From assembly GCA_016946835.1 (NCBI GenBank), contig JACVTC010000134.1, forward strand, positions 214,501 to 278,500: a stretch of DNA of 64,000 nt, written 5' to 3'. The stretch is from Neocallimastix lanati (nom. inval.). Lineage: Eukaryota > Neocallimastigomycota > Neocallimastigomycetes > Neocallimastigales > Neocallimastigaceae. Shown in pieces: positions 1 to 64,000 of this stretch. Each line of letters starts with the position of its first letter. Within the stretch, counting starts at the first letter, position 1. The position numbers were made by a program, and so were the translations under genes. The notes under the pieces are model-generated. The model was not told the origin of the DNA and ran no database searches. It worked only from the letters and a program-made list of their open reading frames with translations.

Positions 1-450
1 GAACCCAAAAAGTTTACGAAGACGGAAATTACGAAATATGAGAATCTTTATATAGAAAGTGAAAGGAAATTGAAAGCCAGAGTACAACAAAAGAGATTGG
101 AACAAGAAAGGAAGGAACAAGAAAGAGAAGCACTTAATGAAGAAAAAAGAGAAATGGAAATGAGAGAAAAATTACAAAAGGAACAGAAACAGAGAGAAGA
201 AATGGCAAATCTTGTGAATGAATATACTAATAATAATAATAATAGCTATAGTAATAGTCAAAGTCATAAATATGATGATGAAGATGAAGAGAATGATGAA
301 TCTTCATTACCATCACATGAAAATAAAGAAGATAATGTGGATGAAGTGGAGGAAGAAGAAGCGACTCTTGATAAAAAAGTAGAGAATACAGAAATGGAAG
401 AAAAAATAAGTCATAATGAAGAAGAAGGAGCAGAGGATGATGAAGATTAA
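1..450 (+). CDS. 3' end of an acidic, charged coiled-coil protein (partial)
   Basis: The reading frame is open from the first base of the window to a TAA at 448-450, so this is the C-terminal 149 residues of a longer gene whose start lies outside. The first third is a Glu/Lys/Arg/Gln-rich stretch with long runs of ER, KE and QE typical of a single alpha-helix or coiled coil. A short Asn/Ser linker follows (about residues 75-90), then a strongly acidic Asp/Glu tail ending in EDDED. There is no recognisable catalytic motif. Such ends occur in cytoskeletal, chromatin and RNA-binding proteins, so no function is assigned. Its codon composition (GC clearly above the flanks) and the lack of stops support a real gene. 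The stop is followed at once by A-rich low-complexity DNA. Confidence 0.75.
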   Translation, partial: EPKKFTKTEITKYENLYIESERKLKARVQQKRLEQERKEQEREALNEEKREMEMREKLQKEQKQREEMANLVNEYTNNNNNSYSNSQSHKYDDEDEENDESSLPSHENKEDNVDEVEEEEATLDKKVENTEMEEKISHNEEEGAEDDED

Positions 451-1341
451 AATATAGAAAGAAAGAATAAAAAAAAAAAAGTTAAATAAATCCTATTAAA
501 ATTTGATAAAAAAAATAAAATAAAAAAGTTAAATAAATCCTATTAAAAATTAAAACAAAAAAAAAAAAAAACAAAAAAAAAAAAAAAAAAAAGATAAAAA
601 ATAAATAGATCGATAGATATAGTATATAAAAAATAGAAGAAAAATAAATAAAGAAAAATAAATCCTATTAAAAATTGAAAAAAAGAATAATAATAATAAT
701 AAAATATATATATATATATAATAAAATAAAAGATAATAAATAAATAAATAGATTATATAATATAGAAGAAAAAAAATTTTTTTTCAGTAATTAATATTTA
801 TATATATATTTAATAATAGATATAATTATTATTAAATCACCAAAAAAAAAAAAAAAAAAAAATATAAATATATATATCATTGAAAATTGAATATATAAAT
901 TTTTATTTATAAAATAAAAAAGAAGAAAAAAAAATAGTATATAATTTTTTTTAAATAGAATGGATGATAATTTTAATAAATAATTAATATATATATATAT
1001 ATAATATATCTTTATTCTAAATTAAAACTGTGATCATTTTTATTTAATTATTTATTTTTATTTTTATTAATATTAAAATTATAATTTTAATAGATTAATT
1101 TAAAAGTCAATTTTTTTTATTACTTAAAATGAATATATATATAATATATATATAATATATATATATAATAAATTTGAAAATAAAAAAAAAAATAATTTTA
1201 TATATTAAATAAAACTTTTAAATTATAAAAATAGTTGAAAATAAAATAAAATAAAATGAAAAAAACTATCTAGAAAAATAATAATAATTATAATAATAAT
1301 TTATTATAAATTATATATTATTTTTATTATTACCAAAATTA

Positions 1342-1376
<35 letters not shown>

Positions 1377-2375
1377 TAAAAATCAAATATGGAATAATTT
1401 TCTTATTAATGAATTTTAGAATACTAAAGTAGGAAACTTTAACATTGAATTTGAATTTGCATGAATATTAAGTAATTAAATATACCTGTGCAGATACGCA
1501 CTTATATACATATAAATAAATATAGATATAAATCAATGGTAAATGAATATTAATATATTTATATATATTAAATACAAAATATTTAGAAAATTAAAAGATT
1601 AAAACATTTTTTTTTTTATGATCTATTTTAAACATGTGTATAATTATTATTTTAAAATTTTTAATAAGAAAAGGTTAAAAAAAATTAGAATAATTAAATA
1701 TTAATATTATTATATATATGGTATAAGTAATGAATATTATAATATTTATATTTAATTATGATTACTATTATACTTTTATAAATTATAAACATTTATGTTA
1801 TTCCTTTATTATTCTAATTAAAAAATATTTTTTATCATTTTTTTTTTTTTTCTTTAAAACTTTTTATTTATTTTTTTAAATTTTTTTATTATTATTTTTT
1901 TTTCCTTCTGTCATGTCACCAAGTCAGAGTAACACTTTTTGCATCAGTTAAACTATTCCATATATTATTATAGTATTCTAATAAATGATGAAAATTATAT
2001 ATATATATATTATTTTCAATAATAATAATAATAAATGATAATAAATGATAAATGATAAATGATAATAAATAATAATAATAATTATAATAAAATTAAAAAT
2101 AATAAAGAAAATAAAATAATTATTAGAAAAGTTTAATAATAAATTGAAAAAGAATATAAAAATTAAAAAATTAGTATTAAAATATATATATATATATATA
2201 TATAATAAAAAAATTTTTTTTTTTATTTTAAAACTATTTTATTTCAATGTTGAACAATAACTGCCTAAATAAAATAATAAAAGAAAATTTTTTTTTCATT
2301 ATATATAAAAATAGAATATAGTTTCTCATAATAAAATTCTTATTAAATCCGATTTTTTAAATAATATTCTGTTCA

Positions 2376-2412
<37 letters not shown>

Positions 2413-4882
2413 ACAAAAATAATGAATATTGAATAGTTTAAGTGTTATATATATATATTATTTTGTCATATTCTTTTATATATATATAAATATTTATATT
2501 TTTTTTTATTAAAATTTATTAAATATTATTATCAAATATAAAATTTTTTTGAAACTTTTCAAAATAATTAAAGTTATTTTCTTTGATGCCTTATTATTAT
2601 TAATTATTATTATTGCTAGAAGAAAAAAAATTTTTTATATATATTATTTATATCAGTAAAACCAAATAGATTATTATGAGATATTAAAGGAATAAATTCT
2701 TAACTTTCATTATTTTTTCCTCATAACACAAAACTTAATTAAGACAAATATGAATATAGCATTAGGACTTTAAATAAATATATATATAAATATATATATA
2801 TATTTATTAATATTTAAATAAATAAAATGTTTCATTATTCATTTATATTATTATATTATTAAACATTAATTTCTTTTAAAAATTTTAATTAAATAAATAT
2901 AAAAAAATCATTTAGTGAAAATAATAATTTATATATATTATAGTTTTAAAAAAATATATATATAATTATATATATTTTGAATGCTATTTTTTTCCTTCTC
3001 TTGTTATTCTAATAAACTTTTTAAAAAAAATTATATAATAATATTAATAATACTAAAATTAATATTATTACTATAACTAACAATAATCAAACATACACAA
3101 CATCTACTACTACTATTAATAATAATAGCTTAATATTATAATTATTAAACTTTCGTTTTTTTTTTTTTTTAATCTTTTAAAATTTCTGTAATTTAATATT
3201 TAATATTAATTTCTGTAAAAAAAAATAATATATTAAAAATATGAATAGTCATAAGAAGAATAATAGTAATAAAATAATAATAAATAAAAAATGATAAAAT
3301 TTGTTATATTTTTATTATTATTATTTTTTTTTAATTTATACATAAAAAACGAAATAATAAAAAATAAACTTTAAAAAGTTATGCAGAGCTTATAAAACTT
3401 GAAAGAAAAGTCTAGCCTAAAGATTTACTTTTAATAATTAACTAATTATAATATATACATAATAATTAGTATTTTATTTTAATTATAAAATATACTATAT
3501 AGAACGACTAATTAAAAAATAATAATTAAAAAAGTTTTTATAGCATGTAATTAATAATAATTAATATTTTTTATCTTATTTAATTTTTTTGGCTTTTTTC
3601 TTTTTTTTTTTTTTTGATCAAAAAAAGCAGTAAAATATAATTATAAAAATTTAAAAAAAAAAAAAATTTTTTTTATATTTAAAACTTAAATTAATATATA
3701 TTACATTTTATTAAAATAAAATAATTTTTTATATATAAATTTAAATTTTTAGTATTTATAAAGTATTGAATTCATATAATATAAAAAATTAAATATTTTA
3801 CTTTTTTTTATTTTATTTATTAGTCATTTTTTTTTTATATATATATAAATATTTCTTTAGTTTTTATTAGTTTTATTAATTTTTATATTTGTTTTTTTAT
3901 AATATTTATTTCAAAGTATTATATAGTTCACTATTTTTATTTAATATAAGAGAATAATCTTTTATATAATTAAATAATAATACTATTATTACTAATTATT
4001 ATTTTTTATTTATAATCATATACAAAATTCTTCCTTTAAAATTTACCTTTTTATATAAAATATTAAATCATTAATTACAAAAAATAATAAAAGTGTATAT
4101 TAAAAAAAAAATGAATCAATTTTTGAAGCTTAATTTATTAAAAGAAATAAACTTTTAAAATAAAAAAAAGCTTATTAATTCTGTTTTAAAAATTTTAATT
4201 TTTTTAAATTTTTTTTATATTTATTTAAAATAAAAAAAAAATACAGAAAATTTTATTTTCTTAATTAATGGATTATCCATTCAAATGTATTAAAATTAAA
4301 ATTAAATTAAATAAAGTATATTAATAATACACTATAATATATAAAATATTTATATTGCTAGTCATCTGTTTTGTCATGTCACCCATTTCACTGGAAAAGG
4401 CTTTCACAAAAAAAATTTTTTTTATTATCACTTAATTTTTGTTTTAATCTTTTTTATTTTTTAATAATAGAATAATAATAACAATAATAATAATTATTAT
4501 AATAATAATAATAAAAATAATAATTTAATAATTAAAATAAAATAAAAAAAAAGTTAGTTAATTAATAATAAAATATGGAATTTATATATGATAATAAACT
4601 AAAAGAAAATACTTTCTGTTTTTTTTTTTTTTTTTTTTTAATAGTAGAGAAAGCCAATATCATTTTTAAATATTTATTATTATTATTAGTAGTAGTATTA
4701 GTAGTATTAGTAATAATAGAATTTTTAAATTATTTTTAAAGTTTTATGATTAAGTTTTAATTAATTTATATAGATCATCTTTTCTCTTTTTTAATTATTA
4801 TGCTTTTTTTTTCTTCTTTTCTTTAAATTAAAATATAAGTAGTATTAAAAATAAAAATAAAAATAATTAACTCATTAAATTG

Positions 4883-5046
4883 TATATAAATATAAATATA
4901 AATATAAATATAAATATAAATATAAATATAAATATAAATATAAATATAAATATAAATATAAATATAAATATAAATATAAATATAAATATAAATATAAATA
5001 TAAATATAAATATAAAAAAAAATATAAATATAAATATAAATATAAA
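4883..5046. repeat. (TATAAA)n hexanucleotide microsatellite
   Basis: About 26 nearly perfect tandem copies of TATAAA, interrupted once by an A-run near 5015-5023. The hexamer reads as alternating Asn-Ile in one frame, which gives a spurious 77-codon open frame running to 5113. It is not a gene. Confidence 0.95.
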
Positions 5047-5952
5047 AACAGAAAAAAAAAAAACAGAAAAACAGAAAAAATCAGAAAAATCAGAAAAAAA
5101 AAATTTTTTTTAAAAAATTTAACTATTTAAATTAAATTAATTAATAATGCATTTAACACGTGAATCTTTCCTATATTAAAAATTTCCTTTTATATCTTTT
5201 TTTTTAAATCGAAACTCAAAAAAAAAAAAAATTAAAATTTTAAAATTTTAAAATCTTTTTGTCAGTTTTTTTTTTAATTTTTTTAAATTTTTTAAGTTTT
5301 TTTTATATGCAAAGATTCATTTAAATTAATTCATTTAAATGCTATATATGAATATCTTCTATAGAGTTAATAAATAAATAAAAAAAAATAAAAAGGAAAA
5401 AAAATTAAGTTTCAATGATTGAATCATTAAAAGATTACTTAAGTAGAATATTTTGGATGTGAAGTAGCTTTTTATATTAGAATAATTCTGTAATTCTGTA
5501 TGTATAACATATCAATAAAACAAAAGTTTACTTTTGATAAATATAATAAATAAATAAATAAATAATTTCATTAATTTATTAATTCTTATTTATGGATAGT
5601 ATTAATAACTTTTAATAATAATAAATTTAATAATTAAATAATTAAATAATTAAATAGAGCTTTAGTGCTTTATATATAAAAATTAATCATTTAATGAAAT
5701 AAATTTTTTTTTCTTGGTTATTTTAAATATTAATATGAATTGTTTAGAATGTATAATACAATATATATTAATATATACATATATATTATTTGAATGATTA
5801 TAGAAAGGCATTTTTTTTTCATTTATAAAAATATATATATATATATATTTATAAATTAAATTTTATTTATAATTTTTTAAAAAAATTTTAGTTAAAAGAA
5901 AAATAAAAATAAAAATAAAAATTTAAAGAATTGAATTATTACTATAGAAACA

Positions 5953-6052
<100 letters not shown>

Positions 6053-8656
6053 TTTAAAAATAATAATAATGAAACATTATTTAATTATATTTTTATTAAT
6101 TTTTTATTTAATTTTTTTTTATTTCTTTTAAAATTTTATAATATTAATACATTAAAATATGTGAGTTTATGTGTTATGAATTATTTAGAAAACATCTAGA
6201 ATATTTTTTTTTAATATTGACATTTAAAAAATTTAAAAAGATAAAAAAAAAAAACAACTGAAATTTGATATCTGTCAATATCTTTTTTGGTAAAAGAAAG
6301 TATATATTATTACTATGTATAAATGCACTTTTTTTTATTTATTTAATTTTATAAAATTTGATTTATTATTATTATTATTTATTATATATTTCCTTAAATG
6401 AATAAGTAAAAAAAAGTACATAAATAATACTACATTTACTTAAATGTTAAAAAAAATTATGCATTTTTTGGTTTATTTTTTTTTTAAAAAAAAAAAAAAA
6501 AAAGAAAGAGAAAACGAGAAAGAATCTTCGGAATTTTTATTTTTTTAATTTTCTAATTATTGATTTTTAATATTATTTTATTTTATTTTATTTTATTTTT
6601 TTTTTTTTTTTGGTTTTATTAACAAATAATCATATTTATTTTGATTTTTTTTATTGGAAAAATATGTTCAAGGTATACAATTAAAGAAGGTTATCTTATA
6701 CTCTTTCATTTTAAATTTTAAAAAAGTTTTTTTCTATTATACTAAAAAAATTTTTTTTTTATAAAAGTACTCACCTTTTCTTAATTATTCACAAATAATT
6801 TTATAGTAAATAATAGTAATAATAATAACAAAATAATAATAATAATAATAAAAATAAATTAACTTGCAAAAGTCCGTAAATAAAAAGATAAAAAGTAAAA
6901 ATTTTTTTTCAATTCTTAAGAATGAGAACTTGTATTATTTCATTACTAAGGAATAATGATTTAAATTATTATATAACCAGTTAAAAAATAAATTTTAATT
7001 TTTTCTTATTTTTATTATATACATTTTCTTTTTAAAGAATGAAAGAATGAATGAAAATTTCGTCCAGCTATATACTTTATCTATAATAAATTTTTAGAAT
7101 ATTACTTATAAAACTTTTTTTCTAATATAAATAATCATCCTCATTAAATTCCATATTATTCTTATTTAATATCTGCATAAAATATACTTAATTTCCAATA
7201 ATTAAAAAGTACCATAAAAAAAATAAAATAAAAAAAAAAAACAGAAAAATAGAATTAAATATATTTTTATTTTAAATAGCTCATATTAAATTTAATATTA
7301 AAATATTTTATTATGTATTATTTTTTAATTATTAAAAACTTATTTTTATATATAATTATAATTACATAAACTTGAATGGAATTAAACACTGATGAATTAT
7401 ACATGTATAATTAATTATTTAATTTTTTTAATTTTTAAAACTATGATATTTTAGAGTTTAATTATGAAGTAAATTTAATTTAAATTTAAATTTTTAATTT
7501 TTTTTTTTTTTTTATTAAAAAATAATAAAATTTAAAGAATATACACATATATAAATTAAATTATATATATATTTATTGATTTTAAATATTAATTGATTTT
7601 ATATGTTTTATATATATTTATTATATTTTAAATATTATTAAACTTTTTTTTTTTTCCAATTTTTTATATTTGAAATTCATTTATATATTAAATAAATTAG
7701 TATAAATATATTATTAATATGTCCATTGCCATAAAATAATATGGAGTATGTCTATATTAGTTTTAATTGAAAGAGTTTAAAATAAAATTTAAAACAATAT
7801 AATCCAATAAAATAAAATAACATTAGAAATAAAATTAAAAATAATTAATTTATACAGAAATAAAATGATTAATATATTATATAATAAATATAAAATAAAC
7901 GGTCTTTTTATTCTTTAATATATATTAATATATATAGTTCATATATCTAAATATATATAAAATTATAAAATTTTTTTTATTGTATTATTTTATTTTATTT
8001 TTTTTAAAAATAATCTTTTTTTTTTATTTTAAATAAAAACATTAAAAATTTCATTTTTTTTAATTTTTTTTTTTTTTTTTTAAAAATACACTCAAAAAAT
8101 TATATTTTTATTATAAAAAGGCTATTAATAATAAACTAACAAAAAAGAAGAAGAAAAATAAAAAGAATAAAATAAAAAGAAAATTAATAATTAATTAAAA
8201 AATATAAACTTTTTTATATATACTTAAAATTTTAATTAATTTTTTTTTAGATAATTAATACTTATTTATTATTAAAAAAAAAACAATTAAAAAAATAAAT
8301 TTCTTTCTATATGAAATAAATTACAAAAAAAAAAAAAAAAGAATTTTTTTATTACAATATTAAAAAATAAAAAACTTTGAACTATCTTTTTTTTTTTAAT
8401 AATACTCTTTTTCTTTTTTTTAAAAAAAAAATAATACAATTTAGAATATTTTTTTTTTAAAAAAAAAAGAAAGGAGAAACCTCAACTATCTTATTTATTA
8501 ATAAATTTTAAAAGAAATTCTTTTTACATTTTATTTAATATATTATTTTAAAGTATTTCTTTCTTTTTTTTTTTTTAACAAAAAAAAAATTTCAACCTTA
8601 ATAAATTTTAATTATATAAATATATATATAAAAGAAATTAAGTAATTTTTTTTTTC

Positions 8657-8660
<4 letters not shown>

Positions 8661-8704
<44 letters not shown>
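8661..8704. repeat. 44-base poly-A tract
   Basis: The longest uninterrupted poly-A seen in this intergenic region. It is about 600 bp upstream of the trehalose gene and may act as nucleosome-depleted promoter DNA, but that is only inference. Lengths of such tracts are also prone to sequencing error. Confidence 0.85.
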
Positions 8705-8706
<2 letters not shown>

Positions 8707-8729
8707 ATTAAATATATTAATTTTAACAA

Positions 8730-8765
<36 letters not shown>

Positions 8766-9322
8766 TTTATTTATATAGATAAAAAATATTTTTTTTGTCC
8801 TTAATTAATATATTAAAAAAATATTTCTTTTAAAATTAAAAAACTTAAAGCACTATTTATTCTATTTATTACTATCACTTTTTTAATTTTTTTTTTTCTT
8901 GAAATTATAAACTATTTATTAAACTGTTAGTATAATAATTTTTTCTTATATATATAATTTAATACCTATATTATTATTCCATTTTTAATATCTAAAAAAA
9001 AAAAATAAATAAAATAGAAAATTATAAAATATATATAGATATATATTTGAAGATATAAAATATTTTTTAAAAGTATTTTATATTTTTGTTACCTTTATTT
9101 CTTCTCTTGGAAATTAAAATTCCATGAATTTAATTTACCCTCCATTTTTTTAATTTCAAAGAAAAAAAAATATATTTAAATATAAAATTTTAATGTAACT
9201 TTGACTAAATCTTTTTTTTTTTTTTTAATTCTTATTTTTATTTTTATATTCTTTCAAATTATGAAAATTTATATATATATCTTAAAAACATGTTTTTTTT
9301 AGATACATAAACTTAATTAAAA

Positions 9323-12300
9323 ATGGTTAACACTGCTTTGAATATTAAGGATTGCAATAGACTTATCGTTGTTAGGTAAGTTATCTATTAAACAAAATTA
9401 AAATAAAATGGAATCATTTTAATTATTTATATATACACATATATATATATTTATCTATGAATGATATTAATTATAGTCTTAATAGTCTTAATAGTATAAT
9501 AAAAAAAAGAAACTAATAACTAAATTTGTTATAAATATATATATATATATGATTAAATTAAATTAAATTATTAAACATTAATATATTTGACCATGAATAT
9601 TTATATCTTTTTTTTTTATTTATTTTATTTATATTTTTATGAATAGTCATTTACTTCCAACTGTTTGTCGTTTTAGAGGAAAATTATTAAAGAGTTCAGC
9701 GGTTAGTATAAGTTCCTATGAACAATACTTAGCTGAAAAAGAAGAAAGATATAAGAGTTTAGAACTAAATGTAAATTTCAATTCTAAATGGGAATTCACT
9801 CATCGTCAAAGCCATTCTGCTATGAATTCAGGTATTCAAGTTTTAAAACAGGAACTTGGTGCTGATAAGGTCATTCATTTAGGTTTACCAGGAGATTTAG
9901 AAACTGTTGAAGGTCAAAAAATTTCATGGAGTGAATTAAATGAAAATTCTGAAATGAGGGAATCTTTAATTAATGAACTTTACTCTGAATTAAAACAAAT
10001 TCCTTTATTAATCGAACCAGAAATCATTCATTCCTATTATAATGGATATTGTAAATCAGGTAAAATATATATATATATAAATATAGAAAAAATTTTTTAT
10101 TTTATTTTTTTGAATTTAGTAATTAATAAATGTTATTATATTCATCTATTTTTCCTTTTTAAAAGGATGTTATTATTGAGTTTATTATTTAGATACAATT
10201 TTTTTTAATTTAATCAATAAAATAATTATTTGTAAAATAATTAATATATTATTATTATTTTTTATTAAATATAAATAAAATAATGATTTTTTTTTATTAT
10301 AGTTCTTTGGCCATTATTTCACTACATCTTACAAAACTATAGTAGTGGTAGAAAGGAAAATGAATATTGGGAGGCTTATAAATTAGTTAATGAAATATTT
10401 ACCAAAAAGATTGCTGAAATTTATCAACCAGGAGATCTTAGTAATTATTTTTTAATATATTATATCTTTATATATTATAAATATTTTATTTAAAAACAAT
10501 AAATAAATAAATAAATAAATAAAATGAACATTTCATTTTATATAAAGAAATTAAATTTTTTAATTATTAATTATAATTTTAAAAAAATTTTTCAATATAA
10601 AAATAATGTAGTTTGGTTCCAAGATTATCATTTCCTTGTTGCTCCATCACTTTTAAGAAAAGCTATTCCAACTAGTACTATTGGTCTCTTCCTTCATACT
10701 CCATTCCCAACCTCTGAAATCTTCAGAAGTTTAGCAAGTAAGTATAAAGAGTTAAATTAATTTTTTTTTCATTAAAAATCTCATTATCCTTATAAAAATA
10801 TACTGTTATTGTTAATACATAAATAAAAAAAATAAAAATAAAAAATATGATAATATTAAATATGATTAAAACTGAATCGTATGATATAAAAACTTTAATT
10901 ATTATCAAAATTATACTTTAATGTAAAAAATATCATATATTACAATATAAATGAATATATATAAAAATTAATATAATTTTTTTTTGTGAATCAAAAATTT
11001 TTAATTGAAAATAAATAATAAATAAAATAAATAAAAAAAATTAATTAAAAAATATAATAATAATAAATTATAATGAATTAATAATGATAGTAATAATAAA
11101 TTATAATAAAATTAATTAATTAAAGAATAGCAAAAAAAAAAATAAAAACGATGTAAAAAAAACAAAATAATTATGAAAATAAGAAAAAAAATATTAATTA
11201 TATTATTATTATTATTATTATTTAAAAAAATATAGAAAAGAAGGATATTCTTAAGGGTATTTTAGGCAGTAACTTAGTTGGTTTCCAAGTAAGTATATAA
11301 TCGTTTGATATAAATAAAATTAATCCATTAAATATTCTTATAATTAAAAATATTATTAAATATTTAAAAATTAAAAAAAAAATTTTTTTTTATTTTGTAT
11401 GTGTATATTATCTCTGTATTCATCATAATAGACTTACTCTTACAGTAGACATTTTATTAGTAATTGTACTAGAATTCTAGGTTTAGAATCAACTCCAAGA
11501 GGTATTGAGTACAATGGTAGTGTAACTTCAGTTGAAATCTTCCCAATTGGTATTGATGTTGAAAATCTTCAAAAAGAATTGTAAGTGAAATAAAAAGATA
11601 AATAAATAAATAATATTTTTATATTAATAATAATAATAATAAATAATAATAAATAATAATATTAACAACAACAACAATAATAAATAATAATATTAACAAT
11701 AATAATAATAATAAATAATAATATTAACAATAATAATAATAAAAAATAATAATATTATTATTATTATTATCATTATTTTAAAAATAAAAAAAATAAAAAG
11801 AATAAAATAATTGGATAATATAAATAATAATTAATATTAATTTAATAATATTTTTTATGTTTTTTATAAATATTATATTATTTATTTTCTTTAAATAGAA
11901 ATACATCAAGTATTATAAAGAAAATTGCCTCTTTCAGAGAAAGATATGCTGGTAAAAAGATTATTATTGGTTCTGATAGTTTAGATAAGACTAAGGGAGT
12001 TGAATATAAGTTGAAAGCTTATCAAAAATTCTTAAGACTTTATCCAGAATGGCAAAGTAAGGTTATTTTAATTCAAATTACTAATCAAAATACTGAAAAT
12101 GAAAATAATGTTGCTTTACAATCTGAAATTTCTGAAATGGTTTCTCGTATTAATGGAGAGTTCGGTACAATCGAACATCAACCTCTCTTATATTATCAAA
12201 ATAGAATTGATAGACAAGAATATTATGCTTTATTAAGTATTGCTGATGTTGCTTTAATTACATCTCTTCGTGATGGTATGAATACTATGTCTTATGATTA

Positions 12301-14105
12301 TATTGTTTGTCAAAAAGGTAATAATTTTTTTTCTTTCCTATTTAATATAATATATTAAGTATTTATTTAATTATTAATTATCATAATAAAGTCATAAATT
12401 TTAAATGAATAGATAAATATATATTTATATATATCAATGAAAAAAAAAAGTTTTTATTTTATAATAATATTTAATTTTAATTTCTTTTTTAAATTTCAAC
12501 TTTAATTTTTTTCTTTTTAAATTTGTAATTTAAAGATAACTTTGGTCCTTTAATTTTAAGTGAATTTACTGGTGTCGCTGGTTCATTAAGTGATGCTTTA
12601 ATGATAAATCCATGGGATCAAACGGTAAATTAAATCTTAAAAATATTTATTAAAAAAATTTTTTTTTTAAAAAATAAAAAATAAAATAAAGTTTTTTTTT
12701 TTTTATATTGAATATAAAATATGTCATTAAATAAATTATAAACAATTTTATATATACCTTTTATTTTAATTTATATAAAAAAAATATTTTTTTTTAATAG
12801 GGTATTGCTAATGCCATTTATGAAGCATTAACTATGCCAAAGGAAGAACAAATTATCAAGCACAAGGTAATTAATTAATTTTTTTATATATTTTTTTAAA
12901 ATAATTTAAATGAAGAAAATTATTAACAGAAAAAAAAAAAAAATAAAATAAAAAAAAAAAAAAAAAAAAAAAGAAAAGAAAAATTAATAAATAGAAAAAA
13001 AATAAAATATAAATTAAATTTATATATAATTATTATTATTAATTTTTTTTTTAAATATATATATATATTTTTTTATTGGAATTATTATTTTAATTTTTTT
13101 TTATAATAAAAATGGATAATTAAAATACGATACCATACAATACAATACAATACAAAAAAAAAAAAAAAAAAAAAAAAAAAGCATTTATATAAAATTGTTT
13201 CTACTCAAACCGTTCAATCATGGGCAAAATCATTTGTTATTGAATTACTTAGAAATTCTTATTCTTATGATCCATCTGTTCCAATTCCTTTATTGGAAAG
13301 AAACACTATTAAGGAAAAGTATATTCATGCTAAGAAGAGATTAATCTTTTTCGATTATGATGGCACCTTAACTCCAATTGTTAAGACACCTTCTGCTGCG
13401 GTTCCATCCATTGAAATGTTAGCAGCCTTACGTACTTTAACCTATGATCCAAATAATGTAGTCTTTATTATTTCTGGTCGTGATCAAGCTTTCTTAGATA
13501 AGCATCTTGGTCATATTAGAAATTTGGGTATGAGTGCTGAACATGGATTCTTAATTAAATATCCAGGTGGTGTTTGGATCAACTGTGAAAGTGATACTGA
13601 TTTAACTTGGAGAAATGATGTAGAAAATATCTTCAATTTCTATACAGAACGTACTCAAGGTTCCTTTGTAGAAAAGAAGAAATGTGCCATTACATGGCAT
13701 TATCGTTTAGCCGATCCAGCTTATGGTGCCTTCCAAGCAAAAGAATGTCAAAATCATATTGAAAATTCTGTTTTATCAAAATATCCTATTGAAATTTTAC
13801 ATGGAAAGAAGTGTCTTGAAGTTCGTCCAATTACCGTTAATAAGGGTGAAATTGTAAGACAATTAATGAATATTCATCCAGATTGTGACTTCGTTTTATG
13901 TGCTGGTGATGATAGAACAGATGAAGATATGTTTAAGGCATTAGTTGAAAATGATATTGAAAAGGATAATATCTTTACAACCATTGTTGGAGGAGTCTCT
14001 AAAAAATCAATTGCTCATTGGAGAGTTTCTGAACCTAAGGATTTAATTGATGTTATGGAGGTTTTAGCTCAATGTACTGCTAATGATATTTCTAAGACTA
14101 ACTAA
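9323..14105 (+). CDS. Trehalose-6-phosphate synthase/phosphatase family protein (Tps2-type, 10 exons)
   Basis: Exons read by me: 9323-9375, 9647-10059, 10303-10440, 10612-10737, 11236-11288, 11432-11580, 11899-12317, 12536-12624, 12801-12866 and 13182-14105. They join in frame to 2430 nt (809 residues), and all introns are GT-AG. Residues 1 to about 500 form a GT20 trehalose-6-phosphate synthase fold with LIVVS, LWPLFHY (from residue 157), WFQDYH, HTPFP and LRDGMN blocks. Residues about 550-809 form a HAD trehalose-6-phosphate phosphatase: DYDGT (D560, D562), ISGR, SAEHG, VNKGE and GDDRTDED (745-751), all intact. The synthase half departs from the active consensus: SNRLP reads SHLLP, the RLDYxKG Arg is Ser (SLDKTKG), and the Glu after DGMN is Asp. 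By family knowledge this suggests a phosphatase with a non-catalytic synthase-like domain, as in yeast Tps2. The start is the only ATG giving the LIVVS block. Confidence 0.93.
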
Positions 14106-14686
14106 ATTAGTAATTAATCACTGAATTAAAAAAAAAATTTTTTTTTTTATATTTTTTCTAATCTATTCAAAAATAGAAGACAGAAAAAAAAATTAACAAA
14201 GATATAATTAATGATAATAATAATAATAATAATTATATAAAGTAATAATTAGAAATAATTAGTAATATTCAATATAGAAAAAAAAAAAAAGTAAAAAATT
14301 TACATAGCCTACAACTAAAAAATTAAACCAATAAATAAATAAATAAATAATAAAAATAATGAAATGGAAAAAAAAATTAAAATAATAATAATAATAATAA
14401 ATACTAAATACTAAATACAAAGTAATAAACAAAATAAAGAAATTAAAATCCATTAAATTCTTATTTGCTTACGCTGAATTGCAACAAAAAATTTAAAAAT
14501 AAAATCAAATAATAAAACAAAATAAAACAAAGAAAATAATAATATTACAAATATTAATAATAAAAGCAGAAAAAAATAACAAAAAAAAAAAACAGTTGAA
14601 TAAAATATTAAACGAAAATTAAAGAAAATAAAAAATAAAATAATAAAAAAAAAAAGTAAATAATAATAAATAATAATAATGCAAGC

Positions 14687-14725
<39 letters not shown>

Positions 14726-15783
14726 TCATATATATTCGTATATACTATTATTTATTATTTTTTTTATAAATATATAAAATAAAATAAAAATTAGTTAAAT
14801 ATATGAAAATATTTGATATTGGTCATTGAAAATTAAGAAGGGCTCATTAAAATATAAAAAAAATTAACACGTATCAATGAAAAAGGAAAACAGTAAAATT
14901 AAAATATACAAAAATAAAAAATAAAATAAAAAAAAAAAATAATTAAATAGATAAAAATAAATTATTTTTTTTTTTTTTTAAAAAAAAAAAAAAGTTTTTA
15001 TTATATTTATTTAATATTATTTTAGTAAAAAATATATATATATATATTATATAATTTTTAGTAAATATATATATAAAATAATAATACAAAAGTGAAATAT
15101 ATATATTATTTTTTTTTCTTTTAAATTACAAAAACAAAGAAAAAAAATTATTAACATATATATTTTAAGTAACTTTTATAATTATTTATTTATTTTTCTT
15201 TAATTAGTAATAATTAATAATTAATAATTAATAATAATAATATAATTTAAACAGTAGTAGTAATAAAAAAGTTTTTAAAAAAATTTTTTAAAAAAAAAAA
15301 TTCAAAAAAGAAAAAAAAAACTTGATAATAAATTTAAATAAGTAATTAGAATATATAATTCTTTTTTTTTTTTTTTTTTCTTTTTTCTTTTTAATTAATT
15401 TATTTTAAATATTCCTTTTTTTTTTCTTCTTTTTCTTTTTTATTTATAAAAAAAAAATTTATTATTATTCAATTTAAATAAGCAAATAAAAAAAACCTAG
15501 TCTAAAAAAAAAAAAATCAAACTAAAAAATAAAATAAAAAAATTTTTTTTATTTGAATGTTTTTTTTTTTTTTTTTTTTTTTTTTTACTAATGCAATTAA
15601 ATAATTAAAAAAAAAAAAAAAAAATTAAATTAAATTACAAATAATAAAAAAATAATAATTAATAATTAATTAGTAATAAATAATAAATAAAATATAATAA
15701 TAAATAAATAAAAACAAAAAACAAAAAACAAAAAAATTATATTACTATTATTCTAATATATAAGTATATTTTATAATATAAAG

Positions 15784-15817
<34 letters not shown>

Positions 15818-15989
15818 GGTCATTTTAGTGGATGTGGGGTGATAATCGGGTTAAAAAAAAAAAGAAAAAAAATATTGGTTAAAATAATATGGTAGTCGTA
15901 AAAATAAGTAAATTGAAAATTGAAAATTGGAATAATTAATAGTGGGTGGTGGTTGATAGTGAAAATAATAGATAGGTATCATTACTAAT
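14106..15989. other. Intergenic low-complexity DNA
   Basis: Nothing coding is visible. The region is dominated by A-rich DNA, then T-rich DNA, with long runs at 14690-14720 (A), 15560-15586 (T) and 15798-15818 (A). Open frames on the minus strand at 14259-14689 are translations of poly-AAT/A-rich sequence. From about 15820 GC content rises toward the retroelement relic, suggesting decayed element sequence before recognisable homology begins. Confidence 0.7.
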
Positions 15990-16862
15990 AGTGTATAAAG
16001 TTCATGCTAGAGTTCCTCGTGACCTTAAAAGGCTCGGCTAATCATTTAATATTAAGAAAGGAATTCGTCAAGGTTTTTAATAATTGTAATAAATATGGCA
16101 TCTCTATTAGTGATATACGTTGTTGTGGAGGTCTTTTTGCAGATGACATTGTGTTATGTGCTCCAACAAGATCACAACTTAAGAAATTGTTAAAGTTTGC
16201 CAGTAAATGGGCTAGAAATAATGAAATGCAATTTGGTATCAATAAATGTGCCAGTCAAAATAGTACGAGAGGAAGTTTCAAGATTTCTTTATAATAGTAA
16301 TCCTACCTTTTATCTTTCAAGCCAAGAGTTGCCTAAAACGAATTGTTATACCTAATTAGGTGTACCATTTTCAAATGATTTAGAATTGAAACCGATTATA
16401 CAGAGAATGAATAATAAAGTTAGAAATGCACTTTATTCCATTAAAGGATTTCTTAAGAATCCTCACATATTCCTATCCCTTATAAAAGAATGTTATTTTC
16501 AGCTATAGTAATTGGACAAGTTTCATATTATGCACCTCTACTTGGATCTATCAAAGATAGAACGAGAAGTACACAAACACTAGTTAATTCAGGATTATAC
16601 TGGATTGAAGGATTTTCTAAAGGGAATAGCTTTACTTCCCTTTATTGTGTTTCTAAAGAACTTAATGTTCCTCCTCTTTCGGCGAAATGTGCGATTGCTC
16701 AGGTAAGGTGTTTTAAAAAATGGGAAAAACTCGAAATGTATTATCTCTGATTTACTTAGAGATATATCTCGTTGTAGACGTCATGCATGGGATAAAGAAA
16801 GTAAAATTATAGCTGACAAATTAGATAAATTTATATCAAAAAAAGCTATTTTAAACTTTTAC
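15990..16862 (+). pseudogene. Degenerate non-LTR retrotransposon, reverse transcriptase 3' half
   Basis: Broken frames on this strand are collinear with the reverse transcriptase of the near-intact element at 19523-24846. The order is NIKKGIRQG (about 16050), then a deletion, RCCGGLFADDIVLCAP with the FADD catalytic block (about 16117-16170), FGINKCA, NPTFYLSSQELP, a stop where the intact copy has CYTYLG, then VSYYAPLLGS and VPPLSAKCA. The match ends in the post-RT connection region (HAWDKES, then ILNFY). Several frameshifts and stops make it non-functional. The C-terminal zinc motif is absent because the sequence switches at about 16865 to the N-terminal part of another copy. Confidence 0.88.
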
Positions 16863-16869
16863 TGCCATA

Positions 16870-18115
16870 TCTTTACCCTCGCTGCTATGAAACATCTACT
16901 GACAACACAGGGTTGATTTTTATCCGTGGTATACACTCATGGACTAATGCTAAAATGAAGGAGTTTATTCATTGTAAATGCAAAAAATTCAATGATAATA
17001 TTTTGTCAGTAAAAAGAATTACTAAAATTCAATGAGAGCTTCTTCAGGATAAAAGTATACATTCCAAATTTTGACTACGAAAAATTTAAAGAAGTATTTG
17101 AAAAAGCACTATCAGGAGTTAAAATGTCATATCGTAGATGTTCCAAATGGAATCATAAGGTTTCCTTTCAGCATTTAAACCAAAATCTAATATCAAATAA
17201 CACATCCAAGAATACAAACTCAGTAAACCCTAGTTCAACTAATTTAGTATATGTTATAAATGGCAATCGTGAATTCAATTCTCCCAATATTCCTAATCTT
17301 AATTCTTAAAATCCAATTTCATATTCTAATACAGGATAGTTTTCTTTTTGTCTTAGTTGGAATACCAATAGATGGAATTTTGTGAAAAGAGATAGTATTG
17401 AGTACTTCAACACAATATTTAAACCATTATTTCTATGTTTTCAGGAAACAGGTAATAGTACCAATGAGGCTAGAAATCCATGTAAAGTAATACTTCCCAA
17501 CTATAAATATTTCCTGAAAAGAATGGATCCTACTATACCAGGTTGCAGAGGTTTATATCTTGGTTATCATGTCTCATGTCAAGCAGTACTTGAAGATAAT
17601 TCCTATACTTATCTTGTTTCTTTAACAACATATAGTCTCTGGAATTACTTTAAGTGTTCTGTTGGTAACGTCTATATTTCCACTAAGAAACAGTCGTTAC
17701 AAGTCCGATATGCATTTTCAGAAGTTTTCATATGGCTTCAGAATCACACTAATCATCCATCTATTCTTCTTGGAGACTTTAACATAAGTACCTCTGATTT
17801 ACAAGATAAATTATCCAATAGTAACCTTGATAACTGGTTTATTCCTCCGATTAATGGTTCACCTATTTCATGGAAAAGAGGTGGTTATTCATCAGATATT
17901 GATCATGCGTTAGTCAGTTCAAGTACGCTGGTTAAAATATCTAGTGCTTATTTTGTTGATTATCCTTCTGTATCTGATCATAAACCTCTCATGGTTTATT
18001 GCAAGAAAATTACCACAGATGAATCATTTTTGTTACCATAAAAATTTGATAAAAATTTGTTAGATGGGATAGGTATAAAAATAAGTTCAAAAGTTATAAA
18101 ATAAAAAAAAGATTT
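16870..18115 (+). pseudogene. Degenerate non-LTR retrotransposon, N-terminal domain plus APE endonuclease
   Basis: This relic matches the first third of the element at 19523-24846. An RRM-like domain (GLIFIRGIHSW, LSVKRITKF after one frameshift) is followed by a basic/Ser-Asn linker (17124-17309) and the endonuclease (17382-18041). The endonuclease keeps CFQETG with its catalytic Glu, LLGDFN, SDIDHA and SDHKPL. Unlike the larger copy it has Gln, not a stop, before the catalytic Glu. Homology fades around 18115, before any reverse transcriptase. Non-LTR copies are normally 5'-truncated, so loss of the 3' part implies a later deletion or rearrangement. Confidence 0.87.
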
Positions 18116-18479
18116 GCTTATTATATATATTTATATATAAAATTATATATACATATATATATATTAAATAAATAAATATCTGCCTTCTTTCTCTCACCAA
18201 AGAATTTTTTTTTATAACTTCAATTATTGCGAACTTTAATCTATATTTATTTATTTATTTATTTATTTACTTATTTATTTATTACATGAATATTTTTTAA
18301 TTTTAATGTAAAATAAAATACACACACGATTAATAAAGTATATAAATATTATTTGTCCAATTTGAACATAATAATATTTAAAATAGTAACGTGAAATAAA
18401 AAAAAAGTAATATTCAAAAATAAAGTGTTTAAATAAATTCAGAAAAAAGATCATAAGCAACGAACCTCACCTCCTTATG
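18116..18479. other. AT-rich spacer between retroelement relics
   Basis: TA-rich and ATTT-rich sequence with a (TTTA)n stretch at about 18247-18280. No gene or confident element homology was recognised. Confidence 0.6.
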
Positions 18480-18658
18480 GATTAGGGTTTGAATTGACTA
18501 TCTGAATGAAATTATGGTCTTTTCCTTTAGAGGAGTTGGCCCTGCTAATCTGTATTACTTCATTTTCAGCGTTGACTCTCCTGGTTAGTTTACTTTTATA
18601 CTTTGGGGATAGTAACCACTGTCGATTACTAGCCCGAGGCATAATTTCCGTAAAGGCC

Positions 18659-18695
<37 letters not shown>

Positions 18696-18749
18696 CAGGG
18701 AAGAGAATACACTTCCAAAACTTTATTAATTTTATTTTAAAAAATACAT
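18480..18749 (-). mobile_element. Short 3'-end relics of the non-LTR family with poly-A tail remnant
   Basis: Sequence 18520-18600 resembles the reverse-strand C-terminal coding end of the intact element (compare 19803-19870: the same GCCCTGCT ... TTCAGC-TTGAC-CTC order). Around 18605-18660 is a GC-richer block (GGGATAGTAAC ... AGCCCGAGGC ... TAAAGGCCGT) that also occurs in both 252-bp repeats. A poly-T of about 32 (18661-18692) follows, consistent with the poly-A tail of a minus-strand copy. Then about 57 bp (CTTTATTAATT ... AAATACATG) resemble the 3' UTR next to the poly-T of the intact element (19549-19605). The second stub abuts the UCHL5-like fragment directly. The AT-rich matches are the weaker part. 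Confidence 0.55.
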
Positions 18750-19205
18750 GGTGAATGTACTGAAGAAAATTGGTTAAGCAAAGTTAAGCCAGTTATTGAA
18801 AAAAGAATTGCTCAATATCAAACTTCTGAAATTAGATTTAACTTAATGGCAGTCACTAAAGATCCATTAGAAGAATATCAAAATGAAATGAAAGAAATTT
18901 CTCAAAAAATACAAAATTTAGAAAAAGAAGGTTCAAATATTGCTCAATTAGAAGCTGCTAAAATGGATAAGCAAGATATATTAGATAAAATTCATGCTCA
19001 TGAAGCTAAATTAAATCGTTATGCTATTGAAAATGCAAGAAGACGTCATAATTGGTTCCCATTTATTATTGAACTTTTAAATATATTAGCTAAAAAAGGT
19101 AAATTAGAACCAGCTATTGCAGCATCTCAAGAAAAAACTAAAAAAAGAAGAGAAGCTAAACGTCAACGTCTAGCAAACGCTAATGCAAATGCCACATCAT
19201 CTTAA
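18741..19205 (+). pseudogene. 5'-truncated ubiquitin C-terminal hydrolase UCHL5/UCH37 (C-terminal ULD part)
   Basis: The frame opens after a TAA at 18738 and runs without stops to the TAA ending at 19205. From GECTEENW (18750) it matches the C-terminal part of UCH37-family deubiquitinases. The linker PVIEKRIAQY and SEIRFNLMA is followed by a coiled coil, then the signature RRRHNWFPFIIELL block and a Lys/Arg/Ala-rich tail. UCH37 trims ubiquitin on the proteasome (through Rpn13) or INO80, and the tail domain is the receptor-binding part. The whole catalytic UCH domain (Gln, Cys, His, Asp) is missing. No splice acceptor sits at the left edge, where retroelement 3'-end sequence adjoins. It is either a gene cut by insertion or a truncated copy. 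The identity is confident; its status as pseudogene is inference. Confidence 0.82.
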
Positions 19206-19270
19206 CAAAAATAAATTTCAAAAAAGGTGAAACACAATATTTATTTTAATTTTAAAAATTATATAAATTT

Positions 19271-19516
19271 ATCATTAATTCCTATATTACAATATAATAG
19301 GATATAATTCGCATTCCATAATAATAGTACGACGTCGACGCTCTTGGATAAGTTTGGTATTTTGCAATACCTATCAAATAATAGCTCAAACGAACTACTA
19401 ATGATAGGTATTGCACTTGTTAAGAATTATACTTTCGGGATAGTAACTAGCCCGAGGCATAATTTCTGTAAAGGCCGTAGATCGCACCAAAAATAACATT
19501 TTTTTTTGAATATTCA

Positions 19517-19522
<6 letters not shown>
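19271..19522. repeat. 252-bp direct repeat, left copy (putative target-site duplication)
   Basis: Identical base for base, as read by eye including a 9-T run, to 24847-25098. Its right edge (ending CACCAGAT) abuts the poly-T that marks the 3' tail of the minus-strand retrotransposon. It contains a 13-bp inverted repeat (GCAATACCTATCA at 19364-19376 with its complement at 19402-19414) and the AGCCCGAGGC ... AAAGGCCGT block shared with 18627-18660. Confidence 0.93.
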
Positions 19523-19547
<25 letters not shown>

Positions 19548-19780
19548 AACGGCAGCAAACTTGTTTCATCTTTATTAATTAAATATTTGATAAAATACAT
19601 GTAATAAAATAATAAAAAAAAAAGATAAAAAAATAAACAAAAAATAAAACACAAAATAAAAATAAAATAATGGTATAATATATTCTAGTTTCATTTAATT
19701 AATATTTGTAAGACTTCACAAGGGCATTATTATACTGAAGTATAATAATTAACTTTGACTTCGCAATGTTAATCATAATT

Positions 19781-22700
19781 TTAAGATACAAAATTATGAT
19801 CTTCATTGGTTGCGCTAGCCCTGCTGGCCTGTCTTACTGTTTCTTCAGCATTGACGCTCTTGGTAGTAGTAGTACGATTCGATTTGAACCTATTGAACAA
19901 AGACCATTGCTGGCCAATAGCAATAGGTATAATCGATTGGAGAAGTGCCGCAGTAACCACTAAGAACGGAGTATCAGAATAAGCACCTGATTTCATCTGG
20001 CACTTAAATAGATCCTTCCATTCCCTTGTACTGTTATTAATACTTCGACCTCCAAGAAGGAAATTAAACACTTTTTCACACACACTAGAATCAATATACA
20101 CATTATTTTCAATACTATTACTAACATTACTAATAATACTATTACTAATATTATTATTACTATTATAACTATTACTATTATTACTATTACTATTATCATT
20201 ATTACTATTAACAATATCATTTGTTAGGTTGCCACGGTAAAAAGCATTATATAAAAATAAAATTTTATCATTAACTTTACTACGAGTATGATTGAAAAAG
20301 GGACAATCAATTAACCAATGACTTATCCATTGTTTATTACTTTTACAACAGGGACAAAAATTAGGACACATTTGGTCCACTATTTTTGCAGCTTTAGCAA
20401 TTCTAGCATCTAATCTATATCCGCTTCGTGCTCTCAATAGCCAATAGAAACCATATGAAAGATCAGGATAGTCATAACAAAGTTTTATAAATTTTGATGT
20501 TTCTTCGAATTTGTTTTTGTCATAAAACTCAGCTTTAATAGAATTGATTTTCATATCTCTTTTCCAATAAAAATCCTTGATTTTATTATCATTATTACCT
20601 CTTTTCTCTAGTTTACGTTTAAGAGTTCTACTTTCTTTTGTCCATGTATATTTTCTAGATTTTGGAATATTATTAACTAAATAGGAAATAATACAATTTG
20701 AATTTTTCCATTTATCAAAACATTTGACCTGAGACAAAGCACACTTAGCTGACAATGGAGGAATATGTAAATCTTTTGAAATAGAATATACATTAATAAA
20801 TGATTTGGCTTTTTGTATACCTGCAATCCATCTTAATCCTTTATTAATTAATTTCTGAGTATTATTTGTTCTCGTTTTATTCGAACCAAGTAAAGGTGCA
20901 AAGTAAGAGACTTTACTAAGTACATAAGAGTTAATTATAATCTTCTTAAATGGAATAGGAATTTTGGAATTTGAAAGAAATTTACTAACAGAAAAGAGAG
21001 CTTTAGTTACTTTAGAGTTAAGTAATTTAATAATAGGTTTCAACGATAAGCTTTTATCAAATGGTATACCTAAATAGGTATAACATTTAGTTATTGGAAT
21101 TGGTTGACCAGCAAGATAAAAAGTAGGATCTCTTTTATTTTGAAAAAGAGGTGTGTCTGGTCGAATCACCATCGTTGCACACTTATTAATTCCAAAATTC
21201 ATCATATTAAATTTAGCCCATTCATTTACCTTCTTAAGCATTTTTTTCAACTTAGTTCTTGACGGTGCGCATAGAACAATATCATCTGCAAAGAGTCCAC
21301 CACAACATCTAGATTCGCCTAAAGGAATTCCAAGTTCTGAAACATCATTAAAAATGTCATTAATAAATAGATTGAAAAGAATTGATGATAGTGGACAACC
21401 TTGTCTAACTCCTTTCATAATATTAAAAGATTCCGAATATTGATCATCAATTTTAACACTAGCTTTGGATGTCAAATATAGATTTTTTATAAATTGATAA
21501 CATTTACCTCTAATACCTAAAGCATCTAATTTATATAAAATATTACCTATTGGAACAGAATCATATGCCTTTTTTAAATCTAGAAAAGCTAGGTAAGTTT
21601 CTTTATTATCATTTTTACGCCTTTGACAAATTTCTCGAATTGAAATAAATAAACTAACACATTCTTCTTTAGTACGAAATCCAAATTGCTCTGGCCTAAT
21701 AAAATTATTTTTAAGTCCATATTCTGAAATTCTTTTGGAGACTATTTTCGAAATGAGTTTAATACCATTGTTAATCAGAGAGATACCTCGATAATTGTCA
21801 CAATCAGATATATCATCTCCTTTTTTAGGAATAGATATAATACTTGCTTCATTCCATGAGCTAGGTAATTCTCCATTCCAAATTCTTGAGTATATCTTCT
21901 GTAAACAATTTAAACTAGAAGAAGAATTATTTACTGAATTTTCGTCATCCGGAGGAATTAAAGCTTTATAAAATTCAATAGGAATTCCATCCGGGCCTGA
22001 AGCTTTAAAATTTGGAGTAGCCAAAATTGCTTCTCTAATTTCTTCTATACTGATGTCTTGATTTATATCCCATTCATTGTGTCTCGTATACCTAATTGTT
22101 CCATTGGAAAATTTATTATACCATTCGATTAATGCACTATTGATATCAGAATGGCTTGAAGCAAGTTTTTTATAGTGATTGTGCCATACTTCTAACTGTT
22201 CTTTAGTAGAAGTAGCTAGTTTACCATTTTTGTCCTTTAATGGAGAATTTGACATATTTTTAAATTTATCTACTTTTGCTGTTGTTTTAAGCCATTTCCA
22301 AGCTTTTTTAGGGTTATGAGATTTCATATATTCACATCCTGTATTAATCCAATGTTGGTATTCAGTTTTCCTATAAATATTACACATATGATGAATAATT
22401 TTGCACATTCTATTATATTTATCAATTAATTCTTCAAATCCATCTAAATTATGATAAGAACCTCTTCTTTTAATGGATTTATATAATTTCATTTTGAGTT
22501 TTTGCAAATTAAATATTTTCTGCGACATATGAAAAAAAGATTTTCGAACTTCTGAAATTGACGTGATATTAAGTTCCTTAGCAATATTGAATGAAGTTGA
22601 AATAAATTTCTTTGAAATATCATCAATACTAATATTAGGATCTGGAATCACTTCCTCTAATACACTAAAATAGTTGTTGTCAAAAATTGATTCTTTTTCA

Positions 22701-24184
22701 TTTATACATTTTAATCTATCCCATTTAACTGTCTTTTTAGGCAGAGAGAAAGAATTATCTGAATTAACTGATGAAAAACATTTACCTTTTATTAATAAAG
22801 GTTTATGATCCGAAATGGGGGGAAAGTCAATAAAAGTACCATATGAAAGTAAATCTAACATATGATCATTGACAATCGCATGATCTATATCAGATTCTCT
22901 ATTACCTCTACTCCATGAAATTGGGGAGCCCCATAAGGGAAGAATTTTCCAATTACTAAATTTAGAGAGCAAATTACTTAATTTCTCAGTAGGTAAATTA
23001 AAATCACCAACCAACATTGAAGGATGAGAAGAGTGACTATTTAACCAAGACAATATTTCAATTCTAGCAGCTCTAGCATGAAGGCTATGGCCACTATGAG
23101 GTACGTACACATTACCAATAGAACATTTAGTGAAATTCCAAAAATTATAAGTATACAAGGAAATAATATACTCATAAGTGTTGTTTTCAAGAGAGGCTTG
23201 ACAAGAATTATGAAACCCAATATAAAGACCTCTTTTACCGGGAATTTCATTATTAGCTTTTTTGAAGAAATGTTTGTAGTTTTTTAATGATACTCGACAT
23301 GGATATTTACTGCTAGAACCTGAACCATTTCCTGTTTCTTAAAAGCATAAGAAAAGTGGTTTGTACATTGAAATAAAGAATTCAACACTGTCTTTTTTAT
23401 CAAAGTTCCATCCATTAGTATTCCAACTGACACATAGAGAAAATTCTTTAACTGTATTATTATTAATATGAGTGTTATTAATATTATTGGAATTATTATA
23501 ATTGATTGAACTGAAATTTGAATTTGAATCTGAGCTTGAAACTGAATTTAAACATAAATTTGAAATTGAACTTGAACTTGTACTTGAACTTGAACTTGAA
23601 CTTGAACTTGAACTTGAACTTGAACTTGTACTTGAACTTGTACTTGAACTTGAACTTGAGCTTGTACTTGAACTTGTACTTGAACTTGAACTTGAGCTTG
23701 TACTTGAACTTGAACATGAATCTGTATTTGAACTTGAATTTGAATTTTGACTTGAATCTGCATTTGAATTTGAAGTAGTGAATAAGTTGATATTATAAGA
23801 TGAATTCACTTTTTCTGATAAGGCAAAATGTTTCCTTTTGAGTGAAGAAAAACTGTATTTATGATTCCTTTTGCTACAATTAATAACGTTAATTGAAGCA
23901 CGTTTGAAACTATTAACAATACAATCAGTAATAGATGTTAATTCTTCTTCATTACCTACTATTTTAATTTTAAAGAATGCATCATTAAAATTAGCAATAC
24001 GTTTAACTGATAAAACCTTATCATTTAATTCATTCAGAGTTTTCTTTAAATGTCTTCTCATTTTGATTTCTGGCCAAGATCGAAGTCCGCGGATAAAGAG
24101 TAGTTTCGTATTCTCCATTGGTATACCGTGGCACCTTGAACCTCTTAGAATGAAATTCTTATTTCTTATAAATTGGATTTCCAT
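19781..24184 (-). pseudogene. Non-LTR retrotransposon polyprotein (endonuclease-reverse transcriptase) with one in-frame stop
   Basis: Conceptually 1467 codons in one frame, interrupted only by TAA at 23341-23339 (codon 282). Residues about 25-110 look RRM-like (KLLFIRGL as RNP2-like, FFKIKIVG as RNP1-like). Residues about 165-225 are a Ser/Thr low-complexity tract. The APE endonuclease (about 248-465) has WNTNGW, then the stop exactly where the relic at 17382 has Gln in CFQETG, then LVGDFN, SDIDHA and SDHKPL. The reverse transcriptase (about 700-1000) has FLDLKKAYDSV, GVRQGCPLSS and FADDIVL (about 966). A Cys/His motif CPCCKSNKQWISHWLIDC (about 1281) precedes an Asn/Ser-rich stretch and the LLGGRSINN block. 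Except for the TAA it looks intact and recently active. It copies its RNA at a nicked target by target-primed reverse transcription. Confidence 0.92.
23560..23720. repeat. Hexanucleotide (CTTGAA)n coding repeat (Ser/Thr tract)
   Basis: About 25 CTTGAA units with GTACTT variants inside the retrotransposon coding region. On the coding strand it reads poly-Ser with scattered Thr. All six frames remain open, giving spurious Leu-Glu, Leu-Asn, Phe-Lys and Val-Gln frames. It is a length-variable linker between the RRM-like and endonuclease domains. Confidence 0.9.
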
Positions 24185-24846
24185 AATAGTAATAAAAAAC
24201 TAAAAATTAATAACTAAAAAAAAAAAAAAAATAAAAAAAAGTCAATTTTTATTATAAAGTCTTGAGTATAATGAGAATTGTAATAATTTTATATCTTTTT
24301 GGAGTAAATAATTTCGATAATTAGTAGTTTGTTGAATGATTGAAAAATAATTTGATTTAGCACTTTTTTCAGTATATTATTTAAATTGAATATCATAAAG
24401 TATTTAATGACTAAGATTGAATTGATGAAATAAAATGGCACAAAATTAGTAAAGAGTTAAATAAATTACTACAAGATTTAGAGTGAATCAATCTCTTACA
24501 ACGTGATACATGAAATATAAAGTTGAAATACAATTGAATACAATAGATTCTTACATGAGAATAGTAATACTACATGAAAATAGAAATACAATGAAAATGT
24601 ATTACTAATTCTTGGGTGTAACTTATTTAACAATGTTCCAAAAATGCACCATTATATTCCGCAGTGAGTGTTCACCAGAAAAATTTTACCAATAACATTA
24701 CCATTGCGCATAATGTTATTAATTAACACAAAATATAACTTTACTACTATTTTGCACCAGTACTGTGGATCTACTTTATAAGAGTAAAGTTAATTCCCCT
24801 TGCAGGCGATTTAAATACATAAATCGAGTACACCCCTGCTCGGGAA

Positions 24847-25098
24847 ATCATTAATTCCTATATTACAATATAATAGGATATAATTCGCATTCCATAATAA
24901 TAGTACGACGTCGACGCTCTTGGATAAGTTTGGTATTTTGCAATACCTATCAAATAATAGCTCAAACGAACTACTAATGATAGGTATTGCACTTGTTAAG
25001 AATTATACTTTCGGGATAGTAACTAGCCCGAGGCATAATTTCTGTAAAGGCCGTAGATCGCACCAAAAATAACATTTTTTTTTGAATATTCACCAGAT
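24847..25098. repeat. 252-bp direct repeat, right copy (putative target-site duplication)
   Basis: Perfect copy of 19271-19522, offset by 5576 bp, bordering the 5' end of the minus-strand retrotransposon. To its right the sequence continues into older reverse-strand element relic, so this copy shows the original context of the insertion site. Confidence 0.93.
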
Positions 25099-25215
25099 AT
25101 GATTTGGTTTCTAAACAAATCATCCCATTCATTTTTATAATTTAAGTAAATAATTGTCTACATCTCTTCCACCAATAAGGAAGTTATAATAATAATATCC
25201 CTAATATTAATATTC
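25099..25215 (-). pseudogene. C-terminal relic of an older non-LTR element
   Basis: Read on the minus strand this gives NEWDDLFRNQI in one frame and FLIGGRDVDN in another. These correspond to REWKDLFKCQM and FLLGGRSINN of the intact element, so one frameshift separates them. It shows that the recent insertion landed in or beside an old copy of its own family. Confidence 0.65.
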
Positions 25216-25614
25216 CTATTCTCACTCTCACTATTTCTACATTTACATATCATATAAATATATAAAAATTTACTTTAAACACATTATTTAAAACATTTCT
25301 TCCATAACAAATGGTATTATGAATCTACTTTTTTAATTAATTTTTTTCTTATTATTATTTATACTTCTTTATTACACACAAAATTTATATCTGAAAACTC
25401 TTTTGTTATTAATTTTTTATATATTTTTTTATTTTTACTTTCTTTTTTTTTTTTTTTTAAATTAAATTTAAATATATTATATATTATTAAATTGAATATT
25501 TATTAAATTCATATTTATATTACGAATGAACATTAAAAATAAAATTATATTAATAAAAAAAAATAAAATAGATTATAACGATTTTTTTTTTTTTTTACGA
25601 TTTTTTTATATGTT
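25216..25614. other. AT-rich intergenic stretch downstream of the antizyme gene
   Basis: No gene seen. It contains T-rich tracts (25446-25458, 25581-25596) that would form an A-rich 3' region for the minus-strand antizyme transcript. Confidence 0.6.
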
Positions 25615-26365
25615 TTATAATTCATATCCTAATACATAATAGTTTACTTTTCTTCCTAAGTAATAAGTAGGATTAACTATTTGGAATCCTATATACATAA
25701 AGGAATGAAGAAGTAATTTTATATCTTCATTCTTTCTAATACAAATTACAATTTTTTCACAACCAAAGATTTCTTCTGCAAGCTCTAATAACGAAGTCAT
25801 ACTTTCTTGGAAATTCCAATTACATTCAGTTGGAAGTTCGATAAATAACGTAGTTTCCTTAATAAAGGCATAGAATACATTAACACCACGATTATCTAAT
25901 CGTTTAGATAATAATGAGACATACAATAAGCCCTGATCGTCCCTTTCTTGCACTAATACTTCGTTTTGAAATCTTCGACAGCCCTCCAGCAAGCCCGCTC
26001 GTAGTACATCATTCATATTAGAAGAGTCAGGAATACCACCCTATTATATTATAATATAAATTATAATAATAAATTTCATTTAATATTTCGCTGTATCCTA
26101 TTATTATTAAATATATATATTTTTATCATATATATTAATATTTACCGGTTTTAGTACCGCTAGTGTAATAATAATTGACAGTTTTACCCATTTTAGAGTA
26201 AATAGTGCATAAAGCAAGAGGGTCTTCATAATTTTCATAGTAAGGCTCCTCAACTTCTTCTAAGAAGGCCATTATTGATAAATCATTAATTGGATTATTA
26301 TTTTCACTACTTAAATTTATGTTTGGATTTATCATGTTGTCAAATTTTTCTTTCTTTTTTAACAT
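25615..26365 (-). CDS. Ornithine decarboxylase antizyme, expressed by +1 ribosomal frameshift
   Basis: Antizyme binds ornithine decarboxylase, targets it to the proteasome without ubiquitin and blocks polyamine uptake; its translation rises with polyamines. Exon 1 (26365-26146) starts at ATG and is joined over a 105-bp GT-AG intron to exon 2 (26040-25615). The zero frame ends at TGA (26029-26027) after 77 codons; a +1 shift at TCC gives 137 more, 214 in all, close to the 228 of human OAZ1. The second frame carries the family signature: LFIELP, a Trp, LLELAEEIFGCEKIVIC, LLLHSFMYIGFQIVNP. The mRNA at the junction reads TGG TAT TCC TGA C, matching antizyme frameshift sites elsewhere in fungi and animals. 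Neither frame alone would make an active antizyme. The polyamine role is established for the family; regulation here is inferred from the conserved site. Confidence 0.95.
26026..26038 (-). promoter_or_regulatory. +1 programmed ribosomal frameshift site UGG-UAU-UCC-UGA-C
   Basis: Minus-strand sequence TGGTATTCCTGAC; TGA (26029-26027) is the zero-frame stop and GAC (26028-26026) is the first +1 codon. The site lies two bases into exon 2, so it exists only as part of the spliced codon series beginning with the exon 1 terminal G. UCC-UGA is the canonical antizyme shift site. Confidence 0.93.
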
Positions 26366-27172
26366 CCGTTTTTGAAAAAAATTATAATTTTTCTTATTTT
26401 TAAATTAGTAAATATTCTTCTTTTTATTTATGTTATATTAATTTGTTTTCTATTATTTGATTAATATTTTCTTAGTTTTAATAATATAAATATTTAATTC
26501 GTTTTTTTAAAATATTTTTTTATTCAAGATTATTCTTAGTTTTTTGGTAAAAAATATAAATTTATTAAAAAATTATACTTATTTAAGATAATTTCTAAAA
26601 ATGAAGTTTAATAAAGATTGAAGAAAATTTTATGGTATTTATATGAGAATTAAATAATAAAATTAGGGTTAAAATTTTTATATTATAAAATATTAAAATG
26701 TAATAATTATAAACATTTTTTAAATTTTAATTTTTTTTTTTTTTTAATTTTATCTCTTTTTCGTTTTTTCTTTTTTAAAAAAAATACTTAATATTATATA
26801 TTATTGTATTATATTATTAATAATCATATAATTCAATCAATCAAATAAATATTTTATATATGTATGAATATATATATATGATTGTATTATTGAATAATAA
26901 ATACTACAATTGTAAATTTTTAATGATTTAATACATTATATTATAATATATATAATAAATATTATATAATAATAAAATTTATATTATAATTGTGTAAAAT
27001 AATTAACTTTTTCGTATGAATAGATTATAAATAAATATTTTAATTGAAATATATATATTATAATGAGTAATTTATCTAAATATATTGATAATATATGTAT
27101 AAAAATTATTTATATTATTTATCTTATCTCAAAAAATTATTTAATAATAATAAATATATTATTTAAGAATAA

Positions 27173-27226
27173 GATTGACCAAATTTAATTTTTTTTTTTT
27201 AAAATTAAATAAAAATTTGGTCAATC
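27173..27226. repeat. Short inverted repeat (hairpin)
   Basis: A 14-bp perfect stem (GATTGACCAAATTT at 27173-27186 with its complement at 27213-27226) extended inside by AATTTT/AAAATT around a T-rich loop. It could be a small transposon remnant or a folded RNA; nothing else supports either. Confidence 0.55.
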
Positions 27227-28375
27227 AAATTAATTTTAAAACCAGATTATTAAAGCTACTTTCATTTACTGACTGCCTATTTGTTAGGCAAATCAGATCA
27301 AAAGAAAAAAAAAGAAGATTGATGGAAATAATCAATCATATATTATTTATTATTATTTATTTGTTTATTATTATTATTTATTATTTATTATTTGTTATTA
27401 GTTATAAATTATTTATTATGTATTATTTATTATTATTAATTATTTATTATTTATTATTTATTATGTATTATTTATTAATATATATAATAATTTATTCAAT
27501 ATAAAGATTTTTGTGGTTATTTATTTTCTGGTCATATGAAATAGATAATTATAAAATATATAAATTATGAAAATTCTATCCTAACAAATTAAAATTAAGT
27601 TTTTACTTTTTTACATTTTTGAATGATTATCTTACTTTCATTCATATATAAAGCAAATAACAATAATATAGTATTAATATATGATTTATTGAACAAAATT
27701 ATTAATACTCTTTAATATAAAATATAAAATATTAAATAAATAAAAAGATAATATATTAAATTTAATTTTTAATAGATTTTAAAACTTTTTTTAACATTTT
27801 TCAAATTTTGTTATTTATTTAATATATTATCTAATATATTTAATATATCTATGAATTCAATTTGTTTTAAAATATAAACCCTCATATGAAAAAAAATTTT
27901 TAAATATCCAATAGAATTGCTTTATTTTTTTTCAATATATATCAATTGTATCATATATTTATTTATATTATATATATATTATATTATATAATATTTAATA
28001 TAAATAATTTACATATATTTGAATTAAACCTTAATTTCAAATTATTTTTTTTGTATATTCAAAATATTTAAAACTTTAAAAATAGTTTTATTATTTAATG
28101 GATGATTTATATCATGTAAAAAATTAAATAAAATTTTAATTTTTTTAATTAAGCCATCCATTTAATCATGTTTTATTCACATGTTTGTAAATAACAAGTC
28201 ATATTTATGTTTTTAAGTCATTAATGTATGTGACGGAAAGAGAATAAACCAATAATATTTAAACAAAAAGATTCATCTGAAAGTAAAATTTTGGTTAAAT
28301 TTTATTAAAAAAAAGGCATTCTTTGAAGAAAAAGTAATGAAATAAAATATAATAAAAATCAATAAAGTAATAAAT

Positions 28376-28506
28376 AATAACTAATAATTATTAGATAATA
28401 ATAATAATTAATTAGATAATAATAATAATTAATTAGATAATAATAATTAATTAGATAATAATAATAATAATTAATTAGATAATAATAATTAATTAAATAA
28501 TAATAA
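28376..28506. repeat. AATTAGATAATAATAAT minisatellite
   Basis: Six or so tandem units of roughly 18-21 bp with core TAATTAGATAATAATAA and variable AAT number. Confidence 0.8.
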
Positions 28507-28969
28507 TTGCATAATAATTTATTAGTGGTTGCAAAGTAACTAAATGTGGTGTAGTAGCTTAAAAAAATATTAAAAATATTAAACTAAAAAAAAAAAATGA
28601 AATATATCTAAAAATTAGTTCAAAGTTTATTTTCTTTTTTTCCAAAAATTTATTATTATTTCTTTAAATTTTTTTTTTTTTTTATATTTTTTATAATTTA
28701 AAATTCAATTATTTAATTCAGATAAAAAAAAATTTAAATAATCATAATCATATATTAGTAATACTATATAATATATTCTGTAATTTACTGTAATTTTTAA
28801 TTAGTAATTATTTTTAATTATTTTTAATTATTTTTAATTATTTTTAATTATTTTTTTTTTTTTTAATTATTTTTTTTTTTTAATTATTTTTATGTAGGCA
28901 TAAAAATAATATATTTTTTTAATTACTTATTTTCCATATAAAGTAATTTTTATTATAATTTTTATTGTT

Positions 28970-29283
28970 TATTTTTATTATTTATTATTTATTTTTTTAT
29001 TTATTATTTATTTTTTTATTTATTATTTATTTTTTTATTTATTATTTATTTTTTTATTTATTATTTATTTTTTTATTTATTATTTATTTTTTTATTTATT
29101 ATTTATTTTTTTATTTATTATTTATTTTTTTATTATTTATTTTTTTTATTTATTATTTATTATTTATTATTTATTATTTATTATTTATTATTTATTATTT
29201 ATTATTTATTATTTATTATTTATTATTTATTATTTATTATTTATTATTTATTTATTATTCAATTATTTATTTTTTTATTTATC
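28970..29283. repeat. TTATTTATT-type tandem array
   Basis: The array starts with about nine copies of a unit near 20 bp (TTATTTATTATTTATTTTTT type), then changes to a 7-bp ATTTATT array. It is purely low-complexity; its open frame is not coding. Confidence 0.88.
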
Positions 29284-29574
29284 TATTTATTTAAATTATA
29301 TAAAAAAATTTATTAATAATTAAAATTGAAAAATAAATGAGAAAAAGAAATTGAAAATATAAAAGTCAATTTATTAATTATAAAAAAAATGATATATTTA
29401 TTATTATTATTTTTTTTTTTTACTTTTTTTTATTTTTTTTCTTTTTAATGATTAAAAACAAAGAAAGAGAATCTTTTGGAGTTAAATACTTTAATGACTT
29501 TTAACCAGAAAGAATAAAGTATTAATAAGTAAATGAATTATCTACAATAGAAAATATATATAAGATATTATGAA

Positions 29575-29990
29575 TTTTTAGCTTTTGAGGGTTTGAAGAC
29601 ATCCCTTTCCCAATAAAACTTTTTTATTTCATTTGTTTTTTTACCAATTAATTTCTTATCCAAAGTCCTTGATTCTTTAGTCCATGAGTAATGTGGCATA
29701 GTAGGAATATTATTAGTGAGATGATTAATAATACATGATAAGTTTTTCCTTTTTCTAAAGCAGCGTAATTGAATATAGCACAGACAGCCGAAAGAGGAGG
29801 TATTCTCAATTCACAAGTAATATCATAGAGACTAACATAAGAATTGCGATATTTAAATCCATAACTCCAATAAAGTCCTCTATTAATAATTTTTTGAGCT
29901 TTAGAACATCTGTTCTTATTTAAACCAAAGAGAGGAGCATAATATATAACAAGACCAAGAATAAACGAAATTAAAACATATTTATTAAAA
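29575..29990 (-). pseudogene. Relic of non-LTR reverse transcriptase C-terminal region
   Basis: The minus strand aligns with 20560-20950 of the intact element. It shows the KESRTL-like Trp-Thr/Ser-Lys-Glu-Ser block, an NNIP-like motif, PPLSA followed by CA, and the YAPLFGLNK-type equivalent of YFAPLLGSNK. Frameshifts and stops are present and both flanking domains are missing. It ends abruptly near 29990, where plus-strand Copia-type sequence begins. Confidence 0.78.
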
Positions 29991-29994
29991 CATA

Positions 29995-30980
29995 TAGATT
30001 ATAATAAAAACAATATTGATCTAAAATAATGGAATGCAAGATTAGGTCATTATTACAATCAAAATCTTTCAAAAATTTAGGAACACAACATCATTAAGGA
30101 AGAAAATAATGATAATATAAATTGTGAAGATTGTAAAACTAGTAAACCCAAGAAAAAACCATTCAACAAAACACCCAACTGCGTGAAAACATTACTCGGT
30201 GCTGCTAAATTATTTCCCATCTTGTGGAATGAAGCTATTAAATATATATGTACATTGTACAATTTAAATCCGCATCAAGAAATTAATTTTAAAAATTCTG
30301 AAAGAAGTAATTTTCAATAAGAAAATTAATATATCAAAACTTAAAATTTTTGGATGCAAAGTAGTTTTTCTTAATAGATACAAATAGGGAAAATTTGAAA
30401 ATAATACAAAACCAAAGATTTTTAAAAACCAGGATATTCATCATACTTTTCTGGTTATCGTGTCTTCGAGGTTATTTCAAAATCAATAATTATCGTTCGT
30501 GATTCATACTTTAATGAAAGTATACTAGGCTCGGTTGGCACATCTTTTTTTCATTCCTTAAATCCTTCAGATAAACAAATTGAGGGGAAACAGTACTTAC
30601 AACATCAATTTACTCAATCCATTTATCATAATGAATTTGAAATGAAAACAAACAAGATAGAATTAATCTTGAGGATAATATAGATTTAATGGATGAATAT
30701 AATAATGAAAGTATGATATATAGTAATTTGGAAAACGAAATAATTAATGAAAATAAAATTTAGATAAAATTAATGAAGAATATATTAAAAAAAAATGAAG
30801 ATCAAAAATTAACTGAAAATCAAGAGGAAATAATCAAAAATTTCAAATATTGAAGAAAGAATAAAAATAATATCAAATGAAAGCCATGCCAAAATTCCAC
30901 ATTATAATAATAAAAATAATAAAAATAATGATATTATTAATATAAATAACAATAATGGCATAAACTGTAATAAAATTACA
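29995..30980 (+). pseudogene. Ty1/Copia retrotransposon pol relic (GAG-pre-integrase and integrase C-terminal parts)
   Basis: Broken plus-strand frames give WNARLGHYYNQNLSKI (about 30030, the GAG-pre-integrase HxxLGH-type block), a Cys-x2-Cys pair, then LWNEAIKYICTLYNLNPH (about 30220). LKIFGCK follows near 30345, and later SGYRVFE (about 30453). This is the order of Copia pol between protease and reverse transcriptase, but the DDE core of the integrase is deleted. From 30560 to 30960 a low-complexity Asn/Glu/Lys-rich stretch continues, as is common between integrase and reverse transcriptase in Copia elements. Many stops; inactive. Confidence 0.8.
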
Positions 30981-31039
30981 AAAAAATGTTTTTTTGAACT
31001 ATCGTGTGGAAAAAAGTTTTGTTAATAAAAATTTGAAAA

Positions 31040-32880
31040 AAAATTATAAAAGTTTTAGATCTTCGAAGTATGGTTCAGATTCCGAAATATATATGACTGG
31101 ATCTATCCTAAGATTCTTGGGTAATTCTAACTTATACTATATTGGTGAAATTTTCTTAATATTTATGCATGGACCAAGTTTTCTGGGTTTTAATTTTTTT
31201 TTATTTCCATTATGAATTATGGGTGAACTATTTATCCATACTTTATCATCTGGTTTGAAATTAGAATGCTCAATTCTATGTCTGTTGAGGAATTTCCTTT
31301 TGCTTCTTTATAGCTTGTTGTAAATTTTCTATAAGTGCTATTGTTATTTTTTGCATAATCTTGAGTAAATTCGTGGGTTCGTGGAATATCGGTATTATTC
31401 GGAATGACAGGAGAATGTCTTGGATTGAAACCATAATTACCATAAAAAGAAGAAAAATTTTTTGAGTCTTGAACCGTATCACTGTAGCTAAATTCCTCAA
31501 GATAAAAAAAATTATACAAGTCAGTGCCTTTAAAGTTAGTATAATATCTTAAATATTGTTTAATAACGGCGTTCATCCTCTCCGTTAAATCATTAGTCTG
31601 GTGGTGGAAAGGAGATAAAGAGTTCATTATAATGTTAAGGAAGAGCAAATAATTGTTCAAAATTTTGAAGTAAATTAAGTTCCACGATCATTACTCTATC
31701 ATTTATTACAAATCGGTATTTTATATTATTTAAATTAATTAAATATTTAAACCTTACCTTAATTCAATAATATCGTTTCTAGGTCTACCATTATCAATTA
31801 ATTTGGATTCCATAGTTTTGTATTTTACAATTAAAATATTAATTTAATCAGTTTTTCCTTTTTTTTTCAAAATATTTTTTAAAATTAGTCATTATTACTA
31901 GTTTACCACAGAGGCACCAGCAGGAAATTTAAATTTTTGAATGAAGCCTTTGGTGAAATTTTCATTAGTATATTCCTTAAGAGGGTCTGTTTTTTTTTAT
32001 CAGTTAAAGTAGTAGATTTAGTCCATAAAAAAGCTTAGAGTTTAAGTTTTAATTTCGTATTTATAAATCTGTGGTGCAGCAGTTTGTTTGACAATTTCTC
32101 CTTGAAAACATCTTTAAATAGAAGAAGTTTACTTGATAGATTGTTTAGAGAATTATCAGTTGAAGCTTTACCTTATTTTTTTTTTTTTTTTTTAAGTTTA
32201 TTATTGTTAGAGTCCAAATGAATAGCAATAAATGTTTGATACGATAAGACAGTTATTTATATTATTAAATAATTTAAAGTAATAAAGGAGAGTTCTTTGG
32301 TTGAGAAGTTAATTGTTTTGGATTATGAGTTGATAACCAGTCAGTACCAATGATAGTACAATAAGATGGGAGATTCATAATGTAGAGTTTAGTCTTTGTA
32401 GGGATGATTGTTGTATTTATATGAAATCGGAATAGATTCACTGAGAATATGCTTATTTCCCGATTTCTTCCTATGTTTGACACTTTAGGCAAGTTAGTTT
32501 TCGTAGAGTAAATAATATATATTGTTTTCTTTAGGGAAGACAATGTCCATAAGATTAAGTAATAATTTTGAGAACAGAATCCAGAAGAATTTTTGCTTTT
32601 GAAGTGAAATTGGAAACAGTGAGAAAAAGAATTCGAAAATGGGAAGTTTAATATTTGGTTCATCTAATATTCTTGGCCTTAGATTAAGCTTAGGATAGGG
32701 ATTAGTGATATGGGAACTGCTAGTTGATGCCTTATTTCTATTTTTCAATGGACAATTCTCCAGGGAGTGCTTAACAGAACAACAGTAAAGGCATAGGTTT
32801 TCTCTTCTTCTCCTATTCTTTTTTTTTTTTTTTTTTTTTGATTGTAAGTGGTATGAGAAACTTACGTTTGGACAAATATT
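31040..32880 (-). pseudogene. Ty3/Gypsy retrotransposon relic (zinc knuckle, protease, RT start, integrase)
   Basis: On the minus strand the element order is recognisable but shattered. A Cys-x2-Cys-x4-His-x4-Cys knuckle (LCLYCCSVKHSLENC, about 32800) comes first, then the aspartic-protease end CTIIGTDWLSTHNP (about 32340). The reverse transcriptase entry block, FTKGFIQ ... FPAGAS, lies near 31910-31970. The integrase core end HHQTNDLTERMNAVIKQYLR with YGNYGFNPRHSP is an open 142-codon frame at 31660-31232. Last comes a C-terminal DPVIYISESEPYFED block near 31050-31090. Most of the reverse transcriptase and RNase H is missing and stops are frequent. Confidence 0.85.
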
Positions 32881-32892
32881 AATTAGGAACAA

Positions 32893-33690
32893 ATACCTTA
32901 TTAAATATTTATATTATTATTATTATTTATATTTATTTTAATATGGTTTTTAACTATTTTAATATTGTTTTTTTTTATTAAGAATATCTTAAACCTATCA
33001 AAGGACAAATTTATGAAATTCTAAATTGTAAAAAATACTAATAAAAATATATTTGCTGGTAATTATTATAATAAAATAATATTTAATAATATTTAATAAT
33101 AAAAATAGATTAATTGAACTATTTGAAATATTCCTAAATTAATAATTTTAATTGATCTGAAATTATTTATTTCTGGAATCATAAAAAATAATTAATTAAT
33201 TACATCCATCGTGAAACAGAACACTAGTACTCATTTTTCAAATGATCATAATTTCATTAATTTTCAAGTTAGGGGCATGATATTAATACTAAAATGTACT
33301 TCTGTCAGAATACTTTCTGAAATTGTATTCAAAAAACGCTGCAGAAACGAAAATTTTAAAAAAAATTTCGACACGATCCATTTTTAATTAATAATTTAAC
33401 CATTGTTTATAATTGATTTTTGATTAATTATTCTTGTCATAAAAAAAGAAATTAATACATTTTGTTAAATAATTAAAACTGATTTGGTGCATTTTATTAG
33501 AAGTAACTTCAAGTGATTTCAAATGAAATGAGATCACTTTAGTTGACATTCTTTAAATAGTTTTCTATTTCATTATTATTATAAAATTGGCCTAGGTACC
33601 TACGTCAACTCATTATATTATTATTTACTGACATTACTTCATTATTATTTAGTGTTCTTATTTTTTTTTTTTATATGTAAAGAAGAAATT
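32893..33690. other. Region between LTR-element relics
   Basis: No coding match. GC content is mildly raised at 33195-33370 and 33480-33620, as might be expected of decayed LTR or untranslated element sequence, but I could not find matching LTR pairs. Confidence 0.5.
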
Positions 33691-34340
33691 GATTTAATTT
33701 AGATGAAAAAAATTTTTATAAATTATTTTATTATTTGAATTTATTATTGTTAATTTTATAATATTTGAATTATTGTTGAGTGGCTCAGTTATAGATTTTA
33801 TGCAGATTTTGGTTTGTTTTATTGAGCTGATAATATTTCTTGTTATGTTTGGTGAGTGCAACACAAGGTTCAATTTTATGGTAGTATCATTTATTATAAA
33901 ATTCATATTCGCTGTAACCTTCTTTAACTAAATTTCGAACTGTTAGTACATGAAAGTTCACTTAGACTCTTTATAAAGTTTATTAATAGATTATTGTTAT
34001 TAGTGATATATTCAACATGCTCCTCAAATACATAACAATTTTGTTGTTTCTTTCTTATTATAAATATTAAAAACACTTTCTTTAATATTTTCATAATATT
34101 CTTTTCTTTTTTTTTCTGGATTTTTTCTATTAAATATATGTTTCCTACAGTAAGTTGGCAGGATTTCATCATCATCCAAAGTATCAATGTAGTCTATTTT
34201 GCTATTTGGTTTTTCTATTTCTTCAATAAACCAATTAGTTTTAAAATTATGTCTTTTGTAATGGTAATTCTTTTTTTTTTTTTTTTTTTATAAAAATTTC
34301 TTTTATTTTCTCTTTCCCATAGGATTTTGTCTATTATTTT
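33691..34340 (-). pseudogene. Ty1/Copia gag-protease relic
   Basis: Minus-strand frames contain LNLVLHSPNITRNIISSIKQTK (33855-33790), matching the Copia protease end L-x-NVLYVPNLxxNLLSVxKL. Upstream (34187-33924) EEHVEYITNNNNLL resembles the Copia DSGAS-xHIxNN active-site region with the catalytic Asp-Ser-Gly lost. A Lys/Glu-rich basic stretch precedes it. It is short, frameshifted and inactive. It could be part of the same family as the plus-strand Copia relic at 29995-30980. Confidence 0.62.
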
Positions 34341-34501
34341 TGGCGTTTGTCTCGACATACATTCACGTGTAGTAAAAAAATTTCATAAATGTGAAAGAAT
34401 TACTTTTCTTCACAATTTTTAATATAATTTTAAATATAATTTTTATGTAATTCTCCTTTATTATATCTATTTATCTATTTCCATTGGGTTATCTTGATAA
34501 A

Positions 34502-34505
34502 AATT

Positions 34506-34542
<37 letters not shown>

Positions 34543-34738
34543 TAGTAATGATAATAATAATGATAATAATAATAATAAAAATAGTAATGATAATAATAAT
34601 GATAATAATAATAGAAATAGTAATGATAATAATAATGATAATAATAATAATAAAAATAGTAATGATAATAATAATGATAATAATAATAAAAATAGTAATG
34701 ATAATAATAATAAAAATAGTAATGATAATAATAATAAT
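34502..34738. repeat. AAT/GAT minisatellite
   Basis: Tandem units of about 30-36 bp built from AATAATGATAATAATAATAA and AAAATAGTAATG. The units read Asn/Asp/Ser/Lys in one frame and Ile/Met/Val in another. The open frame to 34855 has no other support, so this is treated as a repeat. Confidence 0.85.
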
Positions 34739-34859
34739 ATATATTATGATATATATTTGATAATCATATATAATAATATTATTAATAATGGTATTACAAT
34801 TAGTAAATATAATAATAAAAATTTTGATATTATTAAATCATTGAATAATTGTTAATAAT

Positions 34860-35046
34860 AATATAACTAATAATAATATAACTAATAATAATATAAATAT
34901 TTATAATAAATAAATAATTAATTAATAATAATTTTCTACTAGTATTATTATTATTATTATTTATTTAATCCTAATAAAATAAAATAATAATTTGATAATC
35001 TTAACAATCATAATATAATTAATAATAATAATAATTATGATAAATC

Positions 35047-35078
<32 letters not shown>

Positions 35079-36145
35079 TGAACAAGATTTTTAATTATTT
35101 ATATATTTATTTTTATTATTTTGCTTAAAATATTGTTTTTGAAAATTCATAAAACATGATCATTAATTAATTTTAGGTAATAACTGAATGAATATTGAAA
35201 AATAAAAAAAATGAAAGTATCTTAATAATAAAAAAAAATTTTTTTTTTTAAAGTTGTAATATAATAAATATGGAAAAAAAAAAATAATTAAAAATATGGA
35301 TAAAAAAAAGTATTATATATTTATGCTTATTTTTTCTTAATTTATATAGATATATTATAAACTAATAATAAAATAAATATATTTACATAAATTTAGTTTT
35401 ATAATAGTAACTATCATAATATTATTATTTTAAAAGTTGTTTACCATAAATAATAATAAAATAGTACTACTAATAATAAAATAATAATAATAAAATAATA
35501 ATAATAATAAAATGATAATAAAATAAAGATAATAATAAAATAATGATAATAAATTAATAATAATTACGATAAATCAAAAAAAAAAAAAAACAGTAATATC
35601 AATGATTTTTAATTAATTATATATTTATTTATATTATTTTATTTAAAAAATTAATATTTAGGAAATTAATTTTTAAAAAGTATTTATTAATTAATTTTTG
35701 GTAATAATAAAAAAATGAAAGTGTTTATATGCTAAATAAATAATAAAAAATTTTTTGTTAAATTTTAATATTTTTTTCCCAATAAATAATTGGGAAAAAA
35801 TATATTAAAAATATGAATATAAGAATAATTATACTTAATTTTTTCTTAATTTACATGAATTGAAAATATATAATTTTTATTATTATTGCATTATTGCATT
35901 ATTAATAACTATAAGCTTTAAGAATCATTTAATCATAATCATTTAATTAATAAATAAATAAATGAAAATTAATGATTTTAATAATTTCAAAAAAAAAAAA
36001 AATTTATTTATTTTTTTTATAACTATTTATTAATTAATTAAATGATTAATAACATCTAAAAAATTTGATATTGTTAATTTAGTTTTAATGATACAATATA
36101 GTTGTGATAATTAATTAAATCATGATATTATATCCCAACTATTCT

Positions 36146-36187
<42 letters not shown>

Positions 36188-38268
36188 CTTTTACTTCATA
36201 TTTTGATATTTAATACAGATTCAATATCAATTTTATATATATATTAAAATATTGTTTACTATCAAACCATAATTTTTTTTTGTTTAAAAAAATTTGAAAT
36301 AAAAAGAATTAAAAGTTATTAATTTTATTCTTTTAATTATATTTTATTGTATTTTTTTTTTATATTTTTTTATTGTTAAATAAATAGCTTCATCAGTTTA
36401 TATACTATATATTTAATATTACATTGATAAATAAAAAAATTGTATATATTTAATAAATAATAAATAATAAATAATAAATAATAAATAATAAATAATAAAT
36501 AATAAATAATAAATAATAAATAATAAATAATAAATAATAAATAATAAATAATAAATAATAAATAATAAATAATAAATAAACAAGTAAATATATAATAAAC
36601 AATAAATAATAAATAAATGGATAAATAAATAGTAGCAAATAATAAATAATAAAGTTGTTTACAAATTATAGTACTTTTAAAATATTTCAATGGACCAATA
36701 ATCCTTTAAATAATTAATTATTAATTTATATAAATTAAAATTAAAAATTTAAATAATAGTTTTATTATTTACTACTAATAATAAAAATTATAATAATTAT
36801 TTATTTATTTTTAAAAATTTTTAATTCTGGTTTCTTATATATATGAAATTATTTATTTTTTAAGTTATATATTAAAGGTTATACAAACAAAATTCATAAA
36901 AAGTCTAGAATTGCTTTATTTTTATTTATTGTTTTTTTTCTTTTTTAATTAAATAAACAATTATTTTTTTTTGATATTGTAAAACCTTCATTATACTAAA
37001 GCTTTACACAATATAAATAAATAATAGTATTTAAATAAATAAATAATAATGGAATATAAATAATAAATAATGGAATATAAATAATAAATAATGGAATATA
37101 AATAATAGAAAAAAAAAAAAAAAAAAACATAAAATTTTAAATTAAAAATTTACTAATTCGTTATTACTTATTATTTATTAATTTATGATATATTAATATT
37201 AATTTTATACATTTATTAATGATATATATATAATATTCCATCTTCATTAATAATATATATTTTAATATTCTATTTTTATTAATGATTATATATTAATATT
37301 CCATATTTTATAATTAATATATAGGAAATTTTATTCTTTTTTTTTTTTATGAATTAAAAAATCAAAATTTTAATTTATATATTTTTGAAACTTTTTGAAA
37401 CAATTATTAATTATACCATGATATTATTTTTTCTTCATTTAATTATAAAATCTTTTTTTTTTCTTCTTCTTTTAAGTTTTTATTTATATCAATGGAATTA
37501 ATTATTAAAAAATTAATATAATAAATAATTTAATAATAAATAATAAATAATAGAATAATAAGTAATAATCAATAATCTATAATCAAAAATAATTAATATT
37601 TATTATTTTATTTAAATTATCAATATTAGTATTGAATTATCAAAAAATTATTTTAAATTACCTTTATTTATTTATAACAAAATTTAAAGGAAATTAATTA
37701 ATATATTTTTTATTTAACTTTTTTTTTTTTTTTTTTTTCATCTTTTTTGGCTAAATAATAGCTTTTATTGGATAATCTAAATTAAAAAAGTATTTTGTAT
37801 TACAGAAAAATCGTAGCATTAATACATATTATAATTTAATTAAATACTATTTTTTAAAACTTGAGAAATACAAGAATTTAATAAGTTATTGAAGGCTTGA
37901 AATATTTGATAAACAACTAAGAGAGTCATAAAATCAAATAAAAAAATAAAAATAAAAAAAAAGTTTAAAACTATAAATAAAATTTCTCTCAAAAGTTAAC
38001 AAACCGAACTTATCATAAAGTTTTTAGTAATTCTTTTAGTTTTCATTTATTTTATTTTCCTTTAGTGAATAAAATAAAAAATAATATGTTTATTAATTCA
38101 AAAATTTGATAATGATTAATTCATTGTATAAAAAAGTTAAAAAACATTTTATTTTTAATGAATAATATTTTATATTATATAACATTAATACTTTGCTATA
38201 TATATTTTATAATTTTAATAACTAAAAAAGGTTTTATATTGTCATACATGTATGTAAATTATTAATTT

Positions 38269-38304
<36 letters not shown>

Positions 38305-39009
38305 TATATATTATACAGAGAAAAATTTTTATAAAATATTTTTTCTTTTTTGTATGTTTCATGATAATTTTTTTAAATTTTTAACTTTATATTTAATCAT
38401 TCCGTTTTTTTATAAAGAAAAAACAAAAACTTAATTTCTTATTATTTATATTTATAAACTTTAAGCCATCTCAATTTATGATTAATAATATATAATTATA
38501 ATTTAATTAAATCAATACTCTTTAATATATTATAAGCCATTTTTCAAATGTGTAACCTTTCAATTATCCTTAAAATTTTTTTTAATTAAGATTAAAAAAA
38601 AAAAGTGTAAAAATAAAACCATTACACAAATATATTTTAACGCTTGGCTCTAACATTAATAACAAAAGTTTATTATGTATAAATTTTAATTACTATTATT
38701 TTTTTGTATTCTAATTAATTAATTGGTAATAATTAATTAATAATAGAAACACGATTTTATAATGATACTATTGGACACAATAATCATGATAATTAATTAA
38801 TTTAATATTTTTTTAATTAAAAAATAATAATTTATACTAAATAAAACATAAAAAAAAATATAAAATATAAAATATAAAATGAAATAAATATATAGATAAA
38901 TAAATAAATATATAAATAAAATTATAACTAAATTAAATAACTAAACTAAGTTAATAGAATATTTATGTATTTTATTATTATATTTTAATTATACTATTAG
39001 AAACAATAT
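34860..39009. other. Intergenic low-complexity region
   Basis: No gene recognised. It contains AAT clusters (35450-35570), long poly-T runs (36150-36185, 37720-37739, 38272-38298), an (AATAAAT)n array at 36450-36588 and repeated TGGAATATAAATAATAAATAA units at 37048-37105. Minus-strand frames at 36376-36690 are repeat translations. Confidence 0.75.
36450..36588. repeat. (AATAAAT)n heptanucleotide array
   Basis: About 20 perfect 7-bp units. The same unit, in the same or opposite orientation, forms arrays at 28970-29283, 58852-59080 and 59700-59760. Confidence 0.93.
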
Positions 39010-39355
39010 AATTATATAAAAAAATAAAAAATTCGAGAAATAGTAAATATATATGTAACGTAACATATATGACTATCAATTACATAAATAACAATAGATT
39101 TCTCCCAAATAAACTGAATTAATGGTTTTTTTTCTTTAATCATTTCTAAATCAAAAAAAAAAAAATTATAATTAAAAAAAAAAAAAAAAAAAAGGGGAAT
39201 TTTTTTTTTTTTGATTTAGAAATGATTAAAGAAAAAAAACCATTAATTCAGTTTATTTGGGAGAAATCTATTGTTATTTATGTAATTGATAGTCATATAT
39301 GTTACGTTACATATATATTTACTATTTCTCGAATTTTTTATTTTTTTATATAATT
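39010..39355. repeat. Perfect 158-bp inverted repeat with 30-nt spacer
   Basis: Left arm 39010-39167 and right arm 39198-39355 are exact reverse complements by direct reading, including a unique GTAACGTAAC core and TTTCTCCCAAATAAACTGAA. The spacer is poly-A ending in GGGG. No coding content. A transcript would fold into a very long perfect hairpin. A fold-back mobile element, a small-RNA hairpin locus or an assembly palindrome are all possible. Confidence 0.93.
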
Positions 39356-41211
39356 TTATTACTTTATTTTAATATATATAAAGTAAAAGAAATGAACCCA
39401 AAATATTAATAATATAAATAATAAAGTAATATAAAATATATATATAATTAAAATTCATATTAAATGAATAATTATAAACATATTATTATAAATAAAAATA
39501 TTACATAAATATCTCCAGTTATTTTTAAGGATATTAACTGTAAATACTAACTGCTTTCAATTAAGTAAAAAGTATTTATTTTATCATGAAAAAACCTTAT
39601 AAAATAAATAAAATAAATATAACAAAAGCATAAAAAATAATATTTCTTTTTAGAATAAATATTATTAAATTGATTAGAAAAAAAAATTATTATAATAATT
39701 TTATAAAGATAAAATTATAATATTTAAGATTATTCCATTTTTGATTCTATAAAATACTTTATTAATAAGTATAATAAGTAAACTTTTTTATGAAACATAG
39801 AACAGGATTTGCTTTTATTTTATTTTTATTATTAAAAAATTATATAATAAAAAAAAAATAAAACAAACAGTAGAATATAAATATAAAAGGTATTTTAATA
39901 AATGAATAAAATATATATATTAATAATAAATAATATTTTATTCATATTTAAGTATGAATAAAATATATATAATCTTTTATATATATGTTCTTTTTTCTAT
40001 TTTTTTTTATATTAAAAAAAAAAAGGAAAAAATTAAAACTTTAAACTTAAATTGTTAATGAATTACTTAAATTAAGCTATTTTATGGTGCACATTAAAAA
40101 TAACTTAATATTGAAAATCTTCTTAGTATTAAAAGATTACTTTTTACCATGTAGTTTTAATCCTTAAAAATATTTATATTTTTTTTTAAAACATTTTATT
40201 ACATTAATTTAATAATTTATAAAAGTTAAGAAATAACCATATGATGATCATTTATTTATTTAGTTTTTGTTTAAAAGTATTTATTATATTTTGTTCTTTT
40301 TTATTTATTTATTTGTTCAATATATCTTTATTAATTAAATAAGAAGAACAAAACAAATTGAAAATTAATCTTTGTTATAATATAATGAATAATCTACTTT
40401 TAAATAATTATAAATTATCAAAATAAAAATATTATTTAAATATTTTTAATTGTGTAATTTATTTTGTCTTTATAATGGTAAAATGTATATTAAACAAAAT
40501 TTATATAAAATCATTACTATTAAAGTTTTAAGTATGGAAAAAAATTTAGGTTGCACAAATAATTAACGTAATATAACAGATTATATTATAATATATTGAA
40601 TATTTATTTATTTTTTATTAAATTGAAACAAATAGATTGTGAAAGAATTATGTCACCAAAATTTAAATTATTTATATAAAAAAATATATTGGAATTTAAT
40701 AATTAAAATTAAACTTTTAATATATTATATTATAATTTATTTTATTATCTTTTTACTTTTTTTTTTTGTTTTATATTTTAAATATAATTAAACAATTGAT
40801 TCTAAATTATGTGGTAATATATTTAATATATATTATAATTTGTTTTAAATACATTTTTTCATATTTTTTATATATTTTAAATTTTTTATGTTATATTTAT
40901 TTTTTTTTTTTTAATATGTTAATTATTAATATATCATTTAATTTAAAAAAAAAATTAAAAATATTAAAAAATTAAAAATAAAAAAAATTATTAGGTATGC
41001 TTTTAACCAATAATTAAAGTTTGCCTTTTTTCTACTATTAAATAAAGTTATTATATATTTTGTGTTTTTTAAATATTAATATATAGAACTTTTGAATAAA
41101 TAATGAACTTTATCTAAAATGCAGTAATATTATAGGTAAAAAAATAAATATTAAAAATGTTTTTTTTTTTTATTAAAATGAAATATTAAAAAATTTTTTT
41201 TTTTTTGATAA

Positions 41212-41242
<31 letters not shown>

Positions 41243-41688
41243 TTAATTATATAAATTAAATTTATGATTATAATAAATAATATAAATAATGATAACATAT
41301 TAATTTATATTATATAAATAAAAATTAAATATATTATTAAAACATAAAATTTTTAATACATATATAAATATTAAAATATTTTCCTCAGAATTTTTTTCTA
41401 CACTTTTCTTATTTTTTTTTCTTTATTTTAATTTATTATTTGCGTATAATGAAAAAGTGATGCAATAAATTGTATATCCAAAATCACTTTTATAATAAAA
41501 ATAATAAAGTATTTATAGAGATAATATTATTTTGAAATTAATTAAAAACAATAAATAATAATAATAATATGATTTTATTTTATTAAATAAAATAAATAGA
41601 AAAAAATAGAATAGAATAAAAATAAATTAAATAATAATAATAATAATAGCAAAAAAAAAAAAAAAAAAAAAACATAAAAATAAAAACA

Positions 41689-41719
<31 letters not shown>

Positions 41720-41980
41720 CAAAAAGAAAAAAAAAAAATTAAATTGAAGAATAAGTTTTAATTATTTATTAATATAAACAAATTTAATTAAAAAATATTA
41801 TAATATATTCCATTTTCTTTTGTCTTTCAGTAATAAATAAATTAGAAATTATTTTGTCAACAAATAAAAATATAATATATTTTTCTTAATTTATTTTTTT
41901 TTTTTAAAAAAAAAAAGAATTAAATAAATAAATATATAAATATATAAATTAAAATAAAATTACAAAACTAAAATTTAAAT
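39356..41980. other. Intergenic low-complexity region upstream of the seven-TM gene
   Basis: No gene recognised. AAT cluster at 41210-41242. The last 350 bases before the ATG at 41981 are very A-rich with (CAAAA)n at 41685-41722, probably the promoter and 5' leader, but no defined element can be named. Confidence 0.65.
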
Positions 41981-43874
41981 ATGTTCGATGCAAATATAAA
42001 AACAAAACCAATTGATGACGGTTTCGGAGTATTTGTTAATGCTACAACCGAAATATTGGATCATGTTAATAAAACACAATATTATGGACCAAGTTTAAGT
42101 TTCATTTTAGTTTTATATACCTATTGTATTATTGGTGAGGGTAAACTTTGGAAACATTTATTAAGAGTAACATTTTATGGGTTTATTGCTGTTTCCTTAA
42201 CAAGTCTTTTCGATACTTTTAAACTTTACTTCACTCTTGATTATGTATTACAAATTAAATGGCTTGAAGGTATATTTTGGCATTTGAATGAATACGGCTA
42301 TGTATATATTTCCTTTATAAAATTACAGACAGTCGTTAATGAACTTAAAAAGAAATATTGGGATTATATCATGAAGATATTATTTATATATAATTTATTA
42401 GTGAGATTTTTAATTGCCTATGCAAATATTGCTGGAAGAACAAGTAGTGCAGGTTCACATTTACAAGGTTTAACTTTTCTTCCTTTAGCTTTAGTTGAAG
42501 TTGCTTTTATGTATTTGATTATTAAAACTTTTATTGAACAATCTAATACTAATGCAATGAGTAAAGATATTGTATCTACTATGTTAACAAGTACTTTAAC
42601 TAGAATGTTTTTAGGTAAAAGATAAAATTTTTTTTTTATTTATATATTTAAGATATTTTTTATTTAATATTCTGTATAAATATAAATATAACATCTATGA
42701 TTATATAATTAATAACTTAATATTTAATATTATTTATTATTAATAATATATATTATATTTATACATATATATATATATATATTTTGAAAATTATTAGTTG
42801 CTCTTATTTATTTCGTAAGTTCTATTGTTTGTTTCTTATATGCTCCACCAATTTTAAAGGGTATTAAAAATACAGTTTGGAGAGCAAAAGCAGCTTTAGG
42901 TTTAATTTTCCTTCTTGATTTATTATTTATTCGTATTGATTTAAGAGAAAAATTAAGTTATGGTGAAAGTACAAGTCAATATAAGAAATCCTATGGAAGT
43001 AACCCTAATAATTCCCAAGCCAATTATCAAAAAATTAATTATGGTAAATAATAATAAACTATTGATTAAATATTCATTTATAATATATAGATAGAGAGAT
43101 AGAGAGATAGATAGATATTTTTTTTGAAATATTGTGTTTAGAAGATATAAAATGATTTTTAATAAATATTAAATAATACTGTATTTATGCTAAAACTATT
43201 ATTTTTTGTTTATTTTATTTTATTAGATTCTTTCAGTGGAAATAAATATAGTCAATCTAGTAAAACTTTGCAAGGTAATTCATATTCTTATTATAATGGA
43301 CAATCTTCTCAAGATACTAGTAAATTTAATTTCTCCTATGATACTAGTAAATATAGTCATTCACATTCTCATTCACAAGATACCAGTAAATATAGTTATT
43401 CACAAGAACCAATTGTTTTAAAAATGGAAACAACTGAATCTATTCCAGATAACTATAGTTACGGTCCATATGGATCTTTAAAACCCTCAGAAAAGTACTT
43501 TAATCAAGTAAGTATAATAATTATTAAGATAAATGATGAAATTTTAAACAAGAATATATTAATAAAATTTAATATATATAATACTAATTTATTATTATTT
43601 TTTTATTTTATTATTAATAAATATTAATTTCGATAAATTTATAGTTAAAACATAAATAAAAAATATATATATATAATCTATATATATATATAAATTAACA
43701 ACATTATGATATTATTATTTCATATATGTTAATTTTTTATTCCATGAAAGTAGTCAATTGATTCAATAATAATAATGTTTATATTATATTAATTTATTAA
43801 AAACAAAAAAATATATATATCTTTTTGTTTTAATTTAGAAATATAAATTTATAAAGTTCTTAAATGTTAAATAA
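41981..43874 (+). CDS. Putative seven-transmembrane protein with Ser/Tyr-rich tail (4 exons), function unknown
   Basis: Exons 41981-42614, 42798-43043, 43227-43507 and 43839-43874 join in frame to 1197 nt (398 residues) with GT-AG introns. The last, 36-nt exon is the least certain. Hydrophobic segments lie at about residues 37-52, 61-80, 103-118, 130-150, 163-184, 211-230 and 243-260, so a seven-helix topology is likely. The residue 1-36 start is polar, without a signal peptide. A cytosolic or extracellular tail of about 135 residues follows, rich in Ser, Tyr, Gln and Asn, with repeats of the type QDTSKYS and alternating Ser-His. No motif of a known receptor or transporter family was recognised. 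A GPCR-like or other multi-span protein is possible. It has no close gene neighbours. The first three exons have clearly coding composition. Confidence 0.82.
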
Positions 43875-43905
43875 AATAATAATAATAATAATTAATAATT
43901 ATAAA

Positions 43906-43944
<39 letters not shown>

Positions 43945-44005
43945 GTTAAAACCATTAATCAAAACAAAATGCAAAACAAAAAATAAAAATAGAAAAAATT
44001 AACAA

Positions 44006-44036
<31 letters not shown>

Positions 44037-47000
44037 TAAAACTGGAAAAAAATGTAATTATAAGATTTTTGCTTATAGAAGATACTTTATCTTATTATTT
44101 AAAAAATAAATTATAATAAAAAAAATAATTTTTTCACATTAACAGTAAATTTTATTGTATACTATTTCAATATTAATTTCAAATATATTAAAATTAAAAA
44201 AAATTTATTTTTAAAAATTTTTTTTTAATTTATATATATATATTTTTCTCTATACTTATATATTAACTAATAAATATATAAATATAATATATATGTTCAA
44301 CCAATATTTATAGTTCTTTATATTTCTACTACTTTATATAAATATATATATATAACAAAAAAGCCAACCATTCTAAATTAATATTATTAAAAGTCAACAA
44401 TTCTAGACTAATATTATTATTATTTTTTTTTTTTTGTATTATTTATTAATTTTTATATATTTATTTAATTAGTAAAAAAAATTTTTTTTTATTTTTCATT
44501 CTTATTAAACATGTAAACTTTTATATGTAATTGTTTTTTTTTGTTTTTTTTGTTTTTTCTTAAAATAAAAGTAAATATATCATATAATTATGAATATATT
44601 AATTAACTATAATTTAAATAAATTATAGTTAATTTTTAATATAATTATAGTTCTTTAAAATTTATTAAAAGAAATTTTTTTTTTATATTACTATAATTAT
44701 GAGTAATATTCCTTTTTTTATTTACTATATAGAAAAATAAATTATGGAAAATAAAATTAATATATATATAATTTTTTATTTTCTATTCATAATTTGTAAA
44801 AATATATATTAATTTCAAATATATTCATTTATGTAATATAAATATATAAAAAAAAAATTTTTTTTTTGTTTTTTATTTTATAAAAGGGAAATTGTTGAAA
44901 AACAAAAAATAAAAAATAAAAAATAAAATAAATAAAAAATGAATTTATAAAATTATATATTACTAATATTTATTTATTTTTATTTTTATTTATATTAATT
45001 TTTTTTTTAATTTACACAAAAAATATAAATATATACATATTTTTTGTAATTAAAAAAAAAAAAAAAAAAAAAAACTATGTAAATATATATTTATTACCTC
45101 AACCAAAAATATTATATTAAAGGTTCGAATTAGAAGGTTTGAAATACTAAATATGGAAGAGTCTAGAGATCGTTTATTCTTAATGTTTCACAGTCTAAAT
45201 ATATATATATATTATATATGTATATTTATTAAGTAAATAGTTCTAGATTTTATTACAAAATGTTTTTCTTTTTTTTATTTTTTCTCCTAACAGGAAAAAA
45301 TACTATATAAATATTAATATGGTATAATATATCAATAAATTACATAAAAATACAAATATAATTTTTAAAGGAAAATAATTTTTTTTTATTTTCAATATAT
45401 ATTTTGTTTCATACAGTATTTTATATAAAATTAGAAAGAAAAGAAAAAAAAATTTTTTTTTTTCCTTTTTTGAAAATATACTTTAAATAGAAATAATGAA
45501 TAATATATAATAAATTTCTATTTTTTTAATTATAAATATTCTTTATAAAATTTTATTAAAATTTTTTAATTAAGCCCAGTTTTTTGTTTATTTTTTTTTT
45601 TTTTTTTTTTTTTTTTTTCAAAAAAAAAAAAAAAAAAAAAAAAAAAGATTATGAATCATAAATACGAAATTAATAAAAGAAAAAATAAAAAAATAAAAAA
45701 TAAAAAAAAAAACTATTAATTATAATTTATAAATTTATACACAAAATGAAAGAAAAAGGAAAAAAAATTTTTTTATTTTTATTTTTTTAATTTTCTTTCT
45801 TTTCTTTTTTCTTTTTTCTTTTTTTTTAATTTTTTTTATTTTGAAACTTTCTTAATTAGTAAAAAATCTTTAATAAAAATTTTCCCAATAAAATAAATTA
45901 AAAAAAAAAAAAAAAAAAAAACGGCAATTTCTAAATTAATAAATTTATTAATTATTTCATAAATATAAAATGATAGGATATAAATATATCAAAAAAAAAA
46001 AAAAAATTCTAAAATAGGATATTATTAATACAAATTAATAATTTTTTTTTTTTTAAAATTATTCATACATAATGAATGAACATATATTTTATATGATTTT
46101 TTTTTTTTTTATGTATGTATGTATATCACCATGTCTATTGGAATTAAAATCATTTTTAGTTCATTTTTTGTTTTATTGTTATTAATACTTTATTCTATTA
46201 TACTACTTCATTATTTATTTAATTTTATTTTTATTAATACTTTACTATTTTATACTACACTATTTATTTTATTTTAATTTTCACTTATGCTTTATTCTTT
46301 ATTATTCTTTATTATGTTGTTTATTTTATTATAATGGTTTACTCCTTTTTTTTTTTTTTTTTTTTTTTAAACTTTACTATTTATTTTATTTCATTTTTAT
46401 TAATAATTTACTATTTTATACTACTTCACTATTTGTTTTATTTTATTTTTATAAATACTAGACTATTTTATATTTATACTACTTTATTATTTATTTTATT
46501 TTATTTTATTTTATTTTTTATTTATACTTTATTCTTTATTGCACTTTATTTTTTGTTTATTTTATTATAATAGTATATTCAATGATGATATATAATATAT
46601 ATCATTCATTCATTTATGATACTTCACTATCCTAGTTATATTTGTATATTTAGCTCTTTATTATTATATATATTCATCGGTTATTCATATTATTATCAAT
46701 ATGTAAGATCATTACATATCAATTCATTCACTAATCGTTCATTGGAGCCTCAATTCACTGCTTTACTCTTTTTTTTTATACTTTACCATTTATTTTATTT
46801 TATATTATTTTTATTAATATTTTCTACTTTATTAAACTTCATTGTTTATTTTATTTTATTTTTATTAATACTTTACTATTTTATTGTAAATAATTAAATA
46901 AATAAATATGAAATAGAGTACTATAAAAGAAGCTGAAGGAATCAAGATTTATAATATTATGACCATAGACGTAAATTTAGATGTATTTTTTGAGCCTTTT

Positions 47001-47617
47001 TCATTAATTTGTTCAAAACATATGAATTGATACAAAATAAAAGCAAATTCTTCTTTAAAATTATATATGGATGTAATTTTCGATCCAGAAAATACTAAAT
47101 TTATTGATAATTTTATCATTTTAAGGAGGTTTAAATAATAAATAGAGGTAAATGTTAAAAACGGTTTGCAACAAAGATGATAATTCATATGCCATCAATA
47201 CCACTAAGAATAAAAATATTATTATTAAAAAATAAATTTGACATAAAAAATAAGAAAAGAAAATAAATTCTTTTAATTATGATATATTAAATAATTATAA
47301 TTATCCAACCATATATTTATATAACAACAATTATCCAACTCGGTATAACAATACGATAAACTCAATAAAATCAAGTATAAACCAAAATTATTTATTTATT
47401 TAATATTATTATTATTAATAAAAATAATGTTAATAATCATAATAATATTTACAATGATGATTCCTATTATTATCTTCCAAATACTAATCAAAAAAATATA
47501 TTCCTTCATGAAAAAAAGAATAATATAATAAATAATTAGTATAAATTATTTCAAATTAATGTTTCAACCAGATTTAAACAAATTTAAATTCATTTAATTA
47601 TTATAATGGCTAAATAA
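43875..47617. other. Intergenic low-complexity region
   Basis: No gene recognised. Poly-A at 43910-43942, poly-T followed by poly-A at 45590-45646 (a potential T/A fold-back), TTTTATTTT-rich repeats at 46200-46900. Around 46940-47190 and 47290-47590 the sequence is less repetitive and may be decayed coding DNA, but I could not match it to a family. Confidence 0.65.
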
Positions 47618-47885
47618 TTTTTTTATTTTATTTTATTTTATTTTATTTTATTTTATTTTATTTTATTTTATTTTATTTTATTTTAATTAAATTTATTTTT
47701 TATTTTATTTTAATTTATTCTATCTGTACTATATATTCATATTCTACTATTTATTTTATTTTATTTTTATTTATACTTTACTCTTTTATACTACTTCACT
47801 ATTGGTTTTATTTTATTTTATTTAATCTGTACTATATATGTACTATATATTTATATTCATATTCTACGATTTATTTTATTTTATT

Positions 47886-47940
<55 letters not shown>

Positions 47941-47942
47941 TT
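47618..47942. repeat. Minisatellite, TTTTA-rich orientation, block 1
   Basis: (TTTTA)n at 47620-47685, then units with the spacer AATCTGTACTATATATTTATATTCTACTA-like sequence, ending in (TTTA)n at 47880-47941. The spacer is the same as in the array at 48785-49325. Confidence 0.85.
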
Positions 47943-48204
47943 GTAATTCTTTAAGAATTAGATAAAAAAAAAAATTAATAAACCAATTATTAAAATTTGA
48001 ATTCAATTTTTTATTATATAAATAAATGAATATAAATTTTACTTATTGGAATTTTTATTATTTAACCCTCTAAAATTCTCTTTATGTTGAAATCATTTCG
48101 CCAATTTTTATAATACAAATTTTCAATACGCCATTTATTTTAAATGGCTTGTAAAATTTTTGTTAACGCCATAAAAAATTTTAAATTATATGTAAAAAAA
48201 ATAA

Positions 48205-48520
48205 ATGTATAAATAAATAAATAAATAAACAAATAAATAAATAAATAAATAAATAAAGAATGTAATATGTATATAAAATAAAAATATATAGTAGAATATG
48301 AATATAAAGTACAGATTGAATAAAATAAAATAAAATAAATAGTAGAATATAAATATAATTACAGATTGAATAAAATAAAATAAAATAAATAGTAGAATAT
48401 AAATATAATTACAGATTGAATAAAATAAAATAAAATAAAATAAAATAAAATAAAATAAAATAAATAGTAGAAATATAAATATAAAGTATATATTGAATAA
48501 AATAAAATAAAATAAATATC
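48205..48520. repeat. Minisatellite, TAAAA-rich orientation, block 2 (inverted)
   Basis: (AAAT)n from 48205, then about five units of roughly 45-60 bp containing TAGTAGAATATAAATATAA, ACAGATTGAA and (TAAAA)n. It is the reverse complement of the units in blocks 1 and 3. Confidence 0.88.
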
Positions 48521-48784
48521 TAATATTTTTTTATTAAAGAGTATTACAGATCAATGTTTTAGAAATGAAAATTTTTTACATTTTTATTGTATTCAATTGA
48601 TGATGTAATTTAATATATATAAAACAATATTATTGATTGTTAATAATCTCATTAAATATAAATGATTTTTTTGCTTTCTAACATATATAATTAAATAAAA
48701 CATTTTATTTTTAAAAATAAATTGTCTTTAATATTCTTTAATAAAAAATAATGATAAATATTTACTTTATTTTATTTTATATAT

Positions 48785-49325
48785 TTGTACTTTTATATTA
48801 TTACATTCAATATTTATTTTATTTTATTTTATTTTATTTTATTTTATTTTATTTTATTTTATTAAATCTGTACTTTATATTTATATTTCTACTATTTATT
48901 TTATTTTATTTTATTTTATTAAATCTGTACTTTATATTTATATTTCTACTATTTATTTTATTTTATTTTATTTTATTAAATCTGTACTTTATATTTAATA
49001 TTCTACTATTTATTTTATTTTATTTTATTTTATTTTATTAAATCTGTACTTTATATTTATATTTCTACTATTTATTTTATTTTATTTTATTTTATTAAAT
49101 CTGTACTTTATATTTAATATTCTACTATTTATTTTATTTTATTTTATTTTATTTTATTAAATCTGTACTTTATATTTAATATTCTACTATTTATTTTATT
49201 TTATTTTATTTTATTCAATCTGTAATTATATTTATATTCTACTATTTATTTTATTTTATTTTATTCAATCTGTACTTATATTTATATTCTACTATTTATT
49301 TTATTTTATTTTATTTTATTTTGTA
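48785..49325. repeat. Minisatellite, TTTTA-rich orientation, block 3
   Basis: About ten units of (TTTTA)4-8 followed by TAAATCTGTACTTTATATTTA and a TTCTACTATTTA piece; spacer variants differ by one or two bases and alternate. Its 96-codon open frame is repeat translation. Confidence 0.9.
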
Positions 49326-49539
49326 TACTTGTACTTACTATTGCATTCTTTATTTATTTATTTTTTTTTACAAATAATTGAAAAACTAATTTTTCAAAAT
49401 AAGTATTTAGAATAATATTGGATTATTAATAGAATAATTTTAATTATATAATTAAAAAATATTTATAAAAATATAGAAATGGAAAAAAATCTTATTATCG
49501 ATATAAGTGAGTTTAACAAAGGAAAAAAATAAATTATTA

Positions 49540-49749
49540 TTAATAAAAAATATAAATTTAATTTTTCATATATAAGAAAAGATAATTCAAAAGTTTATGT
49601 ACAGAAATAAATGTAAATCTTTTATTATTTTAAATGATAAGAAAGAAATCTTAAAATATGATAATTCACATAATCATCCTGAAAAAGAATACGATGTATC
49701 TCTATCTATAATGAAACATAAAATTAAAGATGGAATTGAAAAATGTTGA
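49540..49749 (+). pseudogene. FLYWCH-type zinc finger relic (transposase-associated domain)
   Basis: The frame from about 49592 gives MYRNKCKSFIILNDKKE, KYDNSHNHP and then EKEYDVSLSIMKHKIKDGIEK before a TGA. In the preceding frame FSYIRKDNSKVY supplies the upstream strand. The aromatic/basic start, the Cys and the HNHP end are the hallmarks of a FLYWCH zinc finger, which commonly sits at the N-terminus of MULE-type transposases. One frameshift splits it and no transposase follows, so it is a fragment. Confidence 0.68.
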
Positions 49750-50293
49750 TTTTTGACAAGTGGCTCAGTGATATAAAAGAATGAATGAATAAATGAATAA
49801 AAAACATTCAAACTAATTTTTTTAAACTTGTTTTTATTATATTACTATAGTGCTTATTTTTATTATTATTATTATTTTTTTTTATTTATTATTTAAACAG
49901 ATATTTGTAAAGATATTTATATATGAAAAAAATTTTTTTAATATTTAAATATTTACTTCAAAAAATATAAATACATCAATATTAATAATATTAAATTTTA
50001 TTTATTTATTTATTTAATAATTCTCAATTTGGTGAAATGCCACATTTTTTAATACGCCACATGCTTTTAAAAATTGGCGAAAAGCAACTTGGCGAAATGC
50101 CCCACTCCCTTAAATTATATATAAAAAATTATATTTTTTTATTTTTATTTCTTTTAAAATAGTGTTATTATAATAGTAATCATAATACCTTTTATTTAGT
50201 ATTTATTAGTATTATTTTAATTAATTAAATAGTATTAAATAACAATCCTCCTTTTGTATTTTTATTTCTTTTTATTATTATAACATTTAATAT

Positions 50294-50343
<50 letters not shown>

Positions 50344-50668
50344 TAAAATTATGTTAAAAATAAAAAAATTCCTTTTCTTTTTTATTTATTTGAAAGATGT
50401 AGCAATAACATATCAATATAATTGCAAACTATTTACAACAACAACTATTACTACTACTAATTATTAAATCAATTCATTATTAAAACCATATCAATATGAC
50501 TGTAAACTATTTACAACTACTACTACTACTATTTATTAAATAGATTCATTTATTATTAAATTATTAAATTATATTTTTATAATATTTTATCATATTTTGA
50601 AAAAAAAAAAAAAAAAAAATCTTCTTTAACTTATTTATATATATATAATGTAATTTTAAATGATTATG

Positions 50669-50707
<39 letters not shown>

Positions 50708-51108
50708 TTATATATATATATATTTATATAATAATAAAAATAATACTAATAAAAAAAAAAAATTATTATAATTGTATATAACTATATAAATATATATATG
50801 AAACTACGATTTTTATTTATTTGATTTATGCTGAAGATGATGTTTTTTCTTTTTTTTTTTTTGCTACGAAAATATATATAAAAAATAAATTGTACATATG
50901 AAATATATATAAAAAATAATAACATAAAGATATTTTAAATGTGAAAAATTGTGTAATTGCTATATTGAAAAAATAAAATAAAATAAAGTAATAATAATAA
51001 TTGATAGTTGAAAAATGAAAAACAATAAATTATATATAAATACATAAATAACATAAATACAAAAAAAAAAAAAAATAAAAAAAAAAAAAAAGAAAATAAA
51101 AGAAATTC

Positions 51109-51155
<47 letters not shown>

Positions 51156-51236
51156 CGTTTTTTCGTTTTTTCGTTTTTTTTTTTGTTTTTTTTTTTTGTT
51201 TTTTTTTTTTTGTTTTTATTTTTTATTTACTAAAAA
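49750..51236. other. Intergenic region with possible transposon ends and T-rich tracts
   Basis: Contains a GC-richer 80-bp piece at 50031-50110 with GGTGAAATGCCAC and GGCGAAATGCC motifs, partly shared with 48090-48175. There is a TA run at 50306-50341, two paralogous short stretches with CATATCAATAT ... ACTATTTACAACTACTACT (50410-50460 and 50487-50532), and poly-T runs at 50670-50706 and 51113-51155. The T-rich block at 51110-51225 lies just past the stop of the transcription factor gene. Confidence 0.6.
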
Positions 51237-51535
51237 TTAAAGATTCATTTTATGAATTAATTCAAGGAAATCATTACTTGCAGAGAACAAATCATTGTTT
51301 TTAATATAATTTTTCAAAAATGTATCATCTTGTAAATTATTGGCTACTGCAATATTGTTACTAGTTGTATCCATTATTCTGTCTTTCATATTCATTAAGT
51401 TTTTATCTTTTGGTGTTGATTAAATAAATTATATTATAAATTATAATAGAAGTATTAAACATTTGATTAGTTTTATCATTATTATATATAAACAAAGATT
51501 AAAATAATAAAAATAAGTACTATTTAAAATAACTC

Positions 51536-51566
<31 letters not shown>

Positions 51567-51573
51567 AAAAATT

Positions 51574-51634
<61 letters not shown>

Positions 51635-54600
51635 TTAAATAACAAATAAAAAATATATATAATTTACCTGTTTCATTATTTAAAAGACTTGGATCAATGA
51701 AATTGGTTGAAGAGGTTAAATTGGTAAGATTTTGTGAGGTCATTTGATTCATTGATGATGATATATTAATATTGTTTGTTTCTGTCTTTACTGTTTGTGT
51801 ATTCTTTGAGGAATAAATTGAAGAATAAATTGATTTAAGATTAGATGAAGTAGTATTAGCATTCATAGCATCAATACTTTCTAAATCCGATTCTTTAATC
51901 TCAATATTGGCTTTACGAACAATCCATTTAGCATAGGCATAAAGATAGGTAGCTAATGGTTGTACCTTGGATATTTTTAATAATTGAATATTATTTAAAA
52001 TGGCTTTCGTGGCAGTGCGTCTTTCTTCTACAGACCAATTATTAGATTTAACAATAAAGAGTTGAACACTAATACAAGTCATAATAGTTGTTGGGAGTTG
52101 AGCTAAAAAGAAGGAACATAATGGATGTGGTTCTGGAGTGATGGCCATCATTGATATAATAATATTTGTTAAATAAATTGCTGCAGAGGCACAAATATTT
52201 TTGGATTCAATTACGGTTGGGGTAATTGAGGTTGATGTTAATGAATAGACATGAAGAGCTAATTGAGCACGATAGTAAATCGCTGCAAGATATAATGGAA
52301 ACATTGTCCATACTAAATCTTTTGGAGATTTAGATAAAGCAGCGGTAACTGGTGAATTATTTTCTGTTTTGATTGTAGTTTCCAATATATTTGCTTCATT
52401 GGTTGTATCTATTTCAAGTTTTATATTATCTTTTAGTTTAATATTAGTTGAAGTTGAAGCAGTAGTTGTGGTTGGAATTGAAGTTGTTGTAGTTGTAGTT
52501 GTAGTTGTGGTTGTGGTTGTGACTGGAGTTGTGGTTGCGATTGGAGTTGCATCTATAGTTGCTTTTGCACTCATATTTGTAGCTGTGGTTGCAGTTGCGT
52601 CTACAGTGGATGATATGGATATAGTTGAATTAATTTCACTATTCACTAAATTCATCATATTCATTTCATTATCATCTCTATATAAATAAGGTGGATCGGA
52701 CCATTTTAAAAATTCTGGAATGGAATTTCTCCAATCTAGTAATTTTTTTTGATGAATAAGAACAAATTTTTCTTTTTTTAATGGATCTGTTTCTTGGGAG
52801 GCCCGTCTTTTACCGGCATTACTCCAACGTGATATTTCTCCAACAATTTCAAAAAGTTCCAGTCTTACAGATAACGCTTGAACGGTTGCCTTTTCTATCT
52901 TAGTCGTTTCATTTGAATCGATTGTGGGTGGTGGAATATCCCAATCACTATCATCTATAATCATTGGACGACCTGTCATTAAAGCACTTTGTCTATCTAA
53001 AATATATAAAAGAACCCATGCTCTTCTAGTTTCATTTTTTTCCTCTAGAGTATGATCTTTACCTCTCAACATGAGATCACGATGTAATCCCAATTCATGG
53101 GCCATTCTTACGGCTGTACCGGTATAAGTATAGGTGGAATATCCCATTTCAGAACGTGGATTACTCATTGCAAGGGTTGAAAGAATAATAAGAGCTTGAA
53201 CTGTAGGTAAACTTGGAATATCAAATACTTTTTGTAATTGATTTCTTGACCAATCAAAAGCTAGTTGACTAATATCCGAAGGTAAGTCTTTTGGTAATTC
53301 TTCCTTAGGGATATATTTTCCAACGACAGCAAGAATACAATGTAGTAATAACTGATAACCTGGAGCATCAGGATCATTATCTAAAAGAGAAGTAAATGCC
53401 TGTCGATTAAATAGTGGTATAATAGGATGAAGATTATCAAAGAAAAGATCAAGAACCTTTCTAAAGTTTTCTTTGGTAGTAATTGGAGTAACATCTTCTA
53501 CTCTAGAATGAATACTATCTTCTTTATTCGATTCTCCTTCTTTACGATTAGAAACTGAAGCAAGAATATTTTTTATATCACCAATAGAAAAAGTGGTTGC
53601 TTTCTTATCAGAGGAAAGATCACTAATTAAATTAGAGGCAAGACCTACACAGGATGAATTACCAAAATAGATATAACCTCCAGAAGATTTCATATCAATA
53701 AAGGCTACTCCTAGATCTCCCTTATATACTTTTTCATCTGTTTTCTTTTCTTCAATTCCATTTTTAGGAAGGAGTGAAGATTTTTCGTTTACTATGGCAT
53801 TATTATCTACCATACTTGAGGCCATTGAAAATGGATAATTTTGCAATAATTCAGGATTAATATTATTAAGATTATACATTAATATATTTTCATTTAAGCC
53901 TTGTCGATTTAATGAACTTAATGGATTTAATGGATTTAATGAATTTAAGGAATTTAATAGTTTACTACGATATAAATTATTAATATTTAAGGTATTTAAA
54001 CTATTTGCATTATTTATTGTATTCAAAAAGCCTAAACTAACATTTGTATTTTCATTTTTATCAGAGATAAACAACGAACTATGATCACTTGGAATGGTTA
54101 AACCATTTTGACTAATTATTGGTGAGGTTCTGGTAGATACAAGAGAACTTGAATTTAATTTAGCGTTTAAAGAAGCTGATTTCGATGAAAGTGTATTTAT
54201 ATTTACATTATCAGTATCATCGTCTGTTGATGAATTGACTGAATTTAAGTTATTTAATTGAAAATTATTTATTCTATTATTCATTAAAATATTATCTATT
54301 CCATTAGCGGTAGATGGAATATGTGAAGAATTCATATTATTATTATTAAGTGTTGTTGCATTGGATGGGATTATGGAGTTAGGAATATTAAAAGATCCTA
54401 AATTAGAATTGAGTGGTGTTGCTGTTGCGGTTGCTGTACTTACAAAATTGTTATTATTTAGGGTTGAAGCAGCTTCACCACCTGTATTTACATTTGAGGA
54501 TTTAGAATTGAGAAGTAATTGATTATATAATGAATTATTGGTTAAAAGTTCTTCATTACCAGTTGTATTTTTAGTTAATTGTTTGAAAGAATTTTGAATT

Positions 54601-56690
54601 AATTCCTGTAATTTTAATTTCTGTTCTGAACTTTCATTTAATGAATTTTTTCTAGACTTATCGATTTCCATTTTATTGTTTGCATTTAACAAGGGATAGT
54701 TTGAATTTTTAAGAAGATCTATACCAATATTATTTGGAGATTTATTAGCAATGGCAGATTGATTTAATAGGGATGTTGGTGGTAATATGGGTGCTTGTGA
54801 AGAAACTTTAATAAAAGGTAAATTACTAATAGAAGTATTTGAAGTATTAGAATTAGTATTTGTATTAACATTAGTAGCCATTTCTTTTTCTTTTCTAGAA
54901 CTGTTTAATAAACTTTTATATAAAGTTGAAGTTAGTGCAGAGGTAGAGGATGGTATATTTGAAGAATTATTACTAGACCACGAGCTTGGTATTGTAATTG
55001 AGTTATTTGAGGTCATATAAGGTATTTCACTTTTTTCACTTGCTCCAATGGCTTTAATTTTCTTACTTAATAGTTCCTCCTCTATCTTCTTATTTATAGA
55101 ATTCAAAGAAGATATTTTATTATTTGCTATATTTGTAGTTGAAGTATTACTATTTATTAAACCTATCCTATTTTCTTGATTGAATGGAAGTTGTTGTTCT
55201 TTCAAGAGTGAAGAAGCTAGTTTTTTATTAGCAAGATTACTTCGTTTATTTGGTTTAGCTTTTCTTTTATTATTTTTTAATGATAACGCTGGAGAAAGTG
55301 GTAGTGAAGCTTCTAAAAGGGATTTAGGACTTGGATTCATTGTAGATAAGGCTGATGGAAATGTTGAATGAGTGGTATCAGTTATATCAGTTTTTGGTAA
55401 CTCCGAGTTTGTAGCATTTAATTTTAATGAATTTAAGGTGTTTGAATTTGTTACAATATTTTTTGTTGCTAATGCAGATAAATTATTTTTCAATTTATCA
55501 TTATTTTGTAATGCAGCTAAAGCTAAAAGATTAACTTGATTTTTTGAATTAAGAAGATCAATAGCACCATTATTATTCAACGAAGCTTGTGAAGCTAATG
55601 CTAATAATTGAGAGGCATTGGGAGAAGAAATATTTTGTTTCAACTGTTGTTGAACGAGAGCACTCAATGTGGAGGTGGATATAGGATTAGTATCTGAAGT
55701 ATGTTTATCAGGGTTGTTTTTAACTGAAGATATTTGTTGTTGATTTAAAAGTAAAGTATTTAGTAGAGATTGATTTAAGATTGTTGAGATATTTGAAGCT
55801 GAATTATCTGATTCTTGACCATTATTACTTAATGATGACGCAGATGAAGAAGCGCTGGCTTGAAGAGCATTTAAAAGACTATTTGTTCGACTGGAAGCTA
55901 ATGAACTTGGAAAAGATGCACTTGAGGCAGCAGTAGCAGCTGCAACAGCTGCTAAATTTGTATTTGTATTTAATAATGATGATGCTGCCTTGGCTGAAGT
56001 TGTATTTTGTAATAGGGTAGAGGAAGGATTAGTTAATGAATTATGATTTTGTAATAATGACGCCGCTTTCTGTGATAATATTGAAACAGAAGTGCTTACT
56101 GCAGGAGTTGCTGAAGGAAGCGTCACCATTTCCTTTTTTATAGGAGCTATTGGATTAATATTAGTTGAATTTGTTGAAGTTGATGTTGGTTTTGAATTTG
56201 CTTTTGATTTAGTATTTTCTGTAACGGTTTTGGTTAATAATTCTAAATTAGAATCACTAAGATTTTGTTTGGTAGTTAATGCTAAAAGTAATTCTTCAAC
56301 TTTATGTAATCTTTCTTTTAAATTTACACGTGTAGAACCTTTTCTAGGTCCACGTTTTAATGGCTGCGCAAAACAACATTCTGACTCCGTCTTATGCTGT
56401 ATACACGGTGTACAAGGCGATTTACCATCACATTTAATTCTTTTCCTTCTACATGCGTTACAAGCTTGTGCCGTTCTTTTTCTTTTTACGTTTGGATAAG
56501 TTTTATATTTATTATTTGGATTTGTAGAATCATTTGCTGATGCTATTGTTGAAGATCCAGTTGCAGAAGTAATAGGTATTAATGGTAGTGAAGTAATTGG
56601 AATTTGAATATTGGGAAGAGGAGCAACAGGTGTTATTGGAGGAACCGAGGATTTATTTGAATTATTTCTATAAGGAAAATTGTAACCCAT
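51237..56690 (-). CDS. Zn2Cys6 (Gal4-type) fungal transcription factor, 1730 residues
   Basis: Exon 1 (56690-51668) and exon 2 (51406-51237) join over a 261-bp GT-AG intron, in frame (5193 nt). Residues 77-105 form the binuclear zinc cluster Cys-x2-Cys-x6-Cys-x5-Cys-x2-Cys-x8-Cys (C77, C80, C87, C93, C96, C105) with the basic RRKRIKC loop. A leucine-rich stretch (LKERLHKVEELLLAL) follows as a likely dimer helix. Residues about 140-1000 are Asn/Ser/Thr/Leu low complexity. Residues about 1080-1330 match the fungal-specific transcription factor domain (FFDNLHPIIPLF, GTAVRMAHELGLHRD, RRAWVLLYILDRQSALMTGRP, DIPPP). A Thr run (about 52480-52520) separates it from the C-terminal part. It should bind DNA with CGG half-sites in the nucleus; target genes are unknown. 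The size is about twice that of typical members because of the spacer. Confidence 0.95.
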
Positions 56691-59600
56691 TATATAATAA
56701 CTTCTATTTTATTTATTTAGGTTTCAAAGTTTGGAACTTATATAAATATTTTCTCACTTTTTTTTTTTTTTTTTTTTTTTTAATTTTTGTTGTATAAACA
56801 AATGAATGTAATGAGTAAATATTTATATACTTGATATTCTATATACTGTTAGTTCTGCATTAATTTGATTTATTATGATATGGAAAATTTATTCTTTATT
56901 TTAAAATTTTTATTGATTATTACATATATTATATCTATTAATATAATAAAACAATTTATTGTTAGTTTTTATATTTTTTAGAAAAACAAATATTACTATA
57001 TATACTAATAATTTGTTAGAAACAGAATGTAAGTAATAATTTGATTTTATATATTAAATATATATATATATAAAAAGTTGAAATAATCATAAAATTTTTA
57101 TTAGAAATTTCAAATTAATTTCTAATTACAATTTTATAATCTTTAACAATTAGAATTTCTTATTTTTCTAAAAAATATGCATACATATCTATAGTTTTTA
57201 TTAAATTATAAATATCAATTTAATAAATTTCTCTTTAAGTATATAAAATAACTAATTATTATTAAAAATGAGAAATTGAAATTAGATTTTCCGAATATTA
57301 AAAAATGTTAAACTCTGTAATATTATATATTGTTATATAAAATTTATATTAGTATAATAACATTCACAAATTTCAAAATAAAATATTTTTTTATATTTTA
57401 TATATTTTTTTAATTAATCTATAAGTTTTTTATTTTTAAATTAAAAACATTATTTAAATGTGTAATATTTCTTTATTTCACTTTTAAAATCTAATTTTAT
57501 ATATAAAATTTGAAATTTATATTCAAAAATATATATACATATATATATTCTTCATTCTTTTTATTTTATTATTTTAATTCTTCTTTTTTATTATTTCAAA
57601 ATTTATATATTTTAATAAATATAAATAATAAATTATTCATAAGAAATTTGATTTTCACCTTTATATAAATAAGATAAAAATTGATTTAAATTAATACTCA
57701 ATAAATATTTGTTATTTAATTATTATTTAATAATAATTTATAGTTCTTAAATGTAAATTTTATTTAATACTATTTAATTTGTGAAACTATATATATTGAA
57801 ATAAATATTAATATTCATATTATGGAATGATATTATTTATATTTATAATTTTAATCAAAAAGAGATGGATGTTATTTGATATAAATATTTTAATATTTTA
57901 TTATATAATAATAAATATGTATATATAAAATATTTTAAAAATAAAAAAAAAATTAATTTCAAAAAAAAAAAAAAATAAATTAATAAATATTATAAATTTA
58001 TTATAGCAGATTTCAAATTATATACAAAATTAACAATCTATTTAAAATATATTAAAATATTAAATTATGAAATAATAAATAAATAAAATACTTTATATTA
58101 AGTTTATATATTTATTTTATATTTAAAATATTTATTCCTTTTTTTTTTATATATTATCATTTTAAGTTTAATATATCAAAATAAAAAATAAAATAAAATA
58201 CTCTGTAGAAATGGTATATTAAAAGTAAGTACATAATATATCAAATTACATAGAATAGATGTATATTAATCATATAAAACAATTGACTGATACACTAAAT
58301 TAATATATATTTATTTTATTTATTATTACTTTAATTAAACAATATTAAACCACAAAATGGAGTAAAAAACTTAAAAATTAGAAATACTATAATATATATT
58401 GGATACTAAATAAAATAAAAAATATATTTATTCTTATTATTTGAATATTCAATGATTTATTTATTTATCTATTTATTTATTCATATTGCCTTTTTAATAT
58501 TACTTCTGTTTTATTCTATAATAATAATTGAATATTATGTATTTATTAAATACTATTTATGGTAATAACAAAAATGTATAATATAAAAAAGTTTAATGGA
58601 AATATATAAATATATTTATTTCATAATAATATTAAAATATTTATATATTTATTTTATTTATTAATTTCTATTTATTAAAAATATAATTTTATATAATATA
58701 TTTGAAATAATATTATATTATATATTACATTTAATAAAATTATATTAAAAACTTTATAATTATCAATAATTAATAATACTAATAATCATTATTAATAATT
58801 TTCTACCAATTTCTAATAAGTTATTAAATATTTACTCAACATTTAAAAATGATAATAAATAATAAATACTAAATAATAAATAATAAATAATAAATAATAA
58901 ATAATAAATAATAAATAATAATAATAAATAATAAATAATAAATAATAAATAATAAATAATAAATAATAAATAATAAATAATAAATAATAAATAATAAATA
59001 ATAAATAATAAATAATAAATAATAAATAATAAATAATAATTAATTAATAATAAATAATAAATAATAAATAATAAATATTATATAATACAAAATATATAAC
59101 ATGTAAATACATTACATATATAACATTTATAGTGATAAAATTTATTTTATGATTAAGAGATTTCATCTAAGTAATTATTTTTTTACAAAACTTCTATATT
59201 ACTTTATTACTTCTTTAACATTATGTAATATACTTTTAAAATAAAAAAAAAATTAATTTATTGATTTTTAGTAAAATTATTTTTTTTTAAAAAAAAAATA
59301 TATATACAAATAAGTTATTTTAAAAAATAAAAATTTTTTTAAAAAAATAATTTTAAAGTTTATCATACTAAATTATAAAATATTTTAAATTTAATTAAAT
59401 GAGTTATAGAAGTTTATATTATAAAGCATGACTAACCCATACTTTTTTTTTAAACCCTACTTATTATACAGAACAGTAATGAAAATGTGAGTAAACAGAA
59501 TTTAAAAATTTTTAATTAATCTGTTTATATATATTTTTATTATATTTATTTATTTATAAGCAAATTTATTGAAATAAAAAAATGGTCTACCTATTTTTTG

Positions 59601-59931
59601 AAAAATATATAAGATAGGTGATTTTTTAAAATAAAAGATAATACTTAGTAATTATAAGTTTTGATTGTATTTTTATAATTATTTCACTTTTTTTTTTTTT
59701 TATTTATTATTTATTATTTATTATTTATTATTTGTTATTTGTTATTTATTATTTATTATTTATAATTCATAATTTAATATTTATTATATATTATTTTATT
59801 ATATATAATTTATTTATTAATTTATTTATTAATTTATTATTTATACTATTTTAAAAAATAATTTTCAGGAAAAAAATTCCTTTTTAGTATTTATTATTAA
59901 TTAATTAATAAATAAAATCTATTATTATAAA
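56691..59931. other. Intergenic low-complexity region
   Basis: No gene seen. The T-rich tract at 56758-56780 (A-rich on the transcription factor strand) lies just upstream of that gene's start. The rest is TA-rich with the array at 58852-59080 and a shorter ATTTATT array at 59700-59760. Confidence 0.75.
58852..59080. repeat. (AATAAAT)n heptanucleotide array
   Basis: About 30 units of ATAAATA with a few AAT or TTAATTAA interruptions. Same unit as 36450-36588. Confidence 0.93.
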
Positions 59932-60157
59932 AATGAAAAACAATAACAGTTTCATTTCAATAATCTCTTATTTGCAAATCATTGTTAAAAAAGATATTAA
60001 TGAACTAAACCTCATAAAAAAATCGAGATAATGTAAATAAGGATATTGCTTTTGAGATATATAAAATGAATTTGCTTAAATCTCATCAATAAGTATTTAT
60101 TTTGGGAAAATGTACCAGTTATTTAAAATTTTCCTCCCCTTTGTAGACTTAATATAA

Positions 60158-60197
<40 letters not shown>

Positions 60198-61240
60198 TAT
60201 TAAATATCATTTTTAATCTTTTTTTTTTTTTTTTTTTGAGAAAGAAAATGATTAAAACGTTACTAAAGTATTAAAATAAAATACCAATGTTGAGAGTAGA
60301 TTTCAATCAATTAGTTTTAAATAAAAAATATTTAATTCCTACGAACAATAAGTATTATTTTCATGTAGTGTGTTCCCTTGGAAAATTCATATGGTCAGAT
60401 TTTTAGTTGAATATGGAGCAGATTTAATTAAAGAAAATGATAAAAGAGAAACACTATTATTCCATTCATGTAAAAGTGGAAATATAAATTTAGGGAGGAT
60501 TTAATTGAACATGAAACAAATATAAATAAAAAAGATATTCAGAAGAAGAACCATTATTTGCTGTATTTGAAAATAGAAATGAAAGCATTATAAAATATTT
60601 CCTTGACCTTGGGGTAGATATAAATAAAGCTGAATGATAGTTTAATAAAACATCATTTTTTTGGGGAAGTTAAGTAAAATATGGAGCTGATATATATATA
60701 TATAGAAAATCGGAATAGTACAAAACCATTATTTAATGCATGTATAAAAGGATATGAAAATATAGTAAGATATTTAATTAAACCTGAAATAGGTATAAAC
60801 AAAAAAAGACTGTCAAATTGAGACATCATTTTCTTTTTCTTCATGTAGAAGTTGAAATTAAAACTTAGTGAAATATATAGTTGAACTTGAAGTGGATACA
60901 AATAGAAGATATTTGAATGGTGGTACATCATTATTTGAGGTATGTAAAAGTGGAAGTAAAAGCTAAGTAAAATACTTAGCTAAATATAGAGCAGATATCA
61001 ATATAGAAAATTGGGATAAAGAAACATTATTTTTTAGTAAAATTTTTAATTGAACTTGGAGAGGAATTAAATCAAAAAAAAAAAAAAAAAAAATGTGGAA
61101 ATGAAAATCTGATGAAATATTTAGCGGAAAATCAAGCAGATATCAAATAAAGAAGGAAAAAATAATAATATGCTATTATTTAAGGTATATACTAGAAAGA
61201 AAACCATTAAATGAGGCAAGTAGGTGTTAAAAAAATATTT
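59932..61240 (+). pseudogene. Ankyrin-repeat protein pseudogene 1
   Basis: An ATG at 59932 opens 27 codons ending in a stop, followed by DIAFEIYKMN-like N-terminal sequence. From about 60390 come degenerate 33-residue ankyrin units in shifting frames: EPLFAVFENRNESIIKYFLD then LGVDINKA, KPLFNACIKGYENIVRYLIK, and further copies with GADI and EYLAENQADI-like ends. Frameshifts and stops occur in nearly every unit. The consensus (TPLFxACxxGxExIVKYLVExGADINK) is typical of the large ankyrin families of anaerobic fungi and amoebae. Confidence 0.8.
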
Positions 61241-61959
61241 TAACTTGAAAATAGTGAATTTCTAATTCATCAAAGTTTAAAATTAAAAAAAAAAAAAATT
61301 TTGGATAAATTAAAAATTAATTGTGTATTATTGTTATGTTAAATTTAATATAATATTTATGTATATTTATACATCTAATTAATTTTCATTATTTTTTAAT
61401 TAATGTATGAATAAATGAAATAATGAACCATAATTTTCCTATTAAAAATAGAAGATTTTATATAATAATAAATAAATAAATAAATATAAATAAATATTTT
61501 ATTTATTTATTTATTTATTTATTTTATTATTATTACTATCATTATTTTATTTTTAATTTCCCCAAATTTAAATGGATTATTAACCAATTTAGTTTTTTAT
61601 CTGTCTGTAACAATAAAAAAAAATTATTATATAATAATATTATTCTTATTATTATAATTTTATTTTTAAATGTTAAATTTATTGAATTTATATTTACGAA
61701 AATTTATTTATCATTGATTTTATTTAAATTTGATGCAGAAATCTCACCTATTAAAGTTTAATTTATTTATTATTTCATTTAAATGAAATTAAACATAGTA
61801 TTTACACTATGTTTAATTTATATTTATTTATATATAAATATATAAATATATTTAATAAAAAAGTTAATAAAAGATAATTATTAATGTCTACAAATTTTAT
61901 TTACTTTCAATTATTGTTTATATAAAATCTTAAAAAAAAAAAAAAGTATTTTATTATCT
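61241..61959. other. Spacer between the two ankyrin pseudogenes
   Basis: AT-rich with an (ATTT/AAAT) fold-back at 61468-61523 and a short palindrome around AAACATAGTATTTACACTATGTTT (61790-61813). No gene. Confidence 0.65.
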
Positions 61960-62660
61960 TAATGATGGAAAATTTCACTGGATTCTTATTTGATAGCAAA
62001 GATATTAATAAATCTAAGCAAAAAGAGAATTAAAGAAAAAAAATATTGAAAAGTAGGATATTACTTTTGAAATGTACAAAAAGGAAAGGTTTTTCTCTCA
62101 ACGGTTATAATATATTCTAGTAAATGATACTTATAATTTGAAATTATCTTCTACTTGTCTGAAAAATTTAATTGATATGAATTATTAGGTATTAATTTTA
62201 GTCATATTGTTTTTTTGTATAAGGAAGTGATTAAAATATTACTCATTAAATATATATATAATTATATAATCCAATGTTAAATACCGATTTAAATTAATTA
62301 GTTTTAAATAAAATAAGATTTAATTTCAACTATCAAAAATAGATATTTATATAATACTTGTTTTCCTAACAATGGAATAATGGTAAAATATTTAGTAAAA
62401 CATGGAGACGATAAAAGTAAAGTAGATAGGAAGAATAAAATAAATAGTTGTACTTAGGGGAGATATATTAATGAAGAAAATCAAACGAAGAGAACTCCAT
62501 TATTATATGCATTTAGAAGTGGAAATGTAAAATATTTAATTGAACAGAGGGCAGACATAAATAAAGAAGATAAATATAAGAAACACTGTTATATCATGTC
62601 TGTAGTAAAGAAAAAATTAAGGACAGATATAATGAATAAAGAAAATTTTTGGTTAATATT
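61960..62660 (+). pseudogene. Ankyrin-repeat protein pseudogene 2
   Basis: MMENFTGFLFDSKDINKSKQ opens at 61961 and DITFEMYKK follows, paralogous to the N-terminal part of pseudogene 1 (DIAFEIYKM). Ankyrin units appear at about 62360-62620: MVKYLVKHGDD, TPLLYAFRSGNVKYLIEQRADINKED, and a last partial one. It is shorter than pseudogene 1 and likewise broken by frameshifts. Confidence 0.78.
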
Positions 62661-63034
62661 TATTCACCAAAATAATTTATTTAGAGATATTAGATATTAA
62701 TATTACTACTATTAAATTATATTTATAAAATATAAATGATTTTATATATTTTAAAAAATAAAAAAATTCAAGAAATATTTAAATTAATTTGTGTAAATTA
62801 GATTAAGTTTTATTAATTTATCAATTATTTTTTTTGTATTCAAGCAAAATAATATGTATGTATTTAAAAAGACAATAAATATGATAAAATAATTCGATGA
62901 AACTAATTTTGTGTAACGAAAAATATGAATGTGTTTACAGATAAAATTTTTTTTAAAAAAAAAAACAAATAAATAAAATTAATTAAATTTTATAATGAGA
63001 ATAATAATAATAATTATTATTATAATTAATATTA
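62661..63034. other. AT-rich spacer
   Basis: No gene or structured element recognised beyond short A-runs. Confidence 0.6.
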
Positions 63035-63156
63035 AAGTAATAATAATAATAATATTTTAAAAACAATATGAACAAATTATTTTAATATTAATAAATAATT
63101 ATAATAAAATAATTTTTGTTCATATTGTTTTTAAAATATTATTATTATTATTACTT
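63035..63156. repeat. 42-bp inverted repeat (hairpin)
   Basis: Arms 63035-63076 and 63115-63156 are perfect reverse complements (AAGTAATAATAATAATAATA ... AACAATATGAACAAA). They extend inward after a two-base bulge. The TTCATATTGTT core is not simple repeat, so chance pairing is unlikely. Confidence 0.85.
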
Positions 63157-63181
63157 AAAGATGTTTTGTAGAAAATACTAC

Positions 63182-64000
<819 letters not shown>

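Follow-up and report, generated by a model that had tools for sequence, protein, structure and literature searches.

The window examined here, a 64,000-nucleotide stretch of a contig of Neocallimastix lanati, contains a two-exon gene in which the first open reading frame (ORF1) closes at a stop codon and an antizyme domain follows in the +1 frame, and the question raised by this locus is how the two frames come to be joined in one product. Antizyme frameshifting is a standard metabolite-controlled recoding circuit, and a first-pass annotation had described the locus as an antizyme gene with a +1 shift site; this observation was confirmed. We hold with high confidence that the locus is a functional ornithine decarboxylase (ODC) antizyme gene of Neocallimastix with a +1 shift on UCC, a confidence that does not include the step, considered separately below, in which a nascent peptide would act in the ribosome exit tunnel.

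The exons, the intron and its phase, and the Pfam match in the +1 frame established that the gene is complete (Table 1). After splicing, ORF1 has 77 codons and ends in phase with GGG TGG TAT TCC TGA C, in agreement with the end described in the first-pass annotation (TGG TAT TCC TGA C), and omission of a single base after TCC gives a product of 214 amino acids without an internal stop. The UGG that lies two codons ahead of the shift codon has its counterpart at the same place in human AZ1. The exons have GC contents of 28% and 32%, the intron 9.5% and the flanks 10% and 15%. From the exon coordinates it is clear that the intron lies directly upstream of the shift site and that splicing completes its context, the GGG at codon −4 being divided by the intron as G/GG. 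The shift site had been placed two bases into exon 2, which holds for TGG but not for the shift codon TCC, which begins eight bases in; similarly, an unspliced message does run into an in-frame TAA, but this lies at intron bases 9–11 (26137–26135) and not six bases in. The view of splicing as a special gate on the product was overstated, since introns within coding regions commonly make a product dependent on splicing.

Table 1. Positions in the window of the antizyme gene and its elements.
Feature	Position	Strand	Remarks
Exon 1, ATG to splice donor	26146..26365	-	220 nt; ORF1 codons 1-73 and base 1 of codon 74; exon 1 of the same size in paralogue L001; relatives' ORF1 in P0013 and P0014
Intron	26041..26145	-	GT-AG (GTAAAT...AATAG), 105 nt; interrupts codon 74 after its base 1; P0001 consistent with the same junction
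Exon 2	25615..26040	-	426 nt; shift site and +1-frame ORF2, terminal TAA
Shift site and 5' context TGG TAT TCC TGA C	26026..26038	-	TCC 26032-26030, TGA 26029-26027; identical in the paralogue
+1 frame, from GAC: antizyme domain	25615..26028	-	137 codons and stop
Near-invariant C-terminal peptide of ORF1, portion in exon 1	26146..26236	-	Codons 44-73 and base 1 of codon 74; exon 2 part 26040-26030, to codon 77; candidate nascent-peptide stimulator
Out-of-frame (+1) ATG, start of deposited model P0001	26236..26238	-	The selection test contradicts that frame

Downstream of the gene lies a LINE-like element (19781–24184, minus strand), which comprises a part with reverse transcriptase (6.4e-38) and endonuclease (8.5e-06) domains (19781–23158) and an adjoining serine-rich ORF (23339–24184); a second endonuclease-like ORF on the plus strand (17382–18041) resembles this element by eye, on the opposite strand. 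The window further contains a trehalose-phosphatase domain (13293–14105, plus strand; 5.2e-73) and, at 51534–56690 on the minus strand, a 1718-amino-acid ORF that has long stretches rich in Asn and Ser and carries both a Zn(2)-Cys(6) cluster and a fungal transcription factor domain.

The identity of the domain behind the shift site is clear. The +1 frame matches PF02100 (ODC_AZ) at 3e-14 with 53.3 bits, above the curated cut-off of 24.2, so the claim that this frame leads into an antizyme domain was correct, and a search of PDB sequences with E up to 1 returned four matches, all of them antizymes (4zgy, 4zgz, 5bwa and 1zo0). An AlphaFold model built from a 12-row alignment has a mean pLDDT of 86.9, and its best three Foldseek matches are the antizyme complexes 4zgy_B, 5bwa_B and 4zgz_D (E-values from 7e-07 to 5.8e-05, r.m.s.d. 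2.3–7.8 Å, TMq 0.59–0.62), the matches listed below these three being nearly all acetyltransferases. The presumed target is represented in the genome, a 199-Mb assembly of 762 contigs, by at least one locus assigned at the family level to the ODC family (Orn_Arg_deC_N, 1.9e-81). The 133 amino acids used as a +1-frame query occur unchanged within P0001, an N. lanati protein annotated as hypothetical.

A second ODC_AZ match elsewhere in the genome, L001 (G000:C7:422265-425480), provides a paralogue with which the gene can be compared. Its exon 1 is likewise 220 nt long and its donor is at the same position, its intron is a different one of 173 nt that shares the first ten bases, GTAAATATTA, with the window copy, and its exon 2 opens with GGTGGTATTCCTGACTC, the first fifteen bases of exon 2, GGTGGTATTCCTGAC, being common to both copies. 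L001 keeps TGG TAT TCC TGA C and would give a product of 215 amino acids, and in both paralogues two overlapping ORFs stand in a +1 relation at the stop codon. Between the copies, codons 38–77 of ORF1 show four synonymous and no non-synonymous differences, compared with 27 differing residues among the 137 after the shift (Fisher p = 8e-4); three residues differ in codons 1–37. The nucleotide identity is 95.6% in exon 1 and 83.9% in exon 2, and this greater likeness of exon 1 could be due to gene conversion or to constraint at the nucleotide level. Since exon 1 has possibly been homogenized (dS of 0.20 versus 0.46), the paralogue test taken alone is weakened, whereas the test on nine relatives described below is unaffected. 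One of these relatives, P0002 (984-nt contig), matches the window copy in its 5' part and resembles the second copy in its 3' part, and is either a chimeric assembly or a real recombinant.

The deposited protein offers a way to reach one product without any shift. Gene callers had been expected to split the gene into two proteins; P0001, a hypothetical protein of 172 amino acids, is instead a single protein that begins at an out-of-frame ATG and thereby avoids the shift. P0001 and the models from Orpinomyces (P0003, the genus being taken from its JGI code Orpsp1), Piromyces sp. E2 (P0005) and Piromyces finnis (P0009) all start with MKIM, which in the window corresponds to a +1-frame reading of exon 1 that begins at the ATG at 26238–26236, and if this start were correct the gene would encode a 172-amino-acid antizyme with no frameshift. 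The +1 frame is indeed open from this ATG through the junction, and an A stands at position −3 of the ATG. A database search gave 12 matches, ten of which cover the junction (P0010 and P0012 fall short of the region), and eight of these ten begin at that ATG, with P0006 and P0011 beginning three codons later.

The pattern of replacements argues against this start. The +1-frame N-terminus of the window copy was compared over a 35-codon overlap with nine relatives (P0002–P0009 and P0011, P0001 being the gene itself), the frame-0 residues of these relatives being deduced from their +1-frame proteins; in two further proteins, P0013 and P0014, frame 0 is read directly. Among the distinct +1-frame replacements, 14 of 16 can each be explained by one nucleotide change that is synonymous in frame 0, a property shared by 59 of the 202 possible single-step replacements (p = 2e-6), where the null, in which all single changes are equally likely, favours the frame-0 reading, as transitions are commoner and more often silent, and where counting distinct replacements removes shared ancestry only in part, a limit that applies equally to the paralogue test. 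If only transitions are counted, none of the 12 replacements observed alters the frame-0 residue, and among the 65 possible ones 33 would leave it unaltered (about 3e-4, by arithmetic). Residue 9 of the +1 frame, for example, is Leu, Pro or His in the relatives, and the simplest corresponding frame-0 codons are GCT, GCC and GCA, all of which encode alanine. The paralogues differ at four places within the 35 overlap codons, and each difference changes a residue in the +1 frame but none in frame 0. The open overlap itself requires no selection: when ORF1 was recoded synonymously in a simulation (codon usage taken from 669 codons), 24% of the recodings kept the +1 frame open from that point and 16% also kept that ATG. 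Furthermore, the message carries, ahead of the deposited start, another +1 ATG as well as three ATGs in frame 0. Because the replacements in the +1 N-terminus are mostly silent in frame 0 and the open +1 overlap is unremarkable, frame 0 is in all likelihood the one that codes, and the deposited starts are very probably wrong; that the deposited model is correct appears very improbable. For several deposited gut-fungus antizyme models it is thus very probable that they start in an incorrect frame and leave out the first, regulatory part of the gene.

With frame 0 as the probable coding frame of exon 1, the two frames might still be joined by alternative splicing instead of recoding. If the donor at 26145 were spliced to an acceptor lying 43 nt inside exon 2, ORF1 and ORF2 would be fused in an open frame without a shift, and this holds for both paralogues. 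Frame-joining GT/AG pairs are, however, common on paper (21 of 60 in the window copy and 16 of 45 in L001, pairs less than 40 nt apart being scored as misses), and the +43 junction occurs in none of the ten proteins that cover the junction, all ten having GGIPDS in the +1 frame at this position, as expected of the proximal acceptor. The +43 product would also lack GWYS together with DSSNMNDVLR, the residues that directly follow the shift, whereas the ORF1 of one relative, P0014 (965-nt contig), ends with WYS, as the spliced message does. We therefore give this alternative splicing hardly any credence. Six of the 12 matches (P0002, P0004, P0006, P0007, P0008 and P0011) derive from contigs of at most 0.9–1.3 kb in which the junction is closed; these are probably transcripts, and intronless genes would look alike. 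P0013 runs through the donor (TGKYYFIA), much like the second copy when unspliced, so its source is genomic DNA or an unspliced message in which the donor keeps its position.

That the frame break reflects a pseudogene or an assembly error can practically be dismissed: apart from the break itself nothing speaks for it, and against it stand the same break in the paralogue, the retention of GGIPDS by the relatives and purifying selection on both sides of the shift. As the sole intron precedes the ORF1 stop and places it in the last exon, this stop would be expected to escape a decay that needs a downstream exon junction, an expectation that fits many genes; Mago and UPF1 family matches are present in the genome. 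The zinc-binding region of UPF1 was found on two contigs (L007-L010, G000:C12 and C79) with near-equal scores, as a duplicated gene or as unmerged haplotypes.

Taken as a recoded gene, the locus probably operates as follows. Once the intron is removed, ribosomes would translate 77 codons up to UCC UGA C, where part of them would stop at UGA and a fraction would move into the +1 frame on UCC to produce the antizyme of 214 amino acids, predicted to bind ODC. Polyamines, if the antizyme family is a guide, would raise the slipping fraction and so close a negative feedback loop. Two features that accompany the shift in other antizymes were sought. Folding of the 116 nt after the stop, limited to nested structures, revealed no 3' RNA stimulator (z = 0.31 in the window copy and −0.26 in L001), and the residues at codons −8 to −5, here G, T, K and T, do not match the glycine/proline pattern (PMC5009743, Table 2), both features being optional in antizymes in that the pattern is frequent and the 3' stimulator is found in many members.

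The end of ORF1 is conserved to an unusual degree. The frame-0 peptide ENYEDPLALCTIYSKMGKTVNYYYTSGTKTGWYS (codons 44–77) fits all nine relatives save at codon 60, where two relatives have Ala or Val, and codon 62, where three have Phe, Leu, Pro or Ser; codons 44–46 fall outside the sequences of P0006 and P0011, and a fit of this kind is weaker than identity, as first-position codon changes can hide in +1-frame proteins. Where frame 0 is read directly, P0013 is identical at 36 of 37 positions (codons 38–74) and P0014 at 32 of 37 over the last 37 codons, the latter adding codons 44 and 48 to the variable ones. At least two of 34 columns therefore vary in the ORF1 end, compared with 86 of 140 alignment columns after the shift, a contrast with a Fisher p of 1e-9 that is calculated from the lower bound of two. 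Changes in the third position occur at 12 codons before codon 74, and the last four codons have none in ten proteins, which is suggestive only, the positions being few and one of them Trp. Beyond the shift the columns contain 1, 1, 4 and 4 residue types, then a gapped column and then 2, so that conservation falls two residues past the shift. Searching with a profile built from the ORF2 alignment brought in P0015 (a 62-amino-acid fragment from Anaeromyces robustus), P0016 (Calcarisporiella thermophila) and P0017, in which no ORF1 region was found by eye, and the comparison of the ORF1 peptide is thus one within the class; a scan of viral contigs gave 11 pattern matches and no relatives.

By analogy, and with less confidence than the shift itself, the ORF1 C-terminal peptide may aid the shift from within the ribosome exit tunnel, of which some 34 residues would be enough to occupy much. 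More specifically, the main stimulator of the antizyme shift in Neocallimastigomycetes, and perhaps its polyamine sensor, could be a class-specific nascent peptide some 34 residues long, which would take the place of a 3' RNA structure; we put this forward tentatively, as an idea somewhat short of even odds. The intron almost coincides with a border between a peptide module in exon 1 and a nucleotide-level shift-site module at the start of exon 2, and reading it in this manner, as part of the same nascent-peptide proposal, is equally tentative. The end of ORF1 could otherwise be kept for a role in the finished antizyme, such as localization or partner binding, to which the ORF1 peptide belongs; in antizyme 1 part of the nuclear signals is encoded in ORF1 (PMC5009743). 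Conservation that reaches the shift codon and falls two residues further on would, by contrast, be expected of an element that acts with the ribosome at the shift site, and a role in the finished protein is likewise a real possibility that we would not call probable.

In comparison with known systems, the gene belongs to an established family. Antizyme sequences have been identified in Neocallimastigomycota (PMC4505036, in a statement without further description), and these, coming from the same phylum, are very probably of the same family; antizymes of this phylum are thus already in print, and the present gene is an additional case. In the portions available to us of the open-licence literature, including PMC4505036, PMC5009743 and PMC2375905, we came across no account of the intron, the duplicate or the ORF1 peptide of Neocallimastigomycota antizymes, and an earlier description is possible. 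UCC_UGA is the +1 site of the majority of known antizymes (PMC5009743), and with these the Neocallimastix gene shares the domain, the overlapping pair of ORFs and UCC_UGA itself, whereas it differs in the long conserved ORF1 end and in having neither a detected 3' structure nor the glycine/proline pattern. It is further set apart by its one intron just ahead of the shift context; PMC4505036, PMC5009743 and PMC2375905, as far as consulted, yielded no intron positions for other antizymes. The antizyme of Saccharomyces cerevisiae (GCG_UGA_C) is likewise fungal and shifts +1 at a UGA_C stop, but it uses another shift codon and has inhibitory signals and a late nascent peptide (PMC5009743).

The closest parallel in the pattern of conservation is the Agaricomycete antizyme, in which an 11-residue nascent-peptide stimulator at codons −15 to −5 precedes UUU_UGA and was recognized by peptide-level conservation with synonymous change beside the shift site (PMC4505036). 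The same pattern, in which the peptide upstream of the shift site is conserved while its codons change synonymously, is seen in the Neocallimastix gene, and codon −4 is GGG in both; in the Agaricomycete antizyme, changing this codon to GAG had no effect and changing it to GAA or GCG lowered shifting by 40–50% (PMC4505036). The two differ in the shift site (UUU_UGA versus UCC_UGA), in the length of the conserved stretch (11 residues versus 34 codons) and in a putative pair of 3' stem-loops present in the Agaricomycete set, of which none was detected here. As its shift site is TCC_TGA and not UUU_UGA, the gene is no member of that set, yet it may work like it, a likeness drawn from the conservation pattern and not from the letters of the peptide. 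In the literature consulted, evidence for nascent-peptide stimulation of the antizyme shift comes from one fungal group (PMC4505036) and has been called 'so far the only evidence' (PMC5009743). If the proposal made here is true, the Neocallimastigomycete peptide would be a second and longer case and would suggest a wider occurrence of polyamine sensing in the exit tunnel.
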